DNA of 64,000 nucleotides from Jaapia argillacea MUCL 33604. Its lineage: Eukaryota > Basidiomycota > Agaricomycetes > Jaapiales > Jaapiaceae. Location of the stretch: assembly GCA_000697665.1 (NCBI GenBank), contig KL197723.1:314876-378875 (forward strand), written 5' to 3'. Within the stretch, counting starts at the first letter, position 1, and each line of letters starts with the position of its first letter. This document shows, in pieces, positions 1 through 64,000 of this stretch. The position numbers and the translations under genes are program-made. The notes under the pieces are model-generated. The model did no database searches, was not told where the DNA came from, and saw nothing but the letters and a program-made list of their open reading frames with translations.

Positions 1-2533
1 GCCATGTAGTATATAAGCTTGTACCATCTTAATGCAAACCCCAGTCTTGAGCTGGTCTATTCCAAACCAGCCACTCTTGTGTGTCATCGGTCGACCTCAT
101 TACTCCTTGTTGCTACTCGCACTCCTCATCCAGCGCTGCTGCCAGTCACATCCCTGGTTGTTGTTTGTTGCTGACAGAAGTTGAGGTTCAAAACTTGGGT
201 CACCAGCTAGCGGTGTTCCAGGAGGATTTACTAGGATCTCACAAGATAATGAATACCGTATGACAAACTCAGCGGTTGTCTCAATCCGACCGTCGGAGGG
301 CCGAGCTCGACTGGAACCCTCTGAAGCTAGAATGTAAAATGAGAAGAGACCACAGTCAGTGGCAACTTCTACACGGAGCGAGAAAGCGTATTGAGGATGA
401 CAAGTCGACAACGACGGCTGCAACGAGTTCTTCCAGTACCCTCGCCAAGCAGGTTAGTAAACCCATAGCTCCAGCGATCAAGGTATCAAAAGTGGCGGTG
501 GAGACTGTACCGAGATAAATCAACCGAAGTATCGATCAGGAGACTTGATACCAGTAACCCAGCCCTGGGTAGATGACTTACAGTGCGCTCAATCACAGGT
601 TTCATCTGCACACCGGATTTGATAGGGTCACCTATGGACCGTCAATAAAGGAGGGCGAAAATTTACGTCTCAAACAATGAACACTACGTGGTAATACCGC
701 TCCTCCAGAATAATGTTCTCTGATTGTTCGCGAGTCACTGACGAGAGTCCATATAGCTAATACGTCGAGAAGTCTGCATGGCCCTGATCAGGGAGACTCA
801 AGAGAGATCCACTCACCGACAGCCGAAACCAAGGCATCGAATCTGAAGATGTGAGCCAAGAATTGATCAAAAGAGACGCTCCGAGTTCCTCACCGCCATA
901 CGTAACAAGCACCTCTCTTTCTTCTCGCCCGGGACACTCAATGATATTGAAGCCGTTACCAAAGCAGCGGGGATTTGGACGGTGGACCCACTTCCGTTTC
1001 CAAATATGAAGAAGGCTAGTGTGCGAGGAATGAGGTCAAAAAAATCAATCGCAGTCCGAGTCGAGGGTGCCCACTTACGTTTGCACAAGCCATGTGAGAG
1101 GTTCCGGATTAGATACAGGTCAGGACAGAGGAGCACTGTAGGTAATGATGGGCGAGCACGGGTGATTCCTACCGCCTGCTCAATGGTGATGGAGTCATAA
1201 GAATTTGACGAGACTGTCAGAGTCAAATCAACGGACAGACTTTCAGGCTCCTGAGGTCGTCATTATAGAAGTAGGAAAACACACCATAGTCAACGCCTGT
1301 TCGAACCTTCGACTCCGAAACCGATCACCAGGTCATAGTATGACACCGTAGGAGATGAGAGGGCAATACGCAAGCCGCCGAAGGCTTACAATACGCTTTG
1401 CAGAAGAACGAAAACTCAAACGATAGTTTCTGCAAACGCGTTAAATCATAGAAAAATCGTAAGGTGCAGCCTCCCAGGACGAGTGTGATTCATTCTTCTC
1501 AAGTTTAGAGATGGGGGAAAACTCACGATTGGCCGCGAAGATATCTTGTCAATTTGAAGACGACTTTTGATTTAGAAACCAAAAATGGCCACTCGACGTG
1601 AAGGGCTATGCCCGTTGGAACCACCATATAAGCAAGAGAACTATCCCCCAAGTACTTTCAGTTTGGCTTATTCGTCCATGTTTCGGTCGGGAAGTTGCTG
1701 GGTGTCCTCAAAGTTCATTTGAACCAGAGAACACGACGACCGCAACTCCAAAATTGCAGCGAGAGTCGACAAGTGCACTTTGGATTCTCCTCCAGCACAC
1801 GATTCATGACCAACTCCGCCATGACGAGGTGGTCAATCAGCCATCTACGGAAAGCGTTGCAACGATGCAATGGGTACAACCAAGATGCAACCCAGAATGC
1901 TCAGGTCTTGATTTCAGGTGCCAAGTTGGGATATCAACCTGTCTGCTGCCCAGGAGATCCAGATACCATGAATGTTCAGAGCAAGTTTAGAGCGCTAAGT
2001 AGGTTCGTAGAGAACATGGAGTGCTTCTGCAGGTGGCTGATACAGAGGCAGACTCGGAGGAATGATTTTGGAATGGAACCTCCCAGGCGAATGAGTCCGA
2101 GTCCGCCCTCCGTCCTTCTCTTTCTGATCCTGAGTCCTCCATCAGGCCTCAGCATAATCAAGCTCCCAATATCCGTGTTTTTTCCACTCTTCCCATGCAA
2201 AGTTCGACTTACCGCAGAGCAAGCCAGGCTATGATGACATTGGCGCCGAATCCCGAAGAACGTTCGAATTTGGCTTTATGTGAGTGTTTTTGGCCACTGG
2301 CAGAGTATGAAGGGTGAACTTCCCTCCAATCTATCAGCCTCTGCCTGCCTGCTTTGAACCATATTCCAATACAGCCCGATGCCAGCTGCCTATCGCCGTA
2401 ATGCTGGAGCCTTCTGAATCCGACGTGCGATAGGATACGAGATAGGAAGGGGATTCAGAGTTCAAGCAACACAGCCGCCGATTTACTTGTGTACTGTCAT
2501 CCAAAGCTTTCACTGCTTATCCTTCGCAGTGGT
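1..2533. other. No defensible gene
   Basis: I see no recognisable protein family here on either strand. An exon-like open stretch on the + strand (about 276-459) is bounded by an acceptor-like CAG and a GTTAGT donor and encodes a charged, serine-rich peptide, but I found no continuation. Several donor-like sites on the - strand (near 812, 1069, 1522 and 2208) hint at a spliced gene that I could not assemble. Upstream promoter sequence of the potassium channel gene must lie at its right end. Confidence 0.3.
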
Positions 2534-5306
2534 ATGTCTTCTGGTTCTCATGAAAGTCAAAGGGAAGGTGAGATATGGACGGTGAACCGGGAGGTGGCTG
2601 ACGAGGATCCCGAAGAGAGCAAAGGAACTGGGAACCACCAAGATACCGAGGTAGACACCGATATCGCTCACACGATTGCCGTGGAACTGGGTCGTCCAAG
2701 GTATCGCAGAAGCACGACACTCGATCGCATCTCGACCTTTTCAGCCTCTATCGCTGCCTCCCTCCCCGCTCCCCCACCTTGGGCGACGAGGTTGAAGTCC
2801 TTCATCTTCCCCGACCCTTCTGATACGGTGGTCAATGCTCCCAACTACCGAACAACACCTATCGTTTCTGGTCTTGTTGTACCCTTCTCCATTCTCCTTG
2901 AATTGCCTGGGTTAGCCGATGGTTGTTACGTATGCCCGACCTCTGGTTCCGCTGGTCAAAACAAGTCACCAATCCTCGAGGCAGGCTTGGCTGTCTCAAT
3001 GGCGTGCATCATCATAGCGAATATCTGCCTCATTGCTCGTTTTATGGAGACAAAAGTTCGGACATCAACTTCATTGGCGATCGCAGCTCTTACGATACAT
3101 GGTATGTCGAGGTCTTGAATATCCCCGAATGGGAGTTGACCAATTTACTTTGATAGACGCCGTCAACATCATTATCATCTCGACTTCTGCAGTCAAGCAC
3201 GGTTCTGATCACCGCTTCACCTTCAGCAAAGATTTCTGGTCGACAGTCTGTTCTACCATGTTATCATTGACCAGCAACATAACGCTAGTGGTCGACTTCG
3301 TTCGTACACCTGAATTCGCGAAAAGCGGTGAGCAATGACCATCCCCCTTGTCCCGCCCCCTAGCCTAACTGACGTTCATCAGGGAGCGGGCTTACTCACA
3401 AGCAACGTGCCCTGGTAACCATTGTGATGGTTTTCATGCTCCAAATCGGTTTCTGCGCTCTCATCAACTCCCTTCTCATGGGCCTCTCCTTCCTCGACGC
3501 GTTATACTTCACAGTTGTGACAGTCGAAACTATCGGATTTGGTGACATTGTGCCCACCACGGTTGGATCTCGGATTTTCACCATCGTCTTCTCAACGATC
3601 GGTATTCTTAATCTAGGTCTTATCATCACCTTGGCAAGGTATGATTCCCTCTGGCTTCTGCCGCATTCGATAAAAACACCATTTTCAACTTTGAAAGAGA
3701 TACAATCGTGGAAGGAATGGACGTCTTACATTGGAGACACGTCAAAGCGCTAAGTATGCGGAAGATCTACTCACGTGGACGCGACTGGGTCAGCCACTCC
3801 GCGTCATCCCTGCATTCAATCGAGGCCAAGAACATCATCCATCCTTTCGAGAAACGCCGTCAGGGTACCCTCCCCGAAGACGTTGAGACTTTGCCTCCGA
3901 GGGTTAACGTAGACAGTGTGAGAAGAAGAGGGCCGCGTAGTCGTGCCGTATCATTCGCAGAGCCGAATGGTAACAGGATGCCACTGAACAAACCAGCTAC
4001 GAGACCAGCCAAACGTTTCGTCGCAGAACCTGACAGAATGGATAGCTATCAGGAGGCGAAGGATGCTGACAAGATGCCCATCCCTCGGGAAGGTCTCGGT
4101 GCTATCCTAGAAACGCACGAAAAGCACGCGTTTTATGCAAAAGTGAGTCTCGGAAGATTCTCCATTTGTGTTTCTCATCGTAATTGCCATCCAGCTTGGC
4201 TTTTCACTGGGAGTAGTTATCATCTTCTGGGCGGTAAGTGGGCATTGCTGCTGGTATATCCCAATCTGACGGTGTTGTATATTTGAATAGATTGGATCAG
4301 TGGTTTTTATGACGACTGAGGGTTGGCCTTTCGGAATTGCGGTGTACTTTTGTGAGGACCTATCGATCATAATGTCTATCTGAGGTCCTTGAACTTTTAT
4401 ATTAGGCTTCATCTCCTTCGTTACCCTCGGGTACGGAGACTACACTCCGACAACACCTGCCGGACGGGCTGCTTTCATATTCTGGGCATTACTGGGTGTT
4501 GCTACAATGACCATCTTGATCTCTGGTCAGTCACTCCGGCGGATCGACTGAAGTGGATATCTGACTTGATATCTCGATATTTCAGTCATTGGCGACGCGT
4601 ATTCGGATAGATATAAGAAGGCCATGCACACCAAGGTGTACAAGCAAACAGTGAAGCGTTATCGCAATGGCAAAAGATCTCGTCCCTCCCGACACACGCC
4701 TTCTTCATCCATCAACGGACCCTCTGAAGACGGCGGTGATCTGATGCAATCAATCCCAGAAGCGTCCCCTGCTGGCCCCCCCACATTAGAGGAATCTCGC
4801 CGCCTGGCGCAACAGCGACTGGAAGCTTTTCCTCACGAGTTTCTTCAACATGCCCGGCCATTCCTCGAGGGTCTACAATGCTTGGTTGGCAGACAGATCT
4901 CGCCTTGCACAGTTGTCGACGACGCGGCATCAAAGGTCGGCTTTGATGCAGAAATCCCAGTTGCTGTTCGAGAGTTGTTGGAAGAGATCTCTGCATCGGA
5001 AGGTATTGCCGACGTAGTGAAGAAAGAGTTGTTGCAAGACGATGATACAAGAAATGTGAGTTATTTTTAGAAATCGAGTGGAGACATGGATCTGAACTGT
5101 CTCTAGGCTTTATTTATGTTGAGCGTTGACAGTAAGATGTTCGACACCTTTGAGCTAATTTGAGTTCAACTGACTTATACTCGGCAGAGTCTTTGCGCAA
5201 GATGATCGAAGCGGCCGAAGGCGCATTGGCGACACTCGCGGATCGTGACAAACTTGCCACTATTGTAGAGGATGGCGCAAGAGTATCAACCTCTGAACGT
5301 AGCTGA
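2534..5306 (+). CDS. TOK1-type two-pore outward-rectifier potassium channel
   Basis: Plasma-membrane potassium channel of the fungal TOK family (eight membrane segments, two pore loops). The first pore motif TIGFGD is encoded near 3532-3549 and the second, TLGYGD, near 4420-4437; both are selectivity-filter signatures. Hydrophobic segments flank each pore. The long C-terminal part (from about 4620) is hydrophilic and cytosolic. I chose the ATG at 2534, which opens a soluble N-terminus followed by the first membrane segments. About nine short introns fit GT-AG: 3102-3156, 3328-3382, one from 3639 to about 3697, then four between about 4142 and 4585, and two near 5055-5190. The last exon ends with TGA at 5304-5306. 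TOK channels release potassium on depolarisation and set membrane potential. Family assignment is firm; exact exon edges are by eye. Confidence 0.88.
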
Positions 5307-7394
5307 TTCATGACTGTTGCTGTTTCGAAGCCCGCCGACGCTACGGTTGTGTGGGCCCTAGATTACCTTGTCTTGTATTCGTATTGTATTATTTCCTAGA
5401 TGTAGCGAAGAATAGCATAAGTAGATCCCTCGGTGAGTGGCGTTTGGATAAATGGGCCCATGTGCAATCAGGAAAGGGTTTTCATGAATGGGACGCGCAG
5501 CGGAGGCAATAAACGGTTGGACATGGAAGCGCTGAGGCGGTCTCTAGTGCTGAGGCTGTCGTGTAACTGTCAATACATGTGCTGACCTTTTTTCCATCGG
5601 AACATGCTGACTAGAAACTGAAAGCGTACGACCACTGTAACAGCGTTCTAAAGGTTGCATTGCAGCCTCTACCATCGGAAAATAAATGTCCCTTCGCATC
5701 CTTCCCATGAATTGGTCATTGTCAGCAGTTTCCTCTCCGCCTGTGCGAATTCATGTCGTACGGATGAGCTGTCCTTATGCTCCCTAGAGTTACCGACTCG
5801 GAGACACTGAGACCTTTCCTGTTCAAGACAAGGTAAGTGCTCACTACCTACCTCTTGTGCTCTTACGATCCGAAATTTCCACCATGGATCTAGCCAGGCA
5901 TATCTGGGCCCTATCCGTTCTGCCATACAGTACTCTCGCGATCTTCGGTCCCTCTCCACACATTCAGACGTACGGATGGAACTCTCCCCGGACGACTAAC
6001 GACACCAGACAAGCCTCATTTCAATCGCTTTACGTCTCAACCAAAGCACTCCTTGGAGAAAGGATCAGCACTCTTGCCGTTTCCTTGAATTAATTTCTTT
6101 GCCCTTCGCCCTCAGGCTACCGATGACCTGGACGGCCGCCTCTTCTTACGTGCGTCTGGCAACGGACGACACATAAATACGGTGGTTCAACGTTCAACAT
6201 CTGCACCTAGCCACTCACTAGCCACGCCCTTGTGCTGGATGGTTCTCTCCCATCTCTGCATATCTAAGCGATATGGAGTTAACCTTTTACTTGCTTCCCG
6301 ATAACAGCGTTGATCTCGTGGACTTGGCGATGACGCAACAGGCACTGTTATCCTTATCTCCGGAACATAGCAAAGCGCCCACCAACTGTAGTCGCCGAAG
6401 CACACCGCGTTCTAAACCTTCCGCTCATGTCAGTCTTTACGTTCGTGATGAACGTGCCAACTTATAACCATATGACTGCATCACAGCTGTCCGGGAGAGA
6501 TAGGTGTTCTCGGAATTCCGGTACACTGCATTCATTTCTGGTTTCCCCGGGATTGCGGGGGGTTACATAATGTCAGTAGGTGTGGAACCTCTCACCCATT
6601 CCCACTCACATGAAGTCTGTTTCTGGTTGTGCATCTACGTTCTTGGATGTTGCCCCGAACGGTACACGCCCAATAGGTATGTTCTGGCAACGCCCGTGGA
6701 CGTATTTGAAGTACGTTTGACTCTGAGTCCAGTTACTTATATCATTGATATGTGATGGTACTTCGCGCGGTGTTCATTTCCGATGGGAACATTCACCTCT
6801 CAATAACCTCTGTGCATTCCCTTACGCCTTGTGGGCACCATTAGCGGCCGCCCATAAGGCAAGCAATGATTCCAGGACTTATTCATCATTATGTGGAAGC
6901 TTTAGTACACGGCGATTGACAGGCGTTTGAATGCACAACGGATCAACCATCGCACCAAGCTTGAAGCAGGCTTGAAGGTTTGAACTGTAACAAGGCACTG
7001 AGCATCCTAACCAGATATGTATGCCTCAACATAAAAAATATATTGTGGAGCTTGTTGCGCGAAGCCCTTCGCGTGATCATACATCATAGAGCATGGAACA
7101 TAATAATTAAGATGCGAAGCGAGAAAGGAAAAGAGCTGAGGAAATCGAGACAATGCAATGATGAAGTTTGCGCATCGGCGTGCGGAATGCTCAAAACCAA
7201 GATGAGGAAGATGGTGGGAGAGAGATCTAAAGCACAGGAAACGTGAGGAGAAAGAAACACTTGATACATCGACGGACCGAAAAGGTGATGATGAAAAGAA
7301 CAACGTCCAAGATGAATGCAAGAACCTCGCGAAGCTGACACAAGACAACGACCAACGTCCACCGCTCGAAGGAACGAGCGACCGCGTAACCCAA
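5307..7394. other. Intergenic region, no gene seen
   Basis: About 2.1 kb between the potassium channel (+) and the GATA factor (-). Short open frames on both strands overlap one another and show no recognisable domain, splice pattern or codon preference. The right part must hold the 3' untranslated region of the GATA gene and the left part that of the channel. Confidence 0.4.
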
Positions 7395-10387
7395 CTAGTA
7401 AGCCTGCAACCCATTGTCGTTTCCAGAACGATGATTGACATTGTTGCCATGATAGAAGTCGTTGTTGGACCAATCATTCGGAAGCATGGGGGGGTGAGTG
7501 TGATGGGAACCCATCCCATTCGAGTCCCCATCAGGGAGCAACATCGGAGGGTGAAGATATGTGTTGAACAAGTCATCATCCTGCGGTAGCATGGGTGGGT
7601 GAAGGTAGTCCATCGGCGACTCCTCGGGCGGCAGCATCGGCGGATGGATGAACTGCGGTGAGTGATCCGGAGGAAGCATCGGAGGGTGGAACATTTGCGG
7701 CGAATCACCAGGAGGAAGCATGGGAGGGTGCCAGAACGCGCTGCTTGAGCCACGTAGGAACCCAAAGGATGCGTAGCTGTTGTAAGGGAAGTCGACTGAT
7801 CGTTGGAAGGGAAGAGGGGAGCCCGACTGTGAGCTTCCGAATCCGTCCGTGAAGGAGCTATACGACGTCGCAGAAGACGGAGGCTCAGTGGCAGAGTCCG
7901 TGCTCATCCGGCGTCGCTTGCTCGACCTTGATTCCGTTCCGGTACTCTCACTATCCGAAGTATCACCGGAACCGAAATTCGGAAGTTGATCCGCACTCAG
8001 GTTCCCATAATTCTTCATGAGGTAGTCGGGATGGTAAGGCCCGGGGAAGGTGTTGTAGTTGATGGCGTGGTAGGATCCCTGAGAGTTGTAGGTGACGCTC
8101 TGATTGTTGTCAGGACCGAGAGCGCCCATCAACTCCGACTGGGAAGGTGGTTGGTACTCGTACTCTCCGTAAGAGATCTGGGTCGTGGAATCGGGTGCGA
8201 GAGTGGGTTCCGCGGAGGGGGAAGCCCGTCGGCTGGCTCCAGGGCTCGCAGACGGAGGAGTATCCGCAGGTCCACCAACGCGACGAGCATCGTGACGCGA
8301 ACGCTTCCGAATCACATCTGATTTCATGGAAATCGGACGAGCAGAGCCATGCAGTTTGTAGCTAGAAATAAACATGTTAATAAATATCAACTCCACCACG
8401 TGTATGAGAGAGTAGACTTACTATAGCCCACAACTGATGAATCGAGAAAAAGATCGAGGAAGAAAAGAAGAACCGACGTCAGTGATCCACCACCAGGAAA
8501 ATCTATCAGAGAAATGAACTCACGCATTGCATACAGTCTTCCCTTCATCGTCCTTCCTCCACAACGGCGTGGCCGTTGTGTGACAATTGTAGCATTGTGC
8601 TATTTTGGAGGATGAGGAAAGACTGGGACGACTCGTTCGATTAGAGGGCGCACCGATCACTTCCTGGGTGTCCTGGCGAGGTGTGGCCTGTGATCGACCT
8701 TCCCCGTGGTTGTTGCGCATGCCCTTGGGTCGAGGACGTTTATGCTGTTGAAACCAGTCAATACCAACACCAGGTATATGTGGAATGAAAAAGACGTACG
8801 AGTTTACAATAAAGGCCACAAGCGTTGCAGTTCAACTCGTCGTTCAAGCCCCGTCGCCACAATGGGGTATGGGTAGCACCGCAGTTGGAGCACTCGGCCT
8901 TGACACCGCCAGGCGCGGAGTTGTTATTCTTCAACTGGGCAGGGCTCGTAGCAGTGGCACTCGGGCCAGACGAACGTGTCACGGGAGTGGCTTGGGTCTT
9001 GATGGTAAGGGAAGGCCTCGCAGATGAGGACTGGGCGTTGTTCATTTGAACCTCCACCGAACCGGAGTTGGGTCCGACCTTGGAGGGGACAACAGTTTGA
9101 GGGACAGAATCCCTCAACAACTGTTGGGGAGTGAGAGGAAGGCCGAGTGGGTGGTTGTTGGCGGAAGTCATGATGGTGTCGTGGTCGTCATGTTTAATAA
9201 TGTTACGAGATAGAAAAGCATTCGGGGTATCGGATGCATTACGCATCATAACGTCGTGTTGGTTCGAGGAGTTGCGAGGGGCATCGGTAGAACGAAGCTC
9301 GAGTGAGGACCAGGGACCAGGGCTGTCGCTGGACTCGACATGGTTAAGAAGTTCGTCGAGAGGGAGTTCGATGGTGGGTCGAGTGATGCTGAAGTCGGTG
9401 CTCGAATTGTGGTTAGGGTTGAAGCTAACGTCTTCGCCATAGTTCATGGAGTTCGTGAGGGTTGGTGATGGATACAGTAGAGCAGAGGGACCGAAGTCGT
9501 TGGAGAACAGAGAAGGGAACCGAAGAAGGGCGGGGGAAGAAATTTCGTTATCGTTAAAGGCGTCGCGCTTGGCGGAGGCTCGTCCACGAGGAGCGTCTTT
9601 GTCATTGTCCACGACCATAGCGTCCTTGTCGGTGTAATCGTCCTGGTTCGGAGCGCGCGTCGAAGGCCTCTGGCGTTTGCCAATGGTAGTGTCCTTGAAC
9701 TCGGCGGACGGTTTGAGGTCAGGCTTCTTAACCGAAGTGGTGCTGAAGCCAGAGGGGTTGTCGACGCTGAAGGTGAATTGCATACGTTGGATACCTCCGG
9801 AAGCGTTTTGGCAAGCCTCCCGTTGACGCTCCTTTTCAACAGCGCGTTGTTGAATCAAATCGGTAGACTGGTTGCGTTTAAAACCAGGAGCCTCAAGCTC
9901 TTCGATACTCCTAGGCACGTAAAAGAAGATCGTTTACCGAAATTAATGAAAGGAGCTTCAGACGTAAGGATAAGGGCAAAGACGTACCTTCCCTTCTCTT
10001 TGTCCAGTTTGTCACCCATGTGCTTGGAGAGTTTCCTGAACTCTCGCTTAGACTTGGCATTGTCGGAGTCCACCATGAGGTTCTGAAGGTGCCAAAGCCT
10101 CCAGCTCAAGTTCTCGAGCCTCTGGCCCTGCTCAAGGAAGCTGGCGACCTTGGTGCAGACCTGGAGAGTGGATGAACGGCCGCAGCCGTCATGATACAGC
10201 AATAGAACGTACCTTCCATGTCTTGGTCAGGGCGTCAGCGTCACTAAGGTTACTGAAAGCAACGAAGGACTTGTTTCCCTGGGGGAATGAACAAGAACGA
10301 TTAAAGAAAAAAGTCGCGTGAGTCTCATTCAAGTCGTGGACGGCAGAGGCCACCGACTTTGAACTTGAGATTTAGGATGGAGGGCAT
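7395..10387 (-). CDS. GATA transcription factor with DUF1752 and two zinc fingers
   Basis: Nuclear DNA-binding regulator. The seven exons I infer are 10358-10387, 10213-10278, 9988-10160, 8800-9910, 8524-8744, 8422-8433 and 7395-8361. Together they give an in-frame 859-residue protein. The N-terminus carries the DUF1752 signature (LENLSWRLWHLQ, near 10100), as in AreA/Gat1-type nitrogen regulators. Two type IVa fingers follow, each C-x2-C-x17-C-x2-C: the first near 8810-8890 (CSNC...CNAC), the second split across exons 5-7 (CYNC...CNAC). A basic stretch follows the second finger. The C-terminal tail carries six HPPMLP repeats. Two fingers also occur in siderophore regulators (SreA/Fep1), but those have a cysteine-rich spacer, which is absent here, so a nitrogen or developmental role is likelier. 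Start ATG at 10385-10387 is short-exon and moderately certain. Confidence 0.85.
8422..8433 (-). other. 12-nt microexon inside the second GATA finger
   Basis: A 12-nucleotide exon lies between a perfect acceptor CAG (complement of 8434-8436) and donor GTAAGTC (complement of 8415-8421). It supplies residues C-G-L and part of a tyrosine. With it, the flanking exons join as CNACGLYYKLHG, the canonical end of a GATA finger; skipping it would delete the finger's last residues. Confidence 0.75.
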
Positions 10388-13300
10388 CGACTGGCGTTTG
10401 GACGTAAAGAAAAGTTGAGATCAGGGAGAACGGGTAAGGAAAAGCGAGGAGGAGCTGGTGGTTATAGGGCAAGAGGTGAGGAGAGGTCAGAAGAAACCGA
10501 ATTCGTCGAGAGAACTGAGCCCCAATAAAGCCATCCAAGGCAGCGCTTCGCATGCGCACGTTGCCACTCCTACAATCGAAAATTTACTCTCGTTTCATTA
10601 TTATTTTCATACTCCGACAAAAGCTGGGCTAAGGACGATCACAACTGGAGTAACAACTTTGTGGTCTTCAACTATAGCCGGGGCAGTAACCGATTGACCA
10701 CAATACATTTCTTCTGACCAGCCTAATACATCCCCGATGCAGCCCTCAATACATCTCAAATATCATATTCCTCCGAACCTCCGCACCGGTATTCCGCAAG
10801 CGAACACCCATCTCCAAACTTGTACACAAGTGCCAAACCCTTCGCCCACCTCTTGTAGCCAGTTGGCACTGGGCCTTGTGCCCCTGCAGTGCCTCCTCCC
10901 CACGTGTTTATCTTCCCGACCTCTTCCAAAAGTCCGCTGACAAAACCTGGGTCCACGGAACGACGTCGGCGGAAGAATCCATTTATACAGGACGCCACCG
11001 TCCCCATCCCACCCGCTATTCCCGAACCGGTACAACTTTTCTGTTCTCTCTAGCCCCATCGGCTCAATTGTCACCGTCCACAGAAGACTGAGTCCAGCAT
11101 GCTCAGCCCAAGTGATGTGCTGCGGTCCGTGGCACCGGAAGACCTTGGACAAACTGAGTCCGTCCATCACCACGACGTCCAGCAACGAGACATCCCAGGC
11201 TTCCGAAATGCAAGAGAACGATGGGGCCTGCCTCCAAGATGTGCCTGGTTTGACAGGCCCTTCGCATAAGTATGGAGACGATCTCCACTCCCTTGAAGTT
11301 TTATGGAATTGCTGTCCTGGGGCGAAGAGAGGTCAAAGCACCAGCGCCCTGAGTCCATCTCCACAATTCCTTTACGTACCGTTAGTCGTCCATCATTTCT
11401 CGATAGGCGCTCATGCACAGCAAAATGACTCGTACGCGAATTGCCCCCGGTCCGTTCGGGTCTCGGGGAGACGTCTCGAAAGTAATCTAATCTAGAAACC
11501 CCCATAAGCATGACATATCTCCATCATTCACATACCTGCGTGATCCTGAACTTCGATATCTCCCATTGTGCCGGGTAAAACTCCTATTATCAGAAAAAGA
11601 AGCTCGACGAGGGGAGGATCAGACACCGAGGTACTCACAGTCCAAAGGCGTCCTGAATCTTGTTTCATTAACTTCGATTTTAGTCACCTGGCTTTGCCAC
11701 CTGTCGGCCTCGAGGCAGATTCCAGCACACTAAGCGAGACAGAGCGATTGCGCAATCGACCGTTGGGCGGCTTACCGCGGCTGTGAATAGCAGCGAGGCA
11801 GGGTGCAAGCGCCTCAGACTGTAGTTCCGGACATCAAAGAGGGAACTGCTGCAACAGCAGGCGAGCGCGGCTCGTTTTCCGAACAACTCCCTCGTCAGCA
11901 CGAGCAGTCCATGCGTATCTGGAGAAACGACCTTTCAATCAGACCTCTGGGGAAACCCGAATTTGAAAGGAGAGTTAGAGCTCACTGGTGCGCGGAGGAA
12001 GACTCATTGTTCTCGCACTTGAACGCCACATGAAACTGGAGGGGAGGTTAACTGCGGCCAAGACGCAAACGTTGATGTCGTTGGCGCTGGGGTAATGCAG
12101 TAGGCAGGCGCATCAGGCGGAAAGGCTATCGGCTAGATTAGGTTGAGCCAACAGCACGTCGCTAGCGGGCAGTGGCAGCCCAACGATAACGTCCAGGTCA
12201 AAGTTCCATGGCGATCATCGCCGAATGTCCGGAGATCCCCATGTTGCTGACTGCCTCGCATAGTTCATCTGCGGCATCGAGATCAGAGAGGAAGCTCCGT
12301 CATGATCGCCACAACTCTCCGTATTCCGAGCAGTGGTGGCTGGGCTGAACCATAACCAAGAGGGATGGACGCCGTTCATCGATAAGCCACCTGGCGTCCC
12401 CATCGATGAAGGGGGAAGGTTGAATAAGGTAGTTTTGGTCACGTGCATGGGGGGGAGGATGATACACGCACCTCGGCGCGGACGCGTTGTTTGCACGAGT
12501 AGAGTCGAAGGGGAGGGAAGATCAGAGACGAGTCAAGTTTATCGTCATCGGTACCAAAGTGGAGAGCCCGTGATTCCGATATAGCAGGATTTGCGGAGAG
12601 GATAGGTAGGTACGCTCAATGAGCGCTCGCTCGGAGCTATGGGTTCCCTTTCCGTCAAGACTCGATCGCTTATTGAACACAGAATCAGAGAGCTTCGATT
12701 TCAGGTCCCGACAGCAAAGATAGGTTGGCTGAAGTGGGAAGGTCGTGCCCGAGAATCGAGGAACGTGGAACGACAGTAGCAGCCAGACGTCCTCGTTTAA
12801 CAAGCACTATTCGCAGGATCCCGGGGCTAGTGTATCTGTCGAAGAGAGTTGATGGGATCATAACGCCCAGCTGGGGAATGATGGCTGGAATATCGGCATA
12901 TCCAAATGGCGCATGTGATACTCTTGCCATTGGGTTTAACGGTGTTTGCACTACGGCGAACAAACGTTGTCCTGCGGAGCCTGGTGGACTACCGGAGCGC
13001 CATCACAGGACCAACACCTGAGATCCATGTGGTCCTTCTGCCGTTACATGAGTGGAAAGTGGAGTCTCCGAGTGCATCATCTGAGCGTACCAGGGAGTAC
13101 GTTCTCGAAACGTGTGGTGTCCTATTGGGAATTGGAGGGTGTCTATCAGCTGCTTGACACAACATGCCAAGGTCTGTAGGCGCTTCTGACATGCGTAAGC
13201 TCCGTACGAAGCTCTTGGATGAGAAACGCCTTGGCTCCATATCGGCACATCACTGGAGGTATTCTCGGTATCAACAGAACAAGATTCCAGGATCCGAAAC

Positions 13301-13721
13301 AGACAGCAGAAAGGATAGAGCAAGATAGAGGGGGAAACGCCATGAGGAAGTCGCGAGTAGTGGATAAGATGCATCTCGAGGACAGCAGCCTCTCAGCAGA
13401 CAAGTTATTCGTGTGCATATGGAGAACGTGCGACGCAGTATCTCCCAGTGCCTGAGTTTCACTCTACATCCGGGCGCCAGTCAGAGAAGATAAGGAACAT
13501 CTGACGGCTACATCTCGGGCAAGATGAGCGTCAGCGACAAAACAAGAATGATATGGAAAAGAAGCACGACACGACTTGTCACAAAGTGACAGTGTCACAA
13601 CCACGATACAGCGCAAGTCGAGGACGGCATGGTCATTCCCAAAAGTAAAGTGTATGAAGAAGGGGACAAGGCATATCTGTACGGCTCTACAATGGCAACG
13701 AAATGCAGGAGAACCCGCACA
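10388..13721. other. Large intergenic region, no gene recognised
   Basis: 3.3 kb between two - strand genes. Open frames of up to about 140 codons (for example 10763-11185 and 11167-11511 on the - strand) overlap frames on the other strand and match no family I know. The left end is the GATA promoter. I cannot exclude a lineage-specific spliced gene here. Confidence 0.35.
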
Positions 13722-16170
13722 TCATTTTTCCGAGTCCCTCTTCCCCTCGTCCAGATCAGCGATCGCACTCCTCGCTTCCCCCTTCAATTCCATTGCGCGA
13801 AGATGTTCCACCTGTGGATTCTCATCCTTCAACTTCCTAAAATTCTCCTCCTCGTCCCACACAAAGGGACTTTTACTCGCGAACAGCAGATCCATCTCCT
13901 CCAGGGTTCTATTTGCAGTTTCAGGGTAGAAAGCCCACACCATCGGGATGGACAAGAAGTTGACAGCGCCAAATATATGCAGGGTATTCTTGAAGGGGGT
14001 CAATCAGTGGGGTGCCGCGGTAGAATTAGCGCATAAGTGCACACCTCTCCGATGGCAGAAAACATGACAGGGTTGAGCAACGTCAACCAACCATTCCCAA
14101 TGCTCCACCCTACAACTCCCCAAGCATTCCCTTTCGCCCGAACCTCCAGGGGGAACGTCTCCGTGGGATAGACCCACCTATCATCGAAATCGGTTTCATG
14201 TGAGACGACACGTGAATGCAGGCGAAGCGAAACTCACGGGATAGTTAACCAAGTCGCCCCAAACACCGCCGTGTACAAAAACACGAAAAATGCCGCAGCC
14301 CCACCATACTGGGTGGCTTTATCGGGGTTATCCTTCAACAGCCTCGCAAAAGCACCTGCGAGAATAAGTGCGATACCCTGTCCAACAGCTCCCCACCAGA
14401 GCCCGACGCGTCTCCCCCATCGGTCAATAGTCAACACGGCGAAAAGTGTGGCGAACATATAAGTAATCTGGATTTAATTGAGAGGTGGGTGCGACACAAG
14501 TGGGTAATGAAGACGAACATCGTTTAAACCGGAAAGCCATTGGGATTTCCTGGCGCTGTAACCCGCCTCGGCGAAGATCGTAGGGGCGTAAACAGTAATT
14601 GCGGCGATGCCAACCCATCTGAAATAGTCAACAGGTTAAAAGATGGAATGAAGCCGGGCATTGACAGCGACCCACTCTTGTACGATCTGCAGCCAGATAT
14701 TCAACTGCACCCTCCTCGCTATATGCAGGTTACCAGATCCTGCCAATTCGCCGCCGTCAGTTTCACCCATACTAGTAAGACACATGACGACAAACCTTTG
14801 CCCCAGAACATGGACCAGTAGGTATTCCTGTTCGAATGTTTCTTCTCCAGCGCAACGACTTCCACGATATCCTCAAACTCCGCATTAGCTCTTGCCTTCG
14901 AATCGTCCTCACTTCGATTGATCCCGGCACGTAGACGAGAGAGGATGAGCTTCGCCTCATCTGGCCTACCAGCTTTGATAAGCCAACGGGGAGACTCTGG
15001 CATGAACCAGAGGCAAAACTAGTAAAACGGTGAGGTTACATGAATCGAGACGAGACTATGGAAATGAGAGCCCACCATGAAAGCCAACACGGGGATTATT
15101 TGGAACGCAATCGGGAACTGAATGGATGTCCGTGGAGTCAGTCAAGTACACCACTGAGTTAAAAGAAGGGAGTACAAACCCTCCACCGAATCTGTAAAGA
15201 TCCAAAGTCGAAGATCGTCCCACAGGGTGTGAATATGAAATCATACCTGAGATGTCCCATCTCCAATAAATCCGAGCCCGAATTCAAGCCAATACGCAAC
15301 AACCACCCCGAATATATTGAGGGTAAATTCCATTGCTATGAATGCTCCTAATTTGCAAGTTCAAAACCATTTCTTCAGCATTTCTTCAGGCCACAGGGGA
15401 GGGACGAACCTCGTGAGGTGTGCGTTGAGACTTCGGCACTCCATACCGGCACAACCGCGTTCAAGTGCCCAGTGCCGATCCCATTAATAACTCGGGCGCA
15501 CAACATCCTGCAAAAATGTGTTTCGTTCAACACCGAGAAGCTAACCATGTCAAAAGCTGGATACATACCATGCAATATTTTGCGCGGAGCATTGCAAGGC
15601 GGCACCAAAGAGAACCCAAAGACTTCCCTGTAAAAAATTTGCTCTAGTCAACCCAAGCGACTTGTATGGAATGATGGGCGCGCACCACAAACATAGTCCT
15701 GATTCGTCCGAGTCTATCACCAAGAACACCACCCATTAGACACCCAATCAAGGTTCCAAAATAGTATACTGGAGGAAGCGGATTTAGGCCGTCGGCTCCA
15801 CCAAGGACCAGAAGCCCAGGTCGAGACTCACTGCTGACGATTCCCCCCTGACGGGTTGGTTCCGTGATGGTTGCGACGTAACCTTCCGAAGGCCCCTCGT
15901 ACCTATAGGAGATCCAGTCAGAAACGAGAATCCAACGGAAACGGAAAAGAGTACATACGTAGAGTATCCAAGTTTCATAGTACGAACATAATCAGGAGAG
16001 GTATTCACCCCTCCCATCATCCCTTGATCATAACCAAAACTACATTCCATCAACAACCATCTTAACCGACAGAACAAGACGGGGAATACTCACAAGAAAA
16101 TCGCCAACCCAGCAACTAGGTTGATAGTATAGTACAACCGTCGCCCAGATAACTGGCTGAGAGGAGTCAT
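13722..16170 (-). CDS. MFS sugar transporter
   Basis: Plasma-membrane major facilitator (sugar porter family), predicted 12 membrane segments. The ATG at 16168-16170 opens a short cytosolic N-terminus and the first segment; exon 1 ends at 16094. Exon 2 encodes FGYDQGMMGG, the usual end of the first helix in fungal sugar porters. Other family signatures are GIGTGHLNAVVPVW with HTSRG (near 15400-15500), PESPRWL after helix 6 (near 14990-15003), and a C-terminal PETANRTLEEMD (near 13900-13935). The gene is broken by about nine or ten short introns. The final exon is hydrophilic and ends at 13722. Substrate (hexose, pentose, quinate or polyol) cannot be read from the sequence. Confidence 0.88.
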
Positions 16171-17131
16171 CGTTCACTGCACAACAGAATCTTGAGCGAA
16201 CTACGACGCCCTCCCCTTATCTTTATATGCAAGCAAAAGCAAGTTCGTGGGGTCGCCACCGACCTTCGTCGGTCCGGAAGGAAGGATGTGGGGATGGTTC
16301 TTCGCCGAACATTGGCGAGTTTCGGCCATTCATCAATGACGAGGAAACGGAGACGAGGTGCTTCTTCCCATCGGTCGACGGAGGGCGGGTGCCCTGTGGA
16401 GAACAAGATAGATCCTTGAACTTGGGCGTCCCCGTCGGGTGAGGGGATAGGCGGGGGCTGAGTTCGGTGCCGCAGATAGCATAGATTATCCATAATTTTT
16501 CGGGTGGAGTTCATCACCACAGAACGGAGCCGTTCGTGAGGCCGTTCGTGAATCCAACATATGGATGTTGAGTAACGGATCTCGTGAGGGGGGTGGAGCG
16601 GACCGGGGGAACCGTCGGCACTTTGGAACTGCATGGGGAAAAACCACAAGTACTACGAGGTAGAAGGTGAACTTCAAGTAGAAGCGATTCCGACTCAGAG
16701 CAATGGTCGACATTCGATGTTGAGGCCAAGAGAAAACGTAGGAATTCAGGGAGACCCAAAACCCTCGCATCGACAACATCAAGGTTGAAAACTTGGTCGG
16801 GGAGTATTCGATTCTCGAGCGAAGCGTTTGTCGTGGTAATTACCAGGATATCTCGACAGACTCAATATCGTGCTGGAGGGTACGAAAACCGTAGAGCAAG
16901 GATCAAGAGCTTTGAAAAGCCAGAAGGGTAGACAGACAAAAAGTCGAACTTTTGTATTTGATCAAAGTCGACGTCGACGTCAACCGGTATCCTAGAACTC
17001 AAATCCCATCGTTATACGGGATCGATTTTGGAATTACGATGACAGGACACGACTACAAACACTATCTAGCAAGATACATCTGACCTCAGATCTGCAGATA
17101 CAAAAACAAAAAACTTCTTCAACCGTCTTCT
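16171..17131. other. Intergenic region upstream of the transporter
   Basis: About 960 bp between the transporter start and the eEF1B gamma stop, both genes on the - strand. It should hold the transporter promoter and the 3' untranslated region of eEF1B gamma. Overlapping short frames have no recognisable content. Confidence 0.4.
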
Positions 17132-18852
17132 TTACTTGAACTAAGAACCACAAAACCCATCAGCAAAACGCACAACACAAAGCAAAAAGCGAAACAAAAA
17201 ACACTCACAGCTTTTCCATCAGCCCACTTCTTCCCATCCACCTCTAAATCCCAAGCAAGCGCAGCCTCAAAGTACTTCTTATCCTCCTCATTCTCCAAAT
17301 CCAACTTCTTATACGCATAACTCTCCCAATCCGGTGCAACATCCACAACAGGCTTGACCTCGAGTCCCCTCAAGATGAATACACCAGTGATGATGCTGTT
17401 ATTGGCATCACCACAAACGCCGACGGAACCAAAGAGGTACTTGCGAGAAGCTTCAAGACGATTGAAGAAACCTCCGATTTGGTTGGATGACATGAAGACT
17501 TGGGTGAGTTCTTCATTGTATTTGAAGTCTGTTCGCCAAACGGAGAAGCCTTCCTTATCGAAGCTAAGATAGATGATTGTTAGGTGATTGGATGAGGGTT
17601 GGGAAAGAAAGAATGGGAGTACGTACTTCTTGTAGAACCACTCGAGTGCACCTCCCGCACCACGAGTATCCAAGTTAGAATACGCCCTCTTCCAGTCCTC
17701 AAGGTTGAAGGAAGATTTGGGGAGCGAATCCAAGGGGTTCTTAGGTTTAGGCTCCTCCTTAGGAACAAGGTCATCCTCCTCTTCATCCTCCTCCTCAACC
17801 TTCGGCTTGGGCTTCTCGGCCTTGGGAGCGGGAGGTGCAGCCGGCTTCGTCTCCTTCTTCTCTTTGGGAGGGGGGACGTACGCCAAAGCCTTCTCGATAT
17901 ACTCAGTCGGGCCGAAGATGTCCTTCAATTTGGGTTGGTTGACGACGGTTTCAAAGTGTCGGATAATGTTGGGGAATTGGGCGCGGAGGGGAGTGTCGAT
18001 TGTGACGGTGAGAGCACGTTGAATGACGGAGGCGACGGTAATATCGGCGAGTGAGATGCGGTGGTTGACGAGGAAGGTGCGGGTGGCGAGGTGTTGTTCG
18101 AGGACCTTGAGGGAACGCAATTGGCGTTCGGCCAAGGTGGTGTGGATCTGGGAAAAGCGATTCAGGTTCAGGTTCATGAGGAAAGGAAGGAACGGGGTGA
18201 CATACGGGCTTGTTGTAAGGAGTGATGACACCTTTGACGAGCTGGAAGATGAAGACGGTGTGGGCATTGATCTCGGAGTCGGCAAAGGAGACCCATTGGT
18301 CGTTAAGGGCGGCCTCCTTGGCATCCGAACCGAGGAGCCCAGAGTTGGGAGCTAAGCCAGCAACTAAAAACGGGGTCAATAAATCGTACTTCATCTTCAC
18401 GACCCAGAAAATGGTGGTCATCAGTGGATATCAGATCTTTAAACATCCTCGACATAATCGTTAAGACAGGGATAACTGAAAGATAATATATTCTCGTCCT
18501 GTATCCAGCCCCACCAAAATCCAAGCGAGTCAAATCGATTGGATGATCAAGGACTCACTATAACGAGAGATGGCAGAAGCCTCGAACAACTTGAAACCAT
18601 CCTTGGTCTCCAACGAAGGGATCTTGCCAAGGGGGAATTTGGACAAGAACTCTGGCTTCTTGTTATCCTCGAAGTGGACGTAGGATTCTGGGAGATCGAC
18701 GGAGACTCCAGCATAGGCAGCAACGGCACGAACCTGTTCAAAAGCGATAACGGACGATCAGATGAGACGATCCTCGAGCAGGAGAAAGAGAAACGCACCC
18801 GCTTGCCCCTGTCTTGCACTGGTGTTGTGTAGAGAGTGCCGATGGAGGACAT
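17132..18852 (-). CDS. Translation elongation factor eEF1B gamma subunit
   Basis: Cytosolic structural subunit of the eEF1B complex that recycles GDP-bound eEF1A. From the ATG at 18850-18852 the order is: a GST N-terminal-like domain (MSSIGTLYT, then a segment ending FEASAISRYI), a GST C-terminal-like domain (AGLAPNSGLL to near 17900), a lysine/proline/glutamate-rich hinge (near 17700-17870), and the conserved EF1G C-terminal domain (LDSLPKSSFNLEDWKR onward). The protein ends WADGKA-FK: the last coding exon is only TTC AAG TAA (17132-17140), preceded by an intron from 17218 with donor GTGAGT. The intron around 18362-18560 is unusually long (about 200 bp) for this gene. Length and domain order match the family. 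Confidence 0.93.
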
Positions 18853-19777
18853 TTTGATGATGGAGGATGGGGAGATGGGATGAAAATTTGAGTTTTTGAA
18901 AGCTGAAAAGGCGAGTCACTGATTTGGGCGAAGGGCCAGATTATCGATGAAGTCACAGTAACAGTAACACGTGATACGTCACAGCCTTCGTCACAATCGC
19001 GAGGGCAAGTTACCAAGTTCCCTGGGCGCGTCGGTACGATGGGAGTTGCCATAAAGGCGGGGAGAACGCCGCGAAGTAGGCCGCGGTAGGCATCACTAGC
19101 ATCCCAGTCTTGGAGTTCCAGGGATTGAGGTTCATGATCCATGCGGGCGAGAGGTCCAGAGAGCCAACCGGAGTGGATATTTCTTCTGTCAGATAGTTGA
19201 AAGGAGGGCGCGCCAAGAGTGCACGTATCAACGGCATGTTTGTTGAAAATAGTTTTGCATCCACTCCAGATCGTACATGGACACAAGAAACAGCAGAGAA
19301 ATTTGACGTGAGAGGTAAGCAGAGAACTTGACCTCGCAATTGGTCAAGATATTCAAATCTTCCATAAGGTTGCAAGCCGTGTGGAGGAATAGTTGTTTGC
19401 AATTGCCTGCCCGCGATCCTCATTTGCCGTGATTCATCGCCCTTCGAGGTCGGATGGGTAACCCGTGTCGATTGTGTACGGGGGGGCCGGTCATCATTCC
19501 TCGCAATACACAGGGGGTAGTATTGTGTGTCGCCCAGAAGCTATGTGATCCAGCTCAACGGGTGGGCGTTACACCGAAGAGGAGAAATGTGATCGCGATG
19601 TATCATCCCAAGCGAAAGCTGGCATAGAGTCCACGATGGACCGTCCAACGGACTTGAACTCTCACTTGGAAGCCTCGGTAAAGTCGGCAATACACCTCAA
19701 CCACGATACCCGGTTCGTAAACCATGCCCTTCCTCAGCCCTCCTCCTCCTTCCCTCGTCTTGATTCGAACCTACATT
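18853..19777. other. Intergenic region upstream of eEF1B gamma
   Basis: About 925 bp between the eEF1B gamma start and the left end of the CACTA-like element. No gene recognised; it should contain the eEF1B gamma promoter at its left end. Confidence 0.4.
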
Positions 19778-19816
19778 CACTGCGTTCCACGACAGATTAC
19801 GACTTTGGGTAATGTG
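19778..19816 (+). repeat. Left terminal inverted repeat of the CACTA-like element
   Basis: Starts CACTGCGTTCCACGACAG and pairs with the complement of 20938-20976. The match is near perfect for 24 bp, then patchy, resuming at a shared TAATGTG. Confidence 0.75.
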
Positions 19817-20937
19817 CCAACAATGTGCAGATTACACCCAGATTACACACCCATTTCGCCCAAATTACAACTTTTGGGCAATGTCAGGGGAATGATAACA
19901 TTTCGATGACATTACGACCGTATTTCACCCAGGTTTCACACACGTTTCGGTGCTGGCATAATCTGGCATTATAATATCTTTTTGCTTCATTTCTGATCCG
20001 CTGCTACAGCGCTCCAGCAGGAACCATTGAGCAATATGTTTATTCTCCAGTAATACTAGTACATTTTCTACGTAGCAGACACACTAAACTGACCACACAC
20101 GACCACTGCAACACACCTCGCAAGCATTTGAGGGCCTGAGGTAGCCGTGGGGAGTGAGAGCCGACGAACATATGGCGGGCGTCTCCTGCGAATGCTCGGG
20201 TGCCTGTCAGCGTGTTACTACCTCCCACACAGAATACTGGAAGCTCACCTGCACTTGAGTTGGAAGCCTCCCAAGTCTGGGCTCAGGTGTCAGTACGAGC
20301 GGAAGACAACATGATCACATCGGACTGACCATTGATACGAAGACCCTCGGTTCCAGGGCCTACAATGATAGGTGGCTAGGTGGAGGGGCATGAGGATCGT
20401 CCTTGTCAGAGGACGGAACTGTCAGCTAATTTAGAACCAACGACTTACCGAACTGGTAGCCGAGTGTATGCTCGAAAAGCCAATCCCTATCGCACAAATC
20501 CAGCCAATCCCTGGTGGACACATTATCCAATCACTGCAGAATCTGGATAGATCGAGAGGGCAGAATGTATCGGGCGCGTCAGTGTTGGGGGAAGAATGGA
20601 GTGTGAATATACATACCTTACGAAACTACAGACCTCCAGTCTTGCAAAGCCGGCTTGATTCATTTGTGGACACTGCCCGTCGATGACCTCTACGATATCA
20701 TCGTAACTCTGTGAGCAACAAGGAGAACAACAGGGAGGCGACAGGGATTGAAGACATGGAGGAGGAGGACAAGTGTTTGAAACTCCGCGTGCTGATTGCG
20801 GACTTAGAGTTTTCGAATCTGCTGGGTGTAATCCAGTCGAAATGTGCTCGTAATCTGTGGATTATCCTCACATTACCCAAAAGGCATAATCTCGTCGAAA
20901 TCTGGATGTAATTTCATTGTAATCTACAGATTCCCCA

Positions 20938-20976
20938 CACATTAACAACCGGCGTAATCTGGCGTGGAACGCAGTG
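20938..20976 (-). repeat. Right terminal inverted repeat of the CACTA-like element
   Basis: Read on the - strand it begins CACTGCGTTCCACGCCAG. It is followed by ATT, matching the ATT before the left repeat, and then within 10 bp by the acyl-CoA oxidase ATG. Confidence 0.75.
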
Positions 20977-20986
20977 ATTGGGTATT

Positions 20987-23767
20987 ATGGCCGTCGGACA
21001 TGATGCTTGCCTCCAAAACAAGCTGGATATGGAGAATGCACGGGTGAAATCGACTGCGAAGGTCGACATCGTGAGGGATCTACTACATAGTGAGTTACCT
21101 TGACTGGGAAGGTTCTATGAAGACCTGACGCCGTGGCGATGAGATGGTCGCAGTGAATGGGAGACCCACCAACGGGTTGTCGGGATCCTATCCCAAGATC
21201 CAGTGTTCGACAAATCTCAACGGTGGGTGACTACCCCGAAGTCAATCTGGGTCCCCCAACTCTCATACCACCCCAAGGCTATTCATGACACGGAGCGAAC
21301 GTTACAAACGAGCTCTTGCAATGACGACCCGCGTCTACGAGCTAGCAGAGATCCATAATTGGTCCCACAAAGAATCAGCACTAGCCATCAACCTTCTCGA
21401 CGAACAACTCCCAATGTTCCTTCACGCCATAGGTCCGTCTCATTCTCTCTCCCCTCTCCTAAACTAACCCAGAACCCAAAGCCTTCGAGCCCGTATTCAC
21501 CTCCCAAGCCTCTCCCTCCCTGTTCTCCAAATACGCCTCACTCATCGCCCACCGAGGCATAGTAGGCTGTTACCTCCAAACCGAACTGGCACACGGCACC
21601 AACGTCTCCTCCCTCGAAACCACCGCAACTTTCATCCAAGAAACACAAGAATTTGAGATCCATTCACCTACATTGACTAGTAGCAAATGGTGGATTGGGG
21701 CTTTGGGAAAGACGGCTACGCATGGGATCGTACAGGCCAAGTTGATTTTGGAGGATGGGAAGGATGTAGGGCCGCATTTGTTTTTGGTTCAGTTGAGGTG
21801 TTTGAGTGAGTGATGTTGCATTCACTTCGAAATTCAACTCTGATTGTATTACAGACGATCATCGTGTTCTTCCCGGTATCGAGGTCGGGGATATAGGTCA
21901 GCTCTTTCTCTCCTTGTGCTTTCTTGGTACCTTGACTTCGATTACAGGACCCAAGGCAATGGGTGGCTTCGCTCCGACTGATAATGGGTTTGCTCGATTC
22001 GACCGCGTGAGGATCCCGGCAGAGAACATGCTCTCAAAGTTCGCACAAGTCACTCCAGAGGGAAAGTACGTGCAACCTCCACATGCGAAGATTAGTTACG
22101 GTGGAGTCAGTCTCCCTTCCATCTTGTTAGCATATTTGCTTACTATAGCCCACACATCATGTACCAGATGTTATACATCCGATCTAGGTACCCCACCCTG
22201 CCTACCTTGGCCCATCTCTCTCTGACATCCCTCGTGTTAGCATGGTAACTAGCGGAGGTTGGCTAATGGCGAAAGGTCCGTCTTTCCAACCTTCCTTCGC
22301 CCATGTCTCTTCCTGACCTTCTATCTCACCCAGCCGCGACGATATCAATCCGCTATTGTACCGTCCGCCGTCAAGGCACTAAAGGCCTCGATGGGCTCGA
22401 ACAACAAGTAATCTCATACCCATCGACGTATTACCGTCTCCTACCCATTTTGTCACGTGCATACGTATTCATCAGCCTAGGAAGGAAGTTGGTTCGTACC
22501 CACCTCCCTCCCCTTACTTCCTCGTTGACATTTGCTGCTTTCCTCTAACGTCGAAATGAAAGACAGCAGCATTTGACACAATGTCTCAACGTCTAGCGAA
22601 AGGTGACGCGTCGTTATTAGCAGAGACGCATGCCATGACCAGTGGTTTGAAAGTACTCGTCACTACAACTGGGATACAAGATCTTGAGACTGCGAGGAGG
22701 GCTATGGGTGGACATGGATACAGTGCGTTTGCTGGTCTTGGAAGGTTATATGCGGACTATTTGCCTAGTGCTACGTACGTCCGTTCTTCCTCGACCATTC
22801 TAGATTCTCTTCCTTATGTGTTTTTTTGTTGGTATGCTGGCTTCGTCATGGATAGCTATGAAGGCGATAATTATGCATTGGACCAACAAATTGTCAGATC
22901 CGCGCTCAAAGCTTACTCCAATCTGGGAACTTCACTCGACTACTCAAGTCTCTCCCCAACTTCTTCCTACCTTCGTCTCCTTTCACCGAACTCGTCCCCA
23001 CCATCTCCTTCACTATCGTCGTGGAACAAACCCGACACATCGATCATCCTGCTGGAATGGCGTGCGGCTTTTATGGTTCGCGAACGTGCACTGTGCAAGG
23101 GAGAGGGGGATGCTAGTTTGGACCAAAGGGTTTCGAGAGCTGTTAGTGAGGCGTTCGTTGCTTCTTCTGTTGGGGAGATGATTGGAGGTTTAGAGTTGGA
23201 GGAGAGGGAGAGGAGGGTTGTGGGTGATTTGTTCAGATTGGTACGTCCCTTTATTATTATTATCAATGTCTGTATGAAATGATGAGTGGTGGGGTTTTAG
23301 TATTTGTTGACGACGGTCGAGAGTGCCTTGGTCGATTTGTTCTCGTTTGGGCTTTTCAGATCTGGGGAGGTGGGTGGGAGGGACTCGACGAGGGAGTTGA
23401 GGATGGAGATTAAGAGGTTGTGTGAGGGGTTGTTGCCGGAGGCTATTGGGTTGACTGATGCGTTTGGGTTTACGGATTGGGAACTTGATAGGTTAGTCGA
23501 AGGTCGCTTGCGTGTTGGTTTGCTGATACTGATAGTTGGTTTTGATTTCAGTGCGTTGGGCGTGCGAGATGGGATGGTATATCAGAGGCTTTGGGATGCA
23601 GCTCAGAAGGAACCGTTGAATGAGAGGGAAATCCCTGATGGTTACGAGGTGTGTGACATGTTTTGTGAGAGTTCTTGATTAGGCTTATGCGCTTTGATTA
23701 GGAGTATATCAAGCCAATGTTGGAACGAGGTCAACGGCTGGCTGGGAGGGAAAGATCAAAACTCTGA
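20987..23767 (+). CDS. Peroxisomal acyl-CoA oxidase
   Basis: FAD enzyme that catalyses the first step of peroxisomal beta-oxidation, making trans-2-enoyl-CoA and hydrogen peroxide. The first exon reads MAVGHDACLQNKLD from the ATG at 20987 and leads into the family's N-terminal block (VDIVRDLLH; then HQRVVGILSQDPVFDKS; then MTRSERYKRALAMTTR). Later blocks include GCYLQTELAHGTN (near 21570-21610), MGGFAPTDNGFARFDRVRIP (near 21960-22020), GGHGYSAFAGLGRLYADYLPS, and YEGDNYALDQQ (near 22857-22890), whose glutamate is the catalytic base in this family. The protein ends in SKL (TGA at 23765-23767), a type 1 peroxisomal targeting signal. About a dozen short introns interrupt it. A transposon end sits 10 bp upstream of the ATG; a second in-frame ATG at 21029 is an alternative start. 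Confidence 0.92.
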
Positions 23768-23913
23768 TTGCTCGTAAAGAAAGCTTATCTTGGATCCGTA
23801 TCTGTCTGGTGTATAGTAGTCGTACAGGGATGAATCGTCCACTTGTTCATGTAAGGGGTCTAATTCCTAAAGTCTCCCATTCCAAGTGTAGATCGGTAAC
23901 ATCAAAGCCAACT

Positions 23914-24523
23914 TCAATCGTCCTCGTCCTCGTCTTCATCGTCCCCACCTTGAGACTCCTCATCCTCATCCTCTTCCTCCGATGATTCGATGACCTTCTT
24001 CGCCTTTTTCGTCGGCTTTGGCTCTTCTTTAGGCTTGCCCTTCTCCACTTTCTTAGCTGGACTGTCCTTCGCTGGCCGCCCACTATCGTTTCCTTTCCCT
24101 TTACTACTACTCGAGGTTGGTTTCTTCTTCTTGAAAGCTTTGGGTTCGTCATCGTCATCATCGTCCTCGTCTGAATATCCGGGTATGGGAGCAACTTTTG
24201 TGTAATCGATTCGGATGCCGCGAGTTCTGCGACCGCCTTGGATGATATTGCTCGTATCTAGTTCTTCGAGGTCATCTGTAACCCATCATATCCATATCAG
24301 TGGGGGAAGAAACGATGGGTGTATTGATCAGAGAGGACGGACCGTTTTGGATCCCGTCGTTTGAACTATCGTCGCTGACTTCTTCCTCGTCGCGCTTGGC
24401 TCTATGCAAGAACCGACATCATCATCTGCGAAGCAGAGGTGTGGGGTGCTGTTCTCACTTCTTTGAGCGACCCTTTTTGGAGGATTCTGCTTCTTCTGCT
24501 CTGCGTTTGCCTCTGGATGACAT
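23914..24523 (-). CDS. CHZ1: CHZ1-type histone H2A.Z-H2B chaperone
   Basis: Small acidic/basic nuclear protein. It starts MSSRGKRRAEEAES at 24523 and has at least two introns, after the first 20-odd residues and near 24280-24345. The diagnostic part is the CHZ motif: LEELDTSNIIQGG followed by RRTRGIRIDYTK (near 24205-24265), which in yeast Chz1 binds the H2A.Z-H2B dimer for SWR1 exchange. The rest alternates acidic runs (DDDDDD, EEEDEDEE) with lysine-rich stretches and ends in an acidic tail at 23914. Its 3' end faces the acyl-CoA oxidase stop across only about 145 bp, so the transcripts converge and may overlap. It shares an upstream region of about 350 bp with the divergent F-box gene. Confidence 0.75.
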
Positions 24524-24876
24524 TTTGTTTGGGGTTTCTTTGTGGAGTGCGGTGGTGGAGAACAAGTGGAGAAGAAGAATGTCGCCACAGGCCCGACTGC
24601 CCTTACAAGTGACATTTTGGGAAGCTCCGGCGAAGGATTGACGGATCAGTCTTCCACGTGGCTTGCTTCCGATACCAGCGCGTCGCCGTGACATCTGGGA
24701 TTTTGTCGCGATGCAACTACCGAACATTGAAACCCGCTACCACGCCTCTCTCTCGCGACCCAAGTTCCAGCACATTCTGTATGTTGCCCGTTCCTTGTTT
24801 CCCCACAAGGGGCCTCGTTTTTCACTTCAGAAGAAAGTTATCTCATCACGCCTATCAAATAGGAAACATCCCTGAC

Positions 24877-26331
24877 ATGCATGATTCGTCGTATACCGAA
24901 CTTTCCGAGGATATCGCTGTTCGCACGCGGGAGGTTGAAAAGCTGCGAACTCTCTTGGACGATGCAGAAGCCGCTCTTAAGGAGAAGCGAATAGAAAGAG
25001 CTTCGTATGCTCCCGTGAACCACATACCAGTTGACGTCCTCAAGATGATCCTGGAAGCCGGTCACATCGAGGCACATCCCTCCTCCGAAGAGGACTGGAG
25101 CTTCACGTTCAGGAATACGTTCTCCTTGGTATCAAGTCGGTTCCGAATGGCGGCTGTACAGACTCCCTTCGTTTGGTCCAACATTTACCTCCATTTCGGT
25201 GCTAGAGACCAGGGAGAATGCACGCGGACCCCGATGGAATATCTTCTCATATGCATAAGACGATCTTGCGACTACCCGCTGCAAGTCTTCTTCGAAATTT
25301 GGTGTCGCCGCTGGGACTGCCAGTGTCACTTTATCCCAATCGTCATGTCTCTTCGCCAAGAATTTCGCAGATCCAGGACATTCCGCGTGGTGGTACATGG
25401 TGAGGGAACTGTTGGTAATTTGCGGGATATGACCGGCTCATTGCTTGACGAGCTGTATCTGGACTGTGACGAGTACAAGCCCCCTTCCGATGGAACTCGT
25501 CCCTTTGCCCTCAGAGCTCCGCGTGTCTCTCGTCTGAAGGTGTTCCCGGATTTACCATCCCGGTCGAGCATACCTGGACCACCGACCCTCCAAGACATGA
25601 CATCATTGATCCTAACGGAATCGTCGGAGGTGATTTGCTACCGCCGAATCCATCAAAACTTGCGTATAACGGGGTCACTGTCTGCCCTTGACCTCGCCTA
25701 TAGTTGCGTGGTTCGCGAAATCTTCGCCTCCAACCAGACTATTTCTTTGCCATCCCTCCGGTCCCTCAAAATCGAGGGTGATGGAAATGTTTTCATACAT
25801 CTCATCGATGCTCCATCACTTGCTACGCTCTACGTCACACATCCCTCCGTCCCCCTCGCACAAATCGTTGACCGCATTGGGGAGGCAGGCAATTTCCCAG
25901 CACTGCGATCGTTCCATGTTTCGGAATGCGATGGGTCGTCCGAGATACTTGATCCCGGGCGGTTTATGCAGTCCACTCCCCTGTTGGAACGCCTGGACCT
26001 GTCTTGGTATGACACGTATCCACCACCATTTGCCAATAGTCTCCTCCAAAACCTCCTGGGGCCCCTGCGGCACGGAAACGGATCGGTACCGTGGCCCAAA
26101 CTCCGATGTTTGACTCTCCCCGAGTCATTCACTGGATTAGAGGACTTTCTCGTGTCTCGTGCTGAAGCTGGGAACCCTCTAATCGAGCTGCGACTTCAAA
26201 ACGCCATGTTTGTAGGAGATGGTAGTGGCAAGGACATGGTTGAATGGGTGCAACGGTTGAGGGCACCCCGCAGCTCACGCTCACCCAAGGCCGTTGTTTA
26301 CGATTACAACTTTTCACACAAGTCGAAGTGA
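24877..26331 (+). CDS. F-box-like / leucine-rich-like protein, paralog 1
   Basis: Single-exon protein of 484 residues from the ATG at 24877; the frame is open further upstream (to 24658), so a longer start is possible. The N-terminus is a coiled-coil-like helix (TREVEKLRTLLDDAEAALKE), then an F-box-like segment (NHIPVDVLKMILEAGHIE, about residues 47-64) and the usual FSLVSSRFRMAAVQTPFVW block. The rest has irregular leucine-rich-repeat character (LPSLRSLKIEG, ALRSFHVSE, LLERLDLSW). This is the common Agaricomycete F-box layout, a presumed SCF ubiquitin-ligase adaptor; the target is unknown. It lies next to a second copy at 26972. Confidence 0.8.
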   Translation: MHDSSYTELSEDIAVRTREVEKLRTLLDDAEAALKEKRIERASYAPVNHIPVDVLKMILEAGHIEAHPSSEEDWSFTFRNTFSLVSSRFRMAAVQTPFVWSNIYLHFGARDQGECTRTPMEYLLICIRRSCDYPLQVFFEIWCRRWDCQCHFIPIVMSLRQEFRRSRTFRVVVHGEGTVGNLRDMTGSLLDELYLDCDEYKPPSDGTRPFALRAPRVSRLKVFPDLPSRSSIPGPPTLQDMTSLILTESSEVICYRRIHQNLRITGSLSALDLAYSCVVREIFASNQTISLPSLRSLKIEGDGNVFIHLIDAPSLATLYVTHPSVPLAQIVDRIGEAGNFPALRSFHVSECDGSSEILDPGRFMQSTPLLERLDLSWYDTYPPPFANSLLQNLLGPLRHGNGSVPWPKLRCLTLPESFTGLEDFLVSRAEAGNPLIELRLQNAMFVGDGSGKDMVEWVQRLRAPRSSRSPKAVVYDYNFSHKSK

Positions 26332-26971
26332 ACATCGTGTGTGATCTCCCACATGTCTCTTTTCTTCAGATAAAAACCGAGATCTCATTTTGTTGATCAT
26401 GCACTGAAGAAGGTGCCGTGAGCAAGGACACCATTAGAAATTTCGGGATATCGACTTGGACCGGTTTGGGTCGAAGTTACAGCTGAGGCTGAGGCTGCTA
26501 AGCTTCATGATCAATAGAATCAGTAACCATGCTAGTCGGGAACGAGGAGGCTGCAAATGTGATGGGACGCGTCAGACACGTGCCGTCACATGCGTCACAG
26601 TGCGTAATTATTTCAAAATTTGGGCAGGTGCTATCGGTACAACCCTCCAACCATACCACATCATCATCACCTCCCATCGAACCCGTGAGGTCTCCACTTT
26701 TCAGTCGACCTCGGGTTTTAACCTGTCATTTTGAATTCTATGTCATCTCTGAATTTGAATAGAACAAGGATTACTTAGGATCGGAAGGGGCTTCAGACAT
26801 ACGGGCCCCCGAAGGTATCCACTGGCAGTCCATTCGCTGCGATTCCTCAGAGTCACTCGAAATCTCACAGGTAAGATCTCTTTCTGAGTGCTTGGTGTTT
26901 ATCTTACCAATTTTATTCTCTAAGAGAACGTGACTCCACAAGATAGTGTAGCCTAGCTGCACGCACGAACC
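26332..26971. other. Spacer between tandem F-box paralogs
   Basis: 640 bp with no gene. It should hold the promoter of the second F-box gene; the start codon at 26972 sits in a CCATGG context. Confidence 0.5.
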
Positions 26972-28483
26972 ATGGAGACTACCGGTCGGGATCAGGATGC
27001 TTTGAAGTCCCTCCTTCGCCGCCAGCTATATGCAAAACTTTGTGAAGAGGTCGTTGTCCGGGAGTGTGAAGTTGAGAAGCTTCGAGCCCTCCTTCGCGAT
27101 GCAGAAGCTATCCTGAACACGAGGCACGTCGAAAGAGCCCCCCACGCACCCGTTTACCGCTTGCCTGTCGAAGTCCTTTCAAGGATTCTTGAAGCTGGTT
27201 GCGCCAAATTATGTTCAGATCGCGATGAAGATTGGACGCTCGATTTCAGGAGCTCGTTCTCCATGGTTTCCCGCCGATTTCGAGACGTTTGCTACCAAAC
27301 AAGCATCGTTTGGTCCAGCATATACCTTCATTTCGGTACCCGAAGTCACGGAAGAGGAACCCCATCTTTAGCTCCGTACCTTCGCAATTTGCTGGCAAGG
27401 TCTGGCAATCGTGTATTACGAATCGTACTTCGGAGCTCGTGTCGATGCCAACAGTGCATTACAGAGATGGAGATTACTGGTAGCGCCCTTTCCGGTGTGA
27501 CCCAAAGACTACGGAGTCTGCGTGTTATGGTCCACGATCGGGGGTCGTCCAAAATCCTTGCAGGTTTCGGGGGAATGGCGGGCCCGATGCTTGAAAGGTT
27601 GCGCATCGAAATCTCGGAGGAGTGTGGTTTACGCGATCTTGAGCTTGCCCCAATCTTCTCTGGCGGAGTCCCCCGCCTTGCCAAAGTCAAGATAACCCCA
27701 AATCTACTAGATCGCTCCTCAATCAAGTTCGCACTACCTATCCTTCAAGGCATCGACAAACTGGTCATACTCGAATTCCTAGGATTATTTTACTCCGTCT
27801 ACTGCTCACAACTGGGGATGTTGACTTCGTTGACTCGTCTCGACCTGACCCATTGCTCTATCTTCCCCGACACCATGCCTTGGTGCCATGTTTCCCTCCC
27901 ATCGCTTCGGTCAATGAGCGTCGGTAGAGCGGGCGATATCGCCGTCTATCTAATTGCGGCTCCTTCGCTCACAAGTTTCTTTGTGAATCACCCGGAAGCT
28001 CCACTCAAAAAAATTATCTACCGCATTGTTGAGGCCAACCGATTTCCGGCCCTACAATTCCTTGAAGTCCTTCATCATCAATGGTTGTCAGAAGAATCGG
28101 AGCTTTGCCTTCAGTTCGTTCAATCCACCCCCCTTCTGGAGGGCATGACGCTGTGCGGATCTCAAGACTCATCACTGGTGAAGGACATCTTCCAGACCCT
28201 TCAGGTCTCGTCCGACTTATGGCCTAAACTCTGGCTATTAAGGATCTCTGGATTTTTCCATGGCCTCGAACACTTCATTACTTCCCGCGCTGAACTCGGA
28301 AGCCCTATTCTGGATCTCCGCACGATCTGCGGGGGGTACTTCAGGGGTGTTAACACTACGGAGATGGTGGAATGGGTGATAGAGGTAAGTTTGCTTGTGT
28401 TTACCTGCTCCGGGAGAGTTATTCATCTCTCATTTGTAAAGCACCGTCGCCGTCGGTCGGAGCCGTCGTATCACTTGGAATGA
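26972..28483 (+). CDS. F-box-like / leucine-rich-like protein, paralog 2
   Basis: Tandem paralog of the gene at 24877. It has the same order of elements: helical N-terminus (CEVEKLRALLRDAEAIL), F-box-like segment (YRLPVEVLSRILEAG), FSMVSRRFRDVCYQTSIVWSS block, then degenerate leucine-rich repeats (PSLRSMSVG, LLEGMTLCG). The frame is open to 28483 (503 residues). Near the end, 28385-28441 looks like a 57-nt intron (donor GTAAGT, acceptor AAG) whose length is a multiple of three, so both spliced and unspliced mRNAs keep the same C-terminal frame. Presumed SCF adaptor by family; substrate unknown. Confidence 0.8.
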   Translation: METTGRDQDALKSLLRRQLYAKLCEEVVVRECEVEKLRALLRDAEAILNTRHVERAPHAPVYRLPVEVLSRILEAGCAKLCSDRDEDWTLDFRSSFSMVSRRFRDVCYQTSIVWSSIYLHFGTRSHGRGTPSLAPYLRNLLARSGNRVLRIVLRSSCRCQQCITEMEITGSALSGVTQRLRSLRVMVHDRGSSKILAGFGGMAGPMLERLRIEISEECGLRDLELAPIFSGGVPRLAKVKITPNLLDRSSIKFALPILQGIDKLVILEFLGLFYSVYCSQLGMLTSLTRLDLTHCSIFPDTMPWCHVSLPSLRSMSVGRAGDIAVYLIAAPSLTSFFVNHPEAPLKKIIYRIVEANRFPALQFLEVLHHQWLSEESELCLQFVQSTPLLEGMTLCGSQDSSLVKDIFQTLQVSSDLWPKLWLLRISGFFHGLEHFITSRAELGSPILDLRTICGGYFRGVNTTEMVEWVIEVSLLVFTCSGRVIHLSFVKHRRRRSEPSYHLE

Positions 28484-29202
28484 TCAGTCCAAGGCTAGGG
28501 GTTGCAGTTGGGTGAATTGGGCCTGGCTAATAGCTCTATTTTATTGGAATTTGACAGATCTTTATATTTGGTGTGTACTACGCTCGAACCTTAGGAAGAC
28601 TTTTGCTGTTAGGTTATTGGGGGTCCAGCGAGGCTACCTGTACTATTCGTGGGCACCCGTCCAGCTTCAAGATTCCATCCCACCAGAATTCAACTCCCAT
28701 CTCTAGCGTGTGACTACATTCAAGTAACCACAATGCATGACTATCCATCGAGTCTTAGCCCGCGGTGTCGACGAATATTTTTCCTTTTCTTGTCAGTTTT
28801 ATTGAAGTGCCAACCTTTTGGTCCAAAGGAATGGCTTTCCCGGGAAACAAAGTTGATCATAACGGTAGGTACATGAGTGCATGCATAGGTAGCGCAGGTC
28901 CAGTTCGCGTCGCAAATAAGGTAGCCAGACAGTGTCATTCATTCGTGTGCCTCCAGGCGAGCGAGTAGCGGGAATAGACTACTGGGTGTGTATTGACGAT
29001 TCTGGACTCCTACGAAAATAGAAGTCGAAGAGGTTCCTTAAGCATCAGGTGTGGACTCCAAGACTACCTGTAGTAGTGTTGGTTACTTGCTCGGTGCTCC
29101 AGAGCTAAGGTCGACTATGGTCGTAACCGAAGTTGCCGACACTTGGAAATGAGAGCATCGTCGAAGACCGGCGGAGGTCAGCTCTTCCATGAGCATAAGG
29201 AA
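28484..29202. other. Intergenic region with a dispersed repeat copy
   Basis: About 720 bp between the F-box gene (+) and the DUF6535 gene (-). No gene recognised, but it contains one copy of a repeat also present inverted at about 50577-50775. Confidence 0.5.
28745..28945 (+). repeat. Dispersed repeat, copy 1
   Basis: About 200 bp that matches the complement of 50577-50775 with roughly three quarters or more identity. Shared landmarks include CGACGAATATTTTTCC, GGAAACAAAGTTGATCA and GTCCAGTTCGCGTCG. In one frame both copies encode a shared peptide with FPGNKVDHNG just before a GTA(A/G)G donor-like site, so the family may derive from an exon of an unidentified gene. Confidence 0.6.
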
Positions 29203-31463
29203 TCATTGTCGTTCGGGATGAACGGTCGGACGATGACTGGACGGCACAAACGTCAGATTTCCAGCGACGGATAAGTAGGACTTGTTCTCACCTTCGACAG
29301 AGTCTGGGATAGTCACATCATACAGATCCATAAGGTTCCGAAGAGCGTCGAGCTCAGACTCTCTCCCGCGTTGGCCTCCACCGCCCGAAGGAGTATCAAC
29401 CCAATATTTCAAAATTGTAATGGCGTTGGCACGAGCCAGGGCTTCAACCAAACCTCCCGTGACCAACGACCTGTCCTTCTCAGCGATAGTAGCCAACTTC
29501 GAACACCATGCATCGACTGCAAAAGGTGTATAAGGGAATTCTGCACCGTGAACAGCGATTGAAGATTTTAAGAACCGTTCGAGGTCCTGTAACATCTCTT
29601 GTAATCGTATTCGGATGTAACGGTGATTATCGTTTTGAAAATCTACCACCGTTCCTGATTGGGAACGGACGGGACCAGGGATGGTTTGCATTGATTCTCT
29701 TTTGCCGGTTACGAGGCTTAGAACCATGTCGCAGGCGCGGATAAAGTCCATCTTGTCTTTACTCCTGTCACTCCAGACTGTCCTCGCGTAAGAGATGATC
29801 TTGTCGATACCTTCGTAGGCGTGATTGATCAACACGACGATCAAGCAGCCGTCAGAAACGGTGGTACTTACCGCTGATAGTATATGATGCTTGGAAGCCG
29901 TCGTGGAAATAGAAGCCTTCGTTGTACAGATGCCATAGGATGGTAAACGCCCTCTGCCTAATATCCGAAGGTCGGTCCAGAAAGTCAACCAAGGTGTCGT
30001 TATGCCGCTGAACAAGAGTCCAGTCAGAATGGATGCTGTTGTCGAATGTCAGCGGTATAAGGTTCTTGAGAACGACGAGATGTAAACTGTCGCGATATGG
30101 AGGGGAAAGATTGACTTGAGGGGAGTTGTTGATATTTTGAAGAACGTCAAGCAAGATGTGCGATAAGACGACGATCTCCTTCCTCCCACGAATGGGATTC
30201 CGACTCCCGCTGAGCGTGGTGCCCTCGAAAACGTTGGGTGTCCTCCGCAAGACTATCTTGTCCACGCATTGAACAGCAGCGTCGGCGTCCATGTTATTGA
30301 TGCATTGCCTGATCACCTTTTCAAGGAAAGCAGCATCGAGGTCGACGAACGTCGCATCCGCCCAAACCAAGACACGACGATCCAAGTCGGACTGATCACG
30401 AAAAATGACAGCTTTCTCTCTATCCCTCCAATTCCTATCCCTCCTATCCCGATCAGATTTGAACAAAAGGGCATCCAACGCCCGCTTGCACCGAACATGC
30501 CACAGATACCATTTCCGTTCCGCCTTTGGGGATAGGGCACTGACTACCCTCGAAACCTTCAAACTCAGTTGACTTGATGCCCAGAGCCACCATAGGTGAG
30601 ATTTGTTGATGATGACTGTAGCTGAGACGAAGAATGTCCATGCTTGAGGTGATTTGTACGGACATCTTCTCCAGATGATGGGAAGGATTGTGGTTATGGC
30701 TGAAAAGCCTATCGCTATTGCTACAACGGCGGTGATGACGCCCGCAACGAGATGGTGGAGGGTCCAAAGAAGCTCGATGAGTCCGATGAGGAAGAAGATG
30801 AGGGCTGCTTGGAGAAGGAGGGGAAGGAGTGCCATGAGTCCGAAAACGCGCCAACTTTCTAGTCCTTCGTAGCGGTATTGTCGGAGACGGACGCTCTCTC
30901 GAGGTGATTCTGAATTGAAGAACCAGTCCATGTACTCGCGGAGCCATTGTTTGACCAGGATGGCGATGGAGGCGGAGGAAAGACTGCATACGAGAGCGAG
31001 GAACCAGAGGATGTTGATTCGGACGGCAGGCGGTGAGGCTTGAAATGGTGGGATGGTTGGTAGGGACAAAGGGGTCGTAGAATTGACAAAAGCTGGAGAG
31101 ATGGTGAAGTTGCTGAGTTGGAGAGATATTTGTGCGAGGAGAAGGTTGGAGGTTTGCATCTCGTCTTGTTGCAGCATTTGGTAAGACTGGATGTTGAAAG
31201 CCGTCAACACACCCGAAAACAGACCCGCCTATTTTATGGAGTTAAGGATGGGATTCGGGATGGAAAGGAGAAGAACGCACAAACACGAGAAGCGTGTCGA
31301 TGTCTTCTTTCCATCCTTGGACCATGTTCTCGTCGTATCTTCTGATAGCATTGATGCAATTTGTCCAACCATCGTCCGCAGGAGGATCCGAATTTTCATC
31401 TTCTCCCTCTCCTTCGACTTTTGTCCGAGCAGTAGCGGCAGTCGCGGCCTGGTGAAAGTTAGC
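29203..31463 (-). CDS. DUF6535 multi-pass membrane protein (5' end not resolved)
   Basis: Fungal-specific membrane protein, function unknown, abundant in Agaricomycetes. The N-terminal exon on view (up to about 31463) ends with DGWTNCINAIRRYDENMVQGWKED, split from the diagnostic AGLFSGVLTAFNIQSYQML across an intron near 31230. Then come a luminal or extracellular stretch, hydrophobic segments near 30960-31010 and 30780-30830, another near 30700-30750 and one near 30610-30640. A long soluble C-terminal part continues to about 29203 after an intron near 29820-29870. A donor-like GTGAGA near 29290 leaves the last exon uncertain. The start codon probably lies in a further small exon upstream of 31463 that I could not place. 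Confidence 0.75.
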
Positions 31464-31995
31464 CTATAAGTGATTCGTGAAGCAACGCTACCCACTCGAT
31501 ATCGGCCGTGGCGAGTGGATGAACGTCTCGGATCTGGGAAGTTCAACTCCTCGAGAGCCTAAGATATGGTTGAGCAAATACTATGAACTGTACGAAGAGA
31601 GAACGGTGAACTTGCCGTTTGGGGCCGGTCAATGCTGTCGGGTGTGCTTGTTCTCATTGGCGTCATCTCGACAGGTCAAAGCTACTTGAACCAGGAGGAC
31701 TGAGTACACGAGGACTGAGCACTAGGCAGGCATTTGCTGGCGACAACTGGCTGATCGCAGTCGTTCAGAAATGGAATCGAGATGCATGGCGGTGCAATAT
31801 TTGTCGTTGCCTTCAGCGAAACAAGCGAACTTCGGACAGCGGGGCCAATGTCTCGGACACGGTGCGTTCGGTACGCAGCCGCCGCGCGAGTTTGGTGTCG
31901 ACCTCACTGTTCTCCTTCACTTTCGCTGTCCTCATATCTCAAGAAGCTGTCTTTTCTCAGCTGTATCGTACCACACCTATCGGGCATTGAGTTCT
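31464..31995. other. Divergent upstream region of the DUF6535 and flippase genes
   Basis: About 530 bp between a - strand gene and a + strand gene. It probably holds both promoters and the missing first exon or exons of the DUF6535 gene. Confidence 0.4.
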
Positions 31996-34900
31996 ATGTC
32001 CGATATCCCCCTCCATAAACTCGGGAGAAGCAACAAGTCTAAAGCTGGTTATAGTCTCATCAACGACGAACCTTCTACTGCCAACGGTGATACCACACGT
32101 AGAGAAGATACCCAGATGTCAGGAAGTATGTGGGCACCAAGTTCAAAGAGAGCGAGTAGGAAGGGCAAGGGGAAGGACAAGTACACGGATGACCCAGAGG
32201 AGGAGGAAACTTTGTTGGGCGAGGAGACCAGGGAGGCTGAATCATTGAATCTCGGGTTAGAGGAGGATAGAGCGACCCAGAAATCATCGCAGGTGTGTTT
32301 CGATATCGTTGATACTGTCCATATTGCCACAACTTGGGAATGTTAGCGACAAGCGTCACTACTTCGGAAGACGCTTGGTTCAGGGAAGGACAAGTCAAGA
32401 ACAGTTCCTCTACGACCACCAGGTGGGTGATGGGCTTCATGTTCTTTACCTCCACTTAATGTCGCTTTAGAGAAAATCCAAAGCCGATTCCCTCCAAACA
32501 TTGTACAAAATCAGAAGTACAATGCCTTCACTTTCCTCCCAATCGTCTTCTACGAACAATTCAAGTTCTTCTTCAACCTCTATTTCCTCCTCGTCGCTCT
32601 ATCCCAATTCATCCCTGCTCTTAAGATCGGTCTGTCCTTCTCTTATCTACATTGATATTATCACATCTCCATTCTCACTGGGACATCCAGGCTTCATCGT
32701 AACATACGTCGCTCCCCTCGCATTCGTTCTCGCCGTAACGATGGGAAAAGAAGCTTACGACGACTACAAACGTTATCTCCGCGACAAAGAAGCAAACTCC
32801 ACAAAGTACCTCGTCCTAGGCCCACCGTACGACCACCACGACCACCCATCCGATCTAGACAACGGTCCACACACCCGTTCGGTTCCCTCTTCTTCACTAC
32901 GTGTCGGCGACTTGGTATTACTGGAGAAGAACCAACGCGTACCAGCTGATTTAGTGCTGTTGCGAACTTCAGATAGTAGTGGGACTTGTTTTATTAGGAC
33001 TGACCAACTGGATGGAGAGACGGATTGGAAATTGAGGGTTGCAGTTCCTGCTTGTCAGAAATTGCCTTCGGATAGGGATTTGCTGAGCTTGGACGCCGAG
33101 ATTTATGGTGCGTCATCCATACCACCATTGTCTATACTCCCTTAACAAACACCATTCATTCTCGCACCATTAGCCGACGCACCCATTAAAGACATCCACA
33201 CCTTTATCGGCACTTTCACTATCAATTCCCCACCATCTCCTTCAGTGCACGACGTACCAATGGTTCAAGTCCCCACCGTCGAACCACTAACAGCCGAGAA
33301 CCTACTTTGGTCAAATACAGTCCTCGCTGCCGGTTCTGCCATTGGCTTTGTCGTCTACACTGGCGCTGAAACTCGTGCTGTGATGAATACCAGTCATCCG
33401 CATACCAAGATCGGTCTACTTGATTTGGAAATCAACAGATTGGCAAAGGTGAGTGGGATCTGAGCTGATAGTGTATGGAGAATTGTATTCATTCGTCGGC
33501 ACTTTGTAGATTCTGTGTGCCGTGACGTTCGCCCTATCAGTGGTACTAGTCGCACTCAATGGTTTCCGCGGGTTGTGGTATATCTACGTCTTCAGATTTT
33601 TGATTTTATTCTCCTCCATCATTCCCATCAGGTAAGCACTCATCCTCGTCTGGTTCTGACATGATATTAAAACCGAAGGTAGTTTGCGAGTGAATTTGGA
33701 TATGGGCAAGACCGTCTACGCACAACAGATAATGAACGACTCCGAAATTCCTAATACTATCGTTCGAACGAGTACTCTACCGGAGGAACTGGGGCGGATC
33801 GAGTACCTTTTGAGTGATAAGACTGGTACTTTGACTCAAAATGGTTTGCCCTTTTTTGGTTTGTTCAGAATGAGTGGCTGATTAGATGTTGTTCGTAGAA
33901 ATGGAGATGAAGAAGTTACATATGGGCACGATGTCTTATGGAGCTGATTCCATGGATGAAGTTGCACATCAACTGGCTGTGTCTTTCGGAACTACGCTCG
34001 ATAACTGTAGGTCGACCTTCTGTCTTTATGGTATGAGTCGTGACTGATAAACTCGACAGCTCATACTAGACAAGGATCGACGTTTACTGGGGTCCAGCTC
34101 GCATCTCGAGGACGGCGGGATATGTCCTCACGTGTTCGGGACGTTGTCCTAAGTCTTGCTCTATGTCACAACGTCTGTTCCCTCCTCATTCGATACGTCG
34201 TCTGTCATTGATTCTCCTTTGTGTTCTAGGTCACCCCAGTAACGAATGACGACGGCTCAGTCACTTATCAAGCATCCTCCCCAGACGAAGTTGCCATAGT
34301 CAGGTGGACAGAATCAGTCGGCCTAACACTCGTCTTCCGCGATCGCACCAAGATTGAACTCCAAACACCTACGGGAAACCGTATCACATTCGAAGTCCTT
34401 GACATCTTCCCCTTCACCTCCGAATCTAAACGAATGGGCATCGTCGTTCGTGAAGTCCAGACGGGCGAAATCACTTTTTTGCAAAAGGGTGCGGATGTGG
34501 TTATGGCTAGGATTGTGCAGAGGAATGACTGGTTGGAGGAAGAGTGTGGTAACATGGCGAGAGAGGGGTTAAGGACGTTGGTCATGGCGAGAAAGAAGTT
34601 GAGCGATCAAGCGTATGCTGATTTCAAGCGACGACATCACGAGGCCAGCATCAAGCTTGATGGACGGAACGAAGCTATGGCTGCTGTCGTTGCTGACATT
34701 TTGGAACGTGAACTCGAACTGGTTGGTCTCACGGGTGTCGAAGACAAGTTACAAGATGATGTCAAGTCTACCTTGGAACTGTTGCGTAATGCTGGGATCA
34801 AGATCTGGATGCTTACTGGTGACAAGATCGAGACCGCTACATGTATAGCGATATCAACGAAGTTGGTCGCTCGAAATCAGTACATTCATCAAGTCGCCAA

Positions 34901-36312
34901 ACGTGGGCTCGGGATTTCATGCTTGATGTGTCTGACGCTAATGTGTTTTTTTTCCTCAGTGAAGACATCGGAGGAAGCTCGTGATCAGCTGGAGTTTCTA
35001 CAATCGAAATTGGACTGTTGTCTGGTCATCGACGGAGATTCGTTACAGGTTCGTATTGGTGATTTGTTTCGTTATGTATGCCTGACACCAGTCTATGATC
35101 GTAGCTCTGCTTGGATCTCTTCAAGAAAGAGTTCATCGAGATTGCCACTAAGTTGTCAGCTGTCGTCGCTTGTAGATGTTCTCCAACGCAGAAGGCCGAC
35201 GTCGCCAGACTTATTCGTTCACATACCAAGAAGCGGGTTTGCTGCATCGGTGATGGCGGAAACGATGTTAGTATGATTCAGGCGGCTGATGTTGGTGCGT
35301 TGTATTGGATGTCCTGCGGCTGGTTCCTTATCTGACTACTATCACCTTGTTAGGCGTCGGCATCGTCGGAAAGGAAGGCAAACAAGCGTCGTTGGCTGCA
35401 GATTTCTCCGTGACGCAATTCAGCTTCCTCACCAAGCTCCTGATGTGGCACGGCCGCAACTCTTATCGGCGATCCGCGAAGCTAGCGCAATTCGTTATCC
35501 ATCGTGGTTTGATTATCTCTGTCATGCAAGCCGTATTCTCCGCCATCTTCTACTATGCCCCAATCGCATTGTATCAAGGATGGCTTATGGTTGGATATGC
35601 CACCGCATACACGATGGCACCCGTGTTCTCACTGGTTTTGGATCGTGATGTGAACGAAGATCTCGCCCTCCTATATCCAGAGTTATACAAGGAGTTAACC
35701 AAGGTAAGTCATCGTCCATCGATTGGTTGCATTGCATCGTTAACCTGTTTCTCGTAGGGACGGCAACTTTCGTACAAGACCTTTTTCATGTGGCTAATGA
35801 TTAGTGTTTATCAAGGCGCGCTCTTGCCCTCTCTGTGTCTTGAGTCACTCCTGACATCCCTTCAGGAGCTGCCATCATGATCATGTCCCTGGTCCTTTTC
35901 GAGAATGAATTTTTGAATATTGTATCCATATCCTTCACTGCCCTCATACTGAACGAACTCATCATGGTGGCGTTGGAGATTACGACCTGGTCGGTGTCCC
36001 AACGACATTTATCTGCTGTATCGTGTTGCTAACTCCTTCGCAGGCACATTTACATGGTCATCTCGGAGGTCGTGACTTTCTTCCTCTATGCCATCAGCAT
36101 CGCCTTCCTACCGGAATACTTTGGTGAGCTGAGTGCGCCGTCTTGTTCACAGCTTCACCTGACCAGAGTATATCACAGACCTCTCATTCGTTCTTTCGGT
36201 TCGGTTCGCCTGGAAGGTGGCCGTGATAGTAGCGGTCAGCGCCCTTCCCTTATATATCATCAAGTTCATCAAGAGTAGGGTTGCTCCCGCAGCGTCTAGT
36301 AAATTGTTGTAA
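31996..36312 (+). CDS. NEO1: NEO1-type P4-ATPase (phospholipid flippase)
   Basis: Multi-pass ATPase of the Golgi/endosomal NEO1/ATP9 class that moves phospholipids to the cytosolic leaflet. The ATG at 31996 opens a long charged N-terminal tail ([12 protein letters not shown]). Exons then give [17 protein letters not shown] and [20 protein letters not shown] (near 32495-32630), the actuator motif DGETDWKLR (near 33010-33035), the phosphorylation site [12 protein letters not shown] (near 33810-33842), LTGDKIETA (near 34812-34840), [16 protein letters not shown] (near 35250-35295), and a C-terminal bundle of membrane segments (35400-36270). About a dozen short introns. It ends SSKLL with TAA at 36310-36312. 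The DGET motif and lack of a CDC50-type context fit NEO1, which works without a beta subunit in yeast. Its 3' end faces NST1 across about 170 bp. Confidence 0.92.
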
Positions 36313-36482
36313 TAACTTAGCATCATCATCACACCGGGGAGCTCAGATCTTTATGTGTATTATTCGATTCTGGTTAGTGGGGCATGCTGCTTAGCAAGAG
36401 AAGTGATAGGTATTGCAATGATGATGAAGCGAACGAAGCGAGCAAATAAAGAAATGCAAAAGAACATGATGAGGTGATCAAA

Positions 36483-37473
36483 TCAAGTGCCGTTGTTGGA
36501 TGTCGGTGAAGGAGTGTGATGAGCAAAATTGTTCGAGAAAAAGTTCGCTGCGGGATGCCACTCTGGAGGCGGGGCGTTCACGTTGCCCCAAAGCATGTTG
36601 GCGACTGGTGGTCGAGGTGAGGTAAAACCTTGAACGGCAGATCCGGGTGCATTCCAAGGAGGTCGCGTGCTCTCGTCTCTAGCGTTCGGCGCACCCCATC
36701 CTTGCCCCACCACTGAAGGAGCTACACGTCGAGACGGCGCGGCAACAACCTCATCGTCATCTGCAACGAGTGCCGACGACCCGAGAGAGACCTTCGGGCT
36801 GGGAGAACGACGGACAGGTGAGCCCGATCCCGACGTATCTCCGCCAGTGGGCCGTGCAATTGGTGCGATGGGTGCGACAGGTCTGGTGATGGGGCCCGGA
36901 TCGGGAATAGACGGATGTCTACTAGGTCCGGGAGCCATATTCGGCGGGGGTGATCCAATGGGCGCTGGAACGGCTTTCGAAGGTGGCGCGATTGGGGGAG
37001 GTGGTGGCCCACGGTTAAACATGGGTGACTCGAACGAAGGTCCAGATCCGAAGCTCCTTGGGAGGGCAGAGGGACCCAAAGGGGGCATGGGTCCTGGTTG
37101 CATGGGTGGGCCGGGCATGAATCCGCCATAGGGAGCCGGTGTGTAGGGAACTCTCGGCGAGATGTTCGGAGGCATAATACCAGGAGAGAACATGGGCGTT
37201 GATGGGGGAGGGAGATGGGATAATTGAGGTGTGATGGGTGTTGCTGGTACCGAGTTTGACGCCATCAAAGGTCTCGGCTGAACAGGAGGCTGCTGTCGTT
37301 GAGGTTGAAGCATGGGGTTGATAGGCTGAGGCATGTTCTTGAGGATCTTCTTCGGTCCCTGGTTATTGGGCGAGCGCACTTGAGAAGGTCCCGGAACAGA
37401 TGCACTGCGAGGAGAAGTTGGAGGACGAGGGTTTTTGGAAGCACGTTGCTGCTGCTGCTGTAGCTGTTGTTGT

Positions 37474-37508
<35 letters not shown>

Positions 37509-40500
37509 GATGGCAGCCCGTTCCCTCGCCTCCTTCTCCGCTTTCTCTTTCTCCTCCCTCTCCTTCACCAACCTCTTCTCCCTCTCCTCCCTCTCTTTCT
37601 CTTCTCGTTCACGTCGAGCAACCTCAGCAGCAGCTTTATCAGCAGCAATCTTCGCCTCCTTCTCCTGCCTAGCCTTCTTCTCCTTCTCCTCCCTCTCCTT
37701 CCTCTCAGCTTTCACCTTCTCCTCCTTCTCTTTCCGCTTTCGTTCCCTCTCCGCTTCTCGTTCCTTCTCTTCAGCAACTCGTTTTCTCCTCTCTTCCTCT
37801 TTACGTTGACGTTCCTCTTCTTGGGCTTTCCGAGCGGCCTCTCGTTTCGCTTGAGCCTCTTCGCGTTTCCGTCGCTGATCTTCTTCCATCGCTTGTTGCT
37901 TGGCACGGACCGCAGCTTCCTCGGCAGCCTTCTCAGCAGCCTTTTGAGCTCGCTCTTCTTCTTTTGCTTGTTTTTGCGCCCTACCACCACCCCCATCAAA
38001 ATCAATCAACAAACAAAAACGAACAAAGAAAAAGGAACGAACATCTTCTTCGCCTTCTTCTTCTGGCTCTGGTTCTGCTTCTTCGCCTCTCGCTCCTTTG
38101 CAATCTTGTCTTCATCCTCCAACTCGCGAAGAAGTTGCAACTGTCTCTCCTGAGCGACTTTTTCACGATAGGCTTGTAAGACTCGTTGTTCAAACATCCG
38201 AGCGGCGAAGATCGAGAACATGCGTTTGCCTTCTTCCATCTTTTGTTCTTCCGTCATGACCTACCGAACCAAACAAAACAAGATCTCAAGAATCAGCAAC
38301 GCACGGACCGACGAAAGAAAATGGGAGAGAAGGAAAGGGAAAACGAAAACACTGACCTCCTCTTCCTCCTCGTCTTCATCTTCCTCATCATCCTCGTCAT
38401 CCTCATCATCCTCATCTCCCTCATCTCCTTCATCCCCATCCTCATCTTCATCACTATCACTCTCCACATCCCCAGCAGCTTCCTCCTCTCTCTGCATCCT
38501 CCTCTCCGCCAACTGCTCCATCATCTCCAAGAACTTTTGTCCGTCATTCTTTAACAGATCATCGGCTACTGTTAGGATGTTGCCTGTTCCTATAGGGATG
38601 AGTCAATGATGTTCTCGAATGACAAATGCATGGACGATAATAAAGTAGGTGTCACACGACACCGAGGGAAAGAGAGAAACGAGACATACCAGTAACAGTT
38701 AAATCCCCAAAGTTAAACAAACCATCTTTCCTCCTCCCCACTCCCGGCCCTCTCGACCCAGGAGTAGCACCACCACCAACCCCCCTCCGTCCCCTCTTCC
38801 CTTCTTCCCCCTCCTCCCCTTCCTCTTCTTCATCCTCCTCTTCGTCTTCTTCATCTTCCTCCTCCTCCTCATACTCCTCCTCATCCTCATCTTCATACTC
38901 ATCCCCCTCCTCATCATCAAACTCACTCTCAACTTTCCCCCCTCCCTTCCTCCCATTAACCTGCGGTGTCGAAATAGGCACATGACCTTTCCTCGTCGGT
39001 TGCTGATGCTGCGGCGACTTCGCTCCATGTGCGTGCCCATGTCCGTGTCCGACGACAACTCCATTCTTATCGAGCTCGACCGAACCGGGAAAAGGACCAG
39101 GACCAGGTGGAGGAGGGATTGTACCACCGGAAGAAACGTATCGCTGCTGATAATTCGCGTACTGTTCTAGCTCCTCGTAATAAGCATCGTACAGTACCTC
39201 GAGCTCTTCCTCTATCGCGTTACTATTATTTGAAGACAATCCGTTTGAGTTTTCGTGTTTTCAGGTTTTTTACGTTTAAAAAGAGGATGCACGCGCGGGG
39301 GTGTGTGCGAGGATTGAATTGAAATTCGCGTGATTTTGGGTTTGGGTGTGATCGGCGAGACCGACGAGAACGAAATATGAAAGGAACGACAAGAGAACGA
39401 AATCGTCAGCGAAATCGTTTGAGGAACGGTGAAAAAAGAAGGGTAGAAAAATAGACAGACCGCTTTCTCCCACAAACGGCACAACTACAACTATGTTTCT
39501 GTTGTTCCTTCATCTTCTTCAACACAGCCTCTTTCTCGACTCTAACAAGGTTCCTCCTCTCATCTTCACCCAAAGCCAACCAAAACTCCTTTATCCTCTC
39601 CCTCTCCTCTGCCGAATTCGTAGACCAAATCTTTGAAGAAGGCAATTGTGTCGCCTTTCCTTTTCCTTTACCTCCCCCACCACCACCACCACCACCACCA
39701 CCATACGGCGTGCCACCATTACCACCAGAGGGGGGAGGAGGATGGGAAGAAGGAGGTTGTCGAGTTTGAGTTTTATTTTGAGTGTTGACGGATGCGTTGG
39801 AAGAAGGTGGCGAAGGGTGGTTATGAGCGTGATTATGTCCATGATGGGGATGCCCGTGTGGATGGGTATGCGGATGAGTGTGGTTATGAGGGGGCGGATA
39901 AGCATGTGCATTTAACGGAGCTTTCGAAGCCGCACGTGCCGAAGTCTTTCCCCCACCGCCACCACCACCCCCATTCACATTCGGACTAGGAGTGGCATTC
40001 AAATTCGGCGTACCTGCATTGACATTCGCAGCCGTCGTCATCCTATCCTGATTAGAATTGACCGCAGCAGTAGCATTAGTCGTCGCCGTCGTCGTCGTCG
40101 TATTCGTCGTTGTACTCGTCGTATTTGGACTAGGAGAAGTATACGACATGGGCTGTTTGCCCGCCGCTCGCGAACTGGGCGGCGGGGGAGGCGCAGACTG
40201 GGATATGGCAGAACGAGTGGGAGCGGGCATAGGCTTGGTTGTTGTAGAGTTTGTGATTGTGCTGCCGGGTGTAGAAAGAATTGTCGTCGACGCTGGATTT
40301 GTCAATGGAGCAAGATTCGATTTCGGGATGGAGGGGCGATTCGGGATGTGTGGCGGCGACTGGGGCGGCGACTGCGGGACTTGGGACCGGGGCCGCGCCT
40401 TGCTGGACTTGGTGGACCGTTGTGGCGGCTCATCCACTGCTCGTCCTTTTTGCTTTTTGTTGCTGGGGTTGACGTTGGGTGTCCTCACTGTACTACTCAA

Positions 40501-42894
40501 CGTAAACTCTCCACCAACTCCCCCACTTCCCTCCAACTCTATCTCAAAACTCCCTTCTTCGTCTTCATCATCCTCGTCAGAAACCCCATCTCCCCGCGCG
40601 TATTCTTCGTCGGTGAATGGCTCGACTTGAGCGAGTTCATCGTCAGTGAACGCCTCCACTTCCAAATACTCTTCTCCTTCTCCTTCATCTTCAGTCCACG
40701 AGTCGACCATCAAAATGGGGGCATCTGCAGGGATTTTTCTCTCTGCTCTTATCTCTTCAACTGTCCCTCTCGTCGTAGTGCTTTCTCGCCTCGTTGCAGT
40801 GCTCTCCCTCGCTCTTGTCTCCCCAGTGGCTTCTCTCCTCGCCCCAGTGGTCTCTCTTGCCCCAGCGTTCTCTCTCCCCCCATTCGTTTCCCTCGCCCCA
40901 GCACTTTCTCTCGCTCTCGTCTCTCCAGTACTCTCCCTCGCCCCACTATTCCCCCTCCCCCCAGCACTTTCCCTCCCCCTCGTCTCCCCACCCCCACCCC
41001 TCCCACCAACCCCCAACCCCAAATCAAACCCCAACCCCCTCATATCAACCTCAAACGGAACCCCATTAGCATCAAACCCACCACCCCTAATAACCGCCCC
41101 CCTCCCCCCAAAAGGAACACCCATCCCAACTCCAACTCCAACTGCGAATTCGGTGTATATCACTGCTCCGTCTGGTGTGATACGCATGTTGGATGCTTGA
41201 CGGGAGTTGGTGGTTCCTCGAGTACCAGTAGTCCCTCCTCCTCTCGTTGTACCACCACCTCCTCGAGTAGTGTTCCCCCCTCTCGTAGCGTTCCCCCCTC
41301 TCGTAGCGTTCCCTCCCCTAGTAGCGTTCCCTCCCCTCGTAGCACCCCCTCTTGTACCACTACCTCCCTGCCTCCCCATAAACTGAGGCACACTACTAAG
41401 CGTAGTAGCAAGCGCCCCAGCAAGCGTCTGACTCAACGGATCATCAGGCGACAACGCAAACGTCCCATGTCCATCCGGTCCTAACGTGAAACCTCCCTGA
41501 CCATCTGACCCAAGTGTAAACCCCCCTTGACCGTCTGAACCGAGAGTGAACCCGCCTTGTCCGTCGGAACCTAGGGTGAACCCCCCTTGGCCGTCGGAAC
41601 CTAAGGTGAAGCCGTCACCTCCGAGTGTGAAGGCTTGGCTTTCGGGACCGAGTGTGAATGCCTGCCCGTCGGGACCGAGCGTGAACGCCTGTCCGTCTGC
41701 GAATACCTGTCCGACGGGTGGGAGAGGCCCGGAAGGAGGTCGGCCGGGTGCTTGGGTTGTAGTGCGAGTTTGGGTTTGGGTGCGAGGTTGCGTTTGTGGT
41801 TGCGTTTGAGTACGAGTCCGAGTGGGCGATGGTACCCGAGTACGAGTAGGTGACGGTACCCGAGTTTGTTGCGATGGAACTTGAGTACGAGTTGGAGTTT
41901 GAGGTTGTGGTTGCTGTCGCGTCGTGCCCGTATCCCCAGCTCGAGTAGTATCCGCAGCTCGAGACGGAGATACTGATTTCGCGTTACCTGAACGTGTTGG
42001 CGTTTGAGCAGGACCGTTCGTCGTCGTCGTCGTCGTCCGGGGCGAAGTAGGAGTAAGAGGCGTATCAGTCCTCTGTCTCGGTTGAGGGATAGGATGACCA
42101 GGAAGTGGAGACCCATAATGAACTCTCTGTCCAGTCCTGTTATGTGCTTGCCCGTTCACTTTCTTGGGGTTTGTAGGCGAAGGTGTCCTCTCCTCCCCCC
42201 GTCTCTCATCCTCTCCTCGTCTCTCATCAGCTCGTTTCACTCGCTCCCTCTCATCCCTCTCCAACCCAATAGCAGCAAACTCTTCCATCGCAACACTAAA
42301 AGCAGGATCCGAGAAAATAGCAGGATCAAACGGGATCTCATCCCTTCCCGTCCCACTAGGATAAGACCCAGGGATGTTACCCGACGGGGGTGGGTATTTC
42401 CCTGAGTTGACCATTTGGTGGTAGAGCGCTTGAGCCTATTCGCATGTTAGTTTTAAGGGAGAAGTCGTGTGTTAGTGTTAGTGTTGAGGGGAAGGAGGGG
42501 GGAGACGAACGAATTTCCTGATGTTGTCAGGTAGGGAAGTCCAATGTTCTTCATCTTCGGTTGTAGGTGCCTTATCTTCCGACCACTTCCTTTCCCCTCC
42601 TCCTCCTCCTCCTCCCGTAGGTCGAGGCGTACGCAAAGCTTCCTCTGGAGGGAGGAACGCACCCGGTACGCTCGGTTTCTCCACTCCTTCATCGGGTAAA
42701 GCTTCGAGTGGCGGCAACCCATCAAACTCATCTTCATCTCCCTCATCGTGATCTTGAGACTTCTTGCCCTTGCCTTTGGCCTTCTTCTTTTTCTTCTTCT
42801 TGGCTGCTACATGTGGCACGTGATTTGGGGGAGGAGATGCAGGGAGAGGAGAGGGGTGGGGATGAGTAGATGGGTGTGATTTGGGCGGGGACAT
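36483..42894 (-). CDS. NST1: NST1-like stress response protein
   Basis: Very large low-complexity protein related to Nst1, which in yeast links salt stress to mRNA decay. Six exons (42511-42894, 39461-42435, 38690-39222, 38357-38589, 38043-38260, 36483-37980) join in frame into about 1946 residues. Conserved blocks: poly-lysine N-terminus, [38 protein letters not shown] followed by [53 protein letters not shown], and [26 protein letters not shown]. Then an acidic/charged coiled coil of several hundred residues (EERERKEKE type), a glutamine run (near 37447-37510), and a proline-rich tail. Exon 2 also carries decapeptide repeats ([10 protein letters not shown], near 41450-41660), GGNATR repeats and RES/RET repeats. 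Length exceeds the roughly 1200 residues usual in yeasts and ascomycetes. Confidence 0.88.
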
Positions 42895-43587
42895 GATGGT
42901 TGTAGTGATGTGGTGTGTTGAGATGAAGGATCGAACCTATATCCGCTCAGCGTTTAACATCAACTCAACCCAAATGCAACAACTCGCATCTCAATCACAA
43001 TCAGAGGAGCACACTCACAAGATTCTTCTTTCCTCTTTACCACTCGTTCTCGTTCTTATTCACACCTCCCCTACTTCTTCTCCTTCAAATGCTCAAGTAC
43101 TCAAATACTCAAGTACAGTAGTCAAGTATGCAAGCACAAACGAGATTGACGCCCAAAAACGCAAATGGAGGCGAAAAGGAAACGAATTCCCGCCCTTCGA
43201 AATTCCCGCACATAAATCGAATTTCCGCCCCCCAGTGAAATCCAGATTGATCGCGGAGTGTGGGTTGATTTAAGATTTCGGGTTTGTATGCCATCAAGTT
43301 TGATGGATCGTTCTCACGCTTTTGGTTCTATTTTGGGTTATCTTATCTTATCGGAATCAATCTAATCTAATCGAGCTGGTGATTTGTTTACTCCCATGTT
43401 CTGTTTCGACTCTGCTTCGTTCCTTCATCGAAGCAGTGAGTGAAGGAGGAGGAAGCAGGAGCCGCATGACATTGCGCGAGATGCATGAACTGGAATAAAC
43501 ATAACGTATATTCCTCCGCACCACTTCTATATCTACTCGCCCCAATGTCGTCAACTCTTCCCGCCCTCACCGGTTCCCCCGCCCACC
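42895..43587. other. Divergent promoter region
   Basis: About 690 bp between NST1 (-) and the secreted hydrolase-like gene (+). No gene recognised; both promoters should lie here. Confidence 0.5.
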
Positions 43588-45840
43588 ATGGGCCAACCCA
43601 AGCTAGCGCTAGCCATACTAGCTCTAACAACCATCACAGGTGTCCTAGCACAGCCAACATGGTAACTCCCTCCTCTCCTCCTCCCTCCCATTCTGATACT
43701 CAGGCCCGAACTCCAGGTGCGGCAAAAACTACCAATCAACTCAACCAATAACCATCCCAGGCGGTAACTTCCCCCTCCCCATCACATCTACCTCCCCCCT
43801 CCTCTCCCTGCGCTGTTCCCAATCCATCCGGCCATACCTAGCGTCCGACATCCCAACCCCAGGTGGGATAATAATCTCAACCCAACTCGGATACACACAA
43901 ACCGTCGGGGCCGAACCTATCTCTTTGTCGGGGGTGGGCGAGGGTTTGTGGGTAACGGTTAGTGATGTCGAAGGAGGGAAAGTGTTAACAGAAGGATACG
44001 TCCCGCTCAACTCGACCAAATTCGAGATCCCGTTCGACCTCTCGGCGCTCGAACCGCGGTTAACACCTTATAACATCTCATGCGCAGCTACCTACCCCTC
44101 CTCCTCCTCCTCACCGCAAGCGTTTACGACGACGTCGACCTTGACTTACCTACCAGATAACCCATCTGGTACTGTAACAAAAATAGACCAACGCACAGGC
44201 GCACTCCTCGTCAAACCAATGAACGCCGCCTCCTCCCCCTCAGCGGAATGGGAAAGTGTGTTCCCGATTGGGTTTTATACACTCTGGGATGGGTTCTTGA
44301 ATGGTAACTTGAGTGCGTTGGACGGGATCAAAGACGCTGGGTACGCCCCCCTTTTCCTTTCGTTTGAGATATAAGTAATGCGGTGCTGATGTTTTGGGGG
44401 GTAGGTATACAGTTGTACATCCCGTACCGCCGTATGATAACGTTACGGCGTTTGAGATGGTCCTCGACAAGATGGAAGAACTGGGGTTATGGTTGATGTA
44501 TGATATGAGATGGTCAGTCCCCTCCCTCTTCCTCCTCCTCCTTCATCCCTCACCTCCCTCTTTCCCCTCCTCCCCTCCCTACCTAATCAAAATCCCAAAC
44601 AAAAGGACATACACAAACCTAACGAACGTAACAACCCAAGTATCCACCTACTCAAACCGTACCAACCTCTTGTTATGGTACACAGCGGACGAACCAGATG
44701 GTTGGGGTGATCCGTTGAATGCTACTACTTTGGCGTATGAGGCTATTAGGGAGGTTGATCCTTATCATCCTGTTGCGCTAGTTTTGAATTGCCAGGTGCG
44801 TTGAGTTCATTCCTCTTCATTCGGGTGTTCACTCACTCGGTCGTTCACTTCGTTTGGTTGGTCGTCATTGGGTCGTACGCTCACTCGGTCACTCGTTCCT
44901 TCGTCGTCTGACCACCAGGACTACTACTTTTGGGATTACGCAGCTGGAGCCGATATTTTGATGCAAGACACCTACATGATAGGTATAAACGCTACTTGGT
45001 CCAATACTTGGAATACACCTTGTACACCTGATTATGGGGATTGTGGATGTGATAATTGTGTTGGTGAGGATTCATTTCACTTCCGCATACATTTCACTTT
45101 GGCATCCCCCCTTTCGCTGGTCGGATCGAGTGGATGAAACTTTACTGATACTTGTATGCAGGCGAGTATGAAGATATCTCGAATAGGATGGACGAGTTTG
45201 CTTATAGGCTTAATTATCTTGGGTGGGAGTTGGACAAGTCTGTTTGGACTGTACCGCAAGCTTTTGGGAATGATGAGTGAGTCTTTTTCCTTCCCCTCCT
45301 TCCTCCCTTCCTCCCTTCCTCCCTTCCTCCCTTCCTTCGCTTCCCACCCTTCGTTCCCTCCTGCCCTTCGTTTCGCCGCCGCCCTTCGTTTCACCCGCGC
45401 TCGTTTCATTCGCTCTAACTGTCGCCCCAACCAGATACTGGACCCGCACCCCAACAGGCCCCGAATTCCTCGTCCAATCAATCCTAGCAATCAACCACGG
45501 AGCAAGAGGAGTCATACCCTGGGATTACCCAACAACCTCACCCATAAACTCCTCAGCCTCCCTCCTTTCCTACGCCCTACCCACACTCAAGAACTTCATG
45601 TTAAACCCTGCTTCCACATTCGAGAATTATAATATATCGAGAGTGGATGTGGGTGTTTGGAGGCTTGGGGAACAGAGTTTGGTGTTGGGGACTAATTTGA
45701 ATTATGAGGAGGTGGGAGTGGGCTTTTGGGAGGTGGGGGTTTGGGGTGAGGGGGTGGAGGTGTTTGGGAGTGGGGTGGAGGTGGGGGATGGGGTGTTTGA
45801 GTTTGGGAGTGTGGGGAGTGGGGCTTGGATTTTTGGGTGA
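43588..45840 (+). CDS. Secreted glycoside-hydrolase-fold protein
   Basis: The start at 43588 sits in ACCATGG and encodes a clear signal peptide (MGQPKLALAILALTTITGVLAQ). A cysteine-containing region follows (PELRCGKNYQ), then a beta-rich N-terminal domain and a TIM-barrel-like part: GFYTLWDGFLNGNLSALDGI, YTVVHPVPPYDN, ELGLWLMYDMR, LLLWYTADEPDGWGDPLN (near 44670-44720) and YYFWDYAAGADILMQDTYMI. The acidic pair in TADEPD is the best catalytic candidate. Several N-x-S/T sites suggest glycosylation. About seven introns; those near 44800-44920 and 45275-45435 are longer than usual and made of simple CTTC/TCGTT-rich sequence. The last residues are glycine/valine/glutamate rich, ending WIFG at 45840. 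I cannot assign a CAZy family. Confidence 0.75.
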
Positions 45841-48007
45841 AGGCTGAGGGGTTGGACTTGTTTGTATCGAAGGACCTGTTCGCGTTTGTGTGAGGATTAT
45901 CCGATCTTTTGGCTTGTAATCGTGGACGTTTTCGACACAGTTTGACGCGCAAGCTGTTCGGGAGGGACTCGAGGAGTGGACGGGAGCGTATCACGTGATA
46001 TATTTACCTCGCAAGTTTTTGAGTTGGCGCCTTTTGACGCGTCCTTCCGTGTCCACCTCTGCGATCTGATTCTGTTCCACATGTTTCGACGCCCTCGATT
46101 ACTCGGATTGTGTGTCCCCCCCCATGACACCCAAGTCTCCAAATCTTTCGTTTTGAGACAGTTTGAGATACAATGGCTGGACGAAAAGTCATATCCCAAT
46201 CATCGCAAAAGACACGTCAAAAAACCCACTTGCCGTGCACAAGGTGATTTTGGACAAAGTACAAATTGAAGACTGCCCGTTCGTCTCGTCTCGCATTCGG
46301 CGAATTCTGCCCCAGGGGCAAGGTTCCTCACCCATGAACCCGAGTCCTTGGTACCTCGACTTGCGGTGTACCGGCCTTGGGGAACGGTTGATGGAAAACA
46401 CGCGCTTATCGACTGCGGAATACTGCCGCCTCTGTATCTCCCACTTCGATGCGTAGAGGCTCCATCAGTCGCAGTCAGTCGCTCAACTACGGACTCAATC
46501 GACGCTTCTTTCTACGACATCCCGCAACTTGTCACCCTCAAGATTATGACCTTTACAGGCGCAGGGTCGCGTAGGTACCTCGTTTCGACACGCGACCGAA
46601 AATCACACGAATTTGGTGATTCGTTTGCCGTCATCTTCGATCTCGGACTGGGCCCACCCTAATCCCCAGTTTCCTTCTTGAAGCTTGGGAAAACGGTCAC
46701 TCAAACTCGCATTCGGCGAATCCTGGGACGAGGTTCATCGTGCATGAACCCTCTTCGATACCTCTCGCAATTTACCAGGTCGGTCGATGGGACACGCGCT
46801 TGTCGACTCCGGAATACTGCCACCTCGGTATCTCCACTAGTACTACGTTTGACGCGTTAGTGGAGGCTCCGTCAGTCGCTCAACTACGGAATCGGGGCTA
46901 CTTTTTACGATATCCAACATCCCCACATCACGTCCAAAGGCGCACCTCGCTTTGGCTTGCGACCCCAAATATGGTGATTCATTGCCGTCACCTTCGATCT
47001 GGCCACCCTAGTCACCATTTCTCCCCCACAATGTCGTTTTTTCGTGGGCAAAGGGAGGGGGTAATGTGGTAGGTCTTATCTGGACGCCATCTAGACGCCA
47101 TTGCACACCTCATTACGCATCGATCATCCACATCGAATCAGTTATTGCTTGGCCGACCCCATACCCTCACTCTGTCGCCTTTTATGAAATCTCTCGCAGC
47201 TCCGAATCTTCGTTGTTTCGAGGTTGGGGGATCTGGCGTTGAAAGTCCGGGTTCTGTGGTCGAAACTCGTGTCCGAAGTTCGAATCATCACCACACCACC
47301 TCCCACGTCGGAAGTGACTTCAATGTCCCCGTTTGTGACCCACATCAGCAGCACAGGCGGGCTGTGTTCCATGCCCCCCCCCCATTGACTCAAGCTTCAG
47401 ATTGATAGATCACAGTCGAACAAAAAGACTTGGGGCATCTTCCTTTCTCTGGTGATTGACGGCATCTGCGGCTTGGGATGCGAACCTTCAACGTGCTTGT
47501 CGCTGCGTCTTGCCAGCATCGTGCATCATCGGACATCACATTCCTGAGTATTGATCATATCAGGTGGTCGACGCTGGCCACAATAGGGTTAGGTTTTCTT
47601 CGCCCCAAACGTGGAAATATCTCCGTCCTGAATACGAAGCCCCTCCATCATCTAGTACTGGTGCAGCCTCTGTATCTCGGCACATATCGTATGCACACTT
47701 GTCCGTTATGTCTGGCAGGACTGGGCAGTGGACTAGTCAAGATGCTTGGCGAGTGTTCCTCATCACATGAACTTGCTGCCTGATGCAACGCCCCTTACGT
47801 GCTGGGACCTGGAATGCAGGGCTCAACGGTGCTCCCCTCGCCAAGGAGCGGGATCTGACGACCGCCAAGTACCAACAGCTTCTAACGGATCTGATATCCC
47901 GGCTTTGGTGGACATCGGAACCGTTATAAGACAAGTACTGTCCCTATCACTACCTCAGCCCCGTCCTTGGCTCCCCATGCTGCGATTCCCCATCATTATG
48001 ACCCCTC
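45841..48007. other. Intergenic region with a diverged tandem duplication
   Basis: 2.2 kb with no recognised gene. It contains two diverged copies of a roughly 350-bp unit (about 46280-46672 and 46700-47035). Open frames in both copies differ and are not conserved between them, so I see no coding constraint. Confidence 0.45.
46280..47035. repeat. Tandem duplication, two diverged copies
   Basis: Copy 1 (46280-46672) and copy 2 (46700-47035) share, in the same order, CGCATTCGGCGAAT, ATGAACCC, ACACGCGCTT, CGGAATACTGCC, GTCGCTCAACTACGGA, TTGGTGATTC-like and CACCCTA segments. Identity is partial, with several length differences, so the duplication is old. Confidence 0.6.
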
Positions 48008-50375
48008 ATGCATCTCCACGTCTCTCGGCTCGTATCATGCTTCGTCCTCTTACTCGCCACTGCAGGAGTCTCCGCCTCTCCTCATCCATCTCCTCCTGTC
48101 ACCCGGCGAGGAGGGGACACGGGATTGAAATTCGTCGCTGCGTCCAAAGATGGGAGATTTCAAGCCGGCGGGTGTGATATTCCGTTCTTGGGTACCAATG
48201 CATATTGGTTGCCTGCTTTGAACACTGATCAGGATTTGGAGTTTGTGTTTACGAATATCTCGGCGAGGGTTTTCAACGTTGTTAGGACTTGGGCTTGGGC
48301 TTTCAATTGTGGGTAATCGACTACTCTCAGTTACTTATGCTCTCCTCGCGTTTTGATGCGTTTGCTGGATTTCGGTTTCTCGTAGGCTTCGCCGACGATC
48401 GTTCCTATTCCAGATGTTGAAACTATTCCGTCAACCGGTGTCTACTTCCAACTTCTCTCAGACAAGAAAGCTACTATTAACTATGTTCCGAACGGTTTAC
48501 AACGCCTGGACAAGGTTGTAGCAGCAGCTGAAAAAGCGGGAGTTTACTTAATTCTTAGTTTGACCAACAACTGGAATCCCGGAGGTGCTCAGAATGGGCA
48601 AGTGCCCATTCTCGCTAAGCGGGAATTGGAAGAGAGCGAGGTTGAGGAGAGAAACTTGGAGCTCAGAGGGAAGGAAGTTCCCAGACTAAGAAATTACTTG
48701 TCGAATGATTATGGTCAGTCTGTGCTCCGATCTGAATTTTCCGTGACTTATGAGACGCTATAGGTGGAATAGATACTTGCGTCCGACAAATTTCGTGCTC
48801 CAGTCACTATGACAATTTCTGTGCGTTGCCTGGTATCCTTTAGGTTTTCAAGGCGTATGTCCAAGCCGTTGTTGCGAGGTATAAGGATAGCCCGGCGATT
48901 TTTGGCTGGGAAATCGCAAATGATGCTAGGTGAGTGAACCTGGCTTTTCTTGTTCTACTCGTCTGACTTTTTCTTCTATCGTAGATGTTTCTCGTCCCTC
49001 CCCGCAAGTCCAAGTTGCAACACGCAGTCACTCACCAAATGGCATGCGGATATCGCCAAGTACATCAAGTCGATCGACTGCAACCATTTGGTCACCACCG
49101 GGTATGGGATTTCACTTACCCCTTCAAACGGCGAATCATAGGCCCCCTTCCTCGTTCTCGAACGACCGACTAACTTGCTTTCCTTCAGAACCCATGGTTT
49201 CTTCTGTCCAGGCTGTCCCAAACTCTTCCCGCTCCCTCCCCCGCTCCTACGTCACCGAAGAAACGCTCGGTCCTCAACAGAGCGCAAGTCGTCAGAGATA
49301 TGATTGATGCAAGGAAGGAACGTAGGGAAGCCCAGATCAAACGTGGCAAGTTCGCGGCAAGTGGTCTGCTACCGGTATGTTCCCTCCCCTAACTTTACTC
49401 ATCATACACCAACCCAAGCTCCAGAGGCTTTGGAAACACGCAATATCGATTCTGATACAGGTCCAACCTATGATGGTTCTCAAGGCGTAGACTCTGAAGA
49501 CCTGATCAACATCCCCGATGTCGATTTCGGTACTTTCCAGTTATTCCCTGATCAGAATGAATATGCTTGTCCCGATCCTACTCTCAGTCCTTTCAACAAC
49601 TCGTTGGCAAGTGGCAATTATTGGATTGCGAAGCAGAAGGGGACTGGGTTGACGTGAGTGGCTTATTGATTAGACTCGTCAGGATGCTGTGCATTAATGG
49701 TGTGATGTTTGGTATAGCTTCGGCAAGCCTGTAGCGTTGACTGGTTTTGGTCTCGTAACGCAAAACAATCTTAGGTACTACGTTCCATTCAACACGACCG
49801 TAGCACCTTTTGCCTCGAGCTTCAGCCATAAGCTGCCTTGGATCATGACAGTCCTTAATCGTTAGGTGACTGACCTGTCGTTTTATGCAGGCAAACGTCA
49901 GGCTTCGTCATTCGCAAATGATGATCAACTGAACGATGCCAACAATCAATGTTTCGCAGGTCCGTTTGCGCATTATCATGCCATCTTGTCTGGCTCTGAA
50001 TTTGGACTTGTGCGCATGACTAGATGGCCAATCAGGGGATGTTGGAGCGGTGTCTCAGTATCAGGTTCGTAGAAATCTTCAGCGACGTGCCTCGCTTGGG
50101 TGATCCCTTCAACTCACCAATGAGCATAGGTTGGGATCGACGGCCTCTCGGCGGAAGATGGCTCCACCATCATCCCTTACTCCTCTGATTCCTCGTCCGT
50201 CTCCAGGCGACAGAGCACCAACCCAGGCACAGGTTCTACTGGAGTGACGCCCAATGATGGAAACTCGGTGCTTCAGTATGTCACTCATTTGTCAATGCGT
50301 TTGTTAACGCGCGTTGCTTACCACAATTCTTTGATAGGGTTCACATACCTGGGAGAGTGTGGCAGTCGATTTAGG
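48008..50375 (+). CDS. Secreted GH5_7 mannanase-like protein lacking catalytic glutamates
   Basis: The ATG at 48008 opens a signal peptide (MHLHVSRLVSCFVLLLATAG). GH5 subfamily 7 landmarks follow: FLGTNAYWLPALNTDQD, VVRTWAWAFN joined over an intron to YVETIPSTGVYFQ, GLQRLDKVVAAAEKAGVYLI and SPAIFGWEIANDARC (near 48885-48930). Then HVTTG-type and DFGTFQLFPDQ (near 49525-49555), and FGKPVALTGFGLVTQ (near 49720-49760). In active mannanases the last two signatures read NE-P and EEFG; here they are NDA and TGFG, so acid/base Glu is Asp and the nucleophile Glu is Gly. Two extra stretches are also present: a charged loop after NNWNPGG and a basic insert (about 49255-49375). The 3' end is by splice inference (last exon ends TAG at 50373-50375); an alternative C-terminal exon to 50561 is possible. 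Probably a non-hydrolytic carbohydrate-binding pseudoenzyme. Confidence 0.72.
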
Positions 50376-50957
50376 CCCAGCGTTGAAACACTTTCAAGAG
50401 AGGGCTCCTACACCGGATTTCTCTCTGGGACTTTGGTTCTCGAATGTCGGACTTCTGATTTCCCGATTTCTTACGGAACTCTTTGGTAGGGACTACGAAA
50501 ACGCAGACGATGGAATGGACTATGAACTATCCGCGATGATGGGATTGCGTACGTATGAATGAATGACACTTTCTGGCTACCTTATTTACGACGCGAACTG
50601 GACGTACTACCGCTACATATGTATAAGTACACACGCCTGCTTACCGTTGTGATCAACTTTGTTTCCTGGAAAGAGCAACCCCTTTGACATCGGAAGGGTT
50701 GGCACTCCAAGAGAACTGACAAGACAAGGTTAAGGAAAAATATTCGACGACGCGGGCCAACTCGACGGACAGTGTTACGCCTCAACGCCAAGATTTCTGT
50801 GATAAGTAGAATACGTGTTATATGCCTTGCCGCCCAGGTGGAAGAAGGCTTCAGGGGGTGTTTACAGAAATTTGAATGTCTTCAATGCGTGCTACATATA
50901 CATATACACATCCTTGAGAACGTGAGGGAAACGACTATCCTCGTAACAGTACAGTAC
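50376..50957. other. Intergenic region with a dispersed repeat copy
   Basis: About 580 bp between the GH5-like gene (+) and the helical-bundle/receiver-like gene (-). An open stretch to 50561 could be a further exon of the GH5-like gene. The middle is copy 2 of the repeat also found at 28745-28945. Confidence 0.45.
50577..50775 (-). repeat. Dispersed repeat, copy 2 (inverted)
   Basis: Reverse-complement relative of 28745-28945. Read on the - strand it shares CGTCGAATATTTTTCC, GGAAACAAAGTTGATCA and CAGTTCGCGTCG with copy 1, in the same order and spacing. Confidence 0.6.
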
Positions 50958-52345
50958 TCATACATAGAAACCCTTCCAAGCGATATCATCAACTACTCCT
51001 TTGTCAAGGGCATCGATGAATGACAGACAAACGCCCGAAGACATCGTCGACCCCGCATTCTCAAATGCCTGTACATATCTCGTCTGTTCTATGCTCGTAC
51101 CACAATAAATCAGCACCGGTGCGCGATACTGTCGGCCACGTAGATATCTGAGGATATTTTCCCCCGCAGAAAGGTTCATGAAGTCCCTCTCCCTAGATCC
51201 CGGCCCATGTTCGAAACGAGCATTGTCTGAAATGAAACGAAGACGATTGGCGCGATCGGCCTTTCGTAACAGGCCTTGGAGGAGAACAGGCTAAGCGACC
51301 TGGTAATGATTGGGGAAGAAGATCACATACCCTCGTTAGCTTCCATCCAAGCTTTGGCGGACGCCGTGGATAGCAGGTTAATGGTAACGATCCCCAGTTC
51401 CTTGGCATGCCTGGATCCGTGTTCGTTGTTGGCGGGTCGGTCGTCAATCCACACGATCACTGGCTTCACTGTCATATCGACATTCATTTCTTCGGATTGA
51501 TCTGTACCCGACCGATGGAATTGAGCATAATCTAGATGGCAGACTTCAACCAGAGGCTCACCTAGTTCAGGCATTGGATTCAATGCTGCGACGGTGTCTC
51601 GGATCGGCTTACTCCCCATGAATCGGCCGAAGCTCGACGGTGTCACCCCTCCAATAGCATACTCGTCTACGTGGAGAAGCATCGTATCCCGAGTGGTCTG
51701 GTCAAGTTCCACTTTGAGCCATTGGCTGATGGCGACGCAAAATTCCTCCCCAGGCACACAGTGAACCTGCAAAGGTCGCATCCGGTGAGTGTGGTGATAA
51801 CTTATACAAGGTGACATACATACATTGTCCCCAATCGCTTCTTTCCAGAATCTTTTGGCCTCCAGACTACTGATGCAATCCAAAGGTGACGTCGATTGGG
51901 CGGTATAAGGTGGCGGGGCTGGTTGCAACTCTGGCAGAGCTGCAAACTGTAGCGAGACAGATAGTATGTCAAGGTGTCGTAACAAACGGCTCTCATCCTC
52001 GCGCATCTGATCTATGATCTGAGAAGGCTTCAAGAAATTGAGCAGGGCCGTCATCCCTTTCCGCTTCTCTTGCCAAATGACGAGGTGGTCACGGGTAACC
52101 ATGACGGTTTCGCCCAAATTCTGAAGACACGCCACGACGCTTCGGCTAAGGGGAGATTGTGTGGGAGGTGACGACTTCCCAGCGTTCGCGGCTCGATCCT
52201 GTAATGGTTCCAAGAGATCGCAGACGAGCGATACGGTCTTCTTCAAGTCTCTTAGGGCGACCTCTTTGTATTCCTGTTCGACCATCCATTGTTGGACCGC
52301 GAGGCAAGCCGAAACGACAGCTGTGAGGACGGTAAACGCTTCCAT
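50958..52345 (-). CDS. Helical-bundle N-terminus plus receiver/TIR-like C-terminal protein
   Basis: I do not know a named family. From the ATG at 52343-52345 the first 140 residues are helical (FTVLTAVVSACLAVQQWMVE; LRDLKKTVSLVCDLLEPLQ; LRHLDILSVSLQFA) and resemble the four-helix N-terminal bundles of fungal HeLo-like and MLKL-like death-signalling proteins. A proline-rich linker follows, then a middle segment (EAIGDN joined over an intron to VHCVPGEEFCVAISQW, LLHVDEYAIGGVTPSSFGRFM) of EF-hand-like look. The C-terminal domain begins PVIVWIDDRPANN, continues LGIVTINLLSTASAKAWME, and after an intron gives YLRGRQYRAPVLIYCGTS and AGSTMSSGVCLSFIDAL, a Rossmann-like receiver or TIR-like pattern with an acidic pair after strand 1. 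Introns lie at about 51778-51824, 51500-51560 and 51240-51325. Stop at 50958-50960. Function inferred only from layout. Confidence 0.6.
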
Positions 52346-52880
52346 GAGGGTAGGAGTGAAGAGATGATGTCGAAACTAGAGTCGGATTTATACAACGTAG
52401 GATTACATAGCATTGCTGATCCTCATCTCTGAAACGTCGAGGTGGTATGGAATGATATGGACCACTCAAACCACCATACTACTTGTGGTATGGTATTCGT
52501 AGGGCTTGGTATGGAGACCTCATGGAGCCTGATCTTCTCGGAGCACCGTCAACTGCTGATAGGTGATTGGGCGACTAGGAAAGCCCGGCAAACTGGATTG
52601 TGAGAGATCTGCGTGTATAGAAATGATCCATACCAAACATCTAATTGTATGACCAGTTTATTGTTATGACTCGCTACCGTTTTGCTGATGCTGTCCATGA
52701 GCTTGCGTCAGTCGAGGCAATGCGACTATGCCAAGCAGTGACTTGATCCAGGTATGCGAGAACTGAGGAAGAGTTGGTCATGGTATTTCAAAATGGCAGA
52801 CACTTGAGGTTACACCGCGGTTGGGAGGCGGCGTTGGTCCCATGCAAAATCCGGCCATGGTGCCATGTCTGGCACGACAA

Positions 52881-52968
52881 GATGCCTTTTTTGGACATAA
52901 AATATGCCTATTTTGGATATCAGGTATGCCTTTTTGGGACATTAGATATGCCTTTTTTGGACATAAAG
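52881..52968 (+). repeat. 22-bp minisatellite, four units
   Basis: Four consecutive 22-bp units start at 52881, 52903, 52925 and 52947. Each is a variant of TATGCCTTTTTTGGACATAA plus two bases. The lack of length change between units marks a true tandem array. Confidence 0.8.
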
Positions 52969-53099
52969 CCACATGGTCAGCTCCGAACCAGGCAGCTGTG
53001 GCTACCCCTTACCTGGTGGTCCTGAGGCAATTTGAGTCTTTCCTCTCTTATGTCTTGTCATCCAAAAAATTTGAATATTATATGCAAGACTAATGAAGT

Positions 53100-53540
53100 T
53101 GCTGGGGTAGAAATCTTCCTTCTACAACTGACCCTGGGGCTGTCAAAGCCTGTTTTATGCCTGGAATGTGAATGACCTCCCCATAATGAACCAGGATGAC
53201 ACCTCCCAAATGCCAAAGCAGAAAGCTAGACACATGTGATTGGATACTTGCTTTCAAATGGGGGACCACAACTAGTCATGGGTTCACCCCAGCAATGAGC
53301 CCACCCTGCGGTTTTGGGTTGTCTACTACCATTGATTCAGCAGGTAAAATTATACACATTGATTGTGGAAATCTTAGCCATAAAGATCTACAGCATATCC
53401 CCAAATCACAAAGCTTTCTACTGAGTAAACAAGGGGAGATCAAAAAAATACTCCATAATAAGTTTGAGCTCAGAGTGAGGATTGAACTCCTGACCAGCCA
53501 AAATGTGAAGTTAGATTACCACTCCACCACTACTCCCTTT
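53100..53540 (-). mobile_element. Possible tRNA-derived SINE
   Basis: Read on the - strand, the sequence begins near 53537 with GGGAGTAGTGGTGGAGTGG, containing an A-box-like TGGTGGAGTGG (complement of 53519-53529). About 40 bp later comes a B-box-like GAGTTCAATCC (complement of 53479-53489). This spacing fits an internal RNA polymerase III promoter. The tRNA-like head continues into an AT-rich body that I can follow to about 53100, with no clear tail or target duplication. The extent is a guess; only the head is well supported. Confidence 0.4.
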
Positions 53541-53892
53541 CATTCTTATCCCTTCTGCGCTATATGACTTTTTGATTGTTTTCAAAAACTCACTCCAGGT
53601 ATGACACCAGGGCCCAAAATCCAGAAACATCGGCCATGTGAAGGGAGTCGAAACAAACTTTGTTAAGCTCCTGATTTGGCGTCGCACAAATTTGGTCCAG
53701 CTGGCGCTATGCGCCAAACTGTGGCGATAGAGAGGAAGTACGTAGATAGACCATGGAAGCGGAACAATCCTCAGCACCTGACCTATTGGAAAAGAGATCC
53801 AATCATTAGATGTGAATGTGGGCAATTGCAAGAGGTGGATGGATGGATGAAGAAAGATCAGAATGTTACAGATGCCTCGACATGAAGATTAA

Positions 53893-54190
53893 GTTGGGTT
53901 TAAACAAAGTGTTTATACAAGTTTAATCAACGTGCGTCTGTTCAGATTTGAACCACTCACATCATCCAATGCTTGACCATAGGCGACAAGATCGGATGAC
54001 TGCAGTATCCTGACACACATGCCATGGTGTGTTCCAGTGAGCGCAGCGCACACGAAAGTGGAAACCCACCAATCGGGTTCCTAGTAGAGCGGGAGTTGAG
54101 AAAGGGATTCCTCACCTCTTCTCTCCGTCTCGCCTCCTGCTCTACTAGGCAGTATCTCACGCACATCTTGAATTCATTTCTTCATTCCAT
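53893..54190 (+). repeat. A1 split direct repeat (5' end)
   Basis: Begins GTTGGGTTTAAAC and matches A2 at 59758 onward in order through TAGTAGAGCGGGAG and CAGTATCTC. Most differences from A2 are transitions at CpG sites. Confidence 0.75.
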
Positions 54191-54657
54191 CAATACTTCG
54201 TATCTCAATGAGTAATGGAGGAAATTCGCAAACTGCCTCTTCTGGAGCGAATCTCATCCCCGAAGGGTTGGAATTCGATGACGAGATCACAGCCCGATGA
54301 CGATTCAGAAGATTGTTCTTAGGGTGAACGAATCTCCTTAGAGTTTCGTGGAATGTGTTTCAAACAGCGAAATATCTATTGTTTGAGGGATAGGACAATT
54401 CTCTGATCTTCCGTTGAAGAGTTCTCAAATATTTTAGACAAATACGAGGGACAACAACAAACAAAGGAAGGATGACAAAGACTATAAAGCAGTAAAATCC
54501 CACTTTCCAGATTTCTGTCAAAGAAATCTGATACTTCACAGAACCTGATGCTGACAGATGGACCTCAATGGCTGCAACAATATGCAGGCTTACAAGCTCA
54601 GGTATTCTGGCACACAAAACAGACTTTCAAGTGAAGAGAATCTCTTAGAGAGGGATA

Positions 54658-54966
54658 NNNNNNNNNNNNNNNNNNNNNNNNNNNNNNNNNNNNNNNNNNN
54701 NNNNNNNNNNNNNNNNNNNNNNNNNNNNNNNNNNNNNNNNNNNNNNNNNNNNNNNNNNNNNNNNNNNNNNNNNNNNNNNNNNNNNNNNNNNNNNNNNNNN
54801 NNNNNNNNNNNNNNNNNNNNNNNNNNNNNNNNNNNNNNNNNNNNNNNNNNNNNNNNNNNNNNNNNNNNNNNNNNNNNNNNNNNNNNNNNNNNNNNNNNNN
54901 NNNNNNNNNNNNNNNNNNNNNNNNNNNNNNNNNNNNNNNNNNNNNNNNNNNNNNNNNNNNNNNNNN
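54658..54966. other. Assembly gap (309 N)
   Basis: Run of unknown bases within the repeat island; its true length may differ from the N count. Confidence 0.99.
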
Positions 54967-55034
54967 GCCTGCCTTATATAGGCTACAAAATGCTGACTAA
55001 TCTACTGTATGTAAGCATAATAATCCTGACAAAG

Positions 55035-55210
55035 CACCTGTTTCTAGCCAATCAGAGTCTCAATTACTCATCCCATTCTCACGCTTCTAGATTCCAACCA
55101 ATCACAGTCCAGGCTGAATAATCCACTTCTCGCGCCTCCAGATTTCAACCAATCATGATCCAGGCTGAGTAATCTGCTTCTCGTGCCTCTCTTTTCTATC
55201 CAATCACAGT
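55035..55210. repeat. Short tandem array with CCAAT motifs
   Basis: About three diverged units of 50-60 bp, each containing CCAATCA and a CCAGGCTGA(A/G)TAATC or related segment, followed by TTCTCG(C/T)GCCTC. The inverted CCAAT motifs could be promoter elements for - strand transcription. Confidence 0.6.
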
Positions 55211-55412
55211 CAGATTGAGTCAGCCGCTTACTGAACTCATCTGACAAATCATTTGAGTGACTTGTAGGCAGAATGGAGGGATGTAGCAATGTTTGATTGT
55301 CCACAAGAGGAAGAATGAGATAAATGGAACAGAGACAATGATAGTGAGGACATTTGATTGCATGACAACTTGGCATAATGTTGAAATATTGGATTGACCC
55401 AAAGTAGAGGAA

Positions 55413-56702
55413 TTGATGATTTACAAGAATGGAGGGAGGGGAAAGCAAAATGATGGAAAACAACAAAAATACGCAATGTTCAGACTGTGGACTGGTAGGT
55501 CGTCTGACACCGACTCTCAGGATTTGTCAAGGAGTTCAGGGATGGGAAGGTCTCGAAGGGAAAGGCCATCCTCCTCATCACCCAAGAGCTTGCGAAAGCC
55601 AACCCTCCTGAGTTGGATCAACAGGGGTCTACCTTCGCCAACCCTCTTCAGTCATATATCAACATGCTTGAATCACACGAGCAAGAGATCTGCAATGCCG
55701 CTGATAGAGGACGCGGGAGAAGTCACCATCGAGATGGAGGTGGAGGATGAGGAGGAAGATCACCAAGTGAGGAACAAAGTCTCCATCGCGGACGTAGCAA
55801 ATGTCGTCGTGTACAGTCAGCCTTGTTCAGTTCTAGTGGATCCTCGAGTTCAGGTTCGCGAAGTCGAGGAAGACGACCTCATCTTGACGAGTCAAAGTTT
55901 CCTTGGAGAGTCAACAAAGCCATCCAGTCCTCCCTTGTCTCTCCTCAGTTGCTCCAAACTCAAGAATCCATCGATAACTTCTCTTGCGACATCAAATGTA
56001 CGAAGGCAGCTCTTCAAAACTCCTTCATCTGCCCTGACTTCCCCAATTCCGAGTTCATCCCTGCCTTTATGGGAAAGGCTGTCAACTTCAATGCCATTCT
56101 CGCCCACCTGCACTCTTCCACCATCACCGAACACCGTACTCAATCCATTGGTGAGGGTATCTCAATTCACGTTGACACGCAACCCGAAATTGCGAAGAGT
56201 GTCCGAACCCAAGGCAACTGGCTCAATGCTTGTCTCAAGTACAACAAAGCCATACTGTGTATCTTCCCTCACCGAGGACCAGGACTCAACACCTATTTCC
56301 AGCACATCAGCAGCCTCTTCTCTGCCTCGATCCCAGCCATTCACAGTCAAATCATTGCATATGACAAAGCTGTCCGCAAACATGTTGGATCCCATCGAGA
56401 CATCCAACTCTCAGATATCCACAAGTTCGCTGCCATCAAGATGGCTCACATTGATTCATTTGGAATTGGTGTTGCCACACCCTCAGGGGGAGCAGAAAAG
56501 AAGGGGAGAGGACAATCTCGAGGCGGCTACAACACCAAAGATACCGCACCTTGCAACAATTGGAATGCCGACTGTTGCAACATTCACTCGGGCAAGTGCC
56601 GTTATGCCCATGTCTGTTCCAAATGTGGCCACAAGCACTGAGCCATCGACTGTAGTGCGGTCCAGGCTTGAGCATAACACTAAGCCACCCCGCTACTTTT
56701 GA
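55413..56702 (+). pseudogene. Gag-like region of the Ngaro-type element
   Basis: Serine- and charge-rich N-terminal part followed by a helical capsid-like stretch (about 55930-56450) and a cysteine/histidine cluster (56550-56640: CNNWN, CCNIHSGKCRYAHVCSKCGHKH in pieces) of the kind seen in gag proteins of DIRS-order fungal elements. Fossil; two frames overlap here and I have not tried to reconcile them. Confidence 0.55.
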
Positions 56703-57019
56703 GAGTTCATCTGGCCAGAGGACCCATTACCTGGGGCTCAAAGTATCACTGCTTCCTGTACTGAGACTGATCCACCCTTACCGCGTCCTCCACCTGACGA
56801 ACACCAAAATCTGGCTGCACTTCAAACAATATATGACTATCCTCATCTGTTTGACATCGTCTCTCCTGTGAAGGTCGATGTTCTTCAGAAACTTCTCGCT
56901 TCTCATCCTAATCCATCTCTTGTGACCTCTGTCTGTGCTGGCTTGCATCATGGTTTTTGGCCTTGGGCTGATACCCATCATCAGGACGACTATCCTACCA
57001 TGTGGGACAATTCATGGGT

Positions 57020-58536
57020 TCCACCTTGCAATGATACTGAGAAGAATTTCATTGCTGAGCAATGAGATGCTGAAGTCGCTGTTGGTCAGTTTTCTGAACC
57101 ATTTGGGCCTGACCTCCTCAAAGGAATGTATAGTACCCCCATTCATACTGTTCCAAAACCACATACCGACAAGTGGCGACTCGTTGTCAACCACAATGCT
57201 GGTCAATACTCTCTCAATTCGATGATCCTCCACTCCGACATCGCTGGAGCTCCTCTTGACACTCTCAAGCAATTTGTTGCTTCCCTTCTCACCTTTCGGC
57301 AAAGGGAAGGCGGCGTCCCCATGCTTGTATGGAAGTCTGACATCGCTGAGGCATCCCTTATGGCAGATCAAGCAGATTGTCACAACTGGGATACCCACTC
57401 ATGCCAAGCTTGATGCTGGTGTTGAGTATACTCTCATCCGTAATGTCGACCGCAACAACAATTTTGGTGGACGTGGCGCTTGTCGCATCTTCACCACGTT
57501 CAATGGTTGCATCACTTGGATTGCAATCAACGTCAAGGGGATCAATGACTTGAATGCATACATCGATGATTCCTGGTCGTTTGATATTGCTGATCGTCTG
57601 TTGTTCTATCCGCCTTACAACCAGCACTATCCAGAGAAGCAAATGAAACTTCTCCTCCTGTGGGATGAATTAGGCATACCACACAAGAAGGAGAAGCAAC
57701 TATTCAGTTCGAGACTCAAAATCATTGGATTTGATGTTGACCCCAATGCCATGACGGCTACCATGCCCGACGAAGCCAAGGCTGATCTGATTCAAGCATT
57801 TCGTGAGTTTATCAGATCACCACCTTGCGGCTCTTGTCGTCACTCCTTGTGCGACTTTCAACAAATCATTGGATGGGTTAACTGGTCGTTGAACGTCTAC
57901 CCATTGGTCAAACCGGCACTTTGCCACATGTACGAGAAGATTCGAGGGAAGGTCAAGCCACTTGTGGAGATATTCATCAACAAGCATATTCACGATGACC
58001 TCTCCTGGTTAGCGAATCGGCTTGAGAAAGCCAATGGAGTCTACTTCTTCGAAGCTGTTGACTGGGAGCTTTCTCAGACTGATGTCACTATGTATTGTGA
58101 TGCATCTGGTATTGGCATGGGGTTCTGGATACCCGAGCTTTTGCTGGGCTTCTTTTCACCCCTACCCGTGATGGCGTGTACCGACACAATCTTCTTCTTT
58201 GAGGCGCTTTGTGTCTGTGCTGCCCTCCATTGGGCTGTATCCAACATCTCCCTGGAACCTCGTCGCCTCATCATTTATACAGACAACACGAACACCGTCA
58301 ACATTTTCTCCTCACTACATGCATCTCCTGCATACAACCCGATCCTCATGTCAGCCGTGAACGTCCTGATGGACAACGACATTGACCTACGAGTACCCCA
58401 TATCAACGGGATTCAAAACACGGTTGCCGATGCAATATCTCGTCAAAAATTTTACTTCGCCCGAAAAGCGGCCCCTGGCCTCAACATCGGCATTTTTTCA
58501 CCCCCTCGAGATGCGCTGGGGGCGGTGAAATTATGA
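57020..58536 (+). pseudogene. Reverse transcriptase and RNase H region of the Ngaro-type element
   Basis: Reverse transcriptase motifs include a substrate-strand region near 57120-57300 and the catalytic YIDD (near 57559). RNase H follows, with YCDASGIGMGFW (near 58090), the aspartate in IIYTDNTNTVN (near 58270) and HINGIQNTVADAISR (near 58400). Domain order RT-RNase H directly before a recombinase, without protease or DDE integrase, is diagnostic of the DIRS order. Fossil, broken. Confidence 0.75.
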
Positions 58537-59528
58537 TAACCTTATCGACAGGGTCCCGACAGCCCACCAGGGACCCTTGGCCACTGGAATGTCTCATTCA
58601 CGAGCGTTCAGTTGCCCTCGGAATGGCTATCGACTCAAGCACTCATAGTGCTTACACTTCTGCTTTAAATTCATACATCACATTTTGTCAATTACACCAA
58701 TTCCCACTCGAACCCACCGAAGACTCATTCAGTTTCTTTGCTGTATACATGTCTCACCACATCAACCCCCGATCTGTTGACGCCTACCTATCGGGAATTT
58801 GCAACCAACTCGAGCCCCATTTTCCGAATGTTCGGACCATTCGTAAAGGCCTCCTCGTCTCTCGCACGATTTGTGGATGTAAACGATTGCGTGGCACCCC
58901 AGTCAAACGAAAGTTGCCGTTGTCCACCGATGGTCTCCTTCATGTTATCAAAGATCTTGAATTGTCATCTGACCACGATGACAAGCTTTTCCTCACCCAA
59001 ATCCTCACTGGATTCCATGGGCTTCTTCGACTTGTTGAACTTGGCATGCCTGACCCGAAGAAACATCGCAATTGGCGTAAATTCACACTTCGCTCATCTG
59101 TAGAATGGCTCTCTTCGTCGACTTATGCATTCATCCTCCCTGCTCACAAAGCCGACATCACATTCGAAAGCAACAAAATTGTAATTCGCCAGCTCCTTAA
59201 CTCCCCCATTACTACATACAATCCTTTCGTGTCCTACCTCCGTTCACGAGATTGACTCTTCCCGTATCACGCAGCTCTCTGGCTCCGAAAGGACGGAACT
59301 GTGCCCACACGCTCCTGGTTCATGCGTCGCTTGCGCCGTTTCTTTCCAGACAACCAGATCGCTGGCCAATCCATGCGCGCTGGAGGTGCCACAGCTCTTG
59401 CTGAGCTTGGCGCTACACCTGCTGTCATCCAGGCAACTGGACGGTGGTCCTCCGAGGCTTTCCGTCTCTACATTCGCAAGAATCCAATCCTGCTACAGGC
59501 ACTCCTCTTCGGCAATCACGGCAATTGA
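58533..59528 (+). pseudogene. Tyrosine recombinase region of the Ngaro-type element
   Basis: An N-terminal SAM-like core-binding part (STHSAYTSALNSYITFC; NPRSVDAYLSGICNQL) is followed by a catalytic part with the C-terminal R-box (SMRAGGATALAELG), GRW and the nucleophile tyrosine context (FRLYIRKNP, near 59460-59480). This enzyme replaces the integrase and explains the lack of target duplications in the family. Fossil, broken. Confidence 0.75.
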
Positions 59529-59624
59529 GCGACTTGTGTATCCTCCCATCTTCAACTTCGTCTCTCTCACAAAATCACAAAAACAAGTCAAAGTCAAAAA
59601 TCCAAAAATATTCCTCTAGCCTTT

Positions 59625-59758
59625 TAGCGCTCCGATACACGCGTTCTGCTCTGCAATGTATGATAGGCCCCTCGGCGAGCGTTGTAGCTGCCGTGTGGGC
59701 CGTTTGCCTATTCTCGGGATCACTCAGTTCACGCGAACGGCGCACATCGGTCGATTAG
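59625..59758 (+). repeat. B1 split direct repeat
   Basis: 134 bp starting TAGCGCTCCGATACACG and ending TCGGTCGATTAG. It differs from B2 at one base. Confidence 0.85.
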
Positions 59759-60100
59759 TTGGGTTTAAACGAAGTGTTTATACAAGTTTAATCGACGTGC
59801 GTCCGTTCAGATTCGAACCACTCGCATCATCCAACACTTGACCACAGGCGACAAGATCGGATGACTGCCGTATCCTGACACACGTGCCACGGTGTGTTCC
59901 AGCGAGCGCAGCGCGCACGAAAGTGGAAACCCGCCGATCGGGTTCCTAGTAGAGCGGGAGTCGAGAAAGGGGTTCCTCACCTCTTCTCTCCGTCTCACCT
60001 CCTGCTCTACTAGGTCAGTCGAAGCTTGACCTCTTCTCTTTGTTCTCAACTGACTGATGTAGCAGGCAGTATCTCGCGCACCTGCCCTTATTTCTTCAGT
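59759..60100 (+). repeat. A2 split direct repeat
   Basis: Directly abuts B1, matching A1 from TTGGGTTTAAAC on. It is somewhat longer than A1 because of an extra internal segment. The B1-A2 junction is the hallmark of Ngaro-type ends. Confidence 0.75.
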
Positions 60101-60128
60101 TTGTACTTCTAGTGTAAAGCCCACCCTG

Positions 60129-60262
60129 TAGCGCTCCGATACACGCGTTCTGCTCTGCAATGTACGATAGGCCCCTCGGCGAGCGTTGTAGCTGCCGTGT
60201 GGGCCGTTTGCCTATTCTCGGGATCACTCAGTTCACGCGAACGGCGCACATCGGTCGATTAG
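60129..60262 (+). repeat. B2 split direct repeat (3' end)
   Basis: Second 134-bp copy of the B repeat, ending the element. The flank immediately after it (60263-60280) also occurs in the eEF1B gamma intron. Confidence 0.8.
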
Positions 60263-62805
60263 ACAGGGATAACTGAAAGAAATAACTCTCATCTTGAAAG
60301 CCTCGCGGAAGCTCGGGAAATATGAAAAAGTAATAGAACATGGAACTCACCAGGAGAATTCCTTTGATTCACAAATGCTGGGATCCTTAGGCCTCAACGT
60401 TGAACGGCGTCCTCTTGTCCACCGCATTGTCCTGTTGCGGGAGTTGAAATTTGCACGTGAGAGGAATATAAAGGAACGCGGTTGTTTAGGGCAGGCATCC
60501 TGGCGCTTGCCTGAGTACTAGCTTGCAGTGAAGTCACAGTGGCATCGAGTGAACATTTGGGTAAACTCTTCGCAGCTCAGAGCGGGGTCGCGAAAGCTAT
60601 CCAACTTCATGGGTTGGGACTACGTCGAGATGGGTTCATTGCCAGTCGCACGAGCAGGGATAGGGATGGTTGAACGAGCCCGACGTGGAACATTTGCGCG
60701 GCTTTCATGAGTACGGGTGTTGAGGCCTACTGTACATGTCAGCATGGGAATGGGAATCAACAATTGGAGAAGACTCACGACGCCGTTTAACTGAGGGGGA
60801 GATTGATTTGGATCTGGCGGGGTATTCGGGAATTGGAATCAAGCCGACGAGTATATATGAATGATGGAGACGAGCTTACCACGTTGAGGATAGCGGCGAA
60901 CTGGGACTCCGGGTAGAGTGTAGTAATCTTCAATAGAAACTGCAAAAATCACCGTTAGCACATAATGAAGAGATGCAGGAGGCGGATACATACTCCAATA
61001 AGTACAGGCTCCCGTGGCACATGCCGCAGTCCCACTTTTTCCTCGACCAATCTGCTCCCACCGGAAAACGTTCGACTCCGTAAGGATATTCGAGTGCCGG
61101 GAACAGAAGCAGACCGCAATTTGGTGATTGTGAGTTTTGCAACAGTCATTGAGTTGGTTGGGAGGGATTCGCGCTCAATGGGCATCAACGGGCCTTGAAG
61201 GAAACCGGTGTCATCACAGTAGATTGAGAATGAGAGGAAAGGCGGGAACACACCAATACCAGACAACAAGCCGGTCCAAAAGAAAACACCAACGCAACAC
61301 CGCAAAGATTGTTTCGTGAACGCATTGTATATACTTCAGGTCACCATAGGGGTCTGAGACGCCAGTGCAGATAGGGCGGTCAATTGGCGGAAAAAGATCG
61401 GAAGGCGGGGGGTCAAAGAGTGTACTGGAATGCATACAAAATGTATTGTGCTTGCAACGAGCGTGGGTGTGAAGAAGCGAGAGTGAGGTGAATACTTTGG
61501 TTATACGAAGTTGCCTTTATACGAGCTGACAAATTTGGATTTCAAAAAGTGATAACGATAGGAGGCGGGATGTTTTCACCTTGCGCAGCAGGCAACAGGC
61601 TACAATAGCCTGCCTAGTCGGTTGGTTGCCCAAAAAAAATTAAGGAGCTTGCAAGAAATGGATACATTCGTCCAACACTGCCGCCTTGACCATCACAATG
61701 GAGTCGAAAGGCCGCAGGGAAGGTAATAGACAGTAGGTGGGAGCCGTTGCTTTGCATAAGACCGCACCGGGTGCAGAACATCGAGGATGAAACGCACGTA
61801 GGGTGGGCAGGGAAATCTTTCGCGTCAGGGACAGCGGGATATAGCAAGGCCGCACAACAGCAAAAGATGCAGAAAACGAGATATATGAGTGGCGCGAGAG
61901 GATCGGTGCAAGGCAGAGGGGAACAGCACGTCAAGGAATATTGATAAAATCGAGAATATGGGAGGAGGAAGTCCAGCAAGTTCCTTACCGTCTCTCGGTC
62001 TGTGGACTGGTTCATTTGCCTCTATCTACATGTGGCACAATCCGGTCCCTTCCGTCGCTTCTGGAGCTTTGGTATCACTGGGTGCAAAGACCCATTAATA
62101 TTGTGGGCCTCCAAACACTAGTACTGTCCGAAAATCCTCCAAATGTCGAGAATCCTCAATGTTCTTTGAGTGTTTTGTGGATTGATGACTGCTCTTTGTA
62201 TGTTTGGTGATGTGCCGTCGCCGAACATCATTCATTGCACCGGTGTACGTAGTTCGATTCCCATTGCTCACGTTCTCCTTGAGGCGCACGATGGGTTGGA
62301 CAATGTCACTACAACTTGGGATGAACATTTAATCTCGTTCATATTCGCTTGGGATCGAGCTTGATTCAGCATTGAACATCCTACACGAACCTAGTGTGAA
62401 ACGCAACGCGGGTATCGTTCACGCTTTGATTGACTACAAGGGAGCTTGGGGGATCGTTCTATTAACAACATCCCGAATTCGCAAACAGGTGAACACAAGT
62501 ACGATAAGAGAAGTCGTAGATGAGGCTTATCGTCCTCATCACAAGTTTGCAGACCAGGACAGAATCATGGCCGAATGGCCTTCAGTGGAACATAGGAAAG
62601 GATTCCCCTCCTTCGGTTATACACTTCAAGGGCTTGTTGAGGGAGATGCAAATTCTGCGTCTGATGTTCACGGATCCGAGTGAACAAGGTCGGATATCGT
62701 CGTTCCGTCCCTTTCGCTGCAAGGGAATTGATGGTCGATGAAAGATCATACCAACTGAAAATTGTGGACGAGGTTTACCTCCAAGTCCTAGCCCATTCCG
62801 TGGTC
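60263..62805. other. Region with an unidentified spliced - strand gene fragment
   Basis: On the - strand, exon-like pieces with good splice sites occur: 61435 down to about 61258 (starting MHSSTLFDPPPSD from an ATG), 60998-61200 (TVAKLTITKLRSASVPG or another frame, donor GTATGTAT), about 60883-60942 (FLLKITTLYPESQFAAILNV, donor GTAAGC) and about 60785-60825 (PPDPNQSPPQLNGV). They suggest one gene of roughly 200-300 residues that I cannot identify, whose 3' part lies next to the retroelement. From 61440 to 62805 I see no gene; an open + strand frame (62372-62683) matches nothing known. Confidence 0.3.
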
Positions 62806-64000
62806 TCAATCGCTTTCACCAACAAAGCGCTTATTCCCCACGAAGAATTCAGGGATAGGGTGGCCGGAAGCTATCCGAGAATTAAGCATCGACGATATCT
62901 CGAGAAGTGGAAGGGAGGAATCTGGGACGGAGAGTCTCAATGACTGGAGATGCGGCCATAATACCGAGTCGTCCTGTCTAGAATCCTGCCCAACTCGCAG
63001 GCAATGGAGGAGGTGTCGTGGCACCTCAGTATTGTCTGCCAATTCTAGATCTAGACGCTCTAGTAATGGAGTGGATTGCATGAACAAGCGACAAACGGAG
63101 TTAGATTCGACTCCTCCCGTCCAAACACTTCCCTCAACACGGACCGATCGCAGCAGTGGATAGCTGTTCCTCGTTGAGAGGCCCTTCAGGAATCGTTCCA
63201 CGGGGAACCAGCGAGAAAGGATGTGCAAAGATTGGAGAGATGGTGCGTCGACTATATTCTGAATGCCGGGACAATGCCAATTAAGAATCATCGACTGAAG
63301 GGATGGCATTGAGACCGGGGGGGATCCGGCAGCATTGAAGCAGTATAAGCGAGCGTCGCGTAAATCGAGCGTGGACAGCGACTTCATGGCGTGGAATATA
63401 GGCCTGATTAACATATCCGGAATTGGGAACTCCTGATCAAATATGACCAAATGGTTTATCGCTTCGAGAGGGGGAAGCGGGTTCTTGGTTGGATGGAGCA
63501 AGGCAGCGGAGGAAGTTTGCAATGTGGACAACTGGGGCATACCTCCACGAAATAATGGCATCTGGTTGGAGAAAGTTGTCATCGAGTCTCCATCGATCCG
63601 AAGAAGTTGAAGACACGGGGCTGTGACCTCGTGAAGGGCGTCGAAAATTGGAAGCGGTCGGTAGTGGTCCAAAAGCCTGACAATGACATGAAATGCCTGT
63701 ACCTGTGGATATTCCGCTGAAGGAGAACCGTGATAGCTTCCATGTCGGAGAAACGGTCTCCACTAGGGATCGCGAGCGTGATCCATAAAGGAAGGGCGGC
63801 AGACCTAGTAAGGCATAACTCGAAATATTGAACCAACATCATATCATTCCCCTCACAAAGGTACCTCCCAAACCGCAGGTTGATACTGGACCACGCCCAG
63901 GATGTCTGGAATGCAACGTCTCGGAATCGGCGGGATATCAAGCTAAACGTGCTCCTGAAGTCATGGACGTCCCCTTCAACAAATCCAAAGGAAGGATATG
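62806..64000 (-). CDS. F-box/LRR-like protein, 5' part off the window, probably frameshifted
   Basis: Third member of the family seen at 24877 and 26972. The visible part begins at the right edge within the FSLISRRFRDVAFQTSWAWSS block, continues SINLRFGRYLCEGND and LCLTRSAALPLWITL, then the leucine-rich part (LPPLEAINHLVIFDQ, MPSLQSMILNWH, LLRSVRVEG, LLERLDLELADN) to the stop at 62806-62808. Near 63690-63710 the frame must change: upstream residues read MEAITVLLQRNIHRYR, downstream ones read FHVIVRLLDHYRPLP in another frame, and no convincing intron fits. It is therefore either a young pseudogene or an assembly error. The F-box itself lies beyond the window. Confidence 0.65.

What the first reader, a model, noticed from the sequence alone, without database searches (positions are those of the whole stretch)
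50958..52345. Uncharacterised protein joining a death-fold-like helical bundle to a receiver/TIR-like domain
Seen: a helical N-terminus of about 140 residues, a middle EF-hand-like segment, and a C-terminal alpha/beta domain opening with VIVWIDDRP and closing with APVLIYCGTS. Known: HeLo-like and MLKL-like bundles are cell-death executioners in fungi, and TIR or receiver-like Rossmann domains act as sensors or NAD-cleaving enzymes in immune systems. Inference: this layout would suit a compact non-self recognition or regulated-death protein, with no NACHT/NB-ARC or kinase between the two ends. It is the best candidate here for an undescribed system.
Basis: partly seen in the sequence, partly recalled or inferred. 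Interest (0 to 1): 0.7.

Follow-up and report, generated by a model that had tools for sequence, protein, structure and literature searches.

The report
Fungal protein with bacterial-style switch domain
A fungal gene ends in a degenerate "receiver" switch domain of a kind that some bacteria attach to TIR- and SIR2-type domains and membrane segments, here joined to a fast-changing, probably helical front half, which hints at a self-contained defence or death switch that has not been tested.

Summary
The gene is real: minus strand, 52345-50958, three exons, 424 residues; intron 2 ends earlier than the obvious acceptor. This genome shows three copies. The C-terminal half is firmly a pseudo-receiver, not TIR: it matches a bacterial "WVDDRPENN...SDMGR" receiver subfamily (hhalign 99.0%, E 5e-18; other parts of the protein 0.1-0.2%). 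A bacterial member folds as a receiver (pLDDT 95, TM to 0.90). Of 55 bacterial members scanned, 6 carry TIR_2, 1 SIR2_2, 2 KAP NTPase, 3 a weak DUF4062; many others show membrane segments by eye. No neighbour family recurs, so no partner kinase is evident. A plasmid relative has a SLOG domain and a MoxR-type ATPase gene beside it. The acidic pair and Asp are kept, the Thr and Lys lost, so control without phosphorylation is likely. The N-terminal 137 residues look helical, start hydrophobic and evolve faster (dN/dS 0.73 against 0.23-0.26). No HeLo, MLKL or death-fold match was found, and the model is too poor to decide; the EF-hand-like middle is weak.

The parts
51824..52345 (-). Exon 1 (codons 1-174). 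N-terminal helical region is residues 1-137 (52345-51935), opening with a hydrophobic stretch; then a Pro-rich linker
   Evidence: helices from a low-confidence model; hydrophobic start
51767..51823 (-). Intron 1, 57 bp, GTATGT...TTTGCAG; it contains no stop, so the frame reads through
   Evidence: same length and place in the copy at C15:291802-293201
51331..51766 (-). Exon 2 (codons 175-320, last codon split): rest of the EF-hand-like middle (to residue 240, about 51569), variable linker 241-274, and strand 1 to helix 2 of the pseudo-receiver (from residue 275, about 51466)
51275..51330 (-). Intron 2, 56 bp, GTATGT...CCAAG; a downstream CAG ending at 51227 is rejected as the acceptor
50958..51274 (-). 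Exon 3: rest of the pseudo-receiver (Asp site D336 at 51227-51225; strand 4 APVLIYC, 371-377) and C-terminal tail; stop 50960-50958
51003..51466 (-). Pseudo-receiver domain, residues 275-410 (interrupted by intron 2); acidic pair D282/D283, RPxNN, SDxxR
   Evidence: hhalign to the bacterial family prob 99.0, E 5.2e-18; HMM 39.6-44.0 bits against at most 5.2 for 500 shuffles
51569..51874 (-). EF-hand-like middle, residues 158-240 (interrupted by intron 1)
   Evidence: Pfam Cbl_N2 E 0.025 for the fragment, below cut-off; segment shared by all three copies, 41% identity to the distant one

Best explanation
The gene encodes a self-contained two-part switch protein. The C-terminal part is a degenerate receiver (pseudo-receiver) homologous to a bacterial subfamily that is found as the constant module of effector-type fusions and next to a MoxR-type ATPase gene in one plasmid (shown by homology). 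Its acidic pocket is kept but the Thr and Lys that read out phosphorylation are lost (shown by alignment), so it most likely changes state by binding a small ligand (perhaps a nucleotide) or a partner, or by dimerising, not through a histidine kinase (inferred). The N-terminal part is a faster-evolving, probably helical region with a hydrophobic start, linked through a degenerate EF-hand-like segment; it is most likely the output, a membrane-acting or oligomerising effector held off by the pseudo-receiver (inferred). In bacteria the same receiver follows TIR, SIR2 or membrane-segment parts at the same place (fusions shown, function inferred). The likely role is regulated defence, cell death or nonself response.
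For: Fungal C-domain vs bacterial family: hhalign 99.0%, E 5.2e-18 over 104 columns; the same protein's N-terminal and middle profiles score 0.1 and 0.2%. Family HMM: 39.6-44.0 bits for the three copies, best of 500 shuffles 5.2; with the DDRPxNN stretch removed 9.7-14.2 against a best shuffle of 7.6. Bacterial members: 54 of 55 hit Response_reg at E<=1e-3; 6 of 55 carry TIR_2, 2 KAP_NTPase, 1 SIR2_2, and 3 a weak DUF4062. One member (L046) folds at pLDDT 95.3; its 35 best PDB hits are response-regulator receivers, TM 0.82-0.90. Context: among 106 nearest-neighbour reading frames at 56 of 60 loci no Pfam family is hit by more than two (E<=1e-4); the only one at two is Phage_integrase, so no recurrent histidine kinase. 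Rhizobium member: SLOG domain in the same protein, MoxR-type ATPase gene next to it. Active site in bacteria: D7 49/49, D8 49/49, D51 48/49; T site (by position) is Ala in 40/49 and Thr in 7/49; Lys is not among the commonest residues at the strand-5 site. Fungal: D282, D283, D336 in 3 of 3, T site Cys. Rates: N-part 0.73, linker 1.12, receiver 0.23-0.26. Literature: a prediction that kinase-independent receivers in conflict systems are nucleotide-responsive switches, PMC8195603 (passage); ligand binding by pseudo-receivers, PMC12632262 (passages).
Against: The fungal protein itself does not reach PF00072; the link needs the bacterial intermediate family, first reached through one E. coli hit at E 2e-3, and most of the HMM score comes from the DDRPxNN stretch. 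The N-terminal region matches no known effector fold and its model is uninformative. I know of no test of any bacterial member for defence; many carry only membrane segments, and two frames (L039, L062) have almost nothing before the domain, so a signalling role fits too. The bacterial set was fetched with patterns that include WVDDRPEN, so the near-invariance of that motif is partly by construction. Only one fungal genome could be searched. A dN/dS of 0.73 between two copies is weak constraint, not positive selection.
Confidence: 0.45

Rival explanations
1. Phosphorelay-linked regulator: the domain is still a working receiver that takes phosphate on D336 from a fungal hybrid kinase/HPt system and controls a helical scaffold.
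For: The acidic pair and Asp are kept in 3 of 3 copies. The genome has Response_reg hits over cut-off at several other places, not inspected further. PMC12632262 notes that changes at DD, T or K need not abolish phosphorylation (passage).
Against: T and K sites are not conserved in the family nor in the fungal copies; no histidine kinase family recurs next to bacterial relatives.
Confidence: 0.15
2. Non-immune adaptor: a Cbl-like layout of helical bundle, EF-hand-like segment and third domain, used for binding partners in ordinary signalling or development.
For: Weak Cbl_N2 match at the right place, after a probably helical region. In Cbl the four-helix bundle and EF-hand form one unit with an SH2 domain (recalled).
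Against: Match is below Pfam cut-off, and no Cbl chain is among the 4 PDB hits of the middle profile; no other Cbl_N2-like place in this genome, though that search rang nowhere in its controls either; N-terminus evolves faster than the rest.
Confidence: 0.2
3. HeLo/MLKL-type pore-forming executioner fused to a receiver, as the first reader proposed in substance (a special case of the best explanation).
For: Probably all-helical N-terminus with a hydrophobic start (19-residue Kyte-Doolittle maximum 1.56-1.64 in the three copies; low-confidence helices). Hundreds of putative stand-alone pore-forming domains were reported in Basidiomycota (PMC9815663, section 29).
Against: No HeLo-type Pfam match; profile shows no similarity to the PigL_N/HeLo-like proteins of the same genome (prob 0.4%); the PDB profile search finds no HeLo or MLKL chain.
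Confidence: 0.25
4. Decaying or neutral gene: a domain kept without present function.
For: N-terminal and linker regions show weak constraint between the two close copies (0.73 and 1.12).
Against: Open frames in all three copies; receiver region under purifying selection (0.23-0.26), and the C-terminal stretch is 53% identical to the distant copy.
Confidence: 0.08

Closest known systems
Bacterial receiver-like subfamily with WVDDRPENN...SDMGR motif (PF00072; fused to membrane segments, TIR_2, SIR2_2, KAP_NTPase, weak DUF4062; named 'response regulator' in the 20 E. coli records listed)
   Same: Same domain by profile comparison, kept DD and D, lost T and K; C-terminal to a variable N-terminal part in most frames seen
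   Different: Fungal domain has insertions of about 10 residues before strand 3 and 11 after it, a different N-terminal half, and introns. Two bacterial frames (L039, L062) lack an N-terminal part and the Rhizobium one has the domain inside the protein
Kinase-independent receiver domains in MoxR-vWA and related conflict systems (PMC7159879, PMC8195603; passages only)
   Same: Receivers without histidine kinases as effector or switch modules; a Rhizobium relative lies beside a MoxR-type ATPase and carries a SLOG domain
   Different: The fungal protein contains no MoxR, vWA or STAND domain; its genomic neighbours were not annotated here
Pseudo-receivers (CikA, KaiA, ShkA, JadR1 in PMC12632262; passages only)
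   Same: Receiver homologue lacking one or more of the five active-site residues; ligand binding is one known control
   Different: The named examples are bacterial, several of them on kinases or DNA-binding regulators
Fungal HeLo / HELL / BaMLKL proteins (PMC9815663, PMC12881547; passages, and section 29 of the former)
   Same: Fungal protein with a probably helical N-terminus and a separate C-terminal region
   Different: No detectable sequence similarity; the C-terminal region is a receiver, not an amyloid motif or NLR
Cbl N-terminal unit (4-helix bundle, EF-hand, SH2; layout recalled)
   Same: Order of a helical region and an EF-hand-like segment; weak Cbl_N2 score
   Different: Below cut-off; third domain is a receiver, not SH2

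Membership tests
Receiver domain (PF00072) | Profile similarity to the receiver family | tested here: met
   Not met directly by the fungal protein but met through the bacterial subfamily: hhalign 99.0%, 54 of 55 members hit PF00072 at E<=1e-3, some below its cut-off
Receiver domain (PF00072) | (beta-alpha)5 receiver fold | tested here: inconclusive
Canonical phosphorylatable receiver | All five residues DD, D, T/S, K | tested here: not met
   DD and D kept; T site is Cys in the fungal copies and no Lys at the strand-5 site; family counts
Pseudo-receiver (definition in PMC12632262: lacks any one of the five) | Receiver homologue lacking at least one active-site residue | tested here: met
   definition read as a passage
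Two-component response regulator | Partner histidine kinase | tested here: inconclusive
   No recurrent kinase family next to bacterial relatives; not tested in the fungus
TIR domain | TIR profile match | tested here: not met
   No TIR model hit for the fungal protein with E up to 10 allowed; HMMER's filters drop most matches above about 0.1
HeLo / HELL / MLKL four-helix bundle | Sequence profile match | tested here: not met
   the CDD MLKL_NTD model was not on hand
HeLo / HELL / MLKL four-helix bundle | Bundle fold | tested here: inconclusive
   Single-sequence model pLDDT 41.6; no structure search made with it
HeLo / HELL / MLKL four-helix bundle | Membrane targeting and cell killing | not testable with these tools
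   needs expression
EF-hand (calcium binding) / Cbl_N2 | Profile match and Ca-ligand loop | tested here: inconclusive
   E 0.025 below cut-off; loop lacks most ligands by eye
NLR / STAND | NACHT or NB-ARC NTPase | tested here: not met
   No such Pfam hit in the 424 residues

The most novel reading that the evidence does not exclude
A fungus has taken over a bacterial conflict-system pseudo-receiver and uses it as the built-in sensor of a one-protein death or immunity effector: ligand binding in the degenerate receiver pocket releases a fast-evolving, membrane-acting helical N-terminus, with no NLR, kinase or amyloid signal. The same receiver would be a signal-reading module shared across kingdoms and plugged onto TIR and SIR2 domains and membrane anchors in bacteria and onto a helical killer in fungi.
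Probability: 0.25. Interest if true: 0.82.

Novelty: new variant of a known kind. Interest (0 to 1): 0.58.

Why it matters
It ties an unannotated fungal gene family to a bacterial receiver subfamily that sits on TIR, SIR2 and membrane-segment proteins. If the receiver reads a shared signal, the bacterial fusions (small genes, easy to clone) and the fungal protein test each other: find the ligand in one and try it in the other. It would also add a control mode for fungal regulated death that needs neither NLRs nor amyloids. In bacteria, the TIR-receiver and SIR2-receiver genes are themselves candidate single-gene defence systems.

Tried and rejected
Splice model with the downstream acceptor (408 residues): rejected because the near copy lacks the AG and the C53 copy keeps homologous residues upstream. 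TIR identity: rejected, no TIR hit. Direct PDB searches with the fungal protein, C-domain, middle and N-terminus gave only hits judged chance. Weak Pfam hits PH_FT_C, DUF2859, EAD10, NCBIfam NF053860, an anti-phage protein model, at E 0.25 and PADLOC E2 at E 0.039 were judged chance; NCBIfam and PADLOC were given two C-domains and exon 1 only, not the middle. A first genome-contig scan with the fungal profile and a viral-contig scan found no relative; phage records have no match to the E. coli domain at E<=1e-3. 15 plasmid records matched the C53 domain at E<=10; the E. coli one at E 2e-3 was the only one below 0.1, and the family rests on what followed, not on that E-value. HeLo-like proteins of this genome found with PF17111, all below its cut-off, show no profile similarity to the N-terminus. 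The Cbl_N2 search of the genome was empty with silent controls, so it says nothing. Eight paper searches (open-licence PMC only, capped listings) showed no description of a receiver joined to a fungal helical death domain in the listings seen; this is not proof of absence. Origin by transfer from bacteria is plausible (a recent bacteria-to-amoeba case for TIR: PMC13142454, abstract only) but untested, since no other fungal or eukaryotic genome could be searched.

Full report
WHAT IS THERE. The gene lies on the minus strand, 52345 to 50958. It has three exons: 52345-51824, 51766-51331 and 51274-50958, with introns of 57 and 56 bp; the protein has 424 residues. Intron 1 has no stop, which is why a 350-residue frame is listed. 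Intron 2 has two possible acceptors. The downstream one, which gives 408 residues, is rejected: the close copy has no AG there, and the distant copy has homologous residues in the extra stretch.

COPIES. The assembly G000 (43.7 Mb, 95 contigs, unnamed) shows three copies at the sensitivity used: the window gene; C15:291802-293201, 89% identical DNA and 83% identical protein, on the same strand about 74 kb away; and C53:133699-135084, four exons, 40% identical protein. The tool warns that its counts are lower bounds. Similarity of the two C15 copies fades soon outside the gene, so this looks like a gene-sized duplication.

THE C-TERMINAL DOMAIN. Directly, the fungal sequence gives no convincing hit in Pfam, NCBIfam or PADLOC and only chance-level hits in PDB sequences. 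A tblastn of the C53 domain against plasmid records gave one useful lead, an E. coli record at E 2e-3. Its frame (L016:3584-4354, 256 residues) has two hydrophobic N-terminal segments, by eye, and a C-terminal domain with ILWVDDRPENN...IISDMDR that hits PF00072 at 1.4e-7. A scan of prokaryote genomes with that domain gave 60 loci with titles from many bacterial and some archaeal groups; three (L074-L076) look like ordinary receivers by eye. A profile of 49 of the 60 (A6; dropped: those three, three truncated or masked (L041, L045, L063) and five close relatives of kept ones (L018, L023, L024, L029, L071)) matches the fungal profile at probability 99.0, E 5.2e-18, 104 columns. Controls: the fungal N-terminal and middle profiles against the same family give 0.1 and 0.2%. 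With an HMM, the three fungal domains score 39.6, 39.9 and 44.0 bits, the best of 500 shuffles 5.2; without the DDRPxNN stretch they score 14.2, 9.7 and 13.5 against a best shuffle of 7.6. So the homology does not rest on the motif alone, though most of the score does. Ascertainment: one search pattern was WVDDRPEN, so its invariance in the bacterial set is partly built in.

FOLD AND ACTIVE SITE. A bacterial member (L046) folds at pLDDT 95.3; its best solved matches are receivers, first 4ja2 at TM 0.90. In A6 the acidic pair is 49/49 and 49/49, the phospho-Asp 48/49, the Arg three residues after it 49/49; the Thr site (by position, end of strand 4) is Ala 40/49, Thr 7/49; strand-5 positions carry Thr 42/49 and Asn 39/49, with Lys not among the commonest residues at the Lys site. 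The fungal copies keep D282, D283, N287, N288, D336 and R339 in 3 of 3, have Cys at the Thr site and no Lys at the strand-5 site. By the definition in PMC12632262 (passages) this is a pseudo-receiver. That paper lists covalent modification, changes of multimeric state and ligand binding as known direct controls.

WHAT THE BACTERIAL RELATIVES LOOK LIKE. Of 55 full-length frames scanned (5 of 60 dropped: the three ordinary receivers and two with masked residues), 54 hit PF00072 at E<=1e-3, 6 TIR_2, 3 DUF4062 (best 3e-4, weak), 2 KAP_NTPase, 1 SIR2_2; many of the rest have membrane segments by eye in the part of the listing that was printed, and L039 and L062 have almost nothing before the domain. 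TIR_2 and SIR2_2 hits are strong in the ten proteins scanned one by one (3e-11 to 5e-26). Among 106 nearest-neighbour frames at 56 of 60 loci, no Pfam family is hit by more than two at E<=1e-4, and the one at two is Phage_integrase: no recurrent partner and no sign of two-component operons. Single neighbours hit ApeA_NTD1 and CAP12-PCTIR_TIR, both names tied to anti-phage proteins. The neighbours were mechanical frames of at least 100 residues cut to 450, so some are not genes. A tblastn of plasmids found 5 records. One is a 1509-residue Rhizobium phaseoli protein, annotated as SAV_2336 N-terminal domain-related, with this receiver (PF00072 E 2e-4, below cut-off), a SLOG domain (PF18306 E 6.5e-7) and, by eye, a caspase-like end, next to a gene annotated as MoxR family ATPase. 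PMC7159879 (passages) describes MoxR-vWA conflict systems and reports receivers among effectors without histidine kinases; PMC8195603 (passages) predicts that such receivers act as nucleotide-responsive switches. The E. coli gene is in 26 of 5,426 complete genomes, all on chromosomes; in the two records opened it lies beyond yfgI beside an AAA ATPase and a truncated integrase, with guaA next in one and phage-type genes in the other.

THE N-TERMINAL HALF. No profile identifies it. A single-sequence model is all-helical but at pLDDT 41.6, so I made no structure search with it. It starts with a hydrophobic stretch in all three copies (19-residue Kyte-Doolittle maximum 1.56-1.64). It shows no profile similarity to the HeLo-like (PigL_N) proteins of the same genome (0.4%). 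The middle segment, with EAKRFWKEAIGD and LLHVDEYAIGGVTPSSF, resembles Cbl_N2 weakly; its loop lacks most Ca ligands by eye.

SELECTION. Between the two close copies dN/dS (Nei-Gojobori, my script) is 0.46 overall, 0.73 for residues 1-137, 0.35 for 158-240, 1.12 for the linker 241-274 and 0.23-0.26 for the receiver. Against the distant copy synonymous sites are saturated in most regions. A conserved sensor with a faster N-terminal half fits an effector-plus-switch, but relaxed constraint fits too.

READING. Shown: gene model (by homology, no transcript), three copies, pseudo-receiver identity, loss of T and K, bacterial fusions. Inferred: ligand or partner control, membrane-acting output, defence or death role, bacterial origin. 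Identity of the C-domain: about 95% sure. Whole mechanism: about 45%. TIR activity of this domain: no support.

Noticed in passing
window 52882-52967: Tandem repeat of 22 nt (about 3.9 copies, ATGCCTTTTTTGGACATAAAAT) roughly 540 bp upstream of the gene's start codon.
   Followed up: no
window 55076-55211: Tandem repeat of 51 nt, 2.7 copies.
   Followed up: no
L002 1-850 (C15, next to the close copy): A reading that looks by eye like the start of a cytochrome P450 gene lies downstream of the close copy; not tested.
   Followed up: no
L016 1565-4354; L087 8027-10771; L088 6027-8771: Rare E. coli insert beyond yfgI (receiver gene in 26 of 5,426 genomes): AAA_15-type ATPase, truncated integrase, membrane-segment pseudo-receiver; possible defence locus.
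   Followed up: partly
L036, L037, L040, L047, L052, L070 (TIR) and L057 (SIR2_2): Bacterial genes fusing a TIR or SIR2 domain to this pseudo-receiver: candidate single-gene defence systems (L040 and L052 assigned TIR by eye plus the count of 6).
   Followed up: partly
L089 3276-7805: Rhizobium phaseoli plasmid protein of 1509 residues with this pseudo-receiver, a SLOG domain and a caspase-like end by eye, beside a MoxR-type ATPase gene.
   Followed up: partly
L077, L078, L079 (G000 contig C8): HeLo-like (PigL_N, sub-threshold) proteins elsewhere in the same fungal genome.
   Followed up: partly
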